A stretch of 64,000 nucleotides of DNA from assembly GCF_003815715.1 (NCBI RefSeq), contig NZ_CP033922.1, positions 1,625,001 through 1,689,000 on the forward strand. The letters run 5' to 3'. Under the pieces are notes generated by a model. It ran no database searches. It saw only the letters and a list, made by a program, of their open reading frames with translations, and was not told the DNA's origin. A program made the position numbers and the translations under genes. This document shows, in pieces, positions 1 through 64,000 of this stretch. The stretch comes from Chryseobacterium sp. G0162 (GTDB taxonomy: Bacteria > Bacteroidota > Bacteroidia > Flavobacteriales > Weeksellaceae). Position 1 is the stretch's first letter; each line of letters starts with the position of its first letter.

Positions 1-190
1 AATTTGCGGAACCGCATTATGTTACTTTCAGTTGTATACGGAATTCTTCAGAGCCAACGACGTGCTTCCTTTCCCGGTAAAAATTGTAGGAAAAAACTAC
101 TTTATCGTTGCTCTTACTGCATCTGTATTTGGAATTACAATCTCTTGGTTCTTTTCCAAGATCAGCAAAGAGTATATTACTAAAAATTAA
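1..190 (+). CDS. C-terminal end of an unidentified membrane protein (partial)
   Basis: An open frame enters from the left edge and stops with TAA at 188-190, giving about 62 residues. A hydrophobic stretch (IVALTASVFGITISWFF) near the end looks like a final membrane helix, followed by a short lysine-rich tail. The upstream part lies outside the window, so the family cannot be named. It points the same way as the nuclease gene that follows. Confidence 0.5.
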   Translation, partial: ICGTALCYFQLYTEFFRANDVLPFPVKIVGKNYFIVALTASVFGITISWFFSKISKEYITKN

Positions 191-270
191 TATACCAAGT
201 TTACACATTTAACATCAAAAACCCTTTTACGCTTCATTTTTTTGTACCTTTACGCCCCAATTTTAAAAAA

Positions 271-2058
271 ATGAAACGAATTTTATCTTTTTTCCTATTA
301 AGCTTTGCATTCATTAATGCATTTGCACAGGCACCTGCTGGTTATTATAATGCAGCTAACGGTTTAACGGGAGCTCCCCTTAAAACGGCACTGAAAGGCA
401 TTATTACTTCAGGTCACCAAGACAAAGGGTATGGAGGCTTATGGACAGGCTATTACACAACCGATCGTGATACAAACACAAATTTTGAAAACGATGGTAC
501 AGTACTAGACATTTACTCTGAGAATCCAAATGGACCAGATCCTTATAACTATACTATAGGTACAAACCAATGCGGAACATACGTTAACGAAGGTAAATGT
601 TATAACAGAGAGCATATAATTCCTCAAAGTTTATTCAATCAAGCTTCACCAATGGTTGCAGATATTCACTTTATCCGTCCTACTGATGGGAAGGTAAATG
701 GGATGAGATCTAATTATCCTTTTGGTAAAGTAGGATCTGCTACTTATACTTCACAGAATGGTTCTAAGCTAGGAAATTCAACTTCTCCGGGCTATGGCGG
801 AACAGTATTTGAACCTATTGATGCTTTCAAAGGAGATGTAGCCCGAATGATCTTTTATTTTGTAACAAGATATGAAGATAAGCTTTCTACGTTCAGTAGT
901 GGTGATATATTAGGTAGCTCCTCATTTCCAGGTTTGCAGGCGTGGGAACTTCAGCAACTTTTAGCATGGAATGCAATGGACCCTGTATCTCCTGAAGAAA
1001 TAAACAGAAATAACGCAGCCTTCACATTCCAGGGGAATAGAAACCCATTCATTGATAATCCCGCTTATGTAGATTTAATCTGGGCTACCGCAATTGATAA
1101 CCAAGCTCCTACAGCACCTACCAATTTAGCCACAAACACTCCAACTTCAAATTCTATTTCATTAAGTTGGACTGCATCTACAGATAATGTTGGAGTAACA
1201 GGTTATGATATTTATGTAAATAATACATTTAAATCTACTGTATCCGGAACATCAACTACAGCTACAGTATCCGGATTATTACCTCTTACCCAATATTCAT
1301 TCTATGTAATTGCTAAAGATGCATTTGGAAATAATTCCCCACAAAGTAATATTGCAACAGGAACTACCCTTGACGGACCCGTAAACGTAGGAAACTGTGG
1401 TGATGAGAACTTTAGTAATATTCCGGCAAATGCAAGTGACTATAAAACCAGAACATGGACAAACAATAATGTAAGCTGGACAGCAACCTTTGCAAGAACA
1501 GACCAAACTATTAATGGTAAAGCAATAACAATTCAAGGAGGTGATCTAACTAGCTCCAACGTACCTGGCGGAGTTCAGACATTAACCGTAACTACTCAAC
1601 TTAAATTCAGTGGATCAGATGGCAACCTGAATGTTTTTGTCAATGATAATTTAGTAGGAACAGTCCCTTACAGCGTAACAGCAACAACAACACCAATCAA
1701 TGTGAATGTTACAGGAAACGCTGTTATTAAAATCGTAAACCCTAGCAACAATAACAGAGTGGCAATAGATGATCTTAAATGGACTTGCTACAACGGATCG
1801 CTGGCAACTTCTGAAACGAAGAAAGACAAAGCAGAGTTCACCATCTACCCTAACCCGGTAAGAAACAATGAACTGTTTGTAAAAGGGGAAAACCTTACCA
1901 AAATTTCAAAAGCTCAAATCTATGATCTTTCAGGAAAAGTAATTGAAACGATTGCCAATCCTTTTAAAAATTCAAATAAAATCAATCTTAAAGGATTAGT
2001 AAAAGGAACATACATCTTAAAAACAGATAATTTCTCTACTAAATTTATTGTAGAATAA
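271..2058 (+). CDS. secreted endonuclease I with FN3 and T9SS sorting domains
   Basis: Extracellular nuclease of the endonuclease I (EndA/NucM) family, 595 residues. A signal peptide ends near AFAQ at residue 20. The nuclease domain covers about 25-270 and contains the catalytic NREHIIPQS motif at 112-120, with conserved Asn/Arg/His-rich blocks after it. A fibronectin type III domain (about 278-365) follows, then a beta-rich region (about 375-505), and finally a C-terminal T9SS sorting domain starting near FTIYPNPV. The last part carries the cargo across the outer membrane through the type IX system. A hairpin terminator follows directly. Likely roles are DNA scavenging or digestion of extracellular DNA; the substrate is inferred from the family. 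Confidence 0.9.
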   Translation: MKRILSFFLLSFAFINAFAQAPAGYYNAANGLTGAPLKTALKGIITSGHQDKGYGGLWTGYYTTDRDTNTNFENDGTVLDIYSENPNGPDPYNYTIGTNQCGTYVNEGKCYNREHIIPQSLFNQASPMVADIHFIRPTDGKVNGMRSNYPFGKVGSATYTSQNGSKLGNSTSPGYGGTVFEPIDAFKGDVARMIFYFVTRYEDKLSTFSSGDILGSSSFPGLQAWELQQLLAWNAMDPVSPEEINRNNAAFTFQGNRNPFIDNPAYVDLIWATAIDNQAPTAPTNLATNTPTSNSISLSWTASTDNVGVTGYDIYVNNTFKSTVSGTSTTATVSGLLPLTQYSFYVIAKDAFGNNSPQSNIATGTTLDGPVNVGNCGDENFSNIPANASDYKTRTWTNNNVSWTATFARTDQTINGKAITIQGGDLTSSNVPGGVQTLTVTTQLKFSGSDGNLNVFVNDNLVGTVPYSVTATTTPINVNVTGNAVIKIVNPSNNNRVAIDDLKWTCYNGSLATSETKKDKAEFTIYPNPVRNNELFVKGENLTKISKAQIYDLSGKVIETIANPFKNSNKINLKGLVKGTYILKTDNFSTKFIVE

Positions 2059-2080
2059 TTATTATAAAATATTTCAAACT

Positions 2081-2107
2081 AAAGGCCGGATTTATCCGGT
2101 CTTTTTT
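2081..2107 (+). terminator. intrinsic terminator after the nuclease gene
   Basis: Hairpin with stem 2083-2090 paired to 2095-2102, a four-base loop and a T run after it. It ends the nuclease transcript 14 bases before aroE. Confidence 0.8.
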
Positions 2108-2121
2108 TATAATTTTGATGT

Positions 2122-2850
2122 ATGGATTCCAATAAAAAATTAGGATTGATAGGACGAAATATTTCCTATTCCTTTTCTAAAAAATTCTTCGAAAATAAGT
2201 TCCAAAAGCTTATGCTTAAAGGTTTTTCCTATGATATTTTTGACCTGAGTGAAATCAATGAAGTAGAAAACCTTTTTTCCTCACCTGAGTTATTAGGTTT
2301 TAATGTTACCATTCCTTATAAAGAACAGATCATTAGTTATCTTGACGAATTAAGTGATGAAGCTGAAAAAATTGGTGCCGTGAACTGTGTTTTAATTCAA
2401 AACGGTAAAAAAACCGGTTACAATACGGATGCTTTCGGTTTTGAAAAGACACTTCTTCTTCACAAAAAATCATCGCAGGATAAAGCTTTGATCTTAGGAA
2501 ACGGTGGAGCAGCAAAAGCAGTAAAGTATGTCTTGGATAAACATAATATTCCATCACAAACCATTTCTAGAAGTACGGAAATCAATTTTGAAAACCTTGA
2601 TAAGGAAACTGTACGGGAACACAAAATTATTATTCAATGTACACCGGTAGGTACTTTTCCGAATGTTGAAGATTGCCTGGCTTTTCCTTTTGATGCGCTT
2701 TCCCCGGAACATTTAGTTATTGATTTAATTTACAACCCCAACTATACGCAATTTATCATCAATGCTTCCGAAAAAGGAGCAAAAACAGTAAACGGTTATT
2801 ATATGCTTGAACAGCAAGCAGAAAAAGCTTGGGAAATTTGGAATTTTTAA
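2122..2850 (+). CDS. aroE: shikimate dehydrogenase
   Basis: Reduces 3-dehydroshikimate to shikimate with NADPH in the aromatic amino acid pathway. The substrate site is visible as the N-terminal SYSFSK motif (15-20), the catalytic lysine in TIPYK (K67), Asn88 in GAVNC and Asp103 in YNTDAFG. The nucleotide-binding loop is GNGGAA at 126-131. At 242 residues it is slightly shorter than many AroE proteins (about 270) but all core motifs are present. It starts just after the nuclease terminator, so it probably has its own promoter. Confidence 0.93.
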   Translation: MDSNKKLGLIGRNISYSFSKKFFENKFQKLMLKGFSYDIFDLSEINEVENLFSSPELLGFNVTIPYKEQIISYLDELSDEAEKIGAVNCVLIQNGKKTGYNTDAFGFEKTLLLHKKSSQDKALILGNGGAAKAVKYVLDKHNIPSQTISRSTEINFENLDKETVREHKIIIQCTPVGTFPNVEDCLAFPFDALSPEHLVIDLIYNPNYTQFIINASEKGAKTVNGYYMLEQQAEKAWEIWNF

Positions 2851-2933
2851 AAAAAATAACATAAATTAGTACTTTAATTGGCCTTACAGCTATATTTGAA
2901 GGATATTAACGCCACTCACATAAAAGATTTGCT

Positions 2934-4736
2934 ATGACTACAGAAAACAATCTTTCTGAAAACGAAGAAAAGAAAAATCCTAACGAAGTACCACAGGAGA
3001 CATCGGAAAACACAGTTTCTCATGATGCCCATCCTCATGGAGATGATGCTGAACACCTGGAAGAACATGAAGATGTTGAGATTTCTCTGGCTGATGCCCT
3101 GAAAGAAATGGAAAAAATCATCAACGCGCCTAACGCCGGTGAAAACTCCAAAAGATTCAATCAGCTAAAAGAAAAAGCAAGTCATCACATCCATGATGAA
3201 GTGGAAGATAAAAAGCACGAGTTTGCAGAAGCTGGAAATGCTACTGAAACCTTTAGTTATGAGCATCCTTCACAAGCTAAACTCTCTGCTTTAATCAATA
3301 TTTTCAGAGAAAAGCATGATCAATTCCAAAAAGGACAGGAAGAAGAACAGAAGAAAAATCTGGAACACCGTCAAACTATTATTGAAAGATTAAAAAATCT
3401 ATATACCAATTCAGAACCTGGAGTCAATCTTTTCAAATCCATTCGTGAGATCAAAGAAGAATGGTCAAAAGCCGGACAGGTTGCTAAATCTGAATTCAAA
3501 ATTCTTAACAATAATTATTTCCACCATCTGAATCAATTTTATCAAATGCTGGATCTGAATAAAGAATTTTTGGAGCAGGAATACAGCCACAACCTTGAAA
3601 AAAGACAACATATCATTGCCCGTGCTCAGGAATTGGAGAATGAACCCGTTATCCAAAAGGCTTTAAATGAACTTCAGTATCTTCATAAACTTTGGAAAGA
3701 AGAAGCAGAACCTGTAGCAGAAGAATTCCGTGAAAAAACATGGGAAGAATTCAAAGAGATTTCCAATAAAATTCACGAAAGAAAATCTGAACTTTCAGCG
3801 TCTATTGAAAAAGAACAGGCTGTCAATCTTGAAAAGAAGACTCAGATTATCGCTGAAATCAAAAAACTTTCAGAACCTTCTGAAACGCCTAACCATAATT
3901 ACTGGCAGAACGCTATCAAAAGAGTTGAAGATCTTCGTTCCGATTTCCTGAAAACAGGAAGTGTTCCAAGAAAACTTTCCAACCAGAACTGGAATGATTT
4001 CAAAACAACCCTTAGAGGATTTAATACAACAAAAAACAACTATTATAAATCTTTAAAAGGTTCTCAGCAGGCTAATCTGGAAGAAAAACTAAAACTGATC
4101 CAAACTGCTCAGGACAATCAGAATAACGAAGAGTGGGATATCGCTGTTCCATTGTTCAAAAAGCTTCAGGAAGACTGGAAAAAAATCGGGCATGTTCCAA
4201 AGAGCATGACCAATAAAATCTGGGATGAATTCCGTGACGCTTGTAATGCATTCTTTAACAATTACAGAGAAAAGAGCAATACTTCTACCGATAACTGGAA
4301 AGAAAACTACAAGAATAAAAAAACTCTTCTTGACGAATTGAAATTGGTTTCCAACGATGAAGGAAGTATTGAAAAAATCGAAGCCATTAAAACAGCGTGG
4401 AATACCATTGGAAAAGTTCCAAGAGATAAAATTTCAATCAATTCTGAGTTCAATAAGACTCTAAGAGAGAAATTGAAGATCAATAAGATCAATGAACTTG
4501 AATTGAAAGAAGAAGGATTATCTGAAAATCAGCTTACCGACAAGGCAAGAAAAATCAAAAATCAGATTTCTGATCTTGAAGCTGAAATCGTTAAGCTTGA
4601 AAATAACCTTTCGTTCTTTAATAAACCATCAAGAGAGAATCCTCTGTTAAGAGATACTTACAACACTATTGATGAAAAGAAAGCTCATCTTGAAACTTTA
4701 AAGCAAAATCTTCACAGCATTATTGCCGGAGAATAA
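2934..4736 (+). CDS. DUF349-repeat coiled protein
   Basis: A 600-residue, highly charged protein with about five DUF349 modules. Each module shows the pattern of Trp, then Lys/Gly-x-Val-Pro, then a second Trp-x-x-Phe helix; WKKIGHVPKSMTNKIWDEF is the clearest copy. The first 80 residues are acidic and His-rich, and the last 70 form a likely coiled coil. No signal peptide or membrane segment is seen, so it is probably cytoplasmic. DUF349 proteins are common in Bacteroidota, but I know of no established function. Confidence 0.85.
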   Translation: MTTENNLSENEEKKNPNEVPQETSENTVSHDAHPHGDDAEHLEEHEDVEISLADALKEMEKIINAPNAGENSKRFNQLKEKASHHIHDEVEDKKHEFAEAGNATETFSYEHPSQAKLSALINIFREKHDQFQKGQEEEQKKNLEHRQTIIERLKNLYTNSEPGVNLFKSIREIKEEWSKAGQVAKSEFKILNNNYFHHLNQFYQMLDLNKEFLEQEYSHNLEKRQHIIARAQELENEPVIQKALNELQYLHKLWKEEAEPVAEEFREKTWEEFKEISNKIHERKSELSASIEKEQAVNLEKKTQIIAEIKKLSEPSETPNHNYWQNAIKRVEDLRSDFLKTGSVPRKLSNQNWNDFKTTLRGFNTTKNNYYKSLKGSQQANLEEKLKLIQTAQDNQNNEEWDIAVPLFKKLQEDWKKIGHVPKSMTNKIWDEFRDACNAFFNNYREKSNTSTDNWKENYKNKKTLLDELKLVSNDEGSIEKIEAIKTAWNTIGKVPRDKISINSEFNKTLREKLKINKINELELKEEGLSENQLTDKARKIKNQISDLEAEIVKLENNLSFFNKPSRENPLLRDTYNTIDEKKAHLETLKQNLHSIIAGE

Positions 4737-4799
4737 ATCTTAACAAAATAAATAAGGGCGGAGCAAAGCAATTTGTCTTCGCTTTTTCTTTTTATAAAT

Positions 4800-5825
4800 A
4801 TGAATAACGACGAACTATATATTTCAAGATGTATTGAGCTAGCTCAAAAAGCGCTTGGCAAAACCTATCCTAACCCTCTTGTTGGAAGTGTAATTGTTCA
4901 CAACGGTAAAATCATTGGGGAAGGATACCATCACAAAGCAGGGGAAAACCATGCAGAAATCAATGCGATCAATTCAGTGGAAGATAAAACCCTGATTCCA
5001 GAATCAACGATTTATGTTTCATTAGAACCCTGTGCTCATTATGGGAAAACTCCTCCATGTGCTTTAAAAATTAAAGAATTAGGCTTTAAAAAAGTAGTCA
5101 TTGGTGCTATGGATTCTCATGATAAGGTCAATGGAAAAGGAAAAAAGATCATTCAGGATGCAGGAATAGAAGCTGTTTCAGGAATTCTTGAAAAAGAATG
5201 TATCGAACTGAATAAAAGATTTTTTACCTATCATGAACAGAAAAGACCTTACATCATCCTAAAATGGGCAGAATCTGGGGATGGATTCTTAGATAAAGAT
5301 TTTAAGCCAACTGCTATTTCTAATGCTTTGGTCAACCAATTCGTCCACCAGCTTAGAGCAGATGAACACGCTATTCTGGTAGGAACACAAACAGCTTTAG
5401 CCGATAATCCAAGTCTCACTGTAAGAAACGTTGAAGGAACTCATCCTGTTCGTATTTTAATTGATTTTGATCTGAAAGTTCCGAATGACTTTAAGATTTA
5501 CAACAACGAAGCCAGAACAATAGTTTTAAATACTGTAAAAGAAGAAACAGAAGGTCATATCCAGTTTATTAAAATTAAAAAAGACAACTTCCTGCCTGAT
5601 TTGATGGGAGCTTTATATAAAGAACAGATTCAATCTATTATTATTGAAGGAGGCCGCTTTACACTACAACAATTCATTGATGCTGGTCTTTGGGACGAAG
5701 CCATCGTCATTAAAAATGAAAATCTAAAATTAGAAAACGGGACAGAAACCCCAGAATTCAGGCATTTTCCTTACAAAACAGAAAACTACAGAGATAATAC
5801 CATTTCCTTTTTTAAATCAAAATAA
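4800..5825 (+). CDS. ribD: bifunctional riboflavin biosynthesis protein RibD
   Basis: Deaminates the pyrimidine intermediate of riboflavin synthesis and then reduces its ribose side chain. The N-terminal deaminase domain (about 1-145) carries the zinc site: HAE at 51-53 and Cys78 and Cys87 within EPCAHYGKTPPCA. The C-terminal reductase domain (about 150-335) includes the conserved LRADEHAILVGTQTALADNP region. A longer frame would begin with TTG at 4773, but ATG at 4800 puts the deaminase domain at its normal distance from the N-terminus, so 4800 is preferred. No other rib gene is nearby. Confidence 0.92.
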   Translation: MNNDELYISRCIELAQKALGKTYPNPLVGSVIVHNGKIIGEGYHHKAGENHAEINAINSVEDKTLIPESTIYVSLEPCAHYGKTPPCALKIKELGFKKVVIGAMDSHDKVNGKGKKIIQDAGIEAVSGILEKECIELNKRFFTYHEQKRPYIILKWAESGDGFLDKDFKPTAISNALVNQFVHQLRADEHAILVGTQTALADNPSLTVRNVEGTHPVRILIDFDLKVPNDFKIYNNEARTIVLNTVKEETEGHIQFIKIKKDNFLPDLMGALYKEQIQSIIIEGGRFTLQQFIDAGLWDEAIVIKNENLKLENGTETPEFRHFPYKTENYRDNTISFFKSK

Positions 5826-5890
5826 GCCCATTTATCACCTTGAAATGAAATAATTTATTTACCTTAGTAATATTCAAAAAAAATATTATT

Positions 5891-6055
5891 ATGAAAAATT
5901 TAAAAAAAGTTTCAAGACAAAGTTTAAAAAAAGTACAGGGAGGTATAGCACCTGAATGTTGTTCATTTTACCCTCCATCATTACAACACTGTTGTGCAAC
6001 GCCGTCAAGTATGAGCTGCCCACCGCCTTGGGCAGATGGATCATTCCCATGTTAA
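5891..6055 (+). CDS. cysteine-rich bacteriocin-like peptide with GG leader
   Basis: A 54-residue peptide. Its leader MKNLKKVSRQSLKKVQGG ends in a double glycine and matches the leader style of the bacteriocin-like small proteins common in Chryseobacterium. The core of about 36 residues is rich in Cys and Pro, with Cys at 23, 24, 34, 35, 43 and 54 in two CC pairs. It is followed 42 bases later by a related gene with the same leader but a different core. The GG motif suggests cleavage by a C39-type peptidase/ABC exporter, but none is in the window. Whether the product is toxic, modified or signalling is unknown. Confidence 0.7.
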   Translation: MKNLKKVSRQSLKKVQGGIAPECCSFYPPSLQHCCATPSSMSCPPPWADGSFPC

Positions 6056-6097
6056 TATCAGCATATCGTACAAATTAATTAAACTAAAAATATGAGC

Positions 6098-6283
6098 ATG
6101 AAAAACTTAAAAAAAGTATCCAGAGCCGGATTAAGAACAATCCAGGGAAGTGCTGTTTTTGTAACATGTATATTACCTAACGGCCAACCTACAAGATGTA
6201 GAGATAAATGTCCACAGGATTTTTGTGGACCAACAAGTTATATGTGTCTTATTCCAATGGATCTTTGCGGAGATGGAATTTAA
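6098..6283 (+). CDS. second cysteine-rich leader peptide, paralogous leader
   Basis: A 61-residue peptide starting MKNLKKVSRAGLRTIQGS. The leader aligns with that of the upstream gene without gaps, except that the second glycine of the GG site is serine. ATG at 6092 would add two residues; 6098 is chosen because it aligns the leaders. The core has six cysteines, in the order C-x9-C-x3-C-x4-C-x6-C-x6-C, and no similarity to the first core beyond Cys content. It is followed by a very strong hairpin terminator, so the two genes probably form one transcript. Confidence 0.65.
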   Translation: MKNLKKVSRAGLRTIQGSAVFVTCILPNGQPTRCRDKCPQDFCGPTSYMCLIPMDLCGDGI

Positions 6284-6297
6284 AAGAGATTTTTTAC

Positions 6298-6350
6298 ATT
6301 CAGAAAAGATATAAGCCGTCAAATTTTGACGGCTTATATCTTTTCTGAAT
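6298..6350 (+). terminator. perfect 26-bp palindrome, likely terminator
   Basis: Positions 6298-6323 are the exact reverse complement of 6325-6350, leaving one central base. The arms contain AAAAGATAT next to AAGCCGTCAAA. Folded RNA would give a long stem with flanking U runs, so it probably ends the peptide transcript and could act in both directions. Confidence 0.8.
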
Positions 6351-6358
6351 TAAATGAT

Positions 6359-6366
6359 TAGCTTTG
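6359..6366 (+). promoter_or_regulatory. -7 box (TAGCTTTG) of the propeller gene
   Basis: Exact match to the Bacteroidota -7 consensus TAnnTTTG, 16 bases before the ATG at 6383. A short inverted repeat (TTAGCTTT...AAAGCTAA) surrounds it. No clear -33 TTG was seen. Confidence 0.5.
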
Positions 6367-6382
6367 CAAAAAGCTAATAATA

Positions 6383-8416
6383 ATGAACAAATACTTCTCC
6401 ATACTTTTCTTGAGCTTAGTATCGCTTATGAAAGCTCAGGAATGGAAATTTTTAACTCCTGTAAAAGGGTATTCAATAATCAAAAGTTTAGAAGTTACTC
6501 CCAATCAAACTCTATACATTGTAGACAAAGACAAGGCTGCCTCTTCATCCAGAGATGGCGGAATTACGTGGCGAAAACTTTTCAGATCTGGATGCTTAGA
6601 CATTCAAATGCTTAATGATAATGTAGGTTTCGTTTTAAAAGATTATCAGATTTTTAAAACTACAGATGCTTTTGCTACCTCCACACCGTACCCTGTAAGT
6701 GGTGATTTCTTGAAAAACATGTATTTTGTTAATGAATCTGTTGGTTTTGTCTGTGGTAGTACAGGTGTAATTTATAAAACAACAAATGGAGGAGCGAGCT
6801 TCACCTCCGTATCTCTTTCTATCAATACAACCTTAAATGATGTTTTCTTTATCAATCCGAATATAGGATTCGTATCTGGAGAGAACGGAACGTTATATAA
6901 AACGACCAATCAAGGAGCAACATGGATCCCAACTCCTCTAAATACAACCGGAATTGACAAAATCCTTTTCATTAATGATAATGAAGGTTATATAACAGGA
7001 AATAACGGTGGAATTTTCAAAACAACAGACCAAGGAAACAGCTGGACAGCTTTAACCACCAATACCCAATATCGTTTGTTTGATATTAAATACAATGCTG
7101 GAAAATTGTATGCCGTAGGCCAAGATAACAGGTTATTAAAATCTTCAGATATGGGACAGACCTGGACACAGCAAAGACTGATTGACGCCTTCCCCTATAA
7201 CAGTCTCTATTCTATAGGGTTTGTAAATGGTAATATTTTGGTAGGCGGTGATGCTAATATTTATAAATCTACCAATGGTACAAACTGGACTATCCAGGTG
7301 CCCGGTATATATCAATCTAACTTGAAAAACATATCTTTCGGTAATGATGACAAAGGAGTTATCGTAGGAAATCAAACTGGCTATAGTGTAGTATATTATA
7401 CTGAAAATGGAGGGTACAACTGGACCAACAAAAAAGCAACCTTCACTCTGGATGCTTTCAAAGGTGCACATATAAGAGAAAATGGCAAAGGAGTCCTTAT
7501 TGGTAACGGAAACCATTCTTTCACATCAGATTTTGGTAAGACGTGGGATAATTCAAACATAATCAATCATCCCACATTTGTATCTCCTTACTGGCTTAAA
7601 AGTAATGGTGATGTCTTACTAGGAACTGCATCCCCCTATGTTTCACCCAATAATGGAATACACCTATTTACAACATCCAATACCTCTTATTTTACTCTAA
7701 CTGATAAGGTTGAAACAATCCAATTTTATAATGATATGATTGGCTATGCCGGAACATACCAAAAGCTTTATAAAACAACAGACGGCGGAATAACCTGGAA
7801 TATCATTTACACCGTACCAACATCAATAACTTATATCAATATTATTAATATAAACAAGATACAGATAGGCACAAATAATAACATGCATTATATTAGTAGT
7901 AATGCTGGTTCTACCTGGACCGAAAATACAGATGATGATCAATATCATTATATTAATGAACTTATAGGCTATCGTATAGATTCTGGTTGGGACATATACA
8001 GGACAGCAGACGGAGGCCTAACATCACAACTTGTTGTTCCGAGTACTAACTATTTTAATTCTAACCTGGCAACAATTAATGACATAAAATTTTTTAAAAA
8101 TAAAATTATTGCTGTTGGAACAACTTCAGATATTTTCATTGTGGAATTCCCTGATCAAGCTCTTGGAACCAATGAAAATGAAAAAACAAAAGACAGTCCA
8201 AATAATCAGATATATCCTAATCCTACTACATCTTCAGTGTTATTTAAAACGCCAGTAGCCTTAGATAAAGTTCAGGTTTATGATACTCAGGGAAAAATAA
8301 TGACATTTACAAAAGAGAATAACGGAATTAATATCTCACAACTGAAACCCGGAGTTTACTTTGTGAAATTTGAATCCAATGGAAAATGGTTCACCCAAAA
8401 AATAATAAAAAATTAA
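6383..8416 (+). CDS. T9SS-sorted Ycf48-like beta-propeller protein
   Basis: A 677-residue exported protein. A signal peptide ends near MKAQ at residue 18. The body has at least six BNR/Ycf48-type repeats of the form TT-x-GG/QG-x-x-W (for example TTNQGATW, TTDQGNSW, TTDGGITW), as expected for a multi-bladed beta-propeller. A C-terminal T9SS sorting domain begins near NQIYPNPTTSSV. It should end up on the cell surface or outside. Propellers of this type often mediate binding; the ligand cannot be read from sequence. Confidence 0.87.
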   Translation: MNKYFSILFLSLVSLMKAQEWKFLTPVKGYSIIKSLEVTPNQTLYIVDKDKAASSSRDGGITWRKLFRSGCLDIQMLNDNVGFVLKDYQIFKTTDAFATSTPYPVSGDFLKNMYFVNESVGFVCGSTGVIYKTTNGGASFTSVSLSINTTLNDVFFINPNIGFVSGENGTLYKTTNQGATWIPTPLNTTGIDKILFINDNEGYITGNNGGIFKTTDQGNSWTALTTNTQYRLFDIKYNAGKLYAVGQDNRLLKSSDMGQTWTQQRLIDAFPYNSLYSIGFVNGNILVGGDANIYKSTNGTNWTIQVPGIYQSNLKNISFGNDDKGVIVGNQTGYSVVYYTENGGYNWTNKKATFTLDAFKGAHIRENGKGVLIGNGNHSFTSDFGKTWDNSNIINHPTFVSPYWLKSNGDVLLGTASPYVSPNNGIHLFTTSNTSYFTLTDKVETIQFYNDMIGYAGTYQKLYKTTDGGITWNIIYTVPTSITYINIININKIQIGTNNNMHYISSNAGSTWTENTDDDQYHYINELIGYRIDSGWDIYRTADGGLTSQLVVPSTNYFNSNLATINDIKFFKNKIIAVGTTSDIFIVEFPDQALGTNENEKTKDSPNNQIYPNPTTSSVLFKTPVALDKVQVYDTQGKIMTFTKENNGINISQLKPGVYFVKFESNGKWFTQKIIKN

Positions 8417-8423
8417 AAATACT

Positions 8424-8456
8424 GAAGAAGCTGTCGGAATTCCGGCAGCTTCTTTT
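8424..8456 (+). terminator. intrinsic terminator after the propeller gene
   Basis: Stem AAGAAGCTGTCGGA (from 8425) pairs with TCCGGCAGCTTCTT (to 8454), followed by T residues. Confidence 0.8.
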
Positions 8457-8488
8457 CTAATAAGGGTGCAAGTTTATAAAGCATTTAA

Positions 8489-8496
8489 TACTTTTG
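8489..8496 (+). promoter_or_regulatory. -7 box (TACTTTTG) of the yigZ-like gene
   Basis: Exact TAnnTTTG match 22 bases before the ATG at 8519. The leader also carries AAAGAGGAG at about 8505-8513, one of the few clear Shine-Dalgarno-like sites in the window. Confidence 0.55.
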
Positions 8497-8518
8497 CATA
8501 AATAAAGAGGAGTACAGC

Positions 8519-9124
8519 ATGACGTTCGAATACAAAACCATAGAAAAACCCATAGAAAATACTTTATTAAAGGAAAAAGGAAGTAAGTTTATCGGATTTG
8601 CTTTTCCTGTTACCAATGAAAAGGAACTAAAAACTGCATTGGAAAAGATCAGGGAAGAGCATCCAAAGGCAACACATCACTGCTATGCTTTCAGAATGGG
8701 ATTAAATGGTGAAAACTACCGTGCTAATGATGATGGAGAACCCTCAGGAAGTGCCGGGTTACCTATTTACAACCAGCTCCTGGCAAATGAGATAACCAAT
8801 GTTCTTGTTATCTCTGTCCGTTATTATGGAGGAACCAAACTTGGGGTTTCCGGCTTAGTAAAAGCTTATAAAGAATCTGCTAAGATCACCTTAGAAGAAG
8901 CCAATATCATTACAAGAGAATTGGAAACAGAAATTGAGATCCAATTCAACTTCAACCAACAGAATACCATCTTTACTCTGCTTTCAAAATTTGATGCCAA
9001 GGTAGTTAATTTTGATGCTAATGAAAATTGTATCCTTACCGCCTCATTAAAACTGGTACAAAAAGAAAGCATCTCAGAAAAATTATCTGAGATGCAATAT
9101 GTTTCATTTGAATTTAATGATTAA
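8519..9124 (+). CDS. YigZ/IMPACT family protein
   Basis: A 201-residue cytoplasmic protein with the UPF0029/IMPACT N-terminal domain. Visible hallmarks are the ATHHCYAFRMG segment, DDGEPSGSAG and VISVRYYGGTKLGVSGL. The C-terminal ferredoxin-like domain is shorter and variable. The biochemical role in bacteria is not established; the eukaryotic relative IMPACT regulates the Gcn2 kinase. Its last four bases overlap the end of the convergent zinc protease gene, so neither gene has room for its own terminator there. Confidence 0.88.
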   Translation: MTFEYKTIEKPIENTLLKEKGSKFIGFAFPVTNEKELKTALEKIREEHPKATHHCYAFRMGLNGENYRANDDGEPSGSAGLPIYNQLLANEITNVLVISVRYYGGTKLGVSGLVKAYKESAKITLEEANIITRELETEIEIQFNFNQQNTIFTLLSKFDAKVVNFDANENCILTASLKLVQKESISEKLSEMQYVSFEFND

Positions 9125-9831
9125 TCTCTTCTTCCACCGAGAAGCAAAGACCCCCAGTAAAGAAGTTGAGCTAAAGACCCTAAAGCCGCTACAACATATG
9201 TTCTTGCAGCCCACTTTAAACTATCCTGAACTCCTACAAATTCTTCAGCAGTTACAGTACCTGTATCTTTAAGCCATTTCATTGCCCTGTTGCTAGCGTC
9301 ATACTCTACCGGCAACGTTACAAATGCAAAAAGAGTGGTTACGGCAAACATAGCCACACCAATAGCCAGAATCGCTGTATTTCCATTAGGATTTTCTATT
9401 GTTCTGGTAGCTGCCATTATCGCAATACCTGCAATAAGAACAAACTGCATCAGATTGGAACTTATATTAACAACAGGAACTAATTTTGAACGTAAGTTCA
9501 ACATTGAGTATCCTACCGCGTGCTGTACGGCATGTCCACATTCGTGAGCCGCTACAGCTGCCGCTGCTGCATTTCTCTGCATGTACACCCCTTCAGAAAG
9601 GTTTACTGTTTTATCTGCCGGATTATAGTGGTCCGTTAGCTGTCCGGGAACTGATATTACCTGAACATCATTAATCCCGTTATCTCTCAACATTTTTTCC
9701 GCTACTTCTTTCCCCGAAAGGCCATTTCGAAGATGTACGTTGGAATAATATTCAAATTTTGATTTCAACCTGGACGAAACCCACCAGCTCACCAGCATTG
9801 AAATACCAATAATGATATAATAACCCGTCAT
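9121..9831 (-). CDS. membrane zinc metallopeptidase, YugP type
   Basis: A 236-residue integral membrane protease of the neutral zinc metallopeptidase (YugP) family. The HECGH zinc motif lies at 96-100, preceded by an unusually Ala-rich helix. Membrane helices are seen at the N-terminus (about 3-20) and twice after the active site (about 130-180), with one more near the C-terminus. It ends convergently with the yigZ-like gene. Substrates are unknown. Confidence 0.88.
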   Translation of the reverse strand: MTGYYIIIGISMLVSWWVSSRLKSKFEYYSNVHLRNGLSGKEVAEKMLRDNGINDVQVISVPGQLTDHYNPADKTVNLSEGVYMQRNAAAAAVAAHECGHAVQHAVGYSMLNLRSKLVPVVNISSNLMQFVLIAGIAIMAATRTIENPNGNTAILAIGVAMFAVTTLFAFVTLPVEYDASNRAMKWLKDTGTVTAEEFVGVQDSLKWAARTYVVAALGSLAQLLYWGSLLLGGRRD

Positions 9832-9905
9832 TTTATTTAGATTTTGTGTTCAATTTTTAAGCATAATGATATAAAAACTGTGCCAAAGTATAAGATATTA
9901 TTATT

Positions 9906-9913
9906 TATATTTG
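9906..9913 (+). promoter_or_regulatory. -7 box (TATATTTG) of the GNAT gene
   Basis: Exact TAnnTTTG match 23 bases before ATG 9937. It lies downstream of the alternative TTG start at 9844, which argues against that longer start. Confidence 0.6.
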
Positions 9914-9936
9914 TCCTCAAATTACTCTCAAAAAAC

Positions 9937-11076
9937 ATGTCAACAGTTTCAATTATTGAAGTAAAAACTCCCGGTCAACTCAAGCAATTCGTAAGATTTC
10001 CTATGGATCTGTACAAAAATAACCCGTACTATGTTCCATCCTTTATCAATGACGAAATCAACATCTGGAATGCTGATGAAAATCCCGCACTTAAATATTC
10101 TGAAGCGAAACAGTATTTAGCATACAAGAATGACAAAATTGTAGGGAGAATTGCTGTTCTTATCAACCACAAGGAGGAAAAAGAATTAGGGATCCGTAAA
10201 GTACGTTTTGGGTGGATAGATTTCATTAATGATGAAGAAGTTTCACAGGCATTAATTCAGAAAGCGGTTGATTATGCCCATGAAAAGAATATTGATAAGA
10301 TCGAGGGCCCAATGGGCTTTACCAATCTTGATAAAGCCGGAATGCTGATTAAAGGTTTTGACCAGCTGGCCACCATGATTGGCATCTACAACCATGATTA
10401 CTATCCAAAACACCTTGAAAAACTGGGATTGATAAAAGAAAAGGAATGGGTAGAATTTGAGATTATTTTCCCTGAAGTTTTACCAGAAAAAATCCACAAA
10501 TTCAACGAGCTTATTTCTCAGAAATACAAACTGAGCGTTTTAAAATTTAACAATAAAGAAGAAATCATTCAGTATGTGGATCCAATGTTTGATCTTCTAG
10601 ATGAAACCTACAAACATCTTTCCACTTACACTCCTATTTCTGACGAACAGCGTAAAACATACAAGGAAAAATACTTTAAGCTTATTGACAAAGACTTCAT
10701 TGTTTGCATCGTGGATGAAAACAATCACCTTATTTCCTTTGCGATTACGATGCCTTCTTACTCCCGAGCACTGCAAAAGTCCGGAGGAAAACTACTACCG
10801 TTTGGTTGGTGGCATTTTTTGAAAGCAGGCAGAAAAAATGACAGAGCTAATTTTTATCTGATTGGTATCCATCCTGATTATCAAAGAAGAGGAGTAACCT
10901 CTATCATTTTCAAAGAAATCTGGAAAATATTCAGAAAAAAGGGAGTAAAATACCTGGAAACGAATCCCGAACTTGAAGAAAACAAAAACATTCAGCTTTT
11001 ATGGCAGGATTATAACCCTGTGAACCATAAGAGAAGGAGAACATACTCACTTGAGATAAATGATAATGATGAATGA
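9937..11076 (+). CDS. GNAT-related protein, YghO-like
   Basis: A 379-residue cytoplasmic protein of a GNAT-fold family often listed as a hypothetical N-acetyltransferase. Conserved stretches include IEGPMGFTNLDKAG in the middle and, in the C-terminal acetyl-CoA-binding region, LIGIHPDYQRRGV, which fits the GNAT Q/R-x-x-G-x-G/A loop. A TTG at 9844 would extend it, but ATG 9937 sits at normal distance after a -7 box. The acceptor substrate is unknown. Confidence 0.8.
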   Translation: MSTVSIIEVKTPGQLKQFVRFPMDLYKNNPYYVPSFINDEINIWNADENPALKYSEAKQYLAYKNDKIVGRIAVLINHKEEKELGIRKVRFGWIDFINDEEVSQALIQKAVDYAHEKNIDKIEGPMGFTNLDKAGMLIKGFDQLATMIGIYNHDYYPKHLEKLGLIKEKEWVEFEIIFPEVLPEKIHKFNELISQKYKLSVLKFNNKEEIIQYVDPMFDLLDETYKHLSTYTPISDEQRKTYKEKYFKLIDKDFIVCIVDENNHLISFAITMPSYSRALQKSGGKLLPFGWWHFLKAGRKNDRANFYLIGIHPDYQRRGVTSIIFKEIWKIFRKKGVKYLETNPELEENKNIQLLWQDYNPVNHKRRRTYSLEINDNDE

Positions 11077-11131
11077 GCACAATCTCACTCATTCACTCTA
11101 AAACTCTCCCACCTTCAAACACTCTTACCTC

Positions 11132-11308
11132 ATGAAGCCACAACTTATCATTTTCGCTGTTTTAATCGCAGGATTTATTGCTTATAATATCTTTTTTCAG
11201 TCACAAGACGGAAGAACGAATACGGTAATCAACATTGTTTTTGGCAGTGTTCTTTTTGGATATATTGCCTTTATGGCTTACGCTCTTCTTAAAAAAATGA
11301 AGAAATAA
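11132..11308 (+). CDS. 58-residue two-helix membrane protein
   Basis: Starts at ATG 11132 and stops with TAA at 11306-11308. It has two clear hydrophobic helices (about 4-22 and 32-52) joined by a short polar loop with SQDGRTN, and a basic tail (KKMKK). It lies 55 bases after the GNAT gene and about 120 before nuoA. No family is recognised. The alternation of hydrophobic and charged blocks and the clean start favour a real gene. Confidence 0.6.
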   Translation: MKPQLIIFAVLIAGFIAYNIFFQSQDGRTNTVINIVFGSVLFGYIAFMAYALLKKMKK

Positions 11309-11399
11309 CTCGTTATTTTTATTGATTCTAAATTGTAGGTTTTCTCTATTTTCATCCTACTTTTAAGCTGATAAATTTCATGCTTTCTTGTTTATTCGT

Positions 11400-11407
11400 T
11401 AAATTTG
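11400..11407 (+). promoter_or_regulatory. -7 box (TAAATTTG) of the nuo operon
   Basis: Exact TAnnTTTG match 23 bases before the nuoA ATG. The only nearby TTG (11388-11390) is too close to be a standard -33 element. Confidence 0.6.
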
Positions 11408-11430
11408 CAAATTGAGATAATAATGCAAAA

Positions 11431-11802
11431 ATGAATTTACCTGAAAGTTATATTCCAATCCTTATCCAGGCTGGTGTAGCAGTAGGATTTGTAGCTGTTT
11501 CTTTACTTGGAGCACATTTCTTAGGTCCTAAGCAGAAAAAAGGAGACTCTGTAAAAAACCAAAGCTGGGAATGTGGAGTTCCTAGTGAAGGAAACGCAAG
11601 AACACCATTTTCTATCAAGTACTTCCTGACTGCGGTATTGTTTGTACTATTCGATATTGAAATCGTATTCTTTTATCCTTATGCGGTAAACTTCAGAGAA
11701 TTCGGTATGGAAGGATTCTTAGCAGTGCTTACATTCGTAGCAATCTTCTTCATGGCGTTTTTCTATGTTTGGAAACGCGGTGCGTTAGATTGGGATAAAT
11801 AA
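11431..11802 (+). CDS. nuoA: NADH-quinone oxidoreductase subunit A
   Basis: First gene of a 14-subunit complex I operon, 123 residues. It is a membrane-arm subunit with three helices. The long loop after helix 1 holds the conserved SWECGVPSEGNARTPFSIKYF segment, whose Cys is characteristic of NuoA, and an acidic FDIEIVFFYPYA region lies in helix 2. Complex I passes electrons from NADH to menaquinone and pumps protons across the inner membrane. Confidence 0.95.
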   Translation: MNLPESYIPILIQAGVAVGFVAVSLLGAHFLGPKQKKGDSVKNQSWECGVPSEGNARTPFSIKYFLTAVLFVLFDIEIVFFYPYAVNFREFGMEGFLAVLTFVAIFFMAFFYVWKRGALDWDK

Positions 11803-11864
11803 ATTTCAACATTAAAAGATTGAATTTATTTAAGTAATTTAAAGATTGTGAAGGTCTTATTTTT

Positions 11865-11896
11865 TTAATCTTTAAATATTTTAATCTTTAAATATT
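11865..11896. repeat. two perfect 16-bp tandem units in the nuoA-nuoB spacer
   Basis: TTAATCTTTAAATATT occurs at 11865-11880 and again at 11881-11896. Inverted relatives (TTTAAAGATT and similar) lie just upstream at about 11812-11848, so most of the 101-base spacer is built from one word. Confidence 0.8.
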
Positions 11897-11903
11897 TACT
11901 AAA

Positions 11904-12464
11904 ATGTCAGATAAAAAACCAGTAATAAGAACAGATGCACCTGCTCCCGAAGGCTATGAAGGAGAAGGGTTTTTCGCAACAAAACTGAGCAGTGTAATCG
12001 GGATGGCAAGAAAGTTTTCACTTTGGCCATTGCCATTTGCTACCTCTTGTTGTGGTATTGAGTTTATGGCTACCCTGAACCCTACTTATGATGCTTCAAG
12101 ATTTGGAATGGAAAGAAACTCTTTCTCTCCAAGACAAGCAGATATGCTGATGGTTTGTGGAACTATATCCAAGAAATTAGGACCAGTTCTTAAAGAAGTA
12201 TATACTCAGATGGCTGAGCCAAAATGGGTAGTGGCAGTTGGAGCTTGTGCTTCTAGTGGGGGTATTTTTGATACTTACTCTGTACTTCAGGGAATTGATA
12301 AAATTATTCCGGTAGACGTTTACGTTCCTGGATGCCCTCCAAGACCAGAACAAATCATTGAAGGAGTAATGCAGGTACAGGCTCTTGCAGAAAGTGAAAG
12401 CATCAGAAGAAGAGATATGCCTGAGTATCAGAAATTATTAGATTCTTACAACATAAGCAACTAA
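11904..12464 (+). CDS. nuoB: NADH-quinone oxidoreductase subunit B
   Basis: Carries iron-sulfur cluster N2, the last redox centre before quinone, 186 residues. Its ligands are visible as the adjacent pair Cys49-Cys50 (ATSCCGIEF), Cys115 (VGACASSGG) and Cys144 (VPGCPPRPE). The N-terminal 25 residues form a polar extension. It is followed six bases later by nuoC. Confidence 0.96.
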   Translation: MSDKKPVIRTDAPAPEGYEGEGFFATKLSSVIGMARKFSLWPLPFATSCCGIEFMATLNPTYDASRFGMERNSFSPRQADMLMVCGTISKKLGPVLKEVYTQMAEPKWVVAVGACASSGGIFDTYSVLQGIDKIIPVDVYVPGCPPRPEQIIEGVMQVQALAESESIRRRDMPEYQKLLDSYNISN

Positions 12465-12470
12465 ACGGAA

Positions 12471-12965
12471 ATGACAAACGAATTTGTATTAGAAGCAATC
12501 ACCAGAGAATTTCCGGAATCTGTTATTTCAAGTTCAGAACCTTATGGAATGCTGACCATTGAAGTGAAGAAAGAAGATATCAAGAAGATCATTCATTATC
12601 TTAAAGATTCATCACTGGAATTTAATTTCCTTACAGATATCTGTGGAATCCATTATCCTGAATTCCCAGAGAAGGAAATAGGTGTTGTGTATCATTTACA
12701 TAATATGATGGCTAACTTCAGATTACGCCTAAAAATCTTTATGTCCAGAGAAAATATTGAAGTGGATTCTCTTACAGAATTATATGCCGGTGCCAACTGG
12801 ATGGAAAGAGAAACGTTTGATTTTTATGGGATTAAATTTAAAGGACACCCGGATCTTAGACCTATTCTGAATATGGAAGATCTTGGATACCACCCAATGT
12901 TGAAGGAATATCGACTTGAAGACGGTACAAGAACCGACAAGGACGATAATATGTTCGGAAGATAA
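12471..12965 (+). CDS. nuoC: NADH-quinone oxidoreductase subunit C
   Basis: Peripheral-arm subunit of 164 residues, encoded separately from nuoD and not as the CD fusion found in E. coli. Conserved regions include DICGIHYPE and the family signature around WMERETFDFYGIKFKGHPDLR. It ends in a short charged tail. A repeat-rich spacer separates it from nuoD. Confidence 0.94.
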   Translation: MTNEFVLEAITREFPESVISSSEPYGMLTIEVKKEDIKKIIHYLKDSSLEFNFLTDICGIHYPEFPEKEIGVVYHLHNMMANFRLRLKIFMSRENIEVDSLTELYAGANWMERETFDFYGIKFKGHPDLRPILNMEDLGYHPMLKEYRLEDGTRTDKDDNMFGR

Positions 12966-13026
12966 AAAGCGAATGGCCAATGGCGGCTAGCCAATAGCCA
13001 GAAGCAAATAGCTAAAAGCAATCATT
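12966..13026. repeat. phrase-type repeat spacer before nuoD
   Basis: Sixty-one bases built from variants of GCCAAT(G/A)GC and AGC(A/T)AA. The final AATAGCTAAAAGCA is shared with the spacer in front of nuoF. Confidence 0.65.
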
Positions 13027-14250
13027 ATGAAAGATAACTCATTATCTAATATACTAAACCAGTACGAAAGTAAGGAACAGATTGACGGACAATTATATAC
13101 CCTGAATCTAGGACCTACCCACCCTGCCACTCACGGGATTTTCCAGAATATCTTAACGATGGATGGAGAAAGAATCCTTCACGCTGAGCAAACGGTAGGC
13201 TATATCCACAGAGCATTTGAGAAAATTTCTGAAAGAAGAAACTATTCTCAGATCACTACCCTTACCGACCGTATGAATTACTGTTCTGCTCCAATCAACA
13301 ATTTGGGTTGGCATATGACAGTAGAGAAGCTGATTGGTGTAAAAGTTCCAAAGCGTGTAGATTATATGCGTGTTATCCTAATGGAACTGGCAAGAATCGG
13401 TGACCACCTGATCTGTAATGGGGTAACCGGGATGGACTCAGGAGCAATTACAGGTCTTACCTATATGTTCATCGAAAGAGAACGTATTTATGATATGTAT
13501 GAGCAAATCTGTGGGGCAAGGATGACTACGAATATGGGAAGAATCGGAGGATTCGAAAGAGATTTCACTCCTAAGTTTCATGAGTTATTACAAGACTTCT
13601 TAAAGACTTTCCCACCAAGATTCAAAGAATTCTGTACGCTATTAGAGAGAAACAGAATTTTCATGGACAGAACCATCGGTACAGGAGCAATTTCTGCCGA
13701 AAGAGCATTAAGCTACGGTTTCACTGGTCCAAACCTACGTGCAGCAGGAGTAGATTACGACGTGAGAGTTGCACAGCCTTATTCATCATACGAAGATTTC
13801 GATTTCATTATTCCTGTAGGAACTTCAGGAGACACTTACGATCGTTTCATGGTTCGTCAACAGGAAATCTGGGAATCCATTAAAATTATCAAACAAGCAT
13901 ACGAAAACCTTCCAGAAGGGCCATTCCATGCGGATGTTCCTGACTTCTATCTTCCTGAAAAGGCAGATGTATATCAGAAAATGGAAGCATTGATCTACCA
14001 CTTCAAAATTGTAATGGGAGAAACTGATGTACCGAAAGGAGAAGTTTACCATGCTGTAGAAGGTGGAAACGGAGAATTAGGTTTCTATCTTGTGAGTGAT
14101 GGAGGAAGAAGCCCTTACAGACTTCACTTCAGAAGACCATGTTTCATCTACTATCAGGCATATCCAGAAATGATTACAGGTTCTGTAATTTCAGATGCTA
14201 TTGTAACGATGTGTAGTATGAATATTATTGCGGGAGAATTAGACGCATAA
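13027..14250 (+). CDS. nuoD: NADH-quinone oxidoreductase subunit D
   Basis: The 49-kDa-type subunit (407 residues) that forms the quinone-binding cavity with NuoB. Visible landmarks are LGPTHPATHG near the N-terminus, with the quinone-site histidine, then the HRAFEK and RRNYSQ segments, and a typical C-terminus with GELGFYLVSDGG and the RRPCFIYYQ region. It is related to NiFe-hydrogenase large subunits but lacks their metal ligands. Confidence 0.96.
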   Translation: MKDNSLSNILNQYESKEQIDGQLYTLNLGPTHPATHGIFQNILTMDGERILHAEQTVGYIHRAFEKISERRNYSQITTLTDRMNYCSAPINNLGWHMTVEKLIGVKVPKRVDYMRVILMELARIGDHLICNGVTGMDSGAITGLTYMFIERERIYDMYEQICGARMTTNMGRIGGFERDFTPKFHELLQDFLKTFPPRFKEFCTLLERNRIFMDRTIGTGAISAERALSYGFTGPNLRAAGVDYDVRVAQPYSSYEDFDFIIPVGTSGDTYDRFMVRQQEIWESIKIIKQAYENLPEGPFHADVPDFYLPEKADVYQKMEALIYHFKIVMGETDVPKGEVYHAVEGGNGELGFYLVSDGGRSPYRLHFRRPCFIYYQAYPEMITGSVISDAIVTMCSMNIIAGELDA

Positions 14251-14352
14251 ATTGTAAAAAGTATCATTGTAAAATGTATTCATGATTTTGCAGTGATTAA
14301 AATAAATAAGTCATTAGTACATTGTACATTGTACAATAATACATTAAATAAA
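14251..14352. repeat. phrase-type repeat spacer before nuoE
   Basis: Contains ATTGTAAAAAGT and CATTGTAAAATGT near the start, and a GTACATTGTACATTGTACAAT run at 14318-14338 in which ACATTGT is repeated back to back. An in-frame GTG at 14293 inside this spacer is not taken as the nuoE start. Confidence 0.6.
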
Positions 14353-14862
14353 ATGAGCGAAACAATAGCTTTTAAACCGGAAAGTTTAGCACAGGTACAC
14401 AAAATTATCGCAAGATATCCTGAAGGAAGACAGAAATCTGCTCTTCTTCCTGTACTTCACTTGGCACAGAAAGAATTCGGAGGATGGTTAGATGTTCCTG
14501 TGATGGATTATGTTGCCGAACTATTAAGTATCAAACCGATCGAAGTATATGAAGTAGCAACTTTCTATACGATGTTCAATATGAAACCGGTAGGTAAATA
14601 TGTTTTGGAGGTTTGTAGAACAGGACCGTGTATGGTTTGTGGAAGCGAAAAAATCCTTGACCATATCAGAACGAAACTGAACATTAAAGATGGAGAAACT
14701 ACTGAAGATGGTATGTTCACCCTAAAACCTGCTGAATGTCTTGGAGCGTGCGGATATGCACCAATGCTACAGCTTGGAAAGTTCTTTCATGAAAATTTAA
14801 CGATAGAAAAAGTAGATGAAATCCTTGATCTTTGCAGACAGGGACAACTTGCTTTAGACTAA
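14353..14862 (+). CDS. nuoE: NADH-quinone oxidoreductase subunit E
   Basis: Thioredoxin-fold subunit of the NADH-input module, 169 residues from ATG 14353. It binds the [2Fe-2S] cluster N1a through Cys88, Cys93, Cys129 and Cys133 (CRTGPC and CLGAC). The N-terminal helical part includes the ARYPEGRQKSALLPVLHLAQ segment typical of the family. It works with NuoF. Confidence 0.94.
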   Translation: MSETIAFKPESLAQVHKIIARYPEGRQKSALLPVLHLAQKEFGGWLDVPVMDYVAELLSIKPIEVYEVATFYTMFNMKPVGKYVLEVCRTGPCMVCGSEKILDHIRTKLNIKDGETTEDGMFTLKPAECLGACGYAPMLQLGKFFHENLTIEKVDEILDLCRQGQLALD

Positions 14863-14958
14863 TAAAGATTTTAAATCCCGAATTTAAAATCAGTTAATTT
14901 TTTTAATAATTATAAAAAGCTAGAAGCCAAAAGCCAATAGCTAAAAGCATAATAAACA
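14863..14958. repeat. phrase-type repeat spacer before nuoF
   Basis: The second half (about 14917-14950) reads as successive variants of AGCTAGAAGCC, AAAAGCC and AATAGCTAAAAGCA. The last word also ends the nuoD spacer. Confidence 0.65.
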
Positions 14959-16317
14959 ATGAGTAAAAAACTTTTACTTAAAGACGCACATATAGAAGGT
15001 ATTCGCTACTTTGAAACGTACCGTAAACAGGGAGGTTACACAGCAGCTGAAAAAGCCTTGAAGATGACTCCTGATGAAATTCTTGAAGAAGTAAAAACTT
15101 CAGGACTAAGAGGACGTGGTGGAGCTGGATTCCCAACAGGGATGAAATGGAGCTTTTTGGCAAAACCGGAAGGCGTTCCAAGACACCTTGTTGTAAATGC
15201 GGATGAATCTGAGCCTGGAACATTCAAGGACAGATATCTGATGGAGTTCCTTCCTCACCTATTGATCGAAGGAATGCTAATTTCATCTTACTGTTTAGGT
15301 TCAAATGTTTCTTATATCTATATCCGTGGAGAGTATTCATGGATCCCGGATATCCTTGAAGAAGCTATTGAAGAAGCTAAAGCAGCAGGATTTTTAGGTA
15401 AAAATATTTTAGGAACTGGTTTCGATCTTGAAATCTATGTACAGAGAGGTGGTGGAGCTTATATTTGCGGTGAAGAAACTGCATTGCTTGAATCCCTTGA
15501 AGGAAAAAGAGGTAACCCAAGATTAAAACCACCATTCCCGGCTGTAAAAGGTCTTTGGGAAAGACCAACGGTGGTAAATAACGTTGAGTCTATTGCAGCA
15601 ATTGTTCCAATCATTGATATTACAGGTGCTGAGTATGCTAAAATCGGTGTAGGAAGATCTACAGGTACGAAATTGATTTCTGCTTGTGGAAACATCAACA
15701 AACCAGGGGTATACGAAATTGACATGACCATTACCGTAGAAGAGTTCATCTACTCTGATGAATATTGCGGTGGTATTAAAGACGGAAAAAGATTAAAGGC
15801 TTGTATTCCTGGAGGAAGCTCTGTTCCTATCGTTCCTGCTAACTTATTGTTGAGAACAGTAAACGGAGAGCCAAGATATATGAACTATGAATCATTAGCT
15901 GATGGTGGTTTTGCTACCGGAACAATGATGGGTTCAGGAGGTTTCATCGTGTTGGATGAAGATCAGTGTATCGTAGATCACACAATGACTTTAGCAAGAT
16001 TTTATCACCATGAAAGTTGTGGACAATGTACACCTTGCCGTGAAGGAACAGGATGGATGCATAAAATCTTAAAGAAAATTGAAAAAGGAGAAGGAAAAAT
16101 GGAAGATATCGATCTACTTTGGGATATCCAGAGAAAAATCGAAGGAAATACAATCTGTCCATTGGGAGATGCAGCAGCTTGGCCTGTTGCAGCAGCAATC
16201 CGTCACTTCAGAGATGAATTTGAGTGGCATGTGAAAAATCCTGAGTTATCTCAGACCCAAAATTATGGATTGGCACATTATGCAGATCCTATCCCAGCAG
16301 TTGAAAAGAATGCGTAG
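14959..16317 (+). CDS. nuoF: NADH-quinone oxidoreductase subunit F
   Basis: NADH-binding flavoprotein of 452 residues. The glycine-rich NADH loop GRGGAGFPTG is at 52-61 and the FMN-binding region follows (YICGEETALLESLEG). Cluster N3 is held by Cys354, Cys357 and Cys360 (SCGQCTPCREG) together with Cys400 (TICPLGDAAA). It is followed after five bases by an unexpected exported protein, and not directly by nuoG. Confidence 0.96.
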   Translation: MSKKLLLKDAHIEGIRYFETYRKQGGYTAAEKALKMTPDEILEEVKTSGLRGRGGAGFPTGMKWSFLAKPEGVPRHLVVNADESEPGTFKDRYLMEFLPHLLIEGMLISSYCLGSNVSYIYIRGEYSWIPDILEEAIEEAKAAGFLGKNILGTGFDLEIYVQRGGGAYICGEETALLESLEGKRGNPRLKPPFPAVKGLWERPTVVNNVESIAAIVPIIDITGAEYAKIGVGRSTGTKLISACGNINKPGVYEIDMTITVEEFIYSDEYCGGIKDGKRLKACIPGGSSVPIVPANLLLRTVNGEPRYMNYESLADGGFATGTMMGSGGFIVLDEDQCIVDHTMTLARFYHHESCGQCTPCREGTGWMHKILKKIEKGEGKMEDIDLLWDIQRKIEGNTICPLGDAAAWPVAAAIRHFRDEFEWHVKNPELSQTQNYGLAHYADPIPAVEKNA

Positions 16318-16322
16318 GTAAA

Positions 16323-17195
16323 ATGAAAAAGTTATTGGTTGTCGGCTTAATGATGTCGAGTTTTGTTTTCGGACAGAAAAAAGATTCTTTACTTGTAGAA
16401 AATAATGCAGACTTGTTTAAAACTCCTGTTTCTAAGAAACCGGAACCTTTAAGCAAAAAAGGTCAGATGTTCGCTTTTTATGGATGGAACAGAGCAGCAT
16501 TCAGTAATTCTGATATTCGTTTTAAAGGAAATGGATATGATTTTCAACTGAATAATGTAACCGCTCAGGATAGACCTACCAAATTTGGTCTTGTTTATTT
16601 TGATCCAAGTTGGTTTACTGTAACGCAGTATAATTTCAGAATAGGATATTTTATTAAAGATAATTTAGCGCTTGTTTTAGGAATTGACCACATGAAATAT
16701 GTGATGGACCAGGATCAAACCGTTAACTTTAAAGGGCATATTTCAGATCCTGAATATGCAGCCATGGTACAGAACGGGCAAGTAAACCTTGCAGATGAGA
16801 AGTTCCTTACTTTTGAACACACAGACGGACTTAACTATGAAAATTTAGGTCTTGAAAAATACCAAAGTCTTATTAACAAGAAAAATGTTGATTTGGTTTG
16901 GTCGTATGGAGCCGGTATCGGATTTATGTTCCCCAAAAGTAATGTAAAGCTTTTTGGAAATGAAAGAAGTGACCGTTTTCACGTTGCAGGTATGGGAACT
17001 GATGTAAGAGCCAGTCTTAATTTAGTACTTTGGAACCATGTGATGGTAAGAGTAGAAGGAAAAGCAGGTTACATCAATATGTGGGATATTAAAACTACAT
17101 TGAATAACAAGCCAGACAAAGCACAGCAGGATTTTGTTTTCGGACAGTTGATGGCTGGAATTGGATATACATTTAATACAAAGAAATATAAATAA
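16323..17195 (+). CDS. exported, probably outer-membrane protein inside the nuo operon
   Basis: A 290-residue protein with a signal peptide (MKKLLVVGLMMSSFVFGQ). After a polar region it shows alternating aromatic/hydrophobic strands (YNFRIGYFIKDNLALVLGID, VRVEGKAGYINMW, FGQLMAGIGYTFN) and ends in a strand typical of outer-membrane beta-barrels. It is not a known complex I subunit. It starts five bases after nuoF and ends 41 bases before nuoG in the same direction, so it is almost certainly on the same transcript. No named family is recognised and the function is unknown. Confidence 0.75.
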   Translation: MKKLLVVGLMMSSFVFGQKKDSLLVENNADLFKTPVSKKPEPLSKKGQMFAFYGWNRAAFSNSDIRFKGNGYDFQLNNVTAQDRPTKFGLVYFDPSWFTVTQYNFRIGYFIKDNLALVLGIDHMKYVMDQDQTVNFKGHISDPEYAAMVQNGQVNLADEKFLTFEHTDGLNYENLGLEKYQSLINKKNVDLVWSYGAGIGFMFPKSNVKLFGNERSDRFHVAGMGTDVRASLNLVLWNHVMVRVEGKAGYINMWDIKTTLNNKPDKAQQDFVFGQLMAGIGYTFNTKKYK

Positions 17196-17236
17196 CAAAG
17201 CCTATTGCTTAATGCATAAAGCTTAAAGCATACAAT
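17196..17236. repeat. phrase-type repeat spacer before nuoG
   Basis: Short spacer made of variants of GC(T/A)TA(A)...GCATA, ending in AAAGCTTAAAGCATACA before the ATG. It resembles the AGCTAAAAGCATA word in front of nuoF. Confidence 0.5.
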
Positions 17237-18235
17237 ATGAGCGAAGAAGTTAAAAAATTCAAAATAACGATAGACGGACAGACTGCTGAAGTTTTGCCTG
17301 GTACTTCTATTTTGGAAGCGGCTAGACAAATCGGTGGTAAATCTGTACCTCCCGCTATGTGTTACTACAGCAAATTAGAAACCAGTGGAGGAAGATGCAG
17401 AACGTGTCTTGTAGAAGTTTCTAAAGGATCTGAAGCAGATCCACGTCCTATGCCGAAATTGGTAGCAAGCTGCAGAACGAATGTAATGGACGGTATGGAA
17501 GTTAAAAACCTTACTTCTGAGAAAGCTCAGGAAGGAAGAAAAGCGGTTACCGAATTTTTATTGGTCAATCACCCGCTAGACTGCCCTGTTTGTGATCAAG
17601 CTGGTGAATGTCATCTTCAGGATCTTGGATATGAGCATGGAAACCTTGAGACAAGAACAGAATTCGAAAGAAATACTTACGAAGCTGATGATCTTGGTCC
17701 GCACATCAAACTGAACATGAACCGTTGTATTCTTTGTGCAAGATGTGTATTAGCTGCTAACCAATTAACAGGTGAAAGAGAGCACGGTATTCTTTTCAGA
17801 GGAGATCATGCTGAAATTTCTACTTACTTAAATAAAGCTTTAGACAATGACTTCATCGGAAACGTTATTGACGTTTGTCCTGTAGGAGCATTAACAGACA
17901 GAACATCCCGTTTTGCCAGCAGAGTATGGTTTACAAAACCAATGAACGCTTCTTGTAAATGTGATAAGTGTTCTGGAAAAACTGTAGTTTGGATGAAGGG
18001 TGATGAAATCGTAAGAGTAACTGCAAGAAAAGACCAGTGGGGCGAAGTTGAAGAGTTCATCTGTGATACATGCCGTTTCGAAAGAAAAGCATTATCAGAC
18101 TGGAATATCGAAGGTCCTAGACATATCGACAGACACTCTGTAATTTCACTGAATCATTACCAGAAGCCAAAAGACGAATTGATAATGATTGATAATCCTG
18201 GTGCTAAGGAAATCAGTGAAAAAGACGAAAAATAA
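17237..18235 (+). CDS. nuoG: NADH-quinone oxidoreductase subunit G, short form
   Basis: Iron-sulfur subunit linking NuoF to the rest of the peripheral arm. At 332 residues it is much shorter than E. coli NuoG (about 900). The N-terminal [2Fe-2S] domain (CYYSKLETSGGRCRTC), the His-Cys3 site (HPLDCPVCDQAGEC) and the following cluster site (CILCARC with CPVGAL) are all present. So is the first part of the molybdopterin-like region, with its own Cys set (CKCDKC...CDTC). The large molybdopterin-oxidoreductase-like domain is missing. The frame ends cleanly with an acidic tail, so this looks like a natural short form and not a broken gene. Confidence 0.9.
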   Translation: MSEEVKKFKITIDGQTAEVLPGTSILEAARQIGGKSVPPAMCYYSKLETSGGRCRTCLVEVSKGSEADPRPMPKLVASCRTNVMDGMEVKNLTSEKAQEGRKAVTEFLLVNHPLDCPVCDQAGECHLQDLGYEHGNLETRTEFERNTYEADDLGPHIKLNMNRCILCARCVLAANQLTGEREHGILFRGDHAEISTYLNKALDNDFIGNVIDVCPVGALTDRTSRFASRVWFTKPMNASCKCDKCSGKTVVWMKGDEIVRVTARKDQWGEVEEFICDTCRFERKALSDWNIEGPRHIDRHSVISLNHYQKPKDELIMIDNPGAKEISEKDEK

Positions 18236-18331
18236 TTTTAATAAAGACAATTAGATCTCAGACACAAGACATCAGACTTAATCTCATATCTAGTATCTGA
18301 CATCTCACATCTAAAAATCTTTAAAACAAAA
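18236..18331. repeat. phrase-type repeat spacer before nuoH
   Basis: The core (about 18250-18316) consists of AGACACAAGACATCAGAC followed by variants of TCT(A/G)(A/G)TATCTGACATCTCACATCT. The 11-mer ATCTCACATCT is also in the nuoN spacer. Confidence 0.7.
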
Positions 18332-19396
18332 ATGGATTTACTTACATTTAAACTTATACTTGTACTAGCACTTTTCCTGCTATCGTTAACGATTGCAGCC
18401 TACTCTACCTGGGCAGAAAGAAAAGTAGCCTCTATCATGCAGGATAGAATTGGTCCTAACAGAGCAGGACCTTTCGGATTACTGCAACCTCTTGCTGACG
18501 GTGGAAAATTCTTCTTTAAAGAAGATTTTACGCCTGCCAATGCTGAAAAATTCCTTTTCGTATTGGGACCGGCTTTAGTAATGTTTATTTCATTAATCAC
18601 AGGAGCCGTTATTCCTTGGGGTAAAAGTTTAAATATTGCAGGTACTTCTTTTGATCTTCAGGTAGCTAACATTGACGTTGGTGTACTTTTCATCATCGGA
18701 ATGGCTTCCATTGGGGTTTACGGAATCATGATCGGAGGTTGGGCTTCGAACAACAAATACTCATTACTAGGTGCTATCCGTGCTTCTTCTCAGATGATTT
18801 CTTATGAATTGGCCATGGGATTAGCGCTTCTTTCTATTATTATGATGGCTGGAAGCTTAGACTTAAAAGTAATCACAGAAAACCAGACTCACGGAAAACT
18901 ATGGGGAATTATTCCTTGGGTTTCCGGAATGAACTGGAATATTTTCTACCAACCGGTTGCTTTCCTTGTATTTTTTGTAGCAGCTTTAGCAGAAACAAAT
19001 AGACACCCGTTCGATTTACCCGAGTGTGAATCTGAATTGGTAACAGGATACTCTACAGAATATTCTTCCATGAAGTTAGGTTTATATATGTTCGGGGAAT
19101 ACGTGAATATGTTTATTTCTAATGCTTTTATGGTGGTTCTTTTCTTCGGAGGTTATAACTATCCTGGGATTGAGTGGGTAACTCAGAACTGGGGAGAAAA
19201 CGTTGCAGGAATCTTAAGTATCGTAGCATTCTTAACGAAAACTGTCATCGGAATTTTGATCTTCATGTGGATCAGATGGACGCTTCCAAGATTCAGATAT
19301 GACCAGTTAATGCACTTAGGATGGAAAACATTAATCCCGATGGCATTGGTAAACCTATTAATTACAGGAGCTGTAATTTTAGCATTTGCAAACTAA
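18332..19396 (+). CDS. nuoH: NADH-quinone oxidoreductase subunit H
   Basis: Membrane subunit of 354 residues at the junction with the peripheral arm; it forms part of the quinone chamber. The conserved loop ERKVASIMQDRIGPNRAGP and the AETNRHPFDLPECESELV segment, with its essential glutamates, are both present, along with about eight hydrophobic helices. Confidence 0.96.
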   Translation: MDLLTFKLILVLALFLLSLTIAAYSTWAERKVASIMQDRIGPNRAGPFGLLQPLADGGKFFFKEDFTPANAEKFLFVLGPALVMFISLITGAVIPWGKSLNIAGTSFDLQVANIDVGVLFIIGMASIGVYGIMIGGWASNNKYSLLGAIRASSQMISYELAMGLALLSIIMMAGSLDLKVITENQTHGKLWGIIPWVSGMNWNIFYQPVAFLVFFVAALAETNRHPFDLPECESELVTGYSTEYSSMKLGLYMFGEYVNMFISNAFMVVLFFGGYNYPGIEWVTQNWGENVAGILSIVAFLTKTVIGILIFMWIRWTLPRFRYDQLMHLGWKTLIPMALVNLLITGAVILAFAN

Positions 19397-19548
19397 GAAA
19401 ATTTGAAAATGAGCTGATTTGAAAATTTGATAATGAAATCAAAGTTTTATCTTTAGCCTATCATATTCAATCATCAATATTAAATAATTAAGATAGCAGA
19501 CAAGATTAGTCTAAAATCTGGTGTCTAACATCTAATATCTATAATTAA
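19397..19548. repeat. phrase-type repeat spacer before nuoI
   Basis: First part: GAAAATTTGAAAATGAGC, then ATTTGAAAATTTGATAATG. Last part: AGACAAGATTAGTCTAAAATC, then variants of TGTCTAACATCTAATATCT, the same family as in the nuoH spacer. Confidence 0.7.
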
Positions 19549-20106
19549 ATGAAACTTACAAACAGATCAAAAGTTGTTTCCAATAAAGAAATGACCCTTG
19601 CTGAAAAAATCTACCTTCCTGCGATCTTTACAGGGATGGGGATTACATTTAAGCATGCTGTAAGAACCGTGATAAAGGGTGCTCCCGCAGTATATTCGTA
19701 TCCGGAAGTACAGAAGCCAAGAACGACTATCTGGAGAGGTCAGCACGTTTTGAAAAGAGACGAGGAAGGCAGAGAAAGATGTACAGCTTGTGGACTTTGT
19801 GCGGTAGCTTGTCCTGCAGAAGCCATTACGATGACTGCTGCTGAAAGAACTAAAGAGGAAAAAGGACTTTACAGAGAAGAAAAATATGCTTCAGTATATG
19901 AAATCAATATGCTAAGATGTATTTTCTGTGGGATGTGTGAAGAGGCTTGTCCTAAATCTGCGATTTATCTTACTGACAGATTGGTAGACGTAGAAACCAA
20001 CAGAGGTTCTTTCATTTACGGAAAAGATAAATTAGTTGAAAAAATAAATGAAAGGATTGACATTACGACAAGACAATCCGAGAAACAAAAAAATGCGGTA
20101 AAATAA
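19549..20106 (+). CDS. nuoI: NADH-quinone oxidoreductase subunit I
   Basis: Two-cluster ferredoxin-like subunit (185 residues) carrying N6a and N6b. Both motifs are intact: CTACGLCAVACP and CIFCGMCEEACP. The C-terminal tail is long and charged. Its stop codon shares one base with the nuoJ start, indicating coupled translation. Confidence 0.95.
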   Translation: MKLTNRSKVVSNKEMTLAEKIYLPAIFTGMGITFKHAVRTVIKGAPAVYSYPEVQKPRTTIWRGQHVLKRDEEGRERCTACGLCAVACPAEAITMTAAERTKEEKGLYREEKYASVYEINMLRCIFCGMCEEACPKSAIYLTDRLVDVETNRGSFIYGKDKLVEKINERIDITTRQSEKQKNAVK

Positions 20107-20603
20107 TGGATCAGTTTTTATTTTTCTTGGTGGCGTTTTTAGCAGTGTCAAGTGCGGTATACTTCGTGTTTGCAAAAAATCCTTTATATGCTATTTTGTC
20201 ATTAATTGTTACGATGTTTTCAATTGCCGGAATGTACATTCTTTTGAATGCTCAATTCTTAGCAATTATCCAGATTATAGTGTACGCAGGTGCTATTATG
20301 GTACTTTTCCTTTACATTCTAATGATGCTTAACCTTAATAAAGCAGACGAAAGTAAGAAGGGTAATACTTTAAAATTTATTGGAGTTTTTACTGCAGGTC
20401 TTCTTTTAGTAGGAGTTTTAGGAGTATTCAGAGGCGTTCAGCAAAACCATATTGTGGTAGAGAATGTAGACAGAGGTGTTGGTCTTACTAAAAATCTGGG
20501 TAGACTTTTGTTTAATGAATATGTTTTACCGTTTGAGCTTGCTTCTATCCTGATTTTAGCAGGTATTGTAGGTGCGGTATTAATCGGTAAAAAAGATTTA
20601 TAA
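20106..20603 (+). CDS. nuoJ: NADH-quinone oxidoreductase subunit J
   Basis: Membrane-arm subunit of 165 residues with five predicted helices. The conserved helix near AIIQIIVYAGAIMVLFLYILMML (with Tyr-Ala-Gly) is clear. It overlaps nuoI by one base and precedes nuoK by four. Confidence 0.94.
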   Translation: MDQFLFFLVAFLAVSSAVYFVFAKNPLYAILSLIVTMFSIAGMYILLNAQFLAIIQIIVYAGAIMVLFLYILMMLNLNKADESKKGNTLKFIGVFTAGLLLVGVLGVFRGVQQNHIVVENVDRGVGLTKNLGRLLFNEYVLPFELASILILAGIVGAVLIGKKDL

Positions 20604-20607
20604 AATT

Positions 20608-20937
20608 ATGGGAGAAGTAAATACATTTATACAAAGCATCCCTTTGGACTACTTCATTATCCTTTGTTCAGTATTGTTCTGCTTAGGAGTGATGGGCGTA
20701 TTGCTTAGAAAAAATGCTATTGTGATTCTAGGCTGTGTAGAGCTTATGCTTAATTCTGTAAACCTTTTATTGGCTGCTTTTTCAGCATATAAAGGCAACG
20801 GAGACGGACAGCTTTTAGTGTTCTTCATTATGGTGGTTGCTGCTGCGGAAGTAGCGGTAGGTCTGGCAATTATTGCTATGCTGTATAGAAATACCCGTTC
20901 TGTAGATGTGAGTATATTTAATAAATTAAGAGGATAA
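20608..20937 (+). CDS. nuoK: NADH-quinone oxidoreductase subunit K
   Basis: Small membrane subunit (109 residues) with three helices. Helix 2 holds the conserved glutamate in GCVELMLNSVNLLL, and helix 3 a second one in AAAEVAVGLAI. Both are part of the proton path in related enzymes. Confidence 0.94.
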   Translation: MGEVNTFIQSIPLDYFIILCSVLFCLGVMGVLLRKNAIVILGCVELMLNSVNLLLAAFSAYKGNGDGQLLVFFIMVVAAAEVAVGLAIIAMLYRNTRSVDVSIFNKLRG

Positions 20938-20939
20938 GA

Positions 20940-22853
20940 ATGGAGAATTTAGTATATGCAATAGTACTTTTACCACTTTTAGGGTTTCTTATAAACGGTT
21001 TATTCGGAAAAAATCTTCCAAAAATAGTGGTGGGTTCTTTGGCAACTGCGATGGTTTTCGGATCATTCTGTATTGCTGTAAGTCTTTTCATGAATTTTAA
21101 TTCTGAAAGCCAGCCCGTAATCGTAAAAGCTTTTGAATGGTTTAGAGTTAATGGTATTCAAATCAATTTTGGATTCCAAATCGATCAGCTATCTTTAATG
21201 ATGGTCATGATCATCACGGGTATCGGTTCACTGATCCACTTATACTCTATCGGATATATGAGTCATGACAAAGGATTCTATAAGTTCTTTACTTATCTGA
21301 ACCTTTTTATTTTCTCAATGTTACTTTTAGTAATGGGAAGCAACTACCTTATCTTATTCATTGGATGGGAAGGTGTAGGTCTTTGTTCTTACCTGTTGAT
21401 CGGATTCTGGTACACTAACGAAGAATATGGTAAAGCGGCAAGAAAAGCTTTCATCATGAACAGAATTGGTGACCTTGCGTTATTGATCGGTATCTTCATG
21501 ATCGCTTCTCAGACCAATGCTGTAGATTATCTTTCTGTAGCAGAAAACGCTTCAAAATTTGAATTAGACGGAACAGTGATTATCTTTATCACAGCGAGTT
21601 TATTCATCGGTGCTACCGGTAAATCTGCTCAGGTTCCATTATATACTTGGTTACCAGACGCGATGGCTGGACCAACTCCTGTTTCTGCATTAATTCACGC
21701 GGCAACGATGGTAACGGCGGGTATCTATTTAGTAGTAAGATCTAACTTCTTATTTACTTTAGCTCCAACGGTACAAGGAGGAATTTTATTCATCGGATTC
21801 TTAACTGCAGCTTTAGCAGGATTCTATGCACTACGTCAGAACGACATCAAAAAAGTATTGGCATACTCTACTGTTTCACAACTTGGATTCATGTTCATCG
21901 CTTTAGGTCTTGGTGCTTATACAACAGCCATGTTCCACGTAATGACGCACGCTTTCTTTAAAGCTTTGTTATTCTTAGGTGCAGGTTCTGTAATCCACGC
22001 AATGAGCAACGAGCAGGATATGCGTTTCATGGGAGGTCTTAAAAAATATATTCCTCTTACGCACGCTACCTTCCTTATCGGGACATTAGCCATTTCAGGT
22101 TTCCCTTTATTATCAGGGATGATCTCTAAAGACGAAATTCTAGTAGCAGCTTTCGCTAAAAATCCAATGTATTGGGTAATTTTATTTGTTTTAGCGGCAA
22201 TGACTGCAACGTATATGTTCAGACTATACTATCTGACTTTCCACGGAGAATTCAGAGGTACTGAAGAGCAAAAACATCACTTACACGAAAGCCCATCTAA
22301 TATGACATTACCATTGATCGTATTGGCTATCCTTTCTGTAATCGGAGGTTTCATCAACCTGCCACACTTCATCGGTCACGGACACTATGCTAAACTGATG
22401 GAATGGTTAAAGCCTGTTCTTACGGAACAAAGCTACAGCCAAATGGAAGCTACTCTTTCAGGAGTACCTTTCAACACTGAAATGATCTTATTAGCAGCAA
22501 CAGTATTAATGTTCTTCTCTGTATGGTTTATCGTAAGAAATACCTATGTGAAAAAGAAAAAAATGGCTGTGGCAGAAGAGAGCTATACCGGATGGGAAAA
22601 GCTTTCTGCTAAGAAATTATATGTAGACGAACTTTACAACGCATTGATTGTAAAAACTGTTGAAGGATTAGGACGCGGAGGAAAGATGTTTGATAAGGGG
22701 ATCTTAGACCGTTTTGTAAACTTTGTAGGTGATGGTGCTGAAGACAGCGGAAAAGCTATGAAGCGTGTACAAAACGGAAATGTAGAGACGTATATTCTTA
22801 TCATGTCTTTAGCTGTGGGAATTATATTAATTGTTAACTTTTTATTACAATAA
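20940..22853 (+). CDS. nuoL: NADH-quinone oxidoreductase subunit L
   Basis: Antiporter-like proton-pumping subunit, 637 residues with more than a dozen helices and the long C-terminal lateral helix region. Conserved features include GWEGVGLCSYLLIGFWY with the key glutamate, the KSAQVPLYTWLPDAMAGPTP segment with the pumping lysine, and LIHAATMVTAG. It starts two bases after nuoK. Confidence 0.96.
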   Translation: MENLVYAIVLLPLLGFLINGLFGKNLPKIVVGSLATAMVFGSFCIAVSLFMNFNSESQPVIVKAFEWFRVNGIQINFGFQIDQLSLMMVMIITGIGSLIHLYSIGYMSHDKGFYKFFTYLNLFIFSMLLLVMGSNYLILFIGWEGVGLCSYLLIGFWYTNEEYGKAARKAFIMNRIGDLALLIGIFMIASQTNAVDYLSVAENASKFELDGTVIIFITASLFIGATGKSAQVPLYTWLPDAMAGPTPVSALIHAATMVTAGIYLVVRSNFLFTLAPTVQGGILFIGFLTAALAGFYALRQNDIKKVLAYSTVSQLGFMFIALGLGAYTTAMFHVMTHAFFKALLFLGAGSVIHAMSNEQDMRFMGGLKKYIPLTHATFLIGTLAISGFPLLSGMISKDEILVAAFAKNPMYWVILFVLAAMTATYMFRLYYLTFHGEFRGTEEQKHHLHESPSNMTLPLIVLAILSVIGGFINLPHFIGHGHYAKLMEWLKPVLTEQSYSQMEATLSGVPFNTEMILLAATVLMFFSVWFIVRNTYVKKKKMAVAEESYTGWEKLSAKKLYVDELYNALIVKTVEGLGRGGKMFDKGILDRFVNFVGDGAEDSGKAMKRVQNGNVETYILIMSLAVGIILIVNFLLQ

Positions 22854-22855
22854 TA

Positions 22856-24349
22856 ATGTCTTGTTTATTATTAACATTATTACTATTACCTCTAGTAGGT
22901 TCGGGATTAGTTTTTGCGTGGAAGAGTAATTCCAGCAAATATTTGGCACTGGGAATTGCATTGGTTCAAATGCTTCTTACGTTTTATATACTTTCGGATT
23001 TTGATTTTACTCCGACAGTAGACAGCGTATTGCAGCACGAGATCAATTATCCTTGGTCACAGTTTATGAAGAGTTCTCTTCACTTCGGTATCGATGGGAT
23101 GAGTATGCTTCTTTTATTGCTGACTAACATTTTAGCGCCAATTATCATTTTATCATCTTTCAATGAAAGTGTAAACTACAGAAATACATTCTATGGATTG
23201 ATTCTGTTGATGCAATTCGGTCTTGTAGGAGTATTTACTTCTTTAGACGGATTATTGTTCTACATTTTCTGGGAAGTTACTTTGATTCCAATTTGGTTTA
23301 TTGCCGGACTTTGGGGACAAGAGAATAAAAGGTTTGAATTCACTACGAAATTCTTCGTATATACATTCGTGGGATCTTTATTTATGTTAGCCGGATTGAT
23401 CTATGTGTACAACCACTCTGCATCATTCGCTTTAACTGATCTATACAATGCACAACTGAACGAAACACAACAGACTGTGGTATTCTGGTTTATCTTCTTT
23501 GCTTTTGCAGTGAAATTACCAGTATTCCCTTTCCATACATGGCAGCCTGATACCTATACCTACTCTCCTACTCAAGGATCGATGTTATTATCCGGTATCA
23601 TGCTTAAAATGGCAGTGTACGGTGTAATGCGTTATTTACTTCCAATCACTCCACTTCCGATTGCCGGAATTTCAGGACAGATTGTAATTATCCTTGCGAT
23701 CGTTGGAATTGTACATGGAGCATTGATCGCTATTATCCAAACGGATATGAAGAGAATCATCGCTTATTCATCTTTCTCTCACGTAGGATTGATGGTAGCT
23801 GGTATCTTCGCTTCAGCAGTAGTTACTTTAAGAGGAACTTTCAACGTTGAAGGTGCTGAAGGAGCATTGGTACAAACTTTCGCTCACGGTATCAATGTAG
23901 TAGGTTTATTCTACTGTTGTGATATTTTATACAAGAGATTTAAATCAAGAGACATCAGACAAATGGGTGGTTTGGCTAAAGTAGCACCTAAGTTTGCTGT
24001 TTTATTCCTGATTATTATATTAGGTTCAATGGGAGTTCCATTGACGAATGGATTCATCGGAGAATTTATCCTGTTAAAAGCAGTATATGATTTCAATGGA
24101 ACAGCAGCTGTAATTGCTGGTCTTACGATAATTCTTTGTGCAGTGTACTTATTGAGATTCTATGGAAAAGCAATGTTTGGAGAAGGAAATGCAGAAGTGC
24201 TAAGCACAGCAAAGGATTTATCTGCTGTAGAATTCTCTGTATTGGCTAGTTTAGCGGTTTTTGTGATCTTACTTGGTATTTTCCCACAACCGGTAATCGA
24301 TATGGTGAGTAGTTCAGTGAAGTTTATCTACACAGCGATGGCTAACTAA
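22856..24349 (+). CDS. nuoM: NADH-quinone oxidoreductase subunit M
   Basis: Second antiporter-like subunit, 497 residues. FWEVTLIPIWFIAGLWG contains the conserved glutamate, and VKLPVFPFHTWQPDTYTYSPT the lysine and the broken helix. It begins two bases after nuoL. The first codons (MSCLLLTLLLLPL) run directly into helix 1. Confidence 0.96.
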   Translation: MSCLLLTLLLLPLVGSGLVFAWKSNSSKYLALGIALVQMLLTFYILSDFDFTPTVDSVLQHEINYPWSQFMKSSLHFGIDGMSMLLLLLTNILAPIIILSSFNESVNYRNTFYGLILLMQFGLVGVFTSLDGLLFYIFWEVTLIPIWFIAGLWGQENKRFEFTTKFFVYTFVGSLFMLAGLIYVYNHSASFALTDLYNAQLNETQQTVVFWFIFFAFAVKLPVFPFHTWQPDTYTYSPTQGSMLLSGIMLKMAVYGVMRYLLPITPLPIAGISGQIVIILAIVGIVHGALIAIIQTDMKRIIAYSSFSHVGLMVAGIFASAVVTLRGTFNVEGAEGALVQTFAHGINVVGLFYCCDILYKRFKSRDIRQMGGLAKVAPKFAVLFLIIILGSMGVPLTNGFIGEFILLKAVYDFNGTAAVIAGLTIILCAVYLLRFYGKAMFGEGNAEVLSTAKDLSAVEFSVLASLAVFVILLGIFPQPVIDMVSSSVKFIYTAMAN

Positions 24350-24500
24350 AAAATTAAAAGATTTAAAAATTAAAAAAATAAGAGATTAGAGAGCATAAAG
24401 ATAAAGACGAAGAGATAAGAGACGGGAAATTTTGAACCTGGAACTTTACACTCTAAACCTTGAACTTTAAACTTTAAATCTCACATCTCAAATCTATATT
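24350..24500. repeat. phrase-type repeat spacer before nuoN
   Basis: An A-rich GA-repeat-like part (AAGAGATTAGAGAGCATAAAG, then AAGAGATAAGAGAC) is followed by five variants of GAAC(C/T)T(T/G)(G/T)AACTTTA(A/C)AC and by AAATCTCACATCTCAAATCT. Confidence 0.7.
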
Positions 24501-25880
24501 ATGAGTGTTTTAATTATTGTTTTCCTAACGGCAGTTATTGCGTTATTTTCAGGAGTTTTCGAACAAGGAAAATTCGCAAGATACATTGGGATTTTGGGTT
24601 TAATCATCGCATTGTATGTAAGCTTTATGCCTGAGTGTTCGTTCTTCGATCATTACAAGCATATGTATGAATACAGTGCCAATACTGCATTATTCACTAA
24701 ATTATCCATTGTAACAACCTTATTGTTATTCTTCTTGGGAGGTTTTGCATTCAGCAACCACAGAAGCCACCAATCAGAATTATATGCATTGATGTTATTT
24801 GCATTATGTGGAGGAATTGTACTTTTCGGATACCAGAACCTGGTAACCATGTTCTTAGGTGTTGAAATCCTTTCTATTCCATTATATGTAATGGCAGGTG
24901 CTAACAAAACTGATCTAAGATCAAATGAAGCTTCAATCAAGTATTTCCTAATGGGTGCATTCGCAACAGGTTTCCTACTTTTCGGAATTGCGTTCATCTA
25001 CGGAAGTGCAGGAAGTTTTGATCTATATAAAATTCACGACTTTGGAGTAGCGAATACAGGGAACGTAATGTTCATCTTAGGAGTATTGCTTATCCTTTGT
25101 GCATTGGCATTTAAAGTAGCATTAGCTCCTTTCCATATGTGGAGCCCTGATGTATATGCAGGATCACCTTCATTGATTACAGCATTCATGGCGAGTGTAG
25201 TAAAAATCTCCGGATTCTTTGCACTGTTCAGATTGATGACGATCGGTTTTGCCGGAGTTACTCATGAATGGATCAATGTTTTGGGAGTATTCTTAATCAT
25301 CACTTTATTATTAGCAAACGTTATGGGTCTTGCTCAGACGAATGCAAAAAGAATGTTAGCCTACTCTTCAGTTTCTCACGCAGGATACATCGGATTGGTA
25401 TTCTTTGGAATGACAAGTCTTTCTACTTATAACTTAGCATTCTATTTATTCGCTTATGCTTTATCTACAGTAGGAGTTTTCATGTGTCTGATCTGGGTAG
25501 AGAAATTAAAAAGAGAAACTTCTTTCGGAGCTTTCAAAGGATTGGCAAAAACAGAACCTTTATTGGCAACAGCTGCAGCGATCTCTATGCTTTCAATGGC
25601 AGGGGTTCCGTTAACAGCTGGTTTCATGGGGAAATTTGCTTTATTCTCTCAGGCAATGAACGGTGCAGCTTTCTTAGTATTGGTAGCAGTTTTAGGGTCT
25701 GCCCTATCGATCGCTTACTATTTAAGATTGATCATCGCCATGTTCTTCTTTAAAGAATCAACATTCAAGTCATCAGAGAAAGTAACACTTACTTACAATA
25801 TTGTTGCAGTATTTGTAATTGTAGCTATTATTATCCTGGGTATTTTCCCGGATCTGTTTGCAAAAATGTTCGGACTGTAA
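24501..25880 (+). CDS. nuoN: NADH-quinone oxidoreductase subunit N
   Basis: Third antiporter-like subunit and last gene of the operon, 459 residues. Conserved regions are FLGVEILSIPLYVMAG (glutamate) and FKVALAPFHMWSPDVYAGSP (lysine), with AQTNAKRMLAYSSVSHAGYI further on. A strong hairpin terminator follows within 20 bases. Confidence 0.95.
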   Translation: MSVLIIVFLTAVIALFSGVFEQGKFARYIGILGLIIALYVSFMPECSFFDHYKHMYEYSANTALFTKLSIVTTLLLFFLGGFAFSNHRSHQSELYALMLFALCGGIVLFGYQNLVTMFLGVEILSIPLYVMAGANKTDLRSNEASIKYFLMGAFATGFLLFGIAFIYGSAGSFDLYKIHDFGVANTGNVMFILGVLLILCALAFKVALAPFHMWSPDVYAGSPSLITAFMASVVKISGFFALFRLMTIGFAGVTHEWINVLGVFLIITLLLANVMGLAQTNAKRMLAYSSVSHAGYIGLVFFGMTSLSTYNLAFYLFAYALSTVGVFMCLIWVEKLKRETSFGAFKGLAKTEPLLATAAAISMLSMAGVPLTAGFMGKFALFSQAMNGAAFLVLVAVLGSALSIAYYLRLIIAMFFFKESTFKSSEKVTLTYNIVAVFVIVAIIILGIFPDLFAKMFGL

Positions 25881-25897
25881 GATCTGAATTTTAAAAT

Positions 25898-25932
25898 ATA
25901 AAAAAGCACAACTTTTCAGTTGTGCTTTTTTT
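25898..25932 (+). terminator. intrinsic terminator of the nuo operon
   Basis: Stem AAAAAGCACAAC (25901-25912) pairs with GTTGTGCTTTTT (25919-25930) around a six-base loop. This is the only clear terminator from nuoA to nuoN. Confidence 0.9.
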
Positions 25933-26115
25933 ATTAAAATTTTGCTGGTACATTCATATTTTCAAAAAGAAATACAGAATCTAACAATAGAAGATCTATT
26001 TTTAGGAATTCATTCAAAAAAATAGAATAAAACAGCTACAAAATATTATTTTCACTAATACAAAGCATATTTATAAATAGTCTTTTTTTCATAACTTTAC
26101 TTTAAATTTCAGCTC

Positions 26116-28434
26116 TTGGCTAATCTTTACAAAAAAGACTCTCCATTTCAGGTTTATATCTCGTTCAAAAAATATTTGGATGTACTGGAACATATCCGGT
26201 ATAATGACCGTCTGGAATACAGGGCAAACTATGCAGAATCCCTGATCGAGCAAACCCGGAATTTTCAAGAACTTAAAGAAGGCTTTCAGGATATAAGTAT
26301 TCTGGAAAAAAATGAAGACCTTATCAGATCACTGCTCACCGATCTTTTCCCTACAGGACTTACCCGAAATGAAATAAAAGCAGCAAGTATCCCTCTTTCC
26401 AATATTACGTTCAACTATACGGAGAGATTTAAGGATATTCTTAAAGATGCAGGAAAAGATTTTGAAATTGAACTTAGAAATATCAGTGACAACGAATTTT
26501 ATGTGTTTTGTTGCTGCCTGATTCTTCAGAGCTATTTTAAAAAAGATATCAGAAGCACCATCCCGTTCTATTATGATATCCCGAATAAACTGGGAATCAT
26601 GAAACACTACAAGATAACGGTGAATTCAGATTTTACAGAAATTTATCCTACAGAGGATGCTAAAATACCATCCGATGAAATCATGGATATGCTGCTGGAA
26701 AATCTGGATGATTTTAAATTGTGGAAGAAATATTTTCCATCGCAATCCTGGATATTGAAAGGTTTTACCATCATCTCGTTGGTAGACTGTACCTCTGAAG
26801 TAGCCCTTTCTGATCTTAAATCAAGCATGATCGAAATTGATCCTGAAAATTTAAATCCGAATGAGAATCTGACAGAAATTTTCAAATCCTATTTTGACGT
26901 CCCGGAGCTCAGTTTCGGGCTGATGACCTTTAACAAAAAAGAACAGAAGCTTGATAAACTTCCGATTTATGAAAGCCTGCTCACCAATCATATTCTGGAT
27001 TTCTGGATCAATACATTTGACGAAGAAACCCGTAAAACGACTTTTAACAATTTAAGCCACAATTCAAAATCCATTGTAGTTTCCAATGTGGATAATCTGG
27101 ATGAGAATGTCAGGCAGCTTCCGTCCTTTACTATTTTAAAGGATAATAATGTCAACAGCTTCATGGTCATTCCTATCATGAAAGATAATGAACTTCTTGC
27201 TATTATGGAGTTTACTTCTCCTATCGCCGGCAGTTTCAATGGTTTAAAACTCAAAAAACTTGAGTTTTTTACCGATATGGTCCTGTTCTCTCTCAGCAGA
27301 TTCTATTTTGAAAAAAATTATCAGATAGAAGCCATTATACAGCGAGAATATACGACCATTCACGATAGTGTGGTATGGAAATTCAGAAATGAAGCAGAGA
27401 AATATTTTACCGCTTCTCTTGGGAAAAAAATACATACTTTAAAGGAAATATCATTCAAAAATCTGACTCCCTTGTTTGGAGTATCAGATATCCGTTCGTC
27501 ATCTGAAAAACGTTTTAACCTGATGCTTAAAGACCTCAACCATCAGATTGAATGGCTTAATGATATATTCACTCTCACCAATTCTGATTCTGAAAAATTC
27601 ATATTGGCATTGGATGTATTTGAAAATGAATTAAATAATGAAATAAAAGCCGATACAGAACAACGCTTCCAAAGAGTATTGAGAGAGGAAATTCATCCTT
27701 TTTTACAAGGAAAATTAGAGGTGAGAACCCCTAGACCAGTGAAGGCTAAAATTCAGGATTATTTTTCTCAGGTACTGGCCCAAACAGATCTGTTTTACAG
27801 CCATAGAAAAAATTTGGATGATTCTATTACGCTTGTCAACAGAAAACTTGCAGATATGCTGGATGAAAGCCAGATCAAAGCACAGGAAATTTTTCCGCAT
27901 TACTATGAAAGATTTAAATCTGATGGTGTAGAGCATAACCTCTATATTGGGCAATCTATTTCTCCCGATCTTCATTATACTTCAAAAGTAGTTCATAAAC
28001 TGAGATACTCGCAATTGAAAACCATTTGCAAGATGGAGATTGAGTTTCAGTCCTTTAAAAAAGACCTTCCTATTCCACTGGATATAGCATCTTTGATCTT
28101 TGTGTATAATGAAAAAATAGACATCCGTTTCAGAATGGATGAAAAACGTTTCGATGTAGACGGAGCCTATAATTCTTACTACGAGATCATTAAAAAACGT
28201 CTGGATAAAGCTCATGTAAAAGATTCGTCAGAACGAATTACAGCTCCCGGAAAGATTACCATTGTCTATTTCGGTATGGAAAACCAGAAAGAATACCTGG
28301 AATATGTTACTAAACTCCAGAAAAAAGGTATTCTGGAACATGATGTGGAGTTTCTAAAAGTAGAGGATCTCCAGGGAATTACAGGGTTGCTGGCACTCAG
28401 GGTTTCAATCAGTCAGAATGAGTCTGAAAAATAA
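26116..28434 (+). CDS. large GAF-domain protein
   Basis: A 772-residue soluble protein. A GAF-like domain is visible at about 310-400 (SIVVSNVDNLDENVRQLPSF, then SFMVIPIMKDNELLAIMEFTS). The N-terminal 300 residues and C-terminal 350 residues belong to no family I recognise; both are rich in aromatic and charged residues and look globular. No kinase, cyclase or DNA-binding domain follows the GAF. The reading frame opens with TTG (26116) because no in-frame ATG is available for a long distance. It is convergent with the HD-PycTM gene. A sensory role is inferred from the GAF domain only. Confidence 0.7.
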   Translation: MANLYKKDSPFQVYISFKKYLDVLEHIRYNDRLEYRANYAESLIEQTRNFQELKEGFQDISILEKNEDLIRSLLTDLFPTGLTRNEIKAASIPLSNITFNYTERFKDILKDAGKDFEIELRNISDNEFYVFCCCLILQSYFKKDIRSTIPFYYDIPNKLGIMKHYKITVNSDFTEIYPTEDAKIPSDEIMDMLLENLDDFKLWKKYFPSQSWILKGFTIISLVDCTSEVALSDLKSSMIEIDPENLNPNENLTEIFKSYFDVPELSFGLMTFNKKEQKLDKLPIYESLLTNHILDFWINTFDEETRKTTFNNLSHNSKSIVVSNVDNLDENVRQLPSFTILKDNNVNSFMVIPIMKDNELLAIMEFTSPIAGSFNGLKLKKLEFFTDMVLFSLSRFYFEKNYQIEAIIQREYTTIHDSVVWKFRNEAEKYFTASLGKKIHTLKEISFKNLTPLFGVSDIRSSSEKRFNLMLKDLNHQIEWLNDIFTLTNSDSEKFILALDVFENELNNEIKADTEQRFQRVLREEIHPFLQGKLEVRTPRPVKAKIQDYFSQVLAQTDLFYSHRKNLDDSITLVNRKLADMLDESQIKAQEIFPHYYERFKSDGVEHNLYIGQSISPDLHYTSKVVHKLRYSQLKTICKMEIEFQSFKKDLPIPLDIASLIFVYNEKIDIRFRMDEKRFDVDGAYNSYYEIIKKRLDKAHVKDSSERITAPGKITIVYFGMENQKEYLEYVTKLQKKGILEHDVEFLKVEDLQGITGLLALRVSISQNESEK

Positions 28435-28500
28435 TAACTTTATTACTTCATAAAAAAATCACCAATATTAAAATTGGCTGAATATCGTTATTTATATTTT

Positions 28501-29685
28501 TTACAGACTAAGGAATGCAAATCCAAAAGATAGCACAGAAATAATAATCCCAGCCATAAAGATTTTATAAGTTATAGATAAAAGCTTATACTTTCTGTCA
28601 AGAACTTTCCCCAAATAATACAGGTCTTTTACCATAGAATCATAAATATAATCCCTGTCTTTGATCAGATCTCTCATCGCGTTATGATAATCGTCAAAAA
28701 GCATCTGTTGGAAGTTTCCAAAGAATAACAGATTTACTTTTCTATTGGCAATATCCTGAGAGGTAAATGTAGTTTTTGTTACATTCGGTTTTGTAGAAAG
28801 GATCGCAAATATAATTGTCAGTACACTAGATAACAATAAAATAAAACTCGGAAGGATCAGATGAGAGTTTTTAGGCGCATCCAATTTTGGAACCAACACA
28901 GAAAGGCATACTGAAATAATGATCGCATTAACAGAAAGTAGGATATTAGCCTTACTGTCTGCAATATCACTTAACCTTGTATGATTGTTCAGCGTTACTC
29001 TAAATAAAGTATCTACACTTCTGTCAGACTTTTCTTTATCTTTTTTGTTGTCAGATTTATTATCTTTATTATCCGCGCTGGCTTTCTTTTCATCTTCTTT
29101 TTCCAGCTTCTTTTCAATCTTCTTGATATTTTTCTTTTTTAAAGGTTCCCAATTTTCCTGGGCATAATCCGTATAATAAGTATGCTTGTTTTTAAGCATA
29201 TCAAGATTTCCGGCATTCCATTCTTCATTGGAAAAACATCTTACATTGGTAAGTTCCCATTCCTTTCTTAAAGCATCAGAAATATCATTATAGTCATGAC
29301 CTGCAAAATGACTGAAATCAGCATCTTTTACAATTTTTTCCAATAAATTCTGAGGTACATAGGTAATTTTAGTCGCTAAAATCAATTTCTCCACATCTGC
29401 AATATAGCTTTCCGGATAATTTTCCTGGTGAAGAAAGTTTTTCATGATCTCCACTCCCCTTTCTTCATGATTCATGGCACATTCTATATATCCCGTATCA
29501 TGAAACCACAAGGCCACAAGTACTTTTTCCTGATCTTCTTCAGAAACAGGGGTATGCTTCATAATCTCCTCAGCCTTATTGACCGTATAGGCAGTATGAA
29601 TAAAATTATGATAAAAATATACTGAAGATAACTTATCTTTGAATAAGATTTCAACATAATTTTTAGCTTTGTCTAGAATGCTCAT
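28501..29685 (-). CDS. HD-domain protein fused to a Pycsar effector-type membrane domain (PycTM)
   Basis: A 394-residue fusion. The N-terminal HD phosphohydrolase domain (about 1-180) has His26/His30, the His62-Asp63 pair in FHDTGY, His73 and Asp121 in KDADF. A Lys/Asp/Glu-rich linker (about 184-222) follows. The C-terminal half carries the Pycsar effector signature around D-x-ADSKANILLSVN (240-253), with membrane helices at about 248-266, 276-297 and 373-393. In Pycsar immunity such membrane proteins respond to cyclic pyrimidine nucleotides made by a neighbouring cyclase. No cyclase is present here. The HD domain could hydrolyse a nucleotide signal, but that is inference. Confidence 0.8.
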   Translation of the reverse strand: MSILDKAKNYVEILFKDKLSSVYFYHNFIHTAYTVNKAEEIMKHTPVSEEDQEKVLVALWFHDTGYIECAMNHEERGVEIMKNFLHQENYPESYIADVEKLILATKITYVPQNLLEKIVKDADFSHFAGHDYNDISDALRKEWELTNVRCFSNEEWNAGNLDMLKNKHTYYTDYAQENWEPLKKKNIKKIEKKLEKEDEKKASADNKDNKSDNKKDKEKSDRSVDTLFRVTLNNHTRLSDIADSKANILLSVNAIIISVCLSVLVPKLDAPKNSHLILPSFILLLSSVLTIIFAILSTKPNVTKTTFTSQDIANRKVNLLFFGNFQQMLFDDYHNAMRDLIKDRDYIYDSMVKDLYYLGKVLDRKYKLLSITYKIFMAGIIISVLSFGFAFLSL

Positions 29686-29711
29686 TCCTGAATTTTTGTT
29701 ATTGTAAATTT

Positions 29712-32700
29712 ATGAATTTATCCTTTAAAACTCATCTAAAAAATACTTCTATTGTTCTGAGAACAGTAATGTCCGCCGGAGTCATGTATTCCTGCGCAAC
29801 ATATAACGTACAAAAAGGCAAAAACTTATTTGAAGTAAAAGATTCTGAAATAAAATCTGAAAATGATTTTAAACTTTTCCTGATTGGAGATGCCGGAAAC
29901 GCAGATGAACCTCAGGCACAAAAAACACTGAATTTACTTAAAAACAAACTTGATTCTGCAGACAGTAATTCAATGCTTATCTTTCTCGGAGATAATATCT
30001 ATCCCAACGGAATGCCTAAAGAATCGGATAAAGGCTATGCTTTAGCAAAACAAAAACTAGAGGATCAGTTTACCATTACTAAAAATTTTAAAGGAAAAAC
30101 CCTTGTCATCCCTGGAAATCATGATTGGTACAGTGGTTTAAGTGGATTAAATGCTCAGGAATCATTGGTGAAAAAATACTTCGATGATAAAAAAGCATTT
30201 TTACCCAAAAACGGATGTCCTATTGATGATATCAGCATTACCAAAGATATTAAACTGATCGCCATTGATACGGAATGGGCTATTACAAACTGGGATAACT
30301 ATCCTGGGATTAATAAAGGCTGTACCATCAAAACCCGTGAAGATTTTTATACCGAATTTAAAGATCTTATCATCAAAAATCAGGGTAAAAGAATCATTAT
30401 AGCTTTACATCATCCCATCATAAGCAGCGGAACCCATGCAGGGTTTCATTCGGCAAAATCGCACCTTTTTCCTCTTAACAGTAAAATCCCGGTTCCCGGA
30501 GTTGCCAGCGCCATCAATATACTCAGAAGCTCTTCGGGGATAAGTCCTGCGGATATAAACAATCAACATTATGCAGAACTAGCCAACAGGCTGAAGAGTA
30601 TAGTTCAGGATAAAGAAAATGTGATCTTCGTTTCCGGTCACGATCACAACTTACAATATCATGAAGAGGGAAACATACGACAGATCATCAGTGGTGCAGG
30701 TTCCAAAACAAATCCATCTACCATTACTGAAAAAACAGACTTTTCATACGGGGGAAGTGGCTTCGCTGTCCTCAATATCAGAAAAGATCAGAGTACCGAT
30801 GTGGAGTTTTTTTCCACAAAGGATGCTAAGCTGCAGAAATTGTCACAAATATCTGTCATATCCAAACCAGATGTATTTGTGAATAATTTTCCCAATACAT
30901 TCCCGGCTACAGTGTCTTCAACCATCTATCCGGTACCGCTTACGCAGAAAGGAGGGTTCTACCGATGGCTTTGGGGAGATCATTACAGAAAATACTACGG
31001 GATGTCTATTGAAGCCCCTACAGCCAATCTTTCAGAGCTGGATGGTGGTTATACCCCATTCAGAGAAGGAGGCGGAAACCAATCCAACAGCTTAAGACTA
31101 AAAGCAAATGACGGGCAGGAATTTGTAATGCGTGGAGTGAAAAAAAGCGCGGTTAGGTTTCTTAATAATATGGCTTTCACAAGGAGTACTTTGAGTGAAG
31201 AACTTACCAATAGCTTTCCGGAGAAGTTTCTTTTAGACTTTTATACTACCAACCATCCTTTCACACCCTTTACCATAGGAAATATGTCAGAAAAACTGAA
31301 TATTTTCCATAGCAATCCTAAGTTATATTATATTCCCAAGCAACAGGCTTTAGGAAAGTATAATCAAAACTACGGGGATGAAATGTATATGATTGAGGAA
31401 CGTTTTTCTTCAGACCCTAAGACACTGGCTTACCTTAATCATGCAAAAGATATCGTTTCTACTGATGATGTCCTGAAAAACTTAACCAAGAATTACAAAT
31501 ATTCTGTAGACAAAGAGTCTTACATCAGAGCAAGGTTGTTTGATATGCTGATTGGTGACTGGGACAGACATTCAGATCAATGGAAATGGGCACAATATGA
31601 AGAAGGAGATAAAATTATCTATAAACCGATTCCAAAGGATAGAGATCAGGCTTTCAGTAAATATGACGGCGCGGCCTTTAAAATTATTATGAATGTTCCG
31701 GCCATCCGTCACATGAAAACCTTCACGGAAGATATCAGCAGTGTGAAATGGCTGGCTATGGAACCTTATCCAATGGATCTTGTCTTTTTAAAAGGTGCTA
31801 CCCAGGAAGAATGGGAAGCCCAGGCTAAATATATCCAGGAACATTTAACAGACGCTGATATTGATGATGCCTTCCACAATCTTCCTAAAGAAGTTCAGGA
31901 TGAGACCATCGCTGATATTCAGCGAAAACTGAAAATAAGAAAAACAAAATTACAGACATACGCATCCGAGTATTACAATGTACTACAGGAAAAAGTTCCT
32001 TTGGCCGGAACTATAGGACCTGATAAATTTGTGATTACCAAAAATGGTCATTCTGTTCTTGTACAACAATATAAATTAGGTAAACACAAAGATAAAAACG
32101 AACTGGTTTTTGAAAAGACTTATCATGATTCAAAAACAAAAGAACTTTGGATCTACGGGTTAGAAGATGATGATATTTATGAAGTAGTAGGAAAAGGGCG
32201 TCCCAAAATGAACATCAGGCTAATTGGTGGATATAATCATGATGTATATAATGTGGCAGACGGAAGGAAAGTAAAGATCTACGACTTCGAGTCTCAAAAA
32301 AACACTTATAATGCAGGAAATGCTACTAAAAATATTGCGGATGATTATGAAATAAATACTTATAATTACAAGCATCCGAAGTACAATGCTTTCGCAGGAT
32401 ATCCGAATATTGATTATAACCCTGATGACGGGGTTATTATTGGTGTTTTAGCTAATTATACGATGAATAATTTCATCCGTGATCCCTTTACCCAAAAGCA
32501 TAGTTTAAAAGCCAACTTTTATACTGCTACTGCAGGGTTCAGCCTTATTTATAAAGGAATTTTCAAGAAGGCAATTTCAGGATGGGATTTTAATATTGAT
32601 GCAGCATATACCACTCCGAGGTTTTCCCAGAACTTCTTTGGGCTTTCCAACGACAGTCCTTATGATAAAGAAAATACGGAAAGAGAATACAACAGGGCAA

Positions 32701-33428
32701 GAATTTCTAAGTTTAATGTTGCTCCTTCCATCTCAAAGAAAGGCTGGATGAACTTTAACCATCAACTCCAGCTTACTTTTGAAGATAATAAAGTACAGAG
32801 AAAAGACGGGCGTTTTATCAACACTTCCCCGGATGTAAGGCCTGAAGTATTTGACAGCCAACAATTCTTAGGGGCTAATTATACTTTCAGTTATAAAAAT
32901 GCAGACAATCCCGCTTTTCCAACCCTGGGAATGGAATTGATGCTGAATGCCGACTGGAAAGCTACTTTTTCCAATTTCAACAGAAATTTCCTGACGGTAA
33001 AAGGAAGATTCGCTATTGACCACAGAATTGATAAAAAGGGAATTTTCGTATTTGCCAATGCCAGCAATGCCATGTGGATCAACAATGATAGTTTTGAGTT
33101 CTATCAGGCTGCAGCCATCGGAGGTAATAATAGAATGAGAGCGTTCAGAAATGAAAGATTCTCTGGAAGATCATATTTTACCAATAATTCGGAGATCCGT
33201 TGGGATTTTGGAAGAATCAGAAACAATATTGTTCCTGCCAATCTGGGAATTCTTGTTGGGTATGATATCGGCCGTGTATGGAATGACGGTGAATATTCCA
33301 GAAAATGGCATCAGTCTGTAGGCGCTGGTGTCTGGCTAAGCATTGTGGAAATGATGTCTGCCAGACTCAATTATTTCTATGGCTCAGATGGCGGCCGAAT
33401 TTCTGCCGGGATAGGAATGAAATTTTAA
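29712..33428 (+). CDS. metallophosphoesterase fused to an outer-membrane beta-barrel
   Basis: A 1238-residue exported protein, possibly a lipoprotein (Cys28 after VMYS). The calcineurin-type phosphoesterase domain (about 52-360) has the full metal-site series: GDAG (59-62), GDNIYP, GNHDW (135-139), HHP and GHDHN (309-313). A central region (about 430-880) without recognised domain follows. The last 345 residues look like an Omp85/BamA-type barrel, rich in amphipathic strands (for example DDGVIIGVLANYT) and ending in the canonical terminal phenylalanine (ISAGIGMKF). It starts 26 bases from the divergent HD-PycTM gene. The substrate is unknown. Confidence 0.82.
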   Translation: MNLSFKTHLKNTSIVLRTVMSAGVMYSCATYNVQKGKNLFEVKDSEIKSENDFKLFLIGDAGNADEPQAQKTLNLLKNKLDSADSNSMLIFLGDNIYPNGMPKESDKGYALAKQKLEDQFTITKNFKGKTLVIPGNHDWYSGLSGLNAQESLVKKYFDDKKAFLPKNGCPIDDISITKDIKLIAIDTEWAITNWDNYPGINKGCTIKTREDFYTEFKDLIIKNQGKRIIIALHHPIISSGTHAGFHSAKSHLFPLNSKIPVPGVASAINILRSSSGISPADINNQHYAELANRLKSIVQDKENVIFVSGHDHNLQYHEEGNIRQIISGAGSKTNPSTITEKTDFSYGGSGFAVLNIRKDQSTDVEFFSTKDAKLQKLSQISVISKPDVFVNNFPNTFPATVSSTIYPVPLTQKGGFYRWLWGDHYRKYYGMSIEAPTANLSELDGGYTPFREGGGNQSNSLRLKANDGQEFVMRGVKKSAVRFLNNMAFTRSTLSEELTNSFPEKFLLDFYTTNHPFTPFTIGNMSEKLNIFHSNPKLYYIPKQQALGKYNQNYGDEMYMIEERFSSDPKTLAYLNHAKDIVSTDDVLKNLTKNYKYSVDKESYIRARLFDMLIGDWDRHSDQWKWAQYEEGDKIIYKPIPKDRDQAFSKYDGAAFKIIMNVPAIRHMKTFTEDISSVKWLAMEPYPMDLVFLKGATQEEWEAQAKYIQEHLTDADIDDAFHNLPKEVQDETIADIQRKLKIRKTKLQTYASEYYNVLQEKVPLAGTIGPDKFVITKNGHSVLVQQYKLGKHKDKNELVFEKTYHDSKTKELWIYGLEDDDIYEVVGKGRPKMNIRLIGGYNHDVYNVADGRKVKIYDFESQKNTYNAGNATKNIADDYEINTYNYKHPKYNAFAGYPNIDYNPDDGVIIGVLANYTMNNFIRDPFTQKHSLKANFYTATAGFSLIYKGIFKKAISGWDFNIDAAYTTPRFSQNFFGLSNDSPYDKENTEREYNRARISKFNVAPSISKKGWMNFNHQLQLTFEDNKVQRKDGRFINTSPDVRPEVFDSQQFLGANYTFSYKNADNPAFPTLGMELMLNADWKATFSNFNRNFLTVKGRFAIDHRIDKKGIFVFANASNAMWINNDSFEFYQAAAIGGNNRMRAFRNERFSGRSYFTNNSEIRWDFGRIRNNIVPANLGILVGYDIGRVWNDGEYSRKWHQSVGAGVWLSIVEMMSARLNYFYGSDGGRISAGIGMKF

Positions 33429-33445
33429 ATAAAATATGAATCAAT

Positions 33446-33474
33446 AAAAAACTCAGGGAAATCCCTGAGTTTTA
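33446..33474 (+). terminator. intrinsic terminator after the phosphoesterase-barrel gene
   Basis: ACTCAGGGA (33451-33459) pairs with TCCCTGAGT (33462-33470), preceded by A residues and followed by a T run. Confidence 0.85.
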
Positions 33475-33573
33475 TTTTTTTAACATACATAATAGTTTAG
33501 CATTACATATCGTTTTTATATTTTAGCTCATCAGCAAATCACAAAATACATAATCATTAAAAAAGCACCTCCA

Positions 33574-34035
33574 ATGAAGACACTCATTATTTCATTTAAT
33601 ATTATTTTAGTTTTATCAAGTATTCATTGTCAGAACCAAAGCAAAAATGGAAACATTGAAAAAAATTTAACTGTAAACACACAACAGGCAAAAATTGAAA
33701 AAGTAGAATTAACAGAACAAACCAGAGGTTTTCAAACAACGATCACCCTCACTCCTAAGTCTAAAACCACCTCTTTTAATGGGGAGGAAAATACCTCTCC
33801 TCTATCTCCTTCCGAATGGGAATATATCGCACAGCAGGCTGCTGCTATTGATTTATCCAAAATATCAACATTACAGTCTCCTACTACAGGACGACATTCT
33901 GACCAGGCTATGATAGCTAATATTATGATAACAAGTAACGGAACTACCTATAATTCTGCCAATTTTGATTCGGGCAACCCTCCCAAAGAATTAGAGGCAT
34001 TGTACCGTAAAATCCGCCCTTCTAAAAAAGAATAA
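33574..34035 (+). CDS. hypothetical lipoprotein
   Basis: A 153-residue exported protein. The N-terminus ends in a lipobox-like LSSIHC with Cys19, suggesting lipid anchoring. The mature part has a basic/polar first half and a block around PLSPSEWEYIAQQAAAIDLSKI. No family is recognised. Flanking hairpin terminators make it a single-gene unit. Confidence 0.65.
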   Translation: MKTLIISFNIILVLSSIHCQNQSKNGNIEKNLTVNTQQAKIEKVELTEQTRGFQTTITLTPKSKTTSFNGEENTSPLSPSEWEYIAQQAAAIDLSKISTLQSPTTGRHSDQAMIANIMITSNGTTYNSANFDSGNPPKELEALYRKIRPSKKE

Positions 34036-34054
34036 AAGCTTTACTATTACATAT

Positions 34055-34083
34055 AAAAACCACAGAATGATCTGTGGTTTTTA
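34055..34083 (+). terminator. intrinsic terminator after the hypothetical lipoprotein
   Basis: AAAACCACAGA (34056-34066) pairs with TCTGTGGTTTT (34071-34081) around ATGA. Because both ends are A/T runs it may also serve the convergent gene. Confidence 0.85.
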
Positions 34084-34152
34084 GTTGATGTATTATTTTG
34101 CTGTGAAAATACTGCAATAGACTTTCACATCATTAATATTGCTGTACTTAGA

Positions 34153-35031
34153 TTATGGTTTAAGAGAAAACTGATATACATTCCCGCCTTCATCTTTCCC
34201 TTTTTCATCTGCAATCACTAAAGTCTGATCATTAAGAAATACAATCGCTTCCTTCTGTGAATTATGATGTAAAGGAATCTTATTGATCTTTACACCACTG
34301 AAATCATCAGCATTAAATCCTGTAAGAACATGCACATTTTTGTGCGTTAGCAGAACAATTTTATCCTTGGTACTGTTGATGGTTGCTGAAGTAATAGCCG
34401 CATCATTATATCCGCCCTGTAGCTTTAATTTCCCAATCAGTTTGGCCTCAAAGTTCCCTTCTTTATTAGGAACCTTAAATACAAGAAATGTTCCGTCAAA
34501 ACCTTTGCTTCTGTTCTTCGTGAAAAGATAGAAATTGCCGTCCATCTCTACAAAAGCTTCACAGTCATACAGAAGGTTGGATTTTTTGGGTGGAAATTCT
34601 GTTTGCCCTTCATAGTGAAACTTAGTCGTTTGAACAACTTTTGTAGTGGTTTGAGTAATATCTTTCAGATCTGTTTTTAAAATTGCCAGATCCTTTCGGT
34701 CATTATCATTATTGCCAAAGTCACCGATATAGATATTTCCCTGGGCATCGGATATAATATCTTCCCAGTCTGTGTTTTCAGCATTTTCAACCGGAACTTT
34801 AGCCATCATTTGTCCACGATCACTAAGCCCATATACCGCATTTTTATTTCCTCTGTCTTCTATTACCCAGATTGTTTTTTTATCCTTAGACAGCGTAATA
34901 CCGGAAACTTCCTTTAATTTTTTAGGTAAAGAAAATTGTGGTTTCAGATCGCTACTCTGAGCAGGTGAATTCTGTGCTTTTGGATTGCAGCTCAATAGAA
35001 ATATGGCAGGAAGTATAAGAAAACGTAGCAT
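34153..35031 (-). CDS. beta-propeller-like lipoprotein
   Basis: A 292-residue exported protein with a lipobox (IFLLSC, Cys15). The mature part has repeated beta strands of the SdiA-regulated/phytase-like propeller type: LKEVSGITLSKDKKTIWVIED, NTDWEDIISDAQGNIYIGDFGNN, then YDCEAFVEMDGNFYLFTKN and a conserved KEAIVFLNDQTLVIADE near the end. It is probably a periplasmic or surface-anchored protein of unknown activity. The upstream spacer to mazG is short and both genes point the same way. Confidence 0.7.
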   Translation of the reverse strand: MLRFLILPAIFLLSCNPKAQNSPAQSSDLKPQFSLPKKLKEVSGITLSKDKKTIWVIEDRGNKNAVYGLSDRGQMMAKVPVENAENTDWEDIISDAQGNIYIGDFGNNDNDRKDLAILKTDLKDITQTTTKVVQTTKFHYEGQTEFPPKKSNLLYDCEAFVEMDGNFYLFTKNRSKGFDGTFLVFKVPNKEGNFEAKLIGKLKLQGGYNDAAITSATINSTKDKIVLLTHKNVHVLTGFNADDFSGVKINKIPLHHNSQKEAIVFLNDQTLVIADEKGKDEGGNVYQFSLKP

Positions 35032-35090
35032 ATGTATTTTTTATTTTTTTTAACTGAATATAGGTAGCATTAATTGTTCCAACCTCGAAT

Positions 35091-35858
35091 TTATGATAAC
35101 TGTTTGGCCTTTTCCCAAAGAACATCCATTTCTTCCAAAGACATATCTGCAAGTTTTAAGTCCTGTTCTTCGGCCAGACCTTCCATCTTCTGGAATCTTG
35201 AAATAAATTTAATATTGGTCTTTTCCAGTGCAGAATCCGGATTGATTCCTGAAATTCTTGCATAGTTAATTAACGAAAAAAATACATCTCCCAACTCCTG
35301 CTCTTTTTTCTCTACATCTGTTTCCGCATGGAATTCCTGAATCTCTTCATCTACCTTTTTCCAGGCATCTTCCGCGTCATGAAATTCAAAACCAATCCCT
35401 TTTACTTTATCCTGAATTCTATACGCTTTTACTAAGCTTGGAAGACTTTTCGGAACACCTCCTAAAATAGATTTGTTTCCTTCTTTTAGTTTTAATTTCT
35501 CCCAATTCTGCTTCACTTCCTCTTCATCCTTCACTTCAGTATCTCCATAGATATGAGGATGACGGAAAATTAGTTTTTCATTAAGGGAATTAATTACATC
35601 GGCAATATCAAAACTTTCTTTTTCTGATCCTATTTTAGAATAAAAAACCAGATGAAGCAGTACATCTCCCAATTCTTTTTTAATCTCCTGCAAATCATCC
35701 TGTAAAATAGCATCGGAAAGTTCATAGGTTTCTTCAAGGGTAAGATGTCTAAGAGACTGTAGCGTCTGCTTCTGATCCCATGGGCATTTCTCACGTAAAT
35801 CATCCATTATATCCAGTAATCTCCCGAAAGCTTCTAATTTTTCCTGTTTTGTATTCAT
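35091..35858 (-). CDS. mazG: nucleoside triphosphate pyrophosphohydrolase MazG
   Basis: Hydrolyses (d)NTPs to monophosphates and pyrophosphate, 255 residues with the two-domain layout of MazG. The EEtYE-type metal motif is visible in LTLEETYELSDAI, with a second helix LGDVLLHLVFYSKI; the C-terminal domain repeats the pattern (ELGDVFFSLINYAR). The longer frame starts at a TTG (35885) that overlaps the -7 box at 35883-35890, so ATG 35858 is the likely start. Confidence 0.92.
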   Translation of the reverse strand: MNTKQEKLEAFGRLLDIMDDLREKCPWDQKQTLQSLRHLTLEETYELSDAILQDDLQEIKKELGDVLLHLVFYSKIGSEKESFDIADVINSLNEKLIFRHPHIYGDTEVKDEEEVKQNWEKLKLKEGNKSILGGVPKSLPSLVKAYRIQDKVKGIGFEFHDAEDAWKKVDEEIQEFHAETDVEKKEQELGDVFFSLINYARISGINPDSALEKTNIKFISRFQKMEGLAEEQDLKLADMSLEEMDVLWEKAKQLS

Positions 35859-35882
35859 AGTAATTGGAAATTCAATCTTATA

Positions 35883-35890
35883 CAAAGGTA
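35883..35890 (-). promoter_or_regulatory. -7 box (TACCTTTG) of mazG
   Basis: Exact TAnnTTTG match on the minus strand, 24 bases before ATG 35858. It decides the start choice for mazG. Confidence 0.6.
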
Positions 35891-35955
35891 AGGGTTATTC
35901 AGACACCATTACAAACGTTAAGAATTAAAGTTTCGGGATCCGGGGTTCGTGATGG

Positions 35956-35994
35956 TTTAAACCTAATAGGTTTCCGAAACCTGTTAGGTTTTCG
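35956..35994. repeat. paired small palindromes, AAACCT...AGGTTT type
   Basis: AAACCTAATAGGTTT (35959-35973) and GAAACCTGTTAGGTTTTC (35976-35993) are two related near-palindromes side by side. They look like an interspersed element of the kind common in this group. Confidence 0.55.
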
Positions 35995-36000
35995 GGTAAT

Positions 36001-36040
36001 AAAAAAGCCTTGTCAAGAAAATTCCTGACAAGGCTTTGTA
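36001..36040 (-). terminator. intrinsic terminator of the DUF5606 gene
   Basis: AAAGCCTTGTCA (36004-36015) pairs with TGACAAGGCTTT (36026-36037). The A run at 36001-36006 becomes the U run on the minus strand. Confidence 0.85.
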
Positions 36041-36059
36041 TTGTTAATTCAGAATTGAA

Positions 36060-36617
36060 TTATCCTTGTTTTCTGTGTGTGCTTTTAGGAGCTGATTTTG
36101 CAGCTGAAGTAGCTTTTACTTTTGGAGCAGCCGGCTTTTCTGCTTTTGGAGCAGCTTTTTTAGCATCAATATCTAGGCTTACTTCTTCTGCAGGCTCACC
36201 ATCTAAAGTTTCAGGCTCTGCTTTTACGAAGCTTTCAGGAGTGATATATCCTGCTTTGTGAAGGATGTTATACCACTGAGCCAATTTCTTGATATCAGAA
36301 GCATATACTCTTTCAGTATCATAATTAGGAAGAGAACTTAACATAAAATCTTTCAAATCTGCATCTGAAGATTTGTGAGAAATCGTCTCTTTATAATCAT
36401 TATTTTTAGCTACATTTTCAAAAACTTCAAACAAAGGAACTTCTTTATCAAATGTAAACATTGCAATATTATCTAATAAGCTTACTTGGCTAGAGTTTCC
36501 AATGCTTACTTTTTTCTTGTTGGTAACATCTTCAATGATGAATCCGTTTCTTAATTGAGAAACTAATTTGTAAAGTCCTGGTTTTCCAGAAATTGAAATT
36601 ATTTTTTCTAACAGCAT
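36060..36617 (-). CDS. DUF5606 protein with Lys/Ala/Pro tail
   Basis: A 185-residue cytoplasmic protein. The first 130 residues match the DUF5606 type (MLLEKIISISGKPGLYKLVSQ, then ERVYASDIKKLAQWYNILHKAG). The last 50 form a low-complexity basic tail of Ala-Pro-Lys repeats (KAAPKAEKPAAPKVKATSAA), like a nucleic-acid-binding tail. It lies upstream of the mazG/lipoprotein unit and downstream of def on the same strand. Function is not established. Confidence 0.8.
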   Translation of the reverse strand: MLLEKIISISGKPGLYKLVSQLRNGFIIEDVTNKKKVSIGNSSQVSLLDNIAMFTFDKEVPLFEVFENVAKNNDYKETISHKSSDADLKDFMLSSLPNYDTERVYASDIKKLAQWYNILHKAGYITPESFVKAEPETLDGEPAEEVSLDIDAKKAAPKAEKPAAPKVKATSAAKSAPKSTHRKQG

Positions 36618-36693
36618 AATTTTATTTTTTGTAAATTCTGCAATCAGCGTTAAGCTTTTTGCTTTTTATTGTTTCTTTTAATCCTTGTTTAAA

Positions 36694-37266
36694 TTACTTT
36701 GGAAATCTCATTTTGTAACCAATACTTACGTCTCCCTGAGAAATCTTTGATAGTTTTCCTTTTACCAGCTTCTTCTTTAAGGCACTTAAGTGATCGGTAA
36801 ACAGAATTCCTTCAATGTGGTCGTATTCATGTTGAATTACGCGGGCTCTAATATCGGAAAAAGTTTCTGTATGTTTCACAAAATTTTCGTCATAATATTC
36901 AATAACGATTGTCCCTTTTCTTTTCACGTCTTCTCTTACATCCGGAATAGACAGACAGCCTTCATTGAACTTCCATTCTTCACCGGATTCTTCAAGGATT
37001 CTGGCATTGATGAATACTTTTCTGAATTCTGCCAATTCATCCTTAATATCCTCATAATCCTCATCATCCGCAAGAGGAGTAACGTCTATTACAAACATAC
37101 GGATATCCAAACCGATCTGAGGCGCTGCAAGACCAATTCCGTTTGCGCTGTACATCGTTTCGAACATATTATCTATCAGTTCCTGTAATCCGGGGTAATC
37201 TTTTTCTATATCTTTTCCCACTTTTCTCAAAACAGGATCCCCAAAAGCTCTTATCGGTAATATCAT
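36694..37266 (-). CDS. def: peptide deformylase
   Basis: Removes the formyl group from the N-terminal methionine of new proteins. All three family motifs are intact: GIGLAAPQ (43-50), EGCLS (102-106) and HEYDH (146-150), which bind the catalytic metal. It is 190 residues with a small acidic insertion (PLADDEDYEDIKDE) between motifs 1 and 2. The start overlaps the ruvX stop by four bases, indicating coupling. Confidence 0.95.
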   Translation of the reverse strand: MILPIRAFGDPVLRKVGKDIEKDYPGLQELIDNMFETMYSANGIGLAAPQIGLDIRMFVIDVTPLADDEDYEDIKDELAEFRKVFINARILEESGEEWKFNEGCLSIPDVREDVKRKGTIVIEYYDENFVKHTETFSDIRARVIQHEYDHIEGILFTDHLSALKKKLVKGKLSKISQGDVSIGYKMRFPK

Positions 37267-37679
37267 CTTAATCTTTGTTCTAAAAAATTCTGCAATATGA
37301 TGGTTGCACTTACTTTATCTATTAATCCTTTTTCTTGTCTTTTCTTCTTACTTTTTCCACTTTGGGAAATAAAGAATGAAGCCATTTTGGAAGTAAACCT
37401 TTCATCAAAACGATGGACTGCAATATCCGAAAATTCTTTTTTAAATTCTTCAATGAATTTTAAAATATCGGTTTCCACCTCCGAAATATTTCCTTTCAAA
37501 TCTATGGGAAGGCCAATCACTACTTCATCTACCTTATTTTCACTAAAATATTTTTTCAAAAATTCCATTAAAATACGGTTCTCAACAGTCTCCAGCCCAC
37601 TGGCTATAATCTGCATATCATCCGTTACAGCGATGCCGCAACGGGCTTTTCCGTAGTCTATTGCAAGGATTTGTCCCAT
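37263..37679 (-). CDS. ruvX: YqgF/RuvX-family RNase H-fold nuclease
   Basis: RNase H-fold protein (138 residues) of the YqgF/RuvX family, implicated in Holliday-junction resolution and rRNA processing. Asp8 in AIDYGKARCGIAV, the VIGLPIDLKG strand and the DERFTSKMA motif mark the acidic active site. A -7 box lies only a few bases upstream of its ATG, so the transcript should be nearly leaderless. It forms an operon with def. Confidence 0.9.
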   Translation of the reverse strand: MGQILAIDYGKARCGIAVTDDMQIIASGLETVENRILMEFLKKYFSENKVDEVVIGLPIDLKGNISEVETDILKFIEEFKKEFSDIAVHRFDERFTSKMASFFISQSGKSKKKRQEKGLIDKVSATIILQNFLEQRLR

Positions 37680-37686
37680 AAGTCTG

Positions 37687-37694
37687 CAAATTTA
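37687..37694 (-). promoter_or_regulatory. -7 box (TAAATTTG) of ruvX
   Basis: Exact consensus on the minus strand, with only seven bases between it and the ATG at 37679. Confidence 0.6.
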
Positions 37695-37794
37695 GTAAAA
37701 TTTACTGATTTTATTCATTACGCAGTTTTTTTATGTAAATCATGTTTTATTCCATATTTTTTTTTATAATTTTAATCTTCCAAAAAACAGATAT

Positions 37795-38271
37795 ATGAAG
37801 AGACTCATCCTCGTAAGACATGCGAAGAGCGACTGGCCAGAAGAAACGGATGATTTTGACAGACCTTTGGCAGACAAAGGCCTGGTAGATGCTATGAACA
37901 TGTCCAGATTCCTGAAAAACAATAATATTTCTATCGATCATTTTGTATCCAGCCCGGCAGTCCGTGCACTGAATACATGTAAAATTTTTAATCAAACGTA
38001 TCAACTGAACTGTTCTACGAATGAAAAATTATATAATCCCTCGGAAAGAAATTTTGAATCTGTAATTTATGATCTGGATGACAATGTAAATTCAGTTGCC
38101 CTTTTCTCTCATAATAATGGTATTTCCAATTTTGCCAATTCCATTTCTGAAGATATTTTTCATTTTCCAACCTGTGGAGTTGCCGGTTTTGAAGTAGACT
38201 GCGATTCCTGGTCTGAATTTGATGGAGCCAGAAAGAAACTTTTGTTCTTTTATGAGCCAGGGAAAATATAA
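37795..38271 (+). CDS. SixA-like histidine phosphatase
   Basis: A 158-residue histidine (acid) phosphatase of the SixA branch. The catalytic RHAKSDW motif is at 8-14, followed by the DFDRPLADKG substrate-pocket region, and VSSPAVRALNTC supplies the second arginine. SixA dephosphorylates phosphohistidine on phosphotransfer proteins in enterics; the partner here is unknown. Its last 20 bases overlap the start of the archaemetzincin gene. Confidence 0.88.
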   Translation: MKRLILVRHAKSDWPEETDDFDRPLADKGLVDAMNMSRFLKNNNISIDHFVSSPAVRALNTCKIFNQTYQLNCSTNEKLYNPSERNFESVIYDLDDNVNSVALFSHNNGISNFANSISEDIFHFPTCGVAGFEVDCDSWSEFDGARKKLLFFYEPGKI

Positions 38272-39145
38272 ATTCACCCTTACCCCTTTTTATGTCATAG
38301 TCTTTATACTTTTTTTTTCATGTCAGAAGAAAAATAAGACCTATTTTGAAGCAATTGCCATCAATGATGTAAAGCTGTCTACCACTCCCAAACCTGGAAG
38401 CTGGAGGTATAATCATGATGAAAAATTTCAGCAATTTGAAGATTTTCAAAGGTCAAAAAAGATAAAGCCGGAACCTGGAAAAAATACCATTTATCTTCAG
38501 CCTATTGGTGGATTCACTGAATTACAGAAGAAAGAAATTGAATTCACTAAAGAATATTTAAAAATTTATTTTCAACTAGAAACGAAAATATTACCAATAG
38601 TATCCAACAGTATTTTCCCAAAAACTGTAAAAAGAATTTTCAAGGATGAGCAAGAACAAGTATTAGCCGGATATGTATTGGATAGTGTTTTAATGAAAAG
38701 AAAGCCAAAAGATGCTATAGTACTTATGGGAATCACAGAAAGAGACCTTTTTCCAAAGCCTGAATGGAACTATGTTTTTGGATTTGCATCCTATGAAAAT
38801 GGAGTGGGTGTTACTTCAATCTATCGATTTGCCAACGGGCATCTTACAGATTCTAATTTTAATGAGAGTCTTACAAGATTGATGAAGATCAGTTCCCACG
38901 AAATTGGACATATGTTTGGGATCAGTCATTGTCTAAATGCTAATTGTGTAATGAATGGAACCAATACTCTTACTGAAACGGATTTTCATTATGCAAGGGC
39001 CTGTTCTCTCTGCCAGAGAAAACTCAACTCAAGTATTCCCTATGATAACAAAAAACGATTGCTTGAATTAAAAAATTTCTTTGAAAAACATCATCTCAAT
39101 TCAGAACTTGCCCGTACTGAGCAGGATATCAATCTGCTCCAATAA
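38252..39145 (+). CDS. archaemetzincin-type zinc peptidase lipoprotein
   Basis: A 297-residue zinc metallopeptidase. The extended metzincin site HEIGHMFGISH is at 216-226 and continues as CLNANCVMN and, further on, CSLCQ. This four-cysteine pattern is diagnostic of archaemetzincins, in which a second zinc binds the cysteines. The N-terminus is a hydrophobic segment ending in FFSC (Cys24), so the enzyme is probably anchored in a membrane as a lipoprotein. ATG 38252 is preferred over 38219 because it leads straight into the signal segment. The frame overlaps the phosphatase gene by 20 bases. Confidence 0.82.
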   Translation: MSQGKYKFTLTPFYVIVFILFFSCQKKNKTYFEAIAINDVKLSTTPKPGSWRYNHDEKFQQFEDFQRSKKIKPEPGKNTIYLQPIGGFTELQKKEIEFTKEYLKIYFQLETKILPIVSNSIFPKTVKRIFKDEQEQVLAGYVLDSVLMKRKPKDAIVLMGITERDLFPKPEWNYVFGFASYENGVGVTSIYRFANGHLTDSNFNESLTRLMKISSHEIGHMFGISHCLNANCVMNGTNTLTETDFHYARACSLCQRKLNSSIPYDNKKRLLELKNFFEKHHLNSELARTEQDINLLQ

Positions 39146-39309
39146 ACTACATTCATTTTACACATTTTATATTCCCCTCCTCCGAAGGGTTGACAATTTT
39201 TTTTGATGGATGGTAATATCTCCCACAGATTTCACAGAAACCTTGGGTAAATCTAGTTTGGATTGTTACAGCAGCCTTATTTATATATCCAATGAGAGCT
39301 ACAAGAATA

Positions 39310-39336
39310 AAAAAGAACGAACCAAAGTCCGTTCTT
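39310..39336 (-). terminator. intrinsic terminator of the serine hydrolase gene
   Basis: Minus-strand hairpin AAGAACGGAC/GTTCGTTCTT with a TTTG loop, followed by a U run from the A-rich stretch at 39308-39314. Confidence 0.75.
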
Positions 39337-39358
39337 CAATATTCATTGATTTTACAAT

Positions 39359-40903
39359 CTACTTTCTTTTCAGATCCAGATCGTCAAAGTCAAAGCTGAA
39401 ATCTGTGACATCGGAAATTGCCTTTAATTTTGCTGATTGAGCTTTTCCGTTTTCATCATAATCAAATATGATATACGCATCAGCATCGTAGCTTCTGTCA
39501 TCCCATTTAATGATGAATGAATTATTGGAATAAGGAAGCAACTCTCCTTTTAATCTTGGGGAATTTTTACATGAAATTCTGTAAATACTTCCCTGCTGGG
39601 CAATGTCTACATCACCGAACCAAACATCGTTGTACATTCCTGTAAACTGTTCTGCTTTAGGTTGAAGCCCTTTTTCCTTTTTAAAGACTTCTGATTTTGC
39701 AAAAGCTTCTTTCTTTTGTTTATCGTACTCTGTATTCACTTTTGCCATTCTGTCTCCATACGTTTTCAGCCAGTTTCTGTCTGCCACTCCAAGGTAAGAA
39801 TCTTTAACCGTATTGGTAATGGTATTGAACGCTGCTCCCGACTGTTGGTTGGTTAACACCACGATTCCTAATTTAAGATCAGGAATTAATGTAAACTGCG
39901 TTACAGTTCCAATCAATCCACCTGTATGCTGTACTTGTTTGTGACCTTTTACATCACTTAAGAACCAACCTAACCCATATCCGTAGAAACTTGTATCATA
40001 AGGGTTTTTAGCCGCTACTTTATCCGGAATCTGTAAGCTCCAAAGCTGTTGAACATTTTTATCGGAAACTAATTTTTTACCGTCTTTGGTGGTGAAATTA
40101 TTCAGTAAACATTCTGCCCAGGTGGTCATGTCTTTAATATTACTCATGATTCCTCCGGCGGCATTTCCGGTTTCGTTCCAGTCGTGAGGAACGGCAATCG
40201 CTTTTCCATCTACAGGAGCGTGGGCATCAATTTTATTTGTTACTGCTTTCGCTCTGTTGTAGCTTCCAAAGCTGGAAGTCATTCCTACTGGTTTCATGAT
40301 TCTCTGCTCAATAAATTCGGCCCAGCTTAATCCTGAAATTCTGTGGATTACTTCACCGGCAACGATGAACATGATATTATTATAATCTAAAGTTGTTCTG
40401 AAAGGGTTTTCTGGTTTCAGGTATCTCACATTGTGAACAATATCATTAACGGTTAAGCTTCCTCCTTCCGGAAAAAACATTAAATCTCCTTGTCCTAATC
40501 CTAGTCCGGCTCTGTGAGTAATAAGATCCTTGATCGTAATATTTTGAGAAACGTAAGGATCATACATTTGAAATTCAGGGATGTATTTTGAAACTTTATC
40601 GTCCCAATTCAATTTTCCTTCATCTGCTAAAATTGCTAATGCTACACAGGTAAAACCTTTGGAATTGGAAGCAATGCCTACCAAAGTACTATCATCCATT
40701 GGTTGTTTAGAGGTAAGAGAACGTACTCCAAATCCTTTGGAATAGGTAATTTTTCCATCTTTTACAATTCCTACCGACATTCCCGGAACGTCAAAAGTTT
40801 TCAAAGTATTTTGGATCAGATCATCCAGTTTTTTCTCTTCAACCTGTGCATTTGCTAATCCTACGGTTAAAAGAAAAATGAAAAAAGAAAATTTCTGCTT
40901 CAT
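39359..40903 (-). CDS. class C beta-lactamase-family serine hydrolase
   Basis: A 514-residue exported enzyme. The signal peptide ends near ANAQ (20). The catalytic S-x-x-K tetrad is SNSK at 79-82, the Y-x-N motif is in LDYNN and a later HTGG box replaces KTG, as in many esterase/D-peptidase relatives. The last 100 residues form a DUF3471-like beta domain. These features suit a penicillin-binding-protein-like or peptidase/esterase role more than antibiotic hydrolysis; resistance should not be inferred. It is a single-gene unit. Confidence 0.85.
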   Translation of the reverse strand: MKQKFSFFIFLLTVGLANAQVEEKKLDDLIQNTLKTFDVPGMSVGIVKDGKITYSKGFGVRSLTSKQPMDDSTLVGIASNSKGFTCVALAILADEGKLNWDDKVSKYIPEFQMYDPYVSQNITIKDLITHRAGLGLGQGDLMFFPEGGSLTVNDIVHNVRYLKPENPFRTTLDYNNIMFIVAGEVIHRISGLSWAEFIEQRIMKPVGMTSSFGSYNRAKAVTNKIDAHAPVDGKAIAVPHDWNETGNAAGGIMSNIKDMTTWAECLLNNFTTKDGKKLVSDKNVQQLWSLQIPDKVAAKNPYDTSFYGYGLGWFLSDVKGHKQVQHTGGLIGTVTQFTLIPDLKLGIVVLTNQQSGAAFNTITNTVKDSYLGVADRNWLKTYGDRMAKVNTEYDKQKKEAFAKSEVFKKEKGLQPKAEQFTGMYNDVWFGDVDIAQQGSIYRISCKNSPRLKGELLPYSNNSFIIKWDDRSYDADAYIIFDYDENGKAQSAKLKAISDVTDFSFDFDDLDLKRK

Positions 40904-40920
40904 TATTTTTTTAATTTTCC

Positions 40921-40928
40921 CAAATTTA
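40921..40928 (-). promoter_or_regulatory. -7 box (TAAATTTG) of the serine hydrolase gene
   Basis: Exact consensus on the minus strand, 17 bases before ATG 40903. Confidence 0.55.
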
Positions 40929-41121
40929 GTAAATAAGTGAGTATGGAATAATAAAATTGTGATTTATATGATGGGAAGCTTAAGGATGAAAGATGGAAAT
41001 ACTCTTAAACTATAAATAAAAGGAAGTTATTAGAAACTTAGCTTGTAGTTCAGGTTGAATTTTAATAATCGGGGTATGATAACGCCTAGCTTTCAGCCCT
41101 ACGCATCCTTCCTTATCGCCA

Positions 41122-41152
41122 CAAAAAAACCGGGAGAAAACTCTCCCGGCTG
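41122..41152 (-). terminator. intrinsic terminator of the siderophore cluster
   Basis: CCGGGAGA (41130-41137) pairs with TCTCCCGG (41142-41149). The A run at 41123-41129 gives the U tract on the minus strand. It lies 42 bases after the DUF4374 stop. Confidence 0.9.
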
Positions 41153-41193
41153 TCGTTAAATCAAATGATCTTATTGTACTAACAAAAAAGAAA

Positions 41194-42474
41194 TTATTTT
41201 TTGGAAATGACATTCACACCCATTAATCTTCCGCTTCCTTTAAGTTTAAACTCAACTTTAGTGTTTTTAGAAACCGGGTCATAAGAACTTAAGCCTGAAA
41301 AGTTATCAGCTTTATTATTAGACATGAAATAGATTCTGTTTTTATACAAGAATGGGTTTTGATAGTTGTAGAAATTATCTACCGGAATATCCAGTTTTAC
41401 AGCCTTCTTCGTCTGAACATCAATTTCGTTCCAGAACCAGATATCATTTCTGTAGCTTACCCCATGGCCTCCTGCATAATAGGATGCACCTGTTGAAGGA
41501 ATGGTAGTATAAATTTTATTGTTATAAGCGAAGATTCTGTTAAACTCTGCCGGCTGTACATAATTCTTCATATCAATTTCAAAACCAGCATCGAAGACAG
41601 TTTGCCCGTTCTTTATTCTTAAAATCTTTGATGAATATGCTGATTCCTGAGCTTTCATATCTGATGCTGCTACCATATAAATATCTTTGGTTACCTCATC
41701 AATACTCCATAGAACATGGTCAGTGAAAAGTCCCAAGTTGGTAGTATTAGGATATTTTGTAACATTTTCCACCTTTTTTGAAGTCAGGTTATAAACTGCA
41801 ACTGCCACTTCTTTTACAACAGGTTTGATCTGCCAGTTCGATCCTTTTTTACCAATCTGTAAATCAAGATACAATTTATCATCTCTTTTTATTAGGATTA
41901 ATTGTCCGGCAGCCTGATAAGCTGTTTCTCCTGGTTCAAGCACTGCAGGATCAATAGTTTGCGCTAATGAAGACAGGTCAATTTCTCCTGTACGCTGCAT
42001 GGTTCCCGGATTAAAGGTTTGGATTTTAAGCATTCCTCTGGAACCATCCCAATAATATCCTTCTGTATCACTTACGACAAGATAATTAGGTTCAAATCCA
42101 TTATTTTGAGTAGCAATAAACCCTTTTGATGAAATATTTCCGGCATTATCTGCTGTCAATTTAGAAAATCCTTCTTCTGAAGAAGCGGCTCCTCCCAATC
42201 TGTACATGTTTTCTCCAAAAGCTTTCCCTCCTGCAGAATAAGCAATCTGGTAGAACGGCTTTTTATCAGCCAATGAAAGTTCTCCCTGAGGCAGTTCTGA
42301 GAATGAATAAATATTTCCTCCCCATCCTGCTGTACTGTTATAGATGATCCAGCTGTCTTTAGCTGTTGTGGTTGGCTGTTTCTGCTCTTCAATACTGTCA
42401 TCGCTGCTGCAATGGGTAAAAAGCAATAGGCTTAATGCAGATAAAATGATTGAAATCGATTTTGATTTTCTCAT
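41194..42474 (-). CDS. DUF4374 lipoprotein, siderophore-linked
   Basis: A 426-residue lipoprotein with lipobox LLLFTHC (Cys22) and a Ser/Asp-rich start to the mature chain. The body fits DUF4374, a propeller-like family found next to TonB receptors in Bacteroidota (GWGGNIYSFSELPQGEL, later YYAGGHGVSYRNDIWFWNE). It is the last gene of the four-gene cluster, ten bases after the receptor. It is probably a surface or periplasmic partner in iron-chelate uptake; this is inferred from position. Confidence 0.82.
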   Translation of the reverse strand: MRKSKSISIILSALSLLLFTHCSSDDSIEEQKQPTTTAKDSWIIYNSTAGWGGNIYSFSELPQGELSLADKKPFYQIAYSAGGKAFGENMYRLGGAASSEEGFSKLTADNAGNISSKGFIATQNNGFEPNYLVVSDTEGYYWDGSRGMLKIQTFNPGTMQRTGEIDLSSLAQTIDPAVLEPGETAYQAAGQLILIKRDDKLYLDLQIGKKGSNWQIKPVVKEVAVAVYNLTSKKVENVTKYPNTTNLGLFTDHVLWSIDEVTKDIYMVAASDMKAQESAYSSKILRIKNGQTVFDAGFEIDMKNYVQPAEFNRIFAYNNKIYTTIPSTGASYYAGGHGVSYRNDIWFWNEIDVQTKKAVKLDIPVDNFYNYQNPFLYKNRIYFMSNNKADNFSGLSSYDPVSKNTKVEFKLKGSGRLMGVNVISKK

Positions 42475-42484
42475 GATTATAATA

Positions 42485-44851
42485 TTAAAAAATTGTATAC
42501 GTTAATTTCAAATGATATGATCTTGTAGGTTTCTGTGCATTATAATTATCATACAGTCTTTCGTTCGTAAGATTATTAATGCTAAAATTAATGGCCAACT
42601 TAGGATCTGCAAGGAAATAGGTAATTCCTACCCCTACATCTACCATTCCCAGTCTCCCGTCATTCGGAATCAGAAGGTCACTGGAAGCTATAGTTGCTTT
42701 AGAAAACAATCCCGGCTCAAGGTTTTTCGGTACAGGGTATAACAGAAAACGATGCACATAATTAATGTTGTAGTACAGCTCCACCTTATCCTTCATTTTC
42801 AGAATATCTGAAAAATTCACTCTCAGATAATGATTCCCAAATAAGTAAGGAATATTCGGCTGTCGGGCATCTTCCCAGATCTTTTCAGAACCGGAAAGGT
42901 TTTTAAGCCTTATATCCTGGTAGGTAAAATTGAATCCTGTCTGAAGATTTTTTATAGGCTGATAATTGATCTCATACTCTAATCCAAGAATTCTGTTGTC
43001 ATAATAGTTCTGATACCTTCCATAAGGATTATCTGGTATCATGAATATGGTGTTTTTGACGTTTCTGTAGAAGAGATTTAAACTCGTATTCAGTTTATAA
43101 TTCGATGAAGTATAATCCAGAACAACATTTACATTATCACTTTTTTCCGGCTCCAGATCAAGATTTTCTTTGATTAAAATTCCATCTCCGAAAATTTCAG
43201 TTTCATCAGGAAGACGAACCGCTTTTTCATAGGATAATTTCAGGATAAAGTTTTTAGGCTTATAACTTATACCAGCCATATATCCAGAGGCATTCTTACT
43301 CCGGTCAGAATCCCATGCGAAATTATATTTATCAGTAGTATATCCTTTAGAACTGAAGAAATAATTCTTTACCCCAAGTACAGTTTCTACTTTACGGTCA
43401 AGCCAATGAGATACCAATCCCAGTGCTGCAATATTCTTGTTATAAACCGCCGGGGTTTTAAGAACATCATCTCCGTATACATTGACAGCCCCATAAGGAT
43501 CACTTCCCTTCCTTCTTTGATAGAAATACATATTTCCAAATTCCAGGCTATGATTATTATTGATTCTGAATGCGGCATTGAGCCTTGTATGAAACATATT
43601 GTAATTCATCTTCAGATCATTCCCTTTATTGATCTCACCAACGCTGTTTTCATTACTGAAAGTGTATTCTCCCAGCCAATTGTATCTTCGTCTGCTGATG
43701 TCCACAAAAGAATTGTTATATCTGGCAAAGGCAGTCATCAAATCTACTTTAAGACGACTATCAAAGAACATTTTTTTATACTGAAGATATCCTGTCACAT
43801 TATTTTCCTTTGCGAAAGCTTCTCCGTAAGGTTTTCTCATTTCGAGGTCATTCTGAATTTCCTTATAAAAATGAGAATAAATAAGTCCTACTCTAAAGTC
43901 ATTCGCCCAGCTTTTATTCCTTACTCCAGTGTAAACCTCCATATAAGAAGCTTCGGTATCATCATGAAATCTTTTGGCTTCCACTTTTTTAAGATTGGCC
44001 GTTTCAGTATCAATAACTTCACCAAGAATTTTATAATTATTTTTGGAAAACACATAGCTAGCCTGGGTTCCTATATAAAATAAACTGTCTTTTTTCCCTA
44101 TAAATACAGCATTAAGATGTGATTTATAGGTACTGAATGACGCAATCTCATTAGATATTTCAAGGTTATCTTTCTGTATCGGCTTTGAGATAAAATTAAT
44201 CCCGCCTCCTAAAGCGTCCGATGCCAACGATATAGGCATTACCCCTTTGTAAACATCTACTCTATCCAGCATATTGGGAGACAAAACATTAGGATTAAAG
44301 CTGTGTCCATAAAATTCAATGGGAACACCATCCCTAAAAATTCTGACTGCTTTCCCCTGAAGCCCTCCAAGATTGACCTGAAATGCGGAACCAACGCCCC
44401 CTTCAGTTCGGAGCTTAACTCCGGTCGCCATATTCAGTATTTCACCAATATTGTTTGCCTGGCTTTTTACCGCCTGCATATCAACGATTTTTACACTTAG
44501 CGGTGTTTCCTTTAATTTTTCAAGTTTCTTTTTACCTCTGATATAAACTTCATCAATCCGGTTCGCATTTGAAATCTCTATTTCGTATTTCTGGTGTGCT
44601 TGACAATTGATATGTATTGTATCATTATAAACAGATTTATTCTGATACAATACAGACACCTTTACAAGACCATCAGAAACCTCAGCAAAATCAACAGTTC
44701 CCTGTTTTGAAATCTTTTTCTTTTCACCGTTAATGACTACATATACTTCATCATGATTATAATTCTTGATGTTTTTAACAACTAAGGTAATTGGGCAGGC
44801 AGCCAATGCTAAGGAAGAAAATGCAGAGATCAGAAAAAATATACGCTTCAT
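42485..44851 (-). CDS. TonB-dependent siderophore receptor
   Basis: A 788-residue outer-membrane receptor. After a signal peptide and a small beta-rich N-terminal domain, the plug domain is clear (ILNMATGVKLRTEGGVGSAFQ, DGVPIEFYG, DVYKGVMPISLASDALGGGINF). The rest is a 22-strand-type barrel with an aromatic C-terminus (YHLKLTYTIF). Its start is three bases from the hydroxylase gene. Import of a hydroxamate iron chelate is inferred from the neighbours. Confidence 0.92.
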   Translation of the reverse strand: MKRIFFLISAFSSLALAACPITLVVKNIKNYNHDEVYVVINGEKKKISKQGTVDFAEVSDGLVKVSVLYQNKSVYNDTIHINCQAHQKYEIEISNANRIDEVYIRGKKKLEKLKETPLSVKIVDMQAVKSQANNIGEILNMATGVKLRTEGGVGSAFQVNLGGLQGKAVRIFRDGVPIEFYGHSFNPNVLSPNMLDRVDVYKGVMPISLASDALGGGINFISKPIQKDNLEISNEIASFSTYKSHLNAVFIGKKDSLFYIGTQASYVFSKNNYKILGEVIDTETANLKKVEAKRFHDDTEASYMEVYTGVRNKSWANDFRVGLIYSHFYKEIQNDLEMRKPYGEAFAKENNVTGYLQYKKMFFDSRLKVDLMTAFARYNNSFVDISRRRYNWLGEYTFSNENSVGEINKGNDLKMNYNMFHTRLNAAFRINNNHSLEFGNMYFYQRRKGSDPYGAVNVYGDDVLKTPAVYNKNIAALGLVSHWLDRKVETVLGVKNYFFSSKGYTTDKYNFAWDSDRSKNASGYMAGISYKPKNFILKLSYEKAVRLPDETEIFGDGILIKENLDLEPEKSDNVNVVLDYTSSNYKLNTSLNLFYRNVKNTIFMIPDNPYGRYQNYYDNRILGLEYEINYQPIKNLQTGFNFTYQDIRLKNLSGSEKIWEDARQPNIPYLFGNHYLRVNFSDILKMKDKVELYYNINYVHRFLLYPVPKNLEPGLFSKATIASSDLLIPNDGRLGMVDVGVGITYFLADPKLAINFSINNLTNERLYDNYNAQKPTRSYHLKLTYTIF

Positions 44852-44854
44852 AGT

Positions 44855-46144
44855 TTATATAGTTTCTAATGCTCCGAAATGCTGAAAAGCAATGTTTTTT
44901 TCCAATGGATAATATTCGTGTCCTAATATTTTGTTGATAATGGTAGCATTTCTATAAGGCCCCATTCCTAAATCTGATGTGATAATCCCTTGTGAGTCTA
45001 CACAACCGTTCTGCATAAATATCTCATTGTCATTGACATCCACCGTATAGTTTTCTGAAGACAATAATGTTCCGTCATTTTGGCTCTTGTTCAGACGATC
45101 TTCAATAGGTTGTAAAAAATGGGGAACCTCATATCGGTAACCCGTAGCCAGGATAAGATAATCCGTATTTACTGAAAACGTTTTTTCTTCTTCCAAATGC
45201 CTCATATTTAGCGTATAGCTTTCATCGTATGACATCTCTTCAAGTAAACTATTGGTCAGTATTTTAACAGGAAGTGGTTGCTCTTCTTTCATCTGCTGAT
45301 GATAAAGTTCATCATAAATTGTACTTATCAATTCATCATTGATTCCTTTATAAAGAATATCCTGTTTGTTAATCACTTCTCTTCTTTTCTTTAATGGAAG
45401 CCTGTTGAAGTAGGAAATATAATCCATGGAAGTAAATTCATACGTGAATTTCGAATTTTCCATAGGAAAGAATCTATCCGCAGCCGTTACCCAGTTTAGT
45501 TTCAAGTCTAATTCCGGTCTGGCAGTAAGAAGATCAAAAAAGACTTCACCTCCACTTTGCCCGGAGCCCAATACTGTAATAGTACTGCCTTTCTTCAAAT
45601 ATTGTTTTCTGTGTAAGTATTCAGAAGAGTGGAAAATATGTTCTTTAGAGAAACGTTCTGTGATTTTAGGCACATTAGGAATTGAACCTACTCCTAGTAC
45701 AATTTTATCGGTAAGATAAACTTTCTTTTCACAATTAATAAGATCAATGACTGAAACTTCGTAACATTCATGAATTTCATTATAGTCTATTTCTGTAACA
45801 GTATGGCTGAAATTAAGGCTTTCAATTTGTGAGGCTACCCATTTACAGTAAAGGTTATATTCCATCCTTGTTACATAAAAGCTTTCCTTAAAGCAGAAGC
45901 GGAAAATTTTACCTTTCTCTCTTAAATAATTGATATAGGTAAAAGGGCTTTTGGGATTTACGATCGTTACCAGATCCGCCAGAAAAGGAACCTGAAGGGT
46001 TGTCCTGTCTATCATCAAACCACTGTGCCATTCGAACCTGGGTGCTTTATCAAAAAATATGGTTTTCAGGTCATGTTCTTCAAGCAAAGCAGCAAGACTT
46101 AGATTGAATGGTCCTATTCCTATACCAATGATATCATATTTCAT
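44855..46144 (-). CDS. L-lysine/ornithine N-hydroxylase (siderophore biosynthesis)
   Basis: A 429-residue flavin monooxygenase of the SidA/IucD/PvdA family. It hydroxylates a diamine or diamino acid side chain, the first step in hydroxamate siderophores. The FAD motif is GIGIGPFNLSLAALL at the N-terminus, the NADPH motif is LGSGQSGGEVF in the middle, and the ATGYRYEVP box is near the C-terminus. Whether lysine, ornithine or cadaverine is the substrate cannot be read. It is flanked by the acyltransferase fusion and the receptor. Confidence 0.92.
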   Translation of the reverse strand: MKYDIIGIGIGPFNLSLAALLEEHDLKTIFFDKAPRFEWHSGLMIDRTTLQVPFLADLVTIVNPKSPFTYINYLREKGKIFRFCFKESFYVTRMEYNLYCKWVASQIESLNFSHTVTEIDYNEIHECYEVSVIDLINCEKKVYLTDKIVLGVGSIPNVPKITERFSKEHIFHSSEYLHRKQYLKKGSTITVLGSGQSGGEVFFDLLTARPELDLKLNWVTAADRFFPMENSKFTYEFTSMDYISYFNRLPLKKRREVINKQDILYKGINDELISTIYDELYHQQMKEEQPLPVKILTNSLLEEMSYDESYTLNMRHLEEEKTFSVNTDYLILATGYRYEVPHFLQPIEDRLNKSQNDGTLLSSENYTVDVNDNEIFMQNGCVDSQGIITSDLGMGPYRNATIINKILGHEYYPLEKNIAFQHFGALETI

Positions 46145-46170
46145 AAATTATCTTTTTCAGTATTCAAGTA

Positions 46171-47763
46171 TTATGTTGTAATGTTTATTTTCAGGACCGA
46201 ATTTTTAAAGATATCTTCTGTGGTTTCATAGAATTTCTCACGGTCAAGGAAAGTCAGGTTGGATGTTTTATAAGGGAGGGCCAGTGACCTGTTGAATTCA
46301 CACCCTACTTTGGTAATCAGGTTGTGAGTTCCTTTATGGGATGCAGAGGCCTCGCCTATCATTCTTGTCAGTTGTGGGAAAGAGAAGAAATATTCCATAC
46401 ACATGGCTAGTGCATTCATTGAAAAGTTTGGAATTTTTTCTTTGGCAGGAGCAATAAGCATATGAAAGCCGTAATCTCCCGGATTGAAACGGTAATATTT
46501 ACCCACTTCATCTTTTACTGCCCAATACAGTTCTAAAGTAAAAATAGGATTGCCATTCAGAAGTCCAATATAAGGATGAGAATAATCTACTCCCATGTGT
46601 TTGATGTAAGCTTCCTCGAACTCCTGCTGATCCACATCCATTTCCCAATACTTCTTCGCGTATTCCATATTAGACCACTCGTGCAGGAACTCCATATCCG
46701 TTTCCGGATTAAAAGCTCTCAAAGTGATTTCTAAAGTCCCGTTATTGAAATATCTTTTATGCAGTATTTCACCATAATCAGGCTTTATTAGTTTTTTGGA
46801 ATAATGTTTAGGATTAATCAGGAAATTATGCTGTCTGATATATTCTTTCCAGATGTCCTGGTTGAGACTGTAAGCCTGCTTCAGGAAAAGTCTAGCTTCT
46901 ATAGTTTCGTAAATAAAATTCATGGCATCACCATAAACCTCTCTCAAAGAATCAATTTCAGTATCTATAATTTGATACAGAACTTCTTCTTCTATTGAAC
47001 CCAAATAAGCCAAATGCCTTAGAACAGGATATAAATTGTAATAAACCACATGGGTTCTTATAAAATTCTGAGCCTTTTCAGTTCTGATAGCAGCTCCATC
47101 CGGATTGTATTCATCAAAACTAACATCTACCTTATCAGTATTCTGATGGATCAAGGTATGTTCGATATTGCTGTTATAGATGATCCCTTCCTCAATATAT
47201 TTTCCTACTGCTGTCTTTAGCAACGAATGGGTATATTCTGAAAACCATCGTATAATCGCTGCTTTCTTATCATAATTGGTTTCTAAGGCAATATTCTTAG
47301 AAATAAACTCCAATAAATTATCATTATCGTAGCCAAAGAATTTAAAAATAGATCCTGCTTTAACAGCCTCTGTACTATTTACAATTTTATTTCCCTGGTC
47401 AAAATACTCACTAAATTCTTCTGAGAAAAATTTAACATAAGCCTCTTCCGGATTTTCTAAGGTTATATTTCCATCGTAAAAAACAGAAGTAAGAAATCTA
47501 TAGGATTCTTCGGCACTGATCTTAACTACTTCGCCCATTTTCTTTTCTCGATACCCTACGTCTTTCCCTATGTAATGAACTCCGGTAGTAGAAAAATGCT
47601 TTACAGGAACAATTAAATAAGATTCTTTACCTGTAATATTAATTCGGATGAATTTACTTTCAGAACAACCGTTCATGAACGTTGACAACTCTTCATCAAA
47701 CTTTGGTATAAGGTCAAAATAATACCAGTTTTTGCTTTCCAATAAGTATAAACCGACACTCAT
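46171..47763 (-). CDS. GNAT acyltransferase with an NIS-synthetase-like N-terminal part
   Basis: A 530-residue protein, first gene of the siderophore cluster. From about 350 on it is an IucB/AlcB-type acyltransferase (ITLRAFNPETDMEFLHEW, then YSHPYIGLLNGNPIFTLELYW), which acylates hydroxylated amines. The first 340 residues resemble pieces of IucA/IucC synthetases: IEHTLIHQN at 200-208 recalls their late E-x-H-x-QN box, and the YYNLYPVLRHLAYLG helix follows. The central ATP-binding motifs (HPWQ, S-S-R-T) are absent. I infer a fused, reduced and probably inactive synthetase portion; the GNAT call is firm, the N-terminal one tentative. Confidence 0.75.
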   Translation of the reverse strand: MSVGLYLLESKNWYYFDLIPKFDEELSTFMNGCSESKFIRINITGKESYLIVPVKHFSTTGVHYIGKDVGYREKKMGEVVKISAEESYRFLTSVFYDGNITLENPEEAYVKFFSEEFSEYFDQGNKIVNSTEAVKAGSIFKFFGYDNDNLLEFISKNIALETNYDKKAAIIRWFSEYTHSLLKTAVGKYIEEGIIYNSNIEHTLIHQNTDKVDVSFDEYNPDGAAIRTEKAQNFIRTHVVYYNLYPVLRHLAYLGSIEEEVLYQIIDTEIDSLREVYGDAMNFIYETIEARLFLKQAYSLNQDIWKEYIRQHNFLINPKHYSKKLIKPDYGEILHKRYFNNGTLEITLRAFNPETDMEFLHEWSNMEYAKKYWEMDVDQQEFEEAYIKHMGVDYSHPYIGLLNGNPIFTLELYWAVKDEVGKYYRFNPGDYGFHMLIAPAKEKIPNFSMNALAMCMEYFFSFPQLTRMIGEASASHKGTHNLITKVGCEFNRSLALPYKTSNLTFLDREKFYETTEDIFKNSVLKINITT

Positions 47764-47797
47764 TATTATTTTTGTTTAGATTAAATAAAAATTAAGA

Positions 47798-47826
47798 CAA
47801 ATATATACATATTTTCTTATCATCAA
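47798..47826 (-). promoter_or_regulatory. promoter of the siderophore cluster
   Basis: Minus-strand -7 box TATATTTG (47798-47805) with a -33 TTG (47824-47826) 18 bases upstream, close to the Bacteroidota optimum. Iron regulation is expected from the gene content but not proven by sequence. Confidence 0.65.
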
Positions 47827-48011
47827 AAAAATTATTTAAAATACTGAAAATGAACAATTCAAAACACTGATAAACAGTTAATTAAAATTAAAAATAAAAC
47901 CCATTTAATACACCAAAAAGTGAATACATCTGTTTTTACGATCACCAATTTCCAAGGCAAGAATCAATTTTTAAGATTTAAAAAAAATGTTTTTAAGAAT
48001 TAAATAAAAAA

Positions 48012-48113
48012 ATGACAACAAAACAACAAATGTCTCAATTTGAGAATTTATTGAAAATAGTAAATGACTATGACAAATTTATTGTAAGCGGAAAACTTTC
48101 AGCCTTATATTGA
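48012..48113 (+). CDS. possible 33-residue small ORF
   Basis: ATG 48012 opens a frame of 33 residues with balanced composition (MSQFENLLKIVNDYDKF in the middle) and stop TGA at 48111-48113. It has no recognisable family and overlaps the promoter region of the next gene. It could be a remnant, a leader peptide or chance. Confidence 0.2.
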   Translation: MTTKQQMSQFENLLKIVNDYDKFIVSGKLSALY

Positions 48114-48119
48114 AAAGCT

Positions 48120-48127
48120 TAATTTTG
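48120..48127 (+). promoter_or_regulatory. -7 box (TAATTTTG) of the exported-protein gene at 48158
   Basis: Exact consensus, 30 bases before ATG 48158. It lies downstream of the alternative upstream start at 48110, supporting 48158. Confidence 0.5.
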
Positions 48128-48157
48128 TCAATATTAAAGTGTAATCATTTTAAAAGT

Positions 48158-48622
48158 ATGAAAAAGTCGATCCCATTTCTTTTGTTGTTATTCTTCGCAG
48201 CCGGTTTTATGAAAAGCCAGGACAAAACCTCAGACCCTTTTCTCTTACAGACCTGGAAACTGAATAAGCTGGATGACTACATTTATACTTACGAAAAGCA
48301 GAATATTTTTGATGCCAAAACCCCTGGTTTAAAATTTAGTAAAAACGGAAAAATCATTGGAAATTTGAGTAAATCAGCCAATGGTTATGATACAAAAGAA
48401 GATTTTCCAGGAAAAGCCTCAAAAATGGAACGGTATATGGGAAGTTGGAAAAAAGTTTCAGATACCACCATTGCCATTGTATTTTCTTCAAACAACAGCA
48501 TGAATGGAACTTTTGTAATTTCCAGGCTTACTGAAAGCGGATTAAAGCTAAGAAAGGTCTTCAGTGCAGACATAGAAAAAAAACTCGACTCCATACGAAG
48601 AACCAAGAATATTTCTTATTAG
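48158..48622 (+). CDS. exported hypothetical protein, lipocalin-like pattern
   Basis: A 154-residue protein with a signal peptide ending near MKSQ (about residue 20). The mature part begins LLQTWKLNKLDDYIY and has strands with a GSWKKVSDTTIAIVF segment, a pattern common in lipocalin-like small exported proteins of Bacteroidota. No named family is certain. It appears to be monocistronic. Confidence 0.65.
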   Translation: MKKSIPFLLLLFFAAGFMKSQDKTSDPFLLQTWKLNKLDDYIYTYEKQNIFDAKTPGLKFSKNGKIIGNLSKSANGYDTKEDFPGKASKMERYMGSWKKVSDTTIAIVFSSNNSMNGTFVISRLTESGLKLRKVFSADIEKKLDSIRRTKNISY

Positions 48623-48674
48623 ACCTTAAGTAGCCATATAAAATTCAATCAAAATCGTTTTAGTAAAGCTTCTT

Positions 48675-48682
48675 TATATTTG
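48675..48682 (+). promoter_or_regulatory. -7 box (TATATTTG) of the 48702 gene
   Basis: Exact consensus, 19 bases before ATG 48702. It should drive the group of genes up to at least 50152. Confidence 0.55.
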
Positions 48683-48701
48683 TAATTTAAAACATTAAAA
48701 A

Positions 48702-49151
48702 ATGATAATAAACAGACTATTCGCTTTCTTCTTATTGATAGCGGGCTGTAATTTATATTCATCGCAGGATGTAAGCATTAAAGATGATAAAGTTCTTCTG
48801 GATGGAAAACAAATTTTAAAAGCAGAAAAGATCAATCTTACGCAATATTCATTCTTCTCCATGAAAGATGATGAAGAAGTACTGATGTACAAATACATGG
48901 ATAATGAAACGCCAAGATATGTAAGTGATGATTATTTTGTCCTGAACTTCCTAACGGAAAAAACCAGGGTAGAATCTACTGACTTAGCAAAAATTGCCAA
49001 TTTTATGAATTCCAAGAAAGGAATGGAAAAGTTGGTAAGGTGGTTACTCAAAGAAAGAGTGATCAATCAGGATGGAGAACTAAATCCTGATCGTCTTGCA
49101 ATATTCAAAGAAAAATATGACGAAAACATTACGCAAAGAACCCTTAGATAA
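48702..49151 (+). CDS. exported hypothetical protein
   Basis: A 149-residue protein with an N-terminal signal (LFAFFLLIAGCNLYSSQ). The Cys at 16 could be lipidated, although the following Tyr-Ser-Ser-Gln also fits a signal peptidase I site. The mature part is charged, with a DDEEVLMYKYMDNETPRY segment and a helical C-terminus. No family is recognised. Its stop shares one base with the start of the phosphodiesterase gene. Confidence 0.65.
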   Translation: MIINRLFAFFLLIAGCNLYSSQDVSIKDDKVLLDGKQILKAEKINLTQYSFFSMKDDEEVLMYKYMDNETPRYVSDDYFVLNFLTEKTRVESTDLAKIANFMNSKKGMEKLVRWLLKERVINQDGELNPDRLAIFKEKYDENITQRTLR

Positions 49152-49648
49152 TGACAAAAATCCTTCTCCTATCCGATTCTCATTCCTATATCGATGAACG
49201 GATTCTGGAATATGCATCCCAAGCCGATGAAGTCTGGCACTGTGGAGATTTTGGAAGCATAGACGTTATTGAACAGCTGGAAAAAATAAAACCTTTAAAA
49301 GGTGTATACGGAAATATAGATAACTCAAAAATACAATCTGAATTCCCTGAAATCAACCGGTTTTTCTGTGAAAAACTGGAAGTTTTAATGATTCACATTG
49401 GTGGATATCCTGGAAAATATACTCCTCTAACCAAAAAGGAAATTGCGGAAAAAGCTCCTAAATTATTTATCTCAGGACATTCCCATATTTTAAAAGCAAT
49501 GTATGATGAAAAGAACAATCTTTTACACTTGAACCCAGGAGCCTGTGGAAAACAAGGTTGGCACAAAGTGAGGACGATGATGCGTTTTGTAGTGGATGGG
49601 GAAGAAATAAAAGATCTTGAAGTGATTGAGCTTGGTTCAAGAGTATAA
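49151..49648 (+). CDS. YfcE/MJ0936-type metallophosphodiesterase
   Basis: A 165-residue calcineurin-like phosphodiesterase. Metal-site motifs appear in the usual order: LLSDSHS, HCGDFGS, YGNIDNS and SGHSHI, with LNPGACGKQ near the end. Family members cleave phosphodiesters in vitro; the natural substrate is unknown. It overlaps the preceding gene by one base and is followed nine bases later by the Smr gene. Confidence 0.9.
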   Translation: MTKILLLSDSHSYIDERILEYASQADEVWHCGDFGSIDVIEQLEKIKPLKGVYGNIDNSKIQSEFPEINRFFCEKLEVLMIHIGGYPGKYTPLTKKEIAEKAPKLFISGHSHILKAMYDEKNNLLHLNPGACGKQGWHKVRTMMRFVVDGEEIKDLEVIELGSRV

Positions 49649-49657
49649 AATAAGAAA

Positions 49658-50152
49658 ATGAAAATCGGAGATACAGTTTCTGTAGTGGATGAAGATTTAA
49701 ACGGTGTGGTAACTTCCGTAAAGGGGAATATTGTGGTTTTCAAAGATGAATATGGCTTTACTCATCAATACCCTAAAGAAAAACTCGTCCCCAAGAATCC
49801 TGATCTTTATGAAAATATCCGGGTAATAAAAAAAGCGGAGCCTAAAAAGATCATTTCTAAAAAACATCAGAAAAATCATTTGGTTTTAGACCTGCATTTT
49901 CATAATTTGGTAAAGAATCCTAATGATTATGATAGTTTTGAAAGATTGTTTATTCAAAAGGAAAAACTGATTGAAGTGATCGAATTTTGCAGAAGAAATA
50001 ATTTAAAGAGGCTGGAAATCGTCCACGGAATTGGGGATGGAACGTTACAACGGATGGTTCGGGATGTTTTGGATAGCCAGGTTAATATTGATTTTTATAA
50101 TAAGGAAATACTTCACCATCAATCGGGTGCGGTAATGGTAGAATTTCACTAA
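49658..50152 (+). CDS. Smr-domain protein
   Basis: A 164-residue protein. The N-terminal part is a short SH3-like beta domain (GDTVSVVDEDLNGVVTSVKG) of the kind seen in MutS2. The C-terminal Smr domain contains LDLHFHNL and the HGIGDGTL loop, the nuclease-like core. MutS2-type ATPase domains are absent, so this is a free-standing Smr protein. A role in nucleic-acid cleavage is inferred from the family. Confidence 0.88.
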   Translation: MKIGDTVSVVDEDLNGVVTSVKGNIVVFKDEYGFTHQYPKEKLVPKNPDLYENIRVIKKAEPKKIISKKHQKNHLVLDLHFHNLVKNPNDYDSFERLFIQKEKLIEVIEFCRRNNLKRLEIVHGIGDGTLQRMVRDVLDSQVNIDFYNKEILHHQSGAVMVEFH

Positions 50153-50170
50153 ATTTGCAGGAATTGAAAT

Positions 50171-50887
50171 ATGAACGTACTTAATTTACTTTTTACCAAA
50201 GACGGATTGATTTATCAGATTGTTAAAAACAAAAACATTCTGGAGGAGAAATCTTATTTCGTTACAGAAGAAACGCCCGCGAACCTTATAGAGGAAAAGC
50301 TGGATGAAGTTCTTCTCAAACAGCGTTTTGATGAAATTCAGGTAATTTCTGCACTGAATCATTTTACATTGATGCCTGAAGGTTTCTCTGACCATGATGC
50401 CGGATTTGATTTGATCTCATTTAACGCTCCTGCCGATAGAGAGAAAGAAGAACTGATGCTTTCCATCAACAAAAAATTCAATATTCAGTTTTATTATACT
50501 TTCCCTAAACACTATTATAAAAAAATAAAGGAGCTGGCGATACCAGTACATTTTAATTTTTCAGGGGAAAAGTTTCTAAGCTCTATCCACAATAAGAATA
50601 ACAAGGAAATCCATATCAATCTTTACCATAATCAGTGTGAATTTTTTGCCATTGATAATAAGAAAATCATCCTTTACAACAATCTTGATGTGAATTCTGA
50701 GGTAGATTTCCTTTATTTCATCATGTTTACATTAAGTAAAATAGGTTTCGGAATTAATGAAACCAGCTTTTACGCTTATGGTGAAACTACGGAAAATGAA
50801 ACGTTCATTTCTGAACTTCAGAAGTTTGTAAGAAACCTGAAGATCGTTTTTGACAATATTCCTAATAAGAATTTTATACTTAACTAG
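50171..50887 (+). CDS. DUF3822 family protein
   Basis: A 238-residue cytoplasmic protein of the DUF3822 type, with an actin-like (ASKHA-type) fold suggested by the alternating beta strands. It sits directly upstream of rsmD, the arrangement usual in Bacteroidota, which hints at a link to ribosome methylation; no activity is established. Confidence 0.8.
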   Translation: MNVLNLLFTKDGLIYQIVKNKNILEEKSYFVTEETPANLIEEKLDEVLLKQRFDEIQVISALNHFTLMPEGFSDHDAGFDLISFNAPADREKEELMLSINKKFNIQFYYTFPKHYYKKIKELAIPVHFNFSGEKFLSSIHNKNNKEIHINLYHNQCEFFAIDNKKIILYNNLDVNSEVDFLYFIMFTLSKIGFGINETSFYAYGETTENETFISELQKFVRNLKIVFDNIPNKNFILN

Positions 50888-50953
50888 AGATAGGTAGTAA
50901 GATAAAATAAATTTATATATACCTATAATCTATCCCCTAAACCCTAATACAAC

Positions 50954-51526
50954 ATGTTCAGAATAATATCAGGCAAATGGAAAGCCAAAAAAATTGCCGC
51001 TCCCAAGAACTTTGAAGTAAGACCAACCACGGATTTTGCAAAAGAAGCCTTATTCAGTATTTTGGAAAATAAATACGATATGCAGTCAATCTCTGTATTG
51101 GATCTTTTCGCAGGAATCGGTTCTATTTCCTTCGAATTTGCTTCCAGGGGATGCCAGGATGTAACTTCTGTTGAATTGAATCCAAAACACACAGCCTTCA
51201 TCAATTCTACAGCGTCTGAACTTGACATGGCTCTTCAGATCAATGTACAGAGAGGAGATGTGTTTGATTGGCTTAAAAAATTCAGAAATAAAAGATCCTT
51301 CGAAATTGTTTTTTCTGATGCACCTTTTGAAATGGAAGAGAAAAAATATTATGAATTGATCTCTTTAGTTCTGAATAATAAGTTCCTGAAAGAAAACGGA
51401 GTTCTTATTGTAGAGCATCAAAGCCGCATGAAACTGGAACATCCAAACCTGATAGACACGAGAAAATACGGAAACGTGAGTTTCAGTTTTTTTGATCCGA
51501 ATAAAGAAGATAACCAGGAACTTTAG
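50954..51526 (+). CDS. rsmD: 16S rRNA (guanine966-N2)-methyltransferase RsmD
   Basis: A 190-residue SAM-dependent methyltransferase that modifies 16S rRNA. The N-terminal RIISGKWKAKKIAAP and RPTTDFAKEALFSIL blocks and the SAM loop LDLFAGIGSISFEFASRG are typical. The catalytic motif IV, normally D-P-P-F/Y, reads DAPF here (FSDAPFEM), with Ala replacing the first Pro. The last four bases overlap the convergent HxlR gene. Confidence 0.9.
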   Translation: MFRIISGKWKAKKIAAPKNFEVRPTTDFAKEALFSILENKYDMQSISVLDLFAGIGSISFEFASRGCQDVTSVELNPKHTAFINSTASELDMALQINVQRGDVFDWLKKFRNKRSFEIVFSDAPFEMEEKKYYELISLVLNNKFLKENGVLIVEHQSRMKLEHPNLIDTRKYGNVSFSFFDPNKEDNQEL

Positions 51527-51870
51527 TTCTTGGTTATTTTTTTTGAATTCTCAGGAGCATCTATTCCCCATCGGGTAATTGCTTCCAGAACTGGCAGCAA
51601 TGTTATTCCAAATTCTGTTAAGGTATATTCTACCATCAAAGGTGGTTTTTCTGTATATACTTTTCTGTCAATGATATTATCCTCTTCCAGCTGTTTAAGT
51701 TGAAGACTCAATGTTCTTTCTGTAATTGTAGGAATATCTTTTCTCAGTTCGTTATATCTTTTGGCACCATGAATAAGATGGTGTAAGATGACAGCCTTCC
51801 ATTTTCCACCTATAAATCGCATGGTTACACTCGTACAGCAAGGGTAAGATTTGTTATCAATTGTATACAT
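51523..51870 (-). CDS. HxlR-family transcriptional regulator
   Basis: A 115-residue winged-helix regulator. The HxlR signature is clear: CCTSVTMRFIGGKWK, the recognition-helix region ITERTLSLQLKQLEED, and the wing VEYTLTEFG. The N-terminal CC pair may act as a redox switch, as in some relatives. It is divergent from a nitroreductase gene and shares with it a spacer that holds two matching operator-like sequences, so it probably controls that gene and itself. Confidence 0.92.
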   Translation of the reverse strand: MYTIDNKSYPCCTSVTMRFIGGKWKAVILHHLIHGAKRYNELRKDIPTITERTLSLQLKQLEEDNIIDRKVYTEKPPLMVEYTLTEFGITLLPVLEAITRWGIDAPENSKKITKN

Positions 51871-51897
51871 TTTTTATACTATCATTTTTAACCGTTA

Positions 51898-51928
51898 TTG
51901 CAAAGTTAAGAAACTTAAATTAATTTTG
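51898..51928 (+). promoter_or_regulatory. promoter of the nitroreductase gene
   Basis: -33 TTG (51898-51900), 20 bases, then -7 TAATTTTG (51921-51928). The operator arm begins seven bases later, overlapping the expected transcription start. Confidence 0.65.
51901..51908 (-). promoter_or_regulatory. -7 box (TAACTTTG) of the HxlR gene
   Basis: Exact consensus on the minus strand, 30 bases before the HxlR start. The other operator arm (51872-51890) lies in its early transcribed region. Confidence 0.55.
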
Positions 51929-51955
51929 TAACTATAAAAATGATAGTATAAAATT

Positions 51956-52555
51956 ATGAACTTTTTAAACAAAATGAAAACAAGGTATACTGTAAAAAAG
52001 TATAACCCACAGGGCAATATCAGTGAAGAGCAGATCTCTCAACTAAAAGAAATCCTGAACTTAAGTCCATCTTCCATCAACAGTCAGCCATGGAATTTTA
52101 TCTTTGTAAATCGTGGTGAGCTGAAATCACAGCTAGCAGAGGTTTCTTTTATTAATAAAGAAAAAGTAATCGACTGCAGCCATCTGATTATTTTTCAGGT
52201 TCTTAAAAATCCTGAAGATTTTGAAAAGCAAATCGAAGAAAACCTGCCTGAAGGTGCTGTAAACTATTACAGAACCAGAGTAAAGCCCAAAGGAGATGCT
52301 TTTGTTAAATCCTGGTTAGGACATCAGGTATATTTATCATTAGGAGTACTCCTTTCAGCTTGTGCAGATATGGGAATTGATTCAACACCGATGGAAGGAA
52401 TAGAACCTGAGCTCTATGACGAGATTCTGAAGAATGATAAATATGAAACATTATTTGCTGTTGCAATCGGGGAAAAGCTGGATACGGATGCCAACCAGCC
52501 TCAATTCAATCCAAAATCAAGATTAAACGCTGAGAAAGTGATCCTGGAAGCATAA
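51956..52555 (+). CDS. NAD(P)H-dependent nitroreductase-family oxidoreductase
   Basis: A 199-residue FMN enzyme of the nitroreductase family (NfsB-like). Typical segments are MKTRYTVKKYNP at the N-terminus, LSPSSINSQPWNF (FMN phosphate site), and GVLLSACADMGIDSTPMEGIEP. Such enzymes reduce quinones, nitro compounds or enals. Control by the divergent HxlR protein suggests induction by reactive electrophiles; this is inference. Confidence 0.9.
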   Translation: MNFLNKMKTRYTVKKYNPQGNISEEQISQLKEILNLSPSSINSQPWNFIFVNRGELKSQLAEVSFINKEKVIDCSHLIIFQVLKNPEDFEKQIEENLPEGAVNYYRTRVKPKGDAFVKSWLGHQVYLSLGVLLSACADMGIDSTPMEGIEPELYDEILKNDKYETLFAVAIGEKLDTDANQPQFNPKSRLNAEKVILEA

Positions 52556-52603
52556 TTTGAAAATATGAATATCTTTTATTGATACTTAATTCTAAAATCT
52601 ATA

Positions 52604-52639
52604 TTTCTATGTGGTATGATACTTTTTACCACATAGAAA
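52604..52639. repeat. 13-bp hairpin element (CTATGTGGT type)
   Basis: TTTCTATGTGGTA (52604-52616) pairs exactly with TACCACATAGAAA (52627-52639) around a ten-base loop. There is no U run, so it is not a standard terminator. The sequence looks like a dispersed repeat of this group. Confidence 0.6.
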
Positions 52640-52725
52640 CATAGATAATAAGCTTACCTAAAACTATTCTGTACCTATGGCAATATACAGTAATTGCGAC
52701 TGCTTTACAACGCTTGCAATGACTA

Positions 52726-52764
52726 ATAAAAAAAGTCTGCTTCTTTATGAGGCAGACTTTTTAT
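52726..52764 (-). terminator. intrinsic terminator of murI
   Basis: AAAAAGTCTGC (52730-52740) pairs with GCAGACTTTTT (52752-52762), directly after the murI stop. Confidence 0.85.
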
Positions 52765-53595
52765 TTATAATACTTTGAATTCTAAATCAATGGTTTTACC
52801 GAAGAATTTTTTAGAGATCTTTTCAAAGTTTTTGGTAAGATCCGAAAGGTAGAAATGGTAATTCGGTTTAGGATTATTTTCATTCAGAAGATTGTATTTA
52901 TCAAGAATAATCTTCAGATGATTGGCTACAATATTAGGCGAATCAATCACTCGAACCCTGTTTCCATAATACTGTTTAATCTCATCAATCAACAATGGAT
53001 AATGGGTACAGCCCAAAATTAATGTTTCAATATTTTTCAGCTTATTATTACTCAGATAATTGTAAATAATCGCATGAGTAATCGGATGATTCTTAAATCC
53101 TTCTTCAATAGCCGGAACCAATAAAGGCGTTGCCAATTCATCTACCTTAATCCATTTATTGTGCTTCCTGATACTCTTTTTATACAATCCGGAGTTCACA
53201 GTAGCCTTAGTAGCGATTACTCCAACATTATTATGAATTTCATAAGATACTTTTTCAGCAACGGGATTAATAACGTCTATAACGGGGACTTTCCCTGCCA
53301 CTGACTGCATCACTTCATTCAAAGCATTAGCTGTAGCTGTATTACATGCTATTACAATTGCTTTGCAGTTTTGCTCCAGCAGAAAATTGGTAATCTTTGT
53401 CGAATATTCGATAATCGCTTCTTTCGACTTTTCCCCATAAGGAAGATGCTTGGTATCTCCAAAATAGATAAGGTCTTCATTGGGCAGAAGCCTTTTGATT
53501 TCCTTAGCAACTGTAAGCCCTCCTACTCCGCTATCAAAAATACCGATAGGCTGGCTGCGTGAAAGATGCGAATAATCTTGTTTTTTAGTTTTCAA
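52765..53595 (-). CDS. murI: glutamate racemase
   Basis: Converts L- to D-glutamate for peptidoglycan, 276 residues. Both catalytic cysteines are in context (VIACNTATANAL and ILGCTHYPLL) and the substrate loop FDSGVGGLTV is near the N-terminus. The spacer upstream carries repeats but no clear promoter. Confidence 0.95.
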   Translation of the reverse strand: MKTKKQDYSHLSRSQPIGIFDSGVGGLTVAKEIKRLLPNEDLIYFGDTKHLPYGEKSKEAIIEYSTKITNFLLEQNCKAIVIACNTATANALNEVMQSVAGKVPVIDVINPVAEKVSYEIHNNVGVIATKATVNSGLYKKSIRKHNKWIKVDELATPLLVPAIEEGFKNHPITHAIIYNYLSNNKLKNIETLILGCTHYPLLIDEIKQYYGNRVRVIDSPNIVANHLKIILDKYNLLNENNPKPNYHFYLSDLTKNFEKISKKFFGKTIDLEFKVL

Positions 53596-53654
53596 ATGAC
53601 ACTGAAATTTTATACAAAATTAATGAATTTATATGGTATAATATACTATATAAT

Positions 53655-53733
53655 TAAGAAGCTTCAATGCTGGATGCAACCATCAGCTATATTTTAAACA
53701 TGCCATGCTGAGTAAAGTTGAAGCATCTTGTCA
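53655..53733. repeat. dispersed palindromic repeat (CATGCTGAG...GAAGCATC type)
   Basis: GCCATGCTGAG at about 53702-53712 with TTGAAGCATCTT (53718-53729), and an inverted partial copy AAGAAGCTTCAA (53657-53668). The words resemble a widespread Bacteroidota intergenic repeat whose consensus includes GTCATGCTGAG and GAAGCATC. Confidence 0.55.
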
Positions 53734-53735
53734 TA

Positions 53736-54860
53736 TTACACCATAAATAAGTCTGAGGCAATTCCATCTGCCATAAACCAATGCTTTTCCGGAATTTTCA
53801 GATGATCATTTTCTATGATTAAAATACCTTCTTCCATTTTATGCCTGATCTCATTTTTAAAATGCTCCATGAACCGGTCATCAAACTTTTCTTTTAAGCT
53901 TTTCATATCTACCCCCCAAATGGTTCTCAAGCCTATCATAATCATTTCATTAAACTGATCTTCCTTAGAAAGAATTTCTTCTTCCTTGGCTAGAAGCTTT
54001 GCACCGAGTTTTTTAATGTACTGTTGATTATTAGCTATATTCCAGCTTCTCACATCAAATCCGTTGTAAGAATGTGCGGAAGGGCCAATTCCTAAATATT
54101 CCTGATATTTCCAATAGGCTGAATTATGTCTGGAATAGAATCCAGGTTTTGCAAAGTTTGAAACTTCATAATGCTCAAAACCGTTATCTTTTAAAAAGTC
54201 AGATAGATAATAGAACTCACGGTTCTGCTCTTCTTCTTTCGGACTTTTAACTTTCCCTTTTGATATCCAATTGTCAAGAGCTGTTTTAGGTTCAACTGTT
54301 AAAGCATAAGAGGAGATATGAGGAACTTCCAGAGCAATAGTTTTATGTAAATTTTCTTTCCAGATCTCCAGATTGGAAGTAGGTGAACCATAGATGAGAT
54401 CTATACTTAGGTTTTCAAATCCAAAATCCTGAGCACGTTTGATAGATCCTTCTGCTTCTGAAGCGGTATGAGCACGGTTCATCAGTTTAAGATCTTCTTC
54501 AAAGAAACTCTGGGTTCCAATTGACAATCGGTTAACAGGTGTTCCTGCCAGTTGTTTTAAGAAATTTTTATCCAGATCATCCGGATTGGCTTCCAATGTG
54601 ATTTCAATATCTTTTTCGAAACTAAAACCGTGTAAAACCTCATCAATTAAAGAATTAATTTCATCCACTGAAAGAATAGAAGGAGTTCCGCCTCCAAAAT
54701 AAAGCGATTTTAAGCTTTTACTTTTCAGCTCATGCTTTCTAAGCTGTATTTCCGTTTTCATCGCACGAAGCATTTCATCCTTAAAATTAAGAGATGTTGA
54801 AAAATGGAAATTGCAATAACTACACTTTTGCTTACAGAACGGAATGTGAATATATATCAT
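53736..54860 (-). CDS. hemW: radical SAM heme chaperone HemW
   Basis: A 374-residue relative of coproporphyrinogen III dehydrogenase, of the HemW type that hands heme to target proteins. The radical SAM cluster motif is C9-x3-C13-x2-C16 (FCKQKCSYC), followed by YFGGGTPSIL and LEANPDDL. The sequence is N-terminally compact with no extra cysteine upstream of the motif, which fits HemW over HemN. The ATG lies immediately after a terminator hairpin. Confidence 0.92.
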   Translation of the reverse strand: MIYIHIPFCKQKCSYCNFHFSTSLNFKDEMLRAMKTEIQLRKHELKSKSLKSLYFGGGTPSILSVDEINSLIDEVLHGFSFEKDIEITLEANPDDLDKNFLKQLAGTPVNRLSIGTQSFFEEDLKLMNRAHTASEAEGSIKRAQDFGFENLSIDLIYGSPTSNLEIWKENLHKTIALEVPHISSYALTVEPKTALDNWISKGKVKSPKEEEQNREFYYLSDFLKDNGFEHYEVSNFAKPGFYSRHNSAYWKYQEYLGIGPSAHSYNGFDVRSWNIANNQQYIKKLGAKLLAKEEEILSKEDQFNEMIMIGLRTIWGVDMKSLKEKFDDRFMEHFKNEIRHKMEEGILIIENDHLKIPEKHWFMADGIASDLFMV

Positions 54861-54889
54861 AAAAAAAGCCCTGAAAAAATTCAGAGCTC
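54861..54889 (-). terminator. intrinsic terminator of the porP/sprF gene
   Basis: AGCTCTGA pairs with TCAGGGCT around an A/T loop on the minus strand, then a seven-base U run. The run touches the hemW ATG. Confidence 0.75.
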
Positions 54890-54911
54890 AAATTTATTTA
54901 AATTAAATTGA

Positions 54912-55862
54912 TTAATATCTATATCCTCGAACATTAATAAAGTTATCGAAGTTATACCCAAGTCCGATCATGAAGCTGTTTCCTCCATACGTTTGAATAT
55001 CAGACAAACCTAGGTTATAAGTAGCTCCAATCATGATTTTGTTCAGTCTTACTTTAACAATCGGAGCAATTTCCAATTGCTGGCTGTCAAATCTGTTCTG
55101 AGCCGCTCTATAACTTACCCCTACAGAGAATGCATTCACTTCATTATTGAAGGTAGCCATTAGGTTATAGTCCATTACTCTTGTTGAGTTCGTGTTTAGA
55201 TTAATCATGGCAGCAGGCGTTAGCATGATGTTATCTGCAATATGCCAGTTATATCCTAAGTTTAAGAAAAACTTAATTGGAGAAGGCTCCCATCCGTTAA
55301 CAATAGGTTTATCATTACCTAATGCAATATCATTTACGGAAACACCTCCAAAAAGGTTTCTATAAGTGGCAGCCAAACCGAAGTTAGCATAAGCCATGAA
55401 AATATTCTGCTGATCTCCTTTTACTAAAGGATCTCCCTGCTCTTCAACGTTGATTTTAGTATAATCAAAATTTCTGTTGTACAAACTTACACTTGTACCA
55501 AATGAGAACTGATCTTTTCTGTCTCCTTCACTACTTAGAGGAATAAAATATGAAGCACCCGCCGTAATACCACCCGCAGATTCAGCTCCGTTGCTGTCTC
55601 TGAATATGGTAAGACCAGCACCTACTCTATCGAAAATGTTTGCATTAATTCCCACCGATTGTACATTTGGGGATTCGCTGAATTTTGAAAATTGCTTCTG
55701 ATAAATGGCATTGAGCTGTACGTAGTCTGTTTTACCGTACTGAGCTGGGTTGAACAGGAAATCACCATCCAAAAGATACTGTTGATAATATGGTAGTGAT
55801 TCTTGTGCTTTGTATGCATTTGACAAAAGAGCTAAACATACGATAGCATATAGTTTTCTCAT
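54912..55862 (-). CDS. PorP/SprF-family outer-membrane protein
   Basis: A 316-residue barrel protein of the type IX secretion-associated PorP/SprF family. The signal peptide ends near YKAQ; the mature start LPYYQQYLLDGDFLFNPAQYG is the family signature, and the chain ends in an aromatic strand (INVRGYRY). The longer TTG start at 55880 falls next to the predicted transcription start, so ATG 55862 is preferred. SprF homologues aid secretion of large adhesins; no adhesin gene is adjacent here. Confidence 0.87.
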   Translation of the reverse strand: MRKLYAIVCLALLSNAYKAQESLPYYQQYLLDGDFLFNPAQYGKTDYVQLNAIYQKQFSKFSESPNVQSVGINANIFDRVGAGLTIFRDSNGAESAGGITAGASYFIPLSSEGDRKDQFSFGTSVSLYNRNFDYTKINVEEQGDPLVKGDQQNIFMAYANFGLAATYRNLFGGVSVNDIALGNDKPIVNGWEPSPIKFFLNLGYNWHIADNIMLTPAAMINLNTNSTRVMDYNLMATFNNEVNAFSVGVSYRAAQNRFDSQQLEIAPIVKVRLNKIMIGATYNLGLSDIQTYGGNSFMIGLGYNFDNFINVRGYRY

Positions 55863-55885
55863 AACAAATCTTGATTTCAATTCAA

Positions 55886-55893
55886 CAAATATA
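55886..55893 (-). promoter_or_regulatory. -7 box (TATATTTG) of the porP/sprF gene
   Basis: Exact consensus on the minus strand, 23 bases before ATG 55862. Confidence 0.6.
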
Positions 55894-55913
55894 AAAAAAA
55901 TCTCAATATATTT

Positions 55914-56987
55914 TTAGTTTTCTAAATAAATTCTCCATTTTTTTACAGCATCCTCCATATCTTTGGGCATTGGGCTTTCAAAATATAATTCCTTTTTTGT
56001 TGTGGGGTGTATAAATCCTAGGGTATGTGCATGCAATGCGTGTCTTGGAAGAATTTCGAAAACATTTTTAATAAACTGTTTGTATTTTGGAAGATTCACA
56101 CCTCTTAAAGGCGTATGCCCTTCATAGCGCTCATCATTGAACAATGTATGTCCAATATGTTTGAAGTGTGCTCTAATCTGATGAGTTCTTCCCGTTTCAA
56201 GCTTACATTCTACCCAGGTCATATACTTAAATCTCTCTAAAACTTTATAATGGGTAACAGCATGTTTTCCATGGCTGCCATCTTCGTATACAGACATCTG
56301 CATTCTATTTTTAGGATGCCTTCCGATATGTCCTCTGATGGTTCCCTCTTCTTCCTGAGGATTTCCCCATACAAAAGCCCAATACAGCCTTTTGGTAGTC
56401 CTGTTGAAGAACTGCTTAGCCAGAAAGCTTAATGCATATTCATTTTTAGCCACTACCAGAAGTCCGGAAGTGTCCTTATCAATTCTATGAACAAGTCCTA
56501 CCCTGTCAAGATCAGATTTTGAGCCATTTTTTTCAAAATGAAATGCCAGAGCATTAACTAAAGTTCCATCCCAGTTTCCATGTCCGGGATGTACTACCAT
56601 ACCAGGCTCTTTATCTACAACTACCAGATCATCATCTTCATACACTATATTAATAGGAATATCCTGTGGAATAATTACATTTTCCCTTGGCGGACGGGTT
56701 AGTAGTATTGAGATCTGATCTCCGGGTTTTACACGGTAATTCTGCTTTACTGCAGCACCATTGACTATAACGTTTCCAGCTCTGCAGGTCTGAGAAATTT
56801 TATTTCTTGAAGAATTCTGACGGTGTATTAAAAGAAATTTATCAATTCTTAATGATTCCTGTCCTGGATCAACCGTAATATTAAGATGTTCATATAAACC
56901 TTTGTTTTCCTCATCAATATCGATATTATCAATACTGTTGGAGTCTAATAATTCTTCGTCTAAAAAATCTTCGTTATCTTCTGACAT
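55914..56987 (-). CDS. rluD: RluA/RluD-family pseudouridine synthase
   Basis: Makes pseudouridine in 23S rRNA, 357 residues. An acidic N-terminal extension precedes an S4 domain (RIDKFLLIHRQNSSRNK), and the catalytic domain has the HRIDKDTSGLLVV active-site segment and the GRTHQIRAH motif. The substrate class is inferred from the RluD-like layout; the gene name is provisional. A TTG at 57008 would add seven residues, less likely than ATG 56987. Confidence 0.88.
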   Translation of the reverse strand: MSEDNEDFLDEELLDSNSIDNIDIDEENKGLYEHLNITVDPGQESLRIDKFLLIHRQNSSRNKISQTCRAGNVIVNGAAVKQNYRVKPGDQISILLTRPPRENVIIPQDIPINIVYEDDDLVVVDKEPGMVVHPGHGNWDGTLVNALAFHFEKNGSKSDLDRVGLVHRIDKDTSGLLVVAKNEYALSFLAKQFFNRTTKRLYWAFVWGNPQEEEGTIRGHIGRHPKNRMQMSVYEDGSHGKHAVTHYKVLERFKYMTWVECKLETGRTHQIRAHFKHIGHTLFNDERYEGHTPLRGVNLPKYKQFIKNVFEILPRHALHAHTLGFIHPTTKKELYFESPMPKDMEDAVKKWRIYLEN

Positions 56988-57005
56988 TGTATTTATTTTT
57001 TTACA

Positions 57006-57038
57006 CAAAAGGCTTCAACATTTTGCAGTTGAAGCCTA
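57006..57038 (-). terminator. intrinsic terminator of the PASTA gene
   Basis: AGGCTTCAAC (57010-57019) pairs with GTTGAAGCCT (57028-57037). On the minus strand it is followed by a short T-rich stretch just before the rluD gene. Confidence 0.75.
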
Positions 57039-57060
57039 TATTTTTATTATTAATCTTTAT

Positions 57061-58152
57061 TTATTCTACGACTACTTTCTTAGCCTTTGGCTTTTGAGCA
57101 GGCTGTTGTGTAGAAGTTGAAGCTGCTGGTTTTGCAGTATTTCCGGTAGCAGGCGTACTTGTAGAAGCCTTAGGCTTTTCTGTCCCAGTACTTGCCGGTT
57201 TTGGAGTTGTAGACTGAGGTTTTGGAGTCTCAGTTTTCGGAGCTTCCGTCTTTGGAGTTTCTCTCCTAGGTGCGGGTGCAGGTACTACCGGAGCTTCATA
57301 ACTTGGTTCATGATGAACTTCTTCATATCGTACTGGCGGCAGAGAAGTGTCTACTTTCATACGGTAAATAGAATTCAGCTGTTCCACTTTTGCTCTAAGT
57401 TCTGCCGGGGTTTTCTTACTTGCCCAAAGGTCAATCTGCATTCCCTGGTCACGAACATCACCGGAAGCAGGATCTTGATAATAGATAATATCAGATTCAT
57501 CCTTACCACCATCTTCATGTTCTACCAATCCTACTTCAAACATACTCTTCGTAATGACAGCTCTCGCTTCTTTTACGGAAAGCCCTACTACATTAGGAAT
57601 GGAAATATTTCTCATCGGCCCTGATCCCACCACAACATCAATTACGGAGAATCTAGGAAGACGGGCACCTGGATTTACAGCATTTCCTTTATATAAAATT
57701 CTTAAAAGAGCATCTTTCTGAATACTCGGCTCGTAAATAGTATCGCCAATTTTCAGTCCAACCTGATCCAATCTCTGGAATGCAAGTCCTGAATATTTAT
57801 TGATAACATCCGGAACAGCAATCTGAGCCCATGTTCTAGGATTCACTTTAAGACGCACTGTTCTTCCATCCTTTACACGGGAACCCGGAGCTGGATAGAT
57901 TTGTAAAACCTGAAATGGTCTGTATTTAGGGTCATAATTGGCACTGTCTACTTCATATTCCAACCCTGTATCATCTAATATTTTAACAGCATCATGTACA
58001 GATTTATTAACAACATTAGGAACAGGAATTTCCTGACCGTGATTAGTGTGGTACTCTAACCAACGGAACGTAAGCCATACAAGCCCTACGAAAACACCGA
58101 TTGCCACTACTAAATTGACTAAAACTTTCCAATTGAAAAGTGATTTAAGCAT
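57061..58152 (-). CDS. membrane-anchored PASTA-domain protein
   Basis: A 363-residue protein from ATG 58152. One N-terminal helix (VLVNLVVAIGVFVGLVWLTF) anchors it in the inner membrane. Three extracellular PASTA domains follow (IPVPNVVNKS, IAVPDVINKY and ISIPNVVGLS starts). The last 100 residues are a Pro/Lys/Thr low-complexity tail (ETPKTEAPKTETPKP). It has no kinase domain, unlike PASTA kinases of Gram-positives. A GTG at 58221 lies upstream of the -7 box and is rejected as start. It is divergent from ddl, consistent with a cell-wall role. Confidence 0.88.
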   Translation of the reverse strand: MLKSLFNWKVLVNLVVAIGVFVGLVWLTFRWLEYHTNHGQEIPVPNVVNKSVHDAVKILDDTGLEYEVDSANYDPKYRPFQVLQIYPAPGSRVKDGRTVRLKVNPRTWAQIAVPDVINKYSGLAFQRLDQVGLKIGDTIYEPSIQKDALLRILYKGNAVNPGARLPRFSVIDVVVGSGPMRNISIPNVVGLSVKEARAVITKSMFEVGLVEHEDGGKDESDIIYYQDPASGDVRDQGMQIDLWASKKTPAELRAKVEQLNSIYRMKVDTSLPPVRYEEVHHEPSYEAPVVPAPAPRRETPKTEAPKTETPKPQSTTPKPASTGTEKPKASTSTPATGNTAKPAASTSTQQPAQKPKAKKVVVE

Positions 58153-58178
58153 ACTTAAAAATACTTTAATTATAACCG

Positions 58179-58186
58179 CAAATATA
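58179..58186 (-). promoter_or_regulatory. -7 box (TATATTTG) of the PASTA gene
   Basis: Exact consensus on the minus strand, 26 bases before ATG 58152. Confidence 0.6.
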
Positions 58187-58278
58187 GCTAATAATTTTAG
58201 AATGGACTTTTTATTTAACACAATTCATTTTTGATTTGAAAATTTCCCGATTTCCCGTATTGCATTGCATAAAATGTT

Positions 58279-58286
58279 TAAATTTG
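58279..58286 (+). promoter_or_regulatory. -7 box (TAAATTTG) of ddl
   Basis: Exact consensus, 16 bases before ATG 58303. No optimally spaced -33 TTG is seen. Confidence 0.55.
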
Positions 58287-58302
58287 CCTTAATTGATACT
58301 AT

Positions 58303-59298
58303 ATGGTTATGAATAAAAAAAGTGTTGCCGTAGTAATGGGAGGCTATTCTGATGAATATGTTGTATCCTTAAAAAGCGGACAATTGATCTACGATTCCTT
58401 AGACAGAAATTTGTATGATGTATATAAAGTAGTAGTCCTTAAAGATGAATGGTATTTTTTAGGAGAAAATGATAAAAAATACCCGATCAACAGAGGCGAT
58501 TTTTCTGTCACCTTAGATAATGGAGAAACATTAAAATTTGATGCTTGTTTCAATATCATCCACGGAACACCTGGTGAAAATGGTATTCTTCAGGCTTATT
58601 GGGATGCCATAGGTCAAAAGTACACAGGTTGTGATTTCTACCAGAGTGCCCTTACCTTCAACAAAAAAGATACGCTTGCCGTATTGTCAAAATATGGAAT
58701 TCCATCAGCCAAAAGCATTTATCTGAGAAAAGGAGAAAACATCGATGTAGATAAAATTGTAGAAGAATTAAATCTTCCCCTTTTTGTAAAGCCTAACCAA
58801 TCCGGATCTTCACTGGGAATTTCTAAAGTAAAGGAAAAATCTGAACTCATCGCAGCTACAGAAATTGCTTTCAAAGAAGATGACGAAATCCTGATCGAAA
58901 GTTTCTTAAACGGAATGGAGGTTTCTGTAGGAGTTATCGATTTTAAAGGAGAAACTATCGTTTTAGGAATTACAGAAATTGTTCCAACCAATGAGTTTTT
59001 CGACTATGAAGCTAAATATGAAGGAGCATCTGAAGAGATTACCCCAGCAAGAATTGATGCAGAAACTACAAAAAGAGTAGAAGAAATTTCCAAAAGAGCC
59101 TACAATTCTCTTGGAATGAGCGGATTCTCAAGAAGTGAATTTATTTTAATGGATGGGATACCTTATATGCTTGAAATGAATACCAACCCAGGATTCTCTC
59201 CGGCAAGTATTCTTCCTCAACAGGCCAAACATTATGGAATTTCCATTATGGATCTTTGTGGAAATGAAGTTGAAAAAGCTTTAAATAAAAGAAAATAG
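58303..59298 (+). CDS. ddl: D-alanine-D-alanine ligase
   Basis: Joins two D-alanines for the peptidoglycan stem, 331 residues with the ATP-grasp fold. Visible motifs are VVMGGYSDEYVVS at the start, FNIIHGTPGENG, KPNQSGSSLGISK (ATP lid) and the metal site LEMNTNPGFSPAS. ATG 58309 is an equally possible start two codons later. It is followed by coaD on the same strand. Confidence 0.95.
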   Translation: MVMNKKSVAVVMGGYSDEYVVSLKSGQLIYDSLDRNLYDVYKVVVLKDEWYFLGENDKKYPINRGDFSVTLDNGETLKFDACFNIIHGTPGENGILQAYWDAIGQKYTGCDFYQSALTFNKKDTLAVLSKYGIPSAKSIYLRKGENIDVDKIVEELNLPLFVKPNQSGSSLGISKVKEKSELIAATEIAFKEDDEILIESFLNGMEVSVGVIDFKGETIVLGITEIVPTNEFFDYEAKYEGASEEITPARIDAETTKRVEEISKRAYNSLGMSGFSRSEFILMDGIPYMLEMNTNPGFSPASILPQQAKHYGISIMDLCGNEVEKALNKRK

Positions 59299-59387
59299 AT
59301 CATAAAAGTTAGAAATCAGAGGTTGATGATTGAGCAAAATTTGAAATCAAACCTCCATTGACAACTCAAAATCATAACTCATACAAC
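59299..59387. repeat. phrase-type repeat spacer before coaD
   Basis: Imperfect inverted words GAGGTTGATGATTGAGC and TCAAACCTCCATTGAC are followed by ACAACTCAAAATCATAACTCAT just before the coaD ATG. The style matches the nuo spacers. Confidence 0.5.
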
Positions 59388-59852
59388 ATGAAAATTGCTG
59401 TTTTCCCTGGGTCTTTCGACCCTATCACTTTAGGACATTACGATATTATAGAAAGAGCGGCACCGCTATTTGATAAATTAATTATTGCCATCGGGCAGAA
59501 TTCCCAGAAGAAATATATGTTTCCTCTTGAGAAAAGAATGGAATTCATTCAAAACTCTGTAGCAGAATTCCCCAATGTAGAAGTAGATTCATTCGAAGGC
59601 TTAACAGTAGACTACTGTTTTGAAAAGAATGCTCAATACATTATCAGAGGACTTAGAAATCCTGCCGATTTTGAGTTCGAAAAAGCAATAGCTCACACCA
59701 ACAGAACATTAGCTCATAAAAAATTAGAAACCGTATTCTTATTAACCTCTTCCGGAAAATCATTCATCAGCAGCAGCATCGTAAGGGAAATTATTACCCA
59801 CGGAGGCGAATATGAACTGATGGTTCCCGATTCCGTTAGGGTTGAGAGATAG
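59388..59852 (+). CDS. coaD: phosphopantetheine adenylyltransferase
   Basis: Penultimate step of coenzyme A synthesis, 154 residues. GSFDPITLGHYDII is the nucleotidyltransferase motif, RGLRNPADFEFE binds substrate and SSGKSFISSSIVREI is the second ATP-binding motif. The preferred start is ATG 59388; a TTG at 59358 is inside the repeat spacer. Its stop is three bases from the left arm of the four-helix-bundle cassette. Confidence 0.95.
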   Translation: MKIAVFPGSFDPITLGHYDIIERAAPLFDKLIIAIGQNSQKKYMFPLEKRMEFIQNSVAEFPNVEVDSFEGLTVDYCFEKNAQYIIRGLRNPADFEFEKAIAHTNRTLAHKKLETVFLLTSSGKSFISSSIVREIITHGGEYELMVPDSVRVER

Positions 59853-59854
59853 AT

Positions 59855-60293
59855 ATAATGAGTAATTAGGTAATGAGCAATGAGTAATTTTGATGGTATA
59901 GATTTTAACAAAATTTTCCGTGAAAGGACTAAGAAATTTTCTAATGATATCATTAGAGCATTTTCTCTATTGCCATATTCTGATGATGTTTCAATAATAA
60001 GAAAACAAATTATCAGATCTTCAACTTCAGTAGCTGCTAATTATAGAGCAACTTCAAGGGCTAGATCTGAAAAAGAAAAGCTTGCTAAAATCTGTATTGT
60101 GGTTGAGGAAATTGATGAGACACAACTTTGGCTTGAAATTATTGAAGAACTAGAATATATAAGTCCAGAAAAAATTCTACATTTAAAATCAGAATGTGAA
60201 GAACTTGTAAAAGTGATGGCCAAATATAAATTATCTCAAATTTAAGTGGCATAATTTTTATTATTCATTGCTCATTATTCATTACTCATCATA
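59855..60293. mobile_element. four-helix-bundle cassette bounded by inverted repeats
   Basis: Left arm 59855-59888 and right arm 60260-60293 are reverse complements with about 29 of 34 positions matching (core GTAATGAGCAATGA). They bracket the gene at 59880-60245, with the left arm running over its start codon. The arrangement resembles the intervening sequences found in 23S rRNA genes of some bacteria, in which the same protein family is set inside a base-paired stem. Here it sits between two protein genes. The mobile nature is inferred. Confidence 0.5.
59880..60245 (+). CDS. four-helix-bundle protein (23S rRNA intervening-sequence type)
   Basis: A 121-residue helical protein of the S23/IVP family. 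Characteristic parts are KKFSNDIIRAFSLLP, the QIIRSSTSVAANYRATSRARS segment and the helix EEIDETQLWLEIIEEL with its acidic/aromatic pattern. The family is known from 23S rRNA intervening sequences and as the Avd accessory of diversity-generating retroelements, but neither an rRNA nor a reverse transcriptase is here. The first codons overlap the left inverted repeat. Confidence 0.88.
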   Translation: MSNFDGIDFNKIFRERTKKFSNDIIRAFSLLPYSDDVSIIRKQIIRSSTSVAANYRATSRARSEKEKLAKICIVVEEIDETQLWLEIIEELEYISPEKILHLKSECEELVKVMAKYKLSQI

Positions 60294-60297
60294 ATAT

Positions 60298-60930
60298 ATG
60301 CACGAACAGTTCAATTTTGCCATAGAAGTACTGGGAACCATTGCGTTTTCCATGTCAGGAAGTTTTGCAGCGATGCAGAAACGGCTTGATCCTTTTGGCG
60401 TTCTTATTATTGCCTTTGTTACTTCTGTAGGGGGAGGAACTGTAAGGGATCTCCTGCTGGATATTCCCGTATTCTGGATGCATGATCTTCTGATGTGTGC
60501 CCTGATTATTATCACCAGCGTTATTTCCATGGTATTCAAATCCCTTGAAAAAAACTTTAAGGTCACTTTATTTATCTTTGATAGTTTTGGATTAGGATTA
60601 TTTACTATTATTGGGATTCAGAAAGGACTCAATGTTGGAATCCATCCTCTAATCTGTATTGGATTGGGAACTATTACCGGCTGTTTCGGAGGGATTATCC
60701 GGGATATATTGTTGAACAGAATTCCACTGATCTTTAGAAAAGAAATCTATGCTACAGCATGTATTGTAGGCGGATCTGCATTTTTATTAATGACAAAGTA
60801 TACTCCACTTTCCTACACATTTATACAGATCTTTACCATCTTATTGATTGTAGGGATCAGAACACTTGCCGTTAAATACCATTGGCAGATGCCTAAATTT
60901 TATGGCTACGATCAGACTTCGGAAATGTAA
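60298..60930 (+). CDS. TRIC/UPF0126-family membrane channel
   Basis: A 210-residue inner-membrane protein with about seven helices and the duplicated glycine-rich motif typical of bacterial TRIC channels: VTSVGGGTVRDLLL in the first half and TITGCFGGIIRDILLN in the second. Homologues conduct monovalent cations. The ATG lies four bases after the right arm of the four-helix-bundle cassette. Confidence 0.92.
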   Translation: MHEQFNFAIEVLGTIAFSMSGSFAAMQKRLDPFGVLIIAFVTSVGGGTVRDLLLDIPVFWMHDLLMCALIIITSVISMVFKSLEKNFKVTLFIFDSFGLGLFTIIGIQKGLNVGIHPLICIGLGTITGCFGGIIRDILLNRIPLIFRKEIYATACIVGGSAFLLMTKYTPLSYTFIQIFTILLIVGIRTLAVKYHWQMPKFYGYDQTSEM

Positions 60931-60946
60931 CTCAATGTAAAACAAA

Positions 60947-60977
60947 TAAAAAAGCACCTTATTCAGGTGCTTTTTGG
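60947..60977. terminator. bidirectional terminator between the TRIC and TPR-like genes
   Basis: AAAAAGCACCT (60949-60959) pairs with AGGTGCTTTTT (60965-60975) between convergent genes. Confidence 0.85.
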
Positions 60978-60996
60978 TTTTATCTGTAGTTTCTTA

Positions 60997-61563
60997 CTAG
61001 AACTTACCTCTCTGTCTCATATTAGGATTATGCATATGTTTCTGCATAGTTGGCATTTTCAACTGATCTTTCATCATTTTGATTTGATCGGTCATCATTC
61101 CTGCACTGTCTAGTCTTTTAGCTTCTTCCAGCAATTTTTGCCCTTCCTGCTTTCTTCCTTTAGAAATTGCAGATGCGGCAAGGTTTAAAGTAGCCATTGC
61201 TCTGTCATGCTTCATATTCAAACCGTACTCCAAAGCTTTTTTCATTAAAGGTTCCACTTTTGTAGGATGATCCTGAGCTTGAGTTAAGCCTAATAAATAA
61301 TGGAAGTATCCGTATTGAGTTTTATGAAGTTGTCCTTTATAGTCGGTAATTTTTGATAACCATACTGCAGCTTTTTCCATATTCTGTTTTCTCAATTGCC
61401 AGAATGCCAAAAGAATATACTCGTTTTTAAAGTAAAGTAAAATGGGAAATGCAGCCAAAAGAAAAATAACAATCCCCCATCCAAGATTTCTTGTGAAAAT
61501 CATCATATAAAGTCCCAGAAGGATAAGAAGTGCTGCTACTGCAATTTTTATGTTCTTATTCAT
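60997..61563 (-). CDS. membrane protein with TPR-like helices
   Basis: A 188-residue protein with two N-terminal membrane helices (about 8-22 and 28-42). They are followed by helical repeats resembling tetratricopeptides (ALEYGLNMKHDRAMATLNLAASAISKGRK) and a Met/Lys/Gln-rich tail. No named family is certain. It is preceded by a repeat-like spacer and stands alone. Confidence 0.65.
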   Translation of the reverse strand: MNKNIKIAVAALLILLGLYMMIFTRNLGWGIVIFLLAAFPILLYFKNEYILLAFWQLRKQNMEKAAVWLSKITDYKGQLHKTQYGYFHYLLGLTQAQDHPTKVEPLMKKALEYGLNMKHDRAMATLNLAASAISKGRKQEGQKLLEEAKRLDSAGMMTDQIKMMKDQLKMPTMQKHMHNPNMRQRGKF

Positions 61564-61599
61564 TATTAAATTTTAGAAGTGCAAAGATAATAAATTTAA

Positions 61600-61680
61600 A
61601 GGTTAAAGTTCAAAAAGTCAATAGTGAATGGTCAATTCGCTGCGCTTGTCAATTATTAATATCCGTCGGTAATTTACTAT
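61600..61680. repeat. phrase-type repeat spacer
   Basis: Words such as GTCAATAGTGAATGGTCAATT and TTGTCAATTATTAAT repeat the core GTCAATT, in the spacer between the TPR-like gene and folA. Confidence 0.4.
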
Positions 61681-61714
61681 CCGCATTATGAATCAAAAAC
61701 TGACTAATGACTTC

Positions 61715-62212
61715 TTATCCTTCTTTCTTGATTCTTTCAAACGTTTGGAAACAAAAATCATAGCCATTTTTTTCGTCTTTTTCATGGCATACTTCATTTG
61801 TTTTTTTCCATATTTTCGCATCAATTTTCGGGAAGAAAGTGTCTGCTTCAAGATCGGCTTTTACCAGAGTTACCTCAAGTTTATCCACAATATCCATCGT
61901 TTGCTCATAAATATTTCCGCCTCCAATAACAAAAACCTCTTCATCAATCTTCTTAGCAAACTTCATAGCTTCTTTAAGACTTCCTACGATAAGAATCCCT
62001 TCTTCAAACCAATCTTTCTTTCTTGAAACAACAATATTGGTACGGTTAGGAAGTGGTTTTCCAATACTCTCATACGTTTTTCTTCCCATGATAATCGGAT
62101 GCCCTGAAGTAAGGTCCTTAAAATGTTTTAAATCTTTTGGAAGATGCCAAAGCAACTGGTTTTCAAAACCAATCTCGTTCTTCTCTCCCATTGCCACCAC
62201 TATTGTTGTCAT
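61715..62212 (-). CDS. folA: dihydrofolate reductase
   Basis: Reduces dihydrofolate with NADPH, 165 residues. The active-site aspartate is in LLWHLPKDL; GRKTYESIG and the VIGGGNIYEQ cofactor loop follow. The N-terminus aligns well with E. coli FolA from the first methionine. A perfect -7 box ends two bases before the ATG, so the mRNA may be leaderless. Confidence 0.95.
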   Translation of the reverse strand: MTTIVVAMGEKNEIGFENQLLWHLPKDLKHFKDLTSGHPIIMGRKTYESIGKPLPNRTNIVVSRKKDWFEEGILIVGSLKEAMKFAKKIDEEVFVIGGGNIYEQTMDIVDKLEVTLVKADLEADTFFPKIDAKIWKKTNEVCHEKDEKNGYDFCFQTFERIKKEG

Positions 62213-62213
62213 T

Positions 62214-62221
62214 CAAATATA
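62214..62221 (-). promoter_or_regulatory. -7 box (TATATTTG) next to the folA start
   Basis: Exact consensus on the minus strand with one base between it and the ATG at 62212, which predicts transcription starting at or inside the first codons. Confidence 0.5.
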
Positions 62222-62249
62222 ATTTTCTACAAAATTAGCACATAATTTG

Positions 62250-62257
62250 TATATTTG
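62250..62257 (+). promoter_or_regulatory. -7 box (TATATTTG) of the lemA operon
   Basis: Exact consensus, 31 bases before ATG 62289; it is divergent from the folA box. Confidence 0.6.
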
Positions 62258-62288
62258 ATTAGCACAAAAAATTAAAAAAAAATAAACT

Positions 62289-62894
62289 ATGAAAAATAAA
62301 GGATGTCTGGGCGCCGGAACTATTGGTATCGCCCTCCTTATTATTGTTGCCGTCCTATTCTTCTGGGGAAAAAGCGGATATAACAGCTTTGTCAACAAAG
62401 AACAGACCGTTAACGCAAAATGGTCTAATGTAGAGACCGTATATCAGAAAAGAGCCAATCTTATTCCTAATCTGGAAAGAACTGTAAAATCGTATTCAAA
62501 ATTTGAGCAGGAAACTTTAACTCAGGTTGTGGAAGCGCGTTCTAAAGCGACGTCTATCAACATTGATCCTACCAATATGACGGAAGCAGATCTTGCGAAG
62601 TTCCAGGCAGCACAGGGAGAATTATCCGGTGCATTAAGCAGATTAATGGCTGTGGTAGAGTCTTATCCTAACTTAAAGGCAGATCAGCAGTATATCAACT
62701 TCCAGAGAGAGTATACCGCAATTGAAAACAGCATCAGAACAGAAACTGTTTATTATAACGATGCTGCTAAGGATTACAACACCTCTATCAAGACTTTTCC
62801 CAATAATATTTTGGCGAATTTCACCAACTTTAAAGAAAAACCTTATTTCAAGGCTGATGCAGGTGCTCAGAAAGCCCCTGAAGTATTCAAATAA
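62289..62894 (+). CDS. lemA: LemA family protein
   Basis: A 201-residue membrane-anchored protein. One N-terminal helix (GTIGIALLIIVAVLFFW) is followed by a long helical domain with the family-typical YNSFVNKEQTVNAKWSNVE, QKRANLIPNLERTVK and the C-terminal FPNNILANF segment. LemA proteins are often encoded beside TPM-domain proteins, as here, but their biochemical role is not established. Confidence 0.92.
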   Translation: MKNKGCLGAGTIGIALLIIVAVLFFWGKSGYNSFVNKEQTVNAKWSNVETVYQKRANLIPNLERTVKSYSKFEQETLTQVVEARSKATSINIDPTNMTEADLAKFQAAQGELSGALSRLMAVVESYPNLKADQQYINFQREYTAIENSIRTETVYYNDAAKDYNTSIKTFPNNILANFTNFKEKPYFKADAGAQKAPEVFK

Positions 62895-62896
62895 TA

Positions 62897-63325
62897 ATGG
62901 GTAATTTCCTTACAAATCAACAGATCGCTTCCCTTGTGGAAGCGATTCAGTCAGCAGAAGACCATTCTACAGGCGAGATCAGGGTACATATCGACTCTAA
63001 TACGGAAAACCGTGATGCTAAAACAGCATTCAAAGTTTTCAAAGAACTGTGTATGGATAAAACTACTGATAGGAATGCTGTGCTTTTTCATGTCAATTTT
63101 GAAAAAAAATACCTCACCATTATCGGAGATGTAGGGATTCATGCAAAAGTAAATCAATCGTATTGGGATCATCTGCATGACTATATCACCTCTGAATTTG
63201 CCAAAGGAAATTATTATAAGGCCCTGAAAAGTGCTATTCTTGAAACAGGTCTTGAACTTAAAAAATATTTTCCTGTAGAAGGAGAAAATCCAAACCAACT
63301 TCCGAATGAAATTACATTCTCTTAA
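62897..63325 (+). CDS. TPM-domain protein, soluble form
   Basis: A 142-residue protein covering a single TPM domain (IQSAEDHSTGEIRVHIDS, then RNAVLFHVNFEKKYLTIIGDVGIH). It has no signal peptide or membrane helix. It starts two bases after lemA and its end overlaps the next TPM gene by 20 bases. TPM domains occur in photosystem assembly proteins of plants and in undefined bacterial membrane proteins. Confidence 0.88.
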   Translation: MGNFLTNQQIASLVEAIQSAEDHSTGEIRVHIDSNTENRDAKTAFKVFKELCMDKTTDRNAVLFHVNFEKKYLTIIGDVGIHAKVNQSYWDHLHDYITSEFAKGNYYKALKSAILETGLELKKYFPVEGENPNQLPNEITFS

Positions 63326-64000
63326 AATAGTATTTTCATTTTTACTACTCTGCTTTTACACTTTTGTATCAGCACAATATACCATTCCTGAAAAACCAGC
63401 AGTTTTATACCCTGTTTTTGATGAAGCAGGTCTTCTTTCTCAACAGGAAAAAGATGAGCTTAATAATAAACTCATCAAATTTGCTGATTCTACTTCCACA
63501 GAAATTGAAGTTGTTATCATTAAGTCCACCAAAGGCGAAGATGTCAACTTTCTGGCCACAATGTTTGGCCAGCAATGGAAGATCGGAAAAAAAGGAGTGG
63601 ATAACGGAGTAGTCTTCCTGATCGCTACTGAAGACAGAACCATGTCTATTCAACAGGGACGTGCCGTAGAACAATACCTTACGGCATCTGTTGCAGGACA
63701 GATCCTGGATTATATTGTTACGCCTAACTTCAAAAAAGGGCTTTGGTATGAAGGAATCAACGGTGGTACCTCAGCCATTATGGACGCTGTCCAAGGTAAA
63801 TTCAAACCTGTTCCTACGACAGCTCCTTCCGGGGATGGCAGTGCTCTTAAAGTTCTTATTATCGCCTTTGTTATTTTTATCATCATTGCTATTCTCTTTG
63901 GTAACCGAGGTGGTGGCCGTGGTGGAGGTGGAAATTATGATGACGATGATGATGTAATTATCACTCGAAGAGGACGCAGAAATTATCCTGGTGGGTTCTT
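63306..64000 (+). CDS. TPM-domain membrane protein (partial at right edge)
   Basis: Begins at ATG 63306, overlapping the previous gene by 20 bases, and is open to the end of the window (at least 231 residues). A signal peptide ends near VSAQ (24). A TPM domain follows (VFDEAGLLSQQEKDELNNKL, VVFLIATEDRTMSIQQGR), then a membrane helix (LIIAFVIFIIIAILFG) and a Gly/Arg/Asp-rich cytoplasmic tail (GNRGGGRGGGGN). This YgcG-like layout and the lemA neighbourhood agree. Confidence 0.88.
   Translation, partial: MKLHSLKIVFSFLLLCFYTFVSAQYTIPEKPAVLYPVFDEAGLLSQQEKDELNNKLIKFADSTSTEIEVVIIKSTKGEDVNFLATMFGQQWKIGKKGVDNGVVFLIATEDRTMSIQQGRAVEQYLTASVAGQILDYIVTPNFKKGLWYEGINGGTSAIMDAVQGKFKPVPTTAPSGDGSALKVLIIAFVIFIIIAILFGNRGGGRGGGGNYDDDDDVIITRRGRRNYPGGF

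Follow-up and report, generated by a model that had tools for sequence, protein, structure and literature searches.

A pair of leader-sharing, cysteine-rich peptides in Chryseobacterium and their candidate exporter and oxidase

Two adjacent short genes of Chryseobacterium sp. G0162, here called p1 and p2, probably encode precursors of secreted, disulfide-bonded peptides whose common leader would direct their export by a distant C39/HlyD transporter acting with a VKOR-thioredoxin fusion. We assign this reading a probability of about 0.7. Its support, from sequence or from structural models, comprises the leader, the peptide family, the organization of the exporter cluster, co-occurrence across genomes, even cysteine numbers, a C39-like fold and the conservation of both genes; we infer the cleavage, the export, the disulfides, the docking partners and the biological target.

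Two leader peptides beside ribD

The window that we analyzed is a stretch of 64,000 nucleotides, positions 1,625,001-1,689,000 of a single-contig genome of 5.28 Mb, and both genes are found on its + strand. The p1 precursor (5891..6055; 54 amino acids) is defined by its open reading frame, a match to the NCBI model NF047798 and 15 aligned loci, and the p2 precursor (6092..6283) by its open reading frame, a match to the same model and 21 aligned loci. The product of p2 is 63 amino acids long from the ATG at 6092, or 61 from a second in-frame ATG at 6098, the start where the aligned relatives begin; 36-42 nt separate it from p1. The pair lies between ribD (4773..5825, + strand), an upstream neighbor that marks the peptide slot and is outside the peptide system, and the gene of a T9SS-sorted BNR-repeat protein, which starts at 6383.

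The shared leader is 18 residues long. In p1 it reads MKNLKKVSRQSLKKVQGG (5891-5944), ends in GG and is followed by a core that begins with IAPECC; in p2, read from the ATG at 6098, it is MKNLKKVSRAGLRTIQGS (6098-6151), ends in GS and precedes a core beginning with AVFVTC. The other 20 aligned p2 loci present GG at this position. Leader positions -4, -7 and -12 are hydrophobic in both peptides (V, L and V in p1; I, L and V in p2), so that the double-glycine signature is present. The p1 core (5945-6052) is proline-rich, with seven serines or threonines and six cysteines arranged as CC...CC...C...C, and the p2 core (6152-6280) has four serines or threonines and six spaced cysteines. An earlier reading made from the sequence only had described tandem short genes with a common leader ending in GG or GS and unrelated six-cysteine cores, which the open reading frames and the NF047798 scores bear out; the two CC pairs and the proline richness that it reported for the p1 core are seen in the translation.

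The peptide family of p1 and p2 is already named at NCBI. Model NF047798 ("leader_Chryseo, bacteriocin-like protein") scores 35.3 bits for p1 and 31.1 bits for p2, both above the cut-off of 23.5, and the match spans all 18 model positions in p1 and the first 17 in p2. "Bacteriocin-like" is an NCBI annotation with no test behind the name. Membership in the "CCPGW family putative bacteriocin" (NF047792) was ruled out, the scores of 18.0 and 22.1 bits being far under the cut-off of 80. Both are models of peptides, and the exporter, the oxidase and the core exchange discussed below fall outside them; in the open-licence literature we found no account of the link between exporter and oxidase, of the C39-like domain of the VKOR fusion or of the ribD slot.

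Pfam yielded nothing for p1 or p2 at E<=1, and a sequence search of the PDB no match for p1. PADLOC matched neither peptide and hit the VKOR fusion only weakly (E 0.019). AlphaFold, given p2 and 19 relatives, produced a low-quality model (pLDDT 56.4) that was left unused. When the p2 profile was compared to the PDB, the matches were weak, insignificant zinc ribbons, the best being ribosomal protein eS31 (E 0.085). Such matches would suit cytoplasmic metal-binding small proteins in which the leader is merely an N-terminal domain. We consider this very improbable, because the eS31 match is insignificant and because the double-glycine end of the leader and the leader peptides found with the exporter cluster argue against it; the co-occurring oxidase would also be left unexplained.

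We aligned the 15 strongest p1 loci and the 21 strongest p2 loci from 89 genomes (source genome included, weaker matches excluded), and all 36 loci adjoin ribD. Pooled dN/dS was 0.164 in the leader and 0.050 in the core of p1 (15 loci), and 0.126 and 0.088, respectively, in p2 (21 loci); these values are rough, synonymous sites being near saturation. The six core cysteines are invariant in 15/15 p1 and 21/21 p2 loci. Judged by pooled ratios of 0.050-0.164, p1 and p2 are genes under purifying selection. The divergence of cores that had been claimed for the pair therefore holds between the paralogs and fails between orthologs, where conservation is higher in the core than in the leader. Because the cores of p1 and p2 are conserved across species, "unrelated cores" describes paralogs and not the rapid evolution of one gene. 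Leader DNA is alike at many loci of the genome, as would suit a repeated non-coding DNA element with incidental open reading frames. This explanation is scarcely credible: relatives keep the whole coding sequence, the core most of all, rather than a leader repeat only, and the even cysteine numbers reported below likewise speak against it.

Candidate transcription signals were found on both sides of the pair. The upstream sequences of the 15 p1 loci suggest a putative promoter-like stretch at 5840..5890 (+ strand), with TTG at 5840-5842 and, at 5860-5867, TACCTTAG, which differs at one position from TAnnTTTG, the -7 motif of Bacteroidota. By eye, 11 of the 15 loci retain, with minor changes, a block around ATGAAATAATTT-TTTACnTTAG; the upstream TTG is absent from most of the p1 loci, and a sigma-70-type scan detected no + strand site at 5840-5890. 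TAnnTTTG was found upstream of 18 of the 76 leader peptides of the genome (shuffles: 7.8 +/- 2.3), and a promoter common to these peptides is weakly supported. Downstream of p2, a terminator-like hairpin with a 25-bp stem around AAGCCGTCAAA-TTTTGACGGCTT (6298..6350, + strand) folds at -39.6 kcal/mol (z -13.5). It is the sole site of its pattern within the window and is not listed by the terminator scan; a related hairpin lies 3' of p2 in 19 of 21 loci (by eye).

A genome-wide repertoire and its candidate machinery

Gathering leader-bearing short genes, as the sequence-only reading had advised, revealed a large repertoire. In the source genome NF047798 yielded 80 matches at E<=10, with 45 over the cut-off spread over 25 loci; at the same E-value 8 of 14 control genomes also matched, none over the cut-off. 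We read 77 of the 80 matches (three were not fetched) and dropped one protein of 290 amino acids, leaving 76 small peptides that represent 40 loci and 38 core clusters. Thirty-one of the 76 fall under the cut-off and were accepted on their leader, size and cysteines. Cysteine numbers are even in 73 of the 76 cores (35/38 when each cluster is counted once), with similar figures over the cut-off (43/45) and below it (30/31), and these paired cysteines point to disulfides. The leaders are hydrophobic at the positions gripped by C39 proteases (-12, -7 and -4), a count that left out the 16 of 76 leaders, p2's among them, whose match lacks a GG, GA or GS end. A GG/GA/GS end with hydrophobic residues at these three positions is the signature of C39-processed leaders given in a portion of PMC6363468. 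One leader peptide (L074; genome positions 4870386-4870670) is unlike the others, with four cysteines and a long glycine/valine-rich repeat core (GGVGGVIGGVG).

The source genome contains two C39 peptidase domains at E<=0.001. The statement that no exporter is nearby is correct for the neighborhood of p1 and p2, but a search for a C39-type ABC transporter elsewhere, which had also been advised, identified one on the same chromosome (1777.75 kb), about 145-147 kb from the pair and itself between two leader peptides. The order of this cluster is VKOR-thioredoxin fusion, C39 ABC transporter and HlyD, with an ATP-grasp/SPASM pair upstream, at 1.77 Mb. The triad of Cys, His and Asp is present in the alignment of the exporter's C39 domain (by eye). 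The second C39 exporter, at 4.03 Mb, is grouped with LanB and LanC.

The VKOR fusion is 96% identical to a fusion from a C. indologenes record, and its residues 1-124 were modeled as a C39-like domain that lacks cysteine. Aligning the profile of this domain to that of the exporter's C39 domain with hhalign gave no convincing match (probability 3.7%, pairwise E 0.0037); the C39-like reading comes from fold comparison, in which other papain-like folds score only slightly lower. Further VKOR fusions, about 28-35% identical and with a similar N-terminal domain (L291-L310), were found as additional copies in members of the genus and in other families.

The cluster recurs in other genomes. VKOR, C39 and HlyD follow one another in this order in all 14 of the longer loci that we compared, with leader peptides between VKOR and HlyD in nine, only upstream of VKOR in three, and none found in two (G028 and the short contig of G087). 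Among 43 named Chryseobacterium VKOR loci, the C39 ABC gene is downstream in 42 and a leader peptide in 32, the DNA span being 4 kb as a rule; 11 are without one. These loci gave 57 leader hits and the reversed-sequence control none.

Leader peptides (E<=0.001) were present in 81 of 88 genomes of the genus, a relative of the VKOR fusion in 84 and a C39 domain in 86, and every peptide-bearing genome has a VKOR relative (81/81). The presence of C39 alone (86/88) discriminates little. Peptides and VKOR are associated with a Fisher p of 1.5e-5, with G051 counted as VKOR-positive and shared ancestry ignored, and this co-occurrence is inflated by the shared ancestry of the genomes. Of the seven peptide-less genomes, four (G010, G055, G058 and G076) are without VKOR, two (G028 and G087) have a strong relative and G051 has a remote one (25% identity). 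The gap between VKOR and C39 in G028 contains no leader-like open reading frame of at least 30 amino acids. The VKOR-C39-HlyD cluster is present in both G028 (L282) and G087 (L283), although no peptide of these genomes reaches the threshold. Two genomes argue against a strict requirement for the oxidase: G085, which has a single peptide and matches VKOR only in part, and G037 (L290), which keeps many leader peptides although its VKOR frame is interrupted (a pseudogene or an assembly error). Outside the genus, 59 genomes yielded a VKOR relative in six and a peptide match in one (G133), where it adjoins VKOR, C39 and HlyD. G133 belongs to a different family of the order; there the leader peptide sits between two VKOR fusions, which have 28-30% and 44% identity to the query (L277:3654-8573).

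Together, the repertoire, the C39/HlyD/VKOR cluster, the co-occurrence and the leader signature support the proposal that these are probably ribosomal peptides processed by a shared exporter or protease encoded elsewhere. The p1 and p2 precursors would be synthesized in the cytoplasm with their 18 residues as a double-glycine export signal. The C39 domain of the distant ABC transporter would bind this leader and cut after GG or GS, and the core would be exported with HlyD. The VKOR-thioredoxin of the exporter cluster would pair the cysteines, possibly while holding the leader through its N-terminal C39-like domain, and the mature core would be released as a bacteriocin-like or signalling peptide. 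We extend this to a more tentative proposal of leader-directed oxidative folding, to which we give slightly less than even odds. A membrane VKOR-thioredoxin oxidase would carry a catalytically dead C39 domain and with it read the double-glycine leader that the exporter also reads, such that a single tag leads to the disulfides and the export of dozens of unrelated cores, and the constant leader would let new cores swap in at fixed slots.

Alternatively, LanB/LanC (4.03 Mb) or ATP-grasp/SPASM (1.77 Mb) could turn the cores into lanthipeptides or other enzyme-modified RiPPs, and either C39 transporter could export them. The genome encodes both sets of enzymes, each C39 transporter adjoins one of them, and the p1 core has sufficient serines and threonines for rings; a Chryseobacterium class I lanthipeptide cluster has been expressed in E. 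coli, according to an excerpt of PMC9993889. We nonetheless find this explanation unlikely. LanB and LanC adjoin a precursor-like open reading frame of their own, of a different type. Each thioether ring consumes one serine or threonine, and 55 of the 76 cores have fewer of these two residues than cysteines; even cysteine numbers would also be unexpected for lanthionines. In the 4-kb flanks of the 43 named VKOR loci, SPASM matches were found at seven and ATP-grasp matches at seven, and both families are present in 3 of the 14 longer loci. On these LanB/LanC and ATP-grasp/SPASM data, the hint at rSAM- or LanM-type modification of p1 and p2 is not supported.

The enzyme sets themselves are organized as follows. 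The class I lanthipeptide-like cluster (L084:6346-13195) consists of LanB, LanC, a C39 ABC transporter and the precursor-like open reading frame, MNNKFSQLQLNKKTIAKLNERQLSTVKGG..., which is upstream of LanB and combines its own, different leader with a threonine-rich core containing two cysteines. The other is a grasp-with-spasm RiPP set (L083:4513-7787; genome positions 1772512-1775786; TIGR04192 and TIGR04193), whose precursor resembles TIGR04139 but scores 38.8 bits, under the cut-off of 40. A second copy of precursor and ATP-grasp is located near 1452285-1453999.

Two further possibilities concern the role of the mature peptides. They may be classical bacteriocins, each with a dedicated immunity protein; a double-glycine leader with a cysteine-rich core fits class II bacteriocins and microcins, and the NCBI family name is in line with this. 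However, none of the families formed by 180 open reading frames of at least 70 amino acids within 2 kb of the peptides (37 regions) is widely recurrent, the widest cluster covering four regions and containing the ABC transporter itself, and for this reason a dedicated immunity gene is unsupported. In addition, the p1/p2 unit is flanked by ribD and the T9SS protein gene, and both of its cores show strong conservation across species, unlike what is expected of an arms race with relatives. We regard such bacteriocins as possible and somewhat doubtful. It is also possible, short of probable, that the products are peptide signals or cell-surface or matrix peptides rather than toxins. The strong conservation of both cores across species and a very large repertoire with no recurrent neighbor family would agree with such roles, but so many distinct cores would be unusual for signals.

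Exchange of cores and comparison with known systems

With a constant leader and a shared machine, cores would be exchangeable at fixed chromosomal positions, of which the slot beside ribD is an example. We surveyed about 3 kb downstream of ribD in each of 86 relatives (G054 was excluded, its contig ending at ribD), using a profile built from 39 leaders of the source genome, which replaced a regular-expression scan that missed some peptides. At least one leader peptide occupies the slot in 53 of the 86 relatives. All 78 slot peptides have the orientation of ribD and lie within 600 nt, with none in the reversed control. Several core families share the slot (by eye).

We argue for core exchange from alignments only for L251/L252 and, more weakly, for L245/L243. 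The first pair (genomes G025 and G075) differs in the core exactly from the leader junction: identity is 91% in the upstream DNA, 87% in the leader, 57% in the core (shuffled cores: mean 52%, maximum 61%) and 92% in the DNA starting with the next peptide gene. This pattern would be explained by replacement of the core at the leader junction, or equally by recombination between leaders that removed one of two tandem copies. For G012 and G047, identity is 83% upstream, 87% in the leader, 46% in the core (null 46%) and 65% downstream, which makes the downstream end uninformative. When all pairs of ribD-slot peptides were compared, 67 of 2582 combined leader DNA at least 80% identical with cores less than 35% identical, paralogs and positional pairs being mixed in this count.

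The system resembles the prochlorosins and synechococsins as described in part of PMC10783134: a conserved double-glycine leader, variable cores, many scattered precursors and one promiscuous machine, with 79 putative precursors for SyncM. In the same portion of that source, prochlorosins are lanthipeptides that involve a ProcM-like enzyme and a long leader of the Nif11 family, whereas here the leader has 18 residues, the cores apparently contain disulfides, and a VKOR-thioredoxin oxidase would act as the shared enzyme. By analogy, we suggest a prochlorosin-like way of working, with scattered precursors and one machine, and do not claim membership of the prochlorosins. C39-exported peptides of AMS/PCAT transporters, class II bacteriocins among them, share the GG/GA/GS leader with hydrophobic residues at -12, -7 and -4 and the C39 ABC exporter (PMC6363468, in part), here accompanied by HlyD. 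In contrast to these, a single exporter apparently serves dozens of loci, no recurrent immunity gene was found, and the exporter co-occurs with an oxidase bearing a C39-like domain. HlyB (PDB 3zua) carries its C39-like domain on the ABC transporter, whereas here such a domain heads the VKOR-thioredoxin fusion. Finally, the loci of chryseoviridin and other graspetides of Chryseobacterium likewise present multiple precursors, tandem duplication and precursor exchange between species, as reported in sections of PMC8939145. Graspetides require ATP-grasp ligases according to the same sections, but p1 and p2 are flanked by ribD and a T9SS protein gene, and ATP-grasp/SPASM is optional in the exporter cluster.

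These results would unite the scattered "bacteriocin-like protein" annotations of Chryseobacterium into one secretion system, in which a single pair of exporter and oxidase would have at least 45 candidate substrates in one genome. With its conserved flanks, the ribD slot is a natural experiment for the study of core exchange. Should the oxidase read the leader, one tag could direct both the secretion and the disulfide formation of unrelated peptides, which would be a disulfide counterpart of the promiscuous prochlorosin enzyme.
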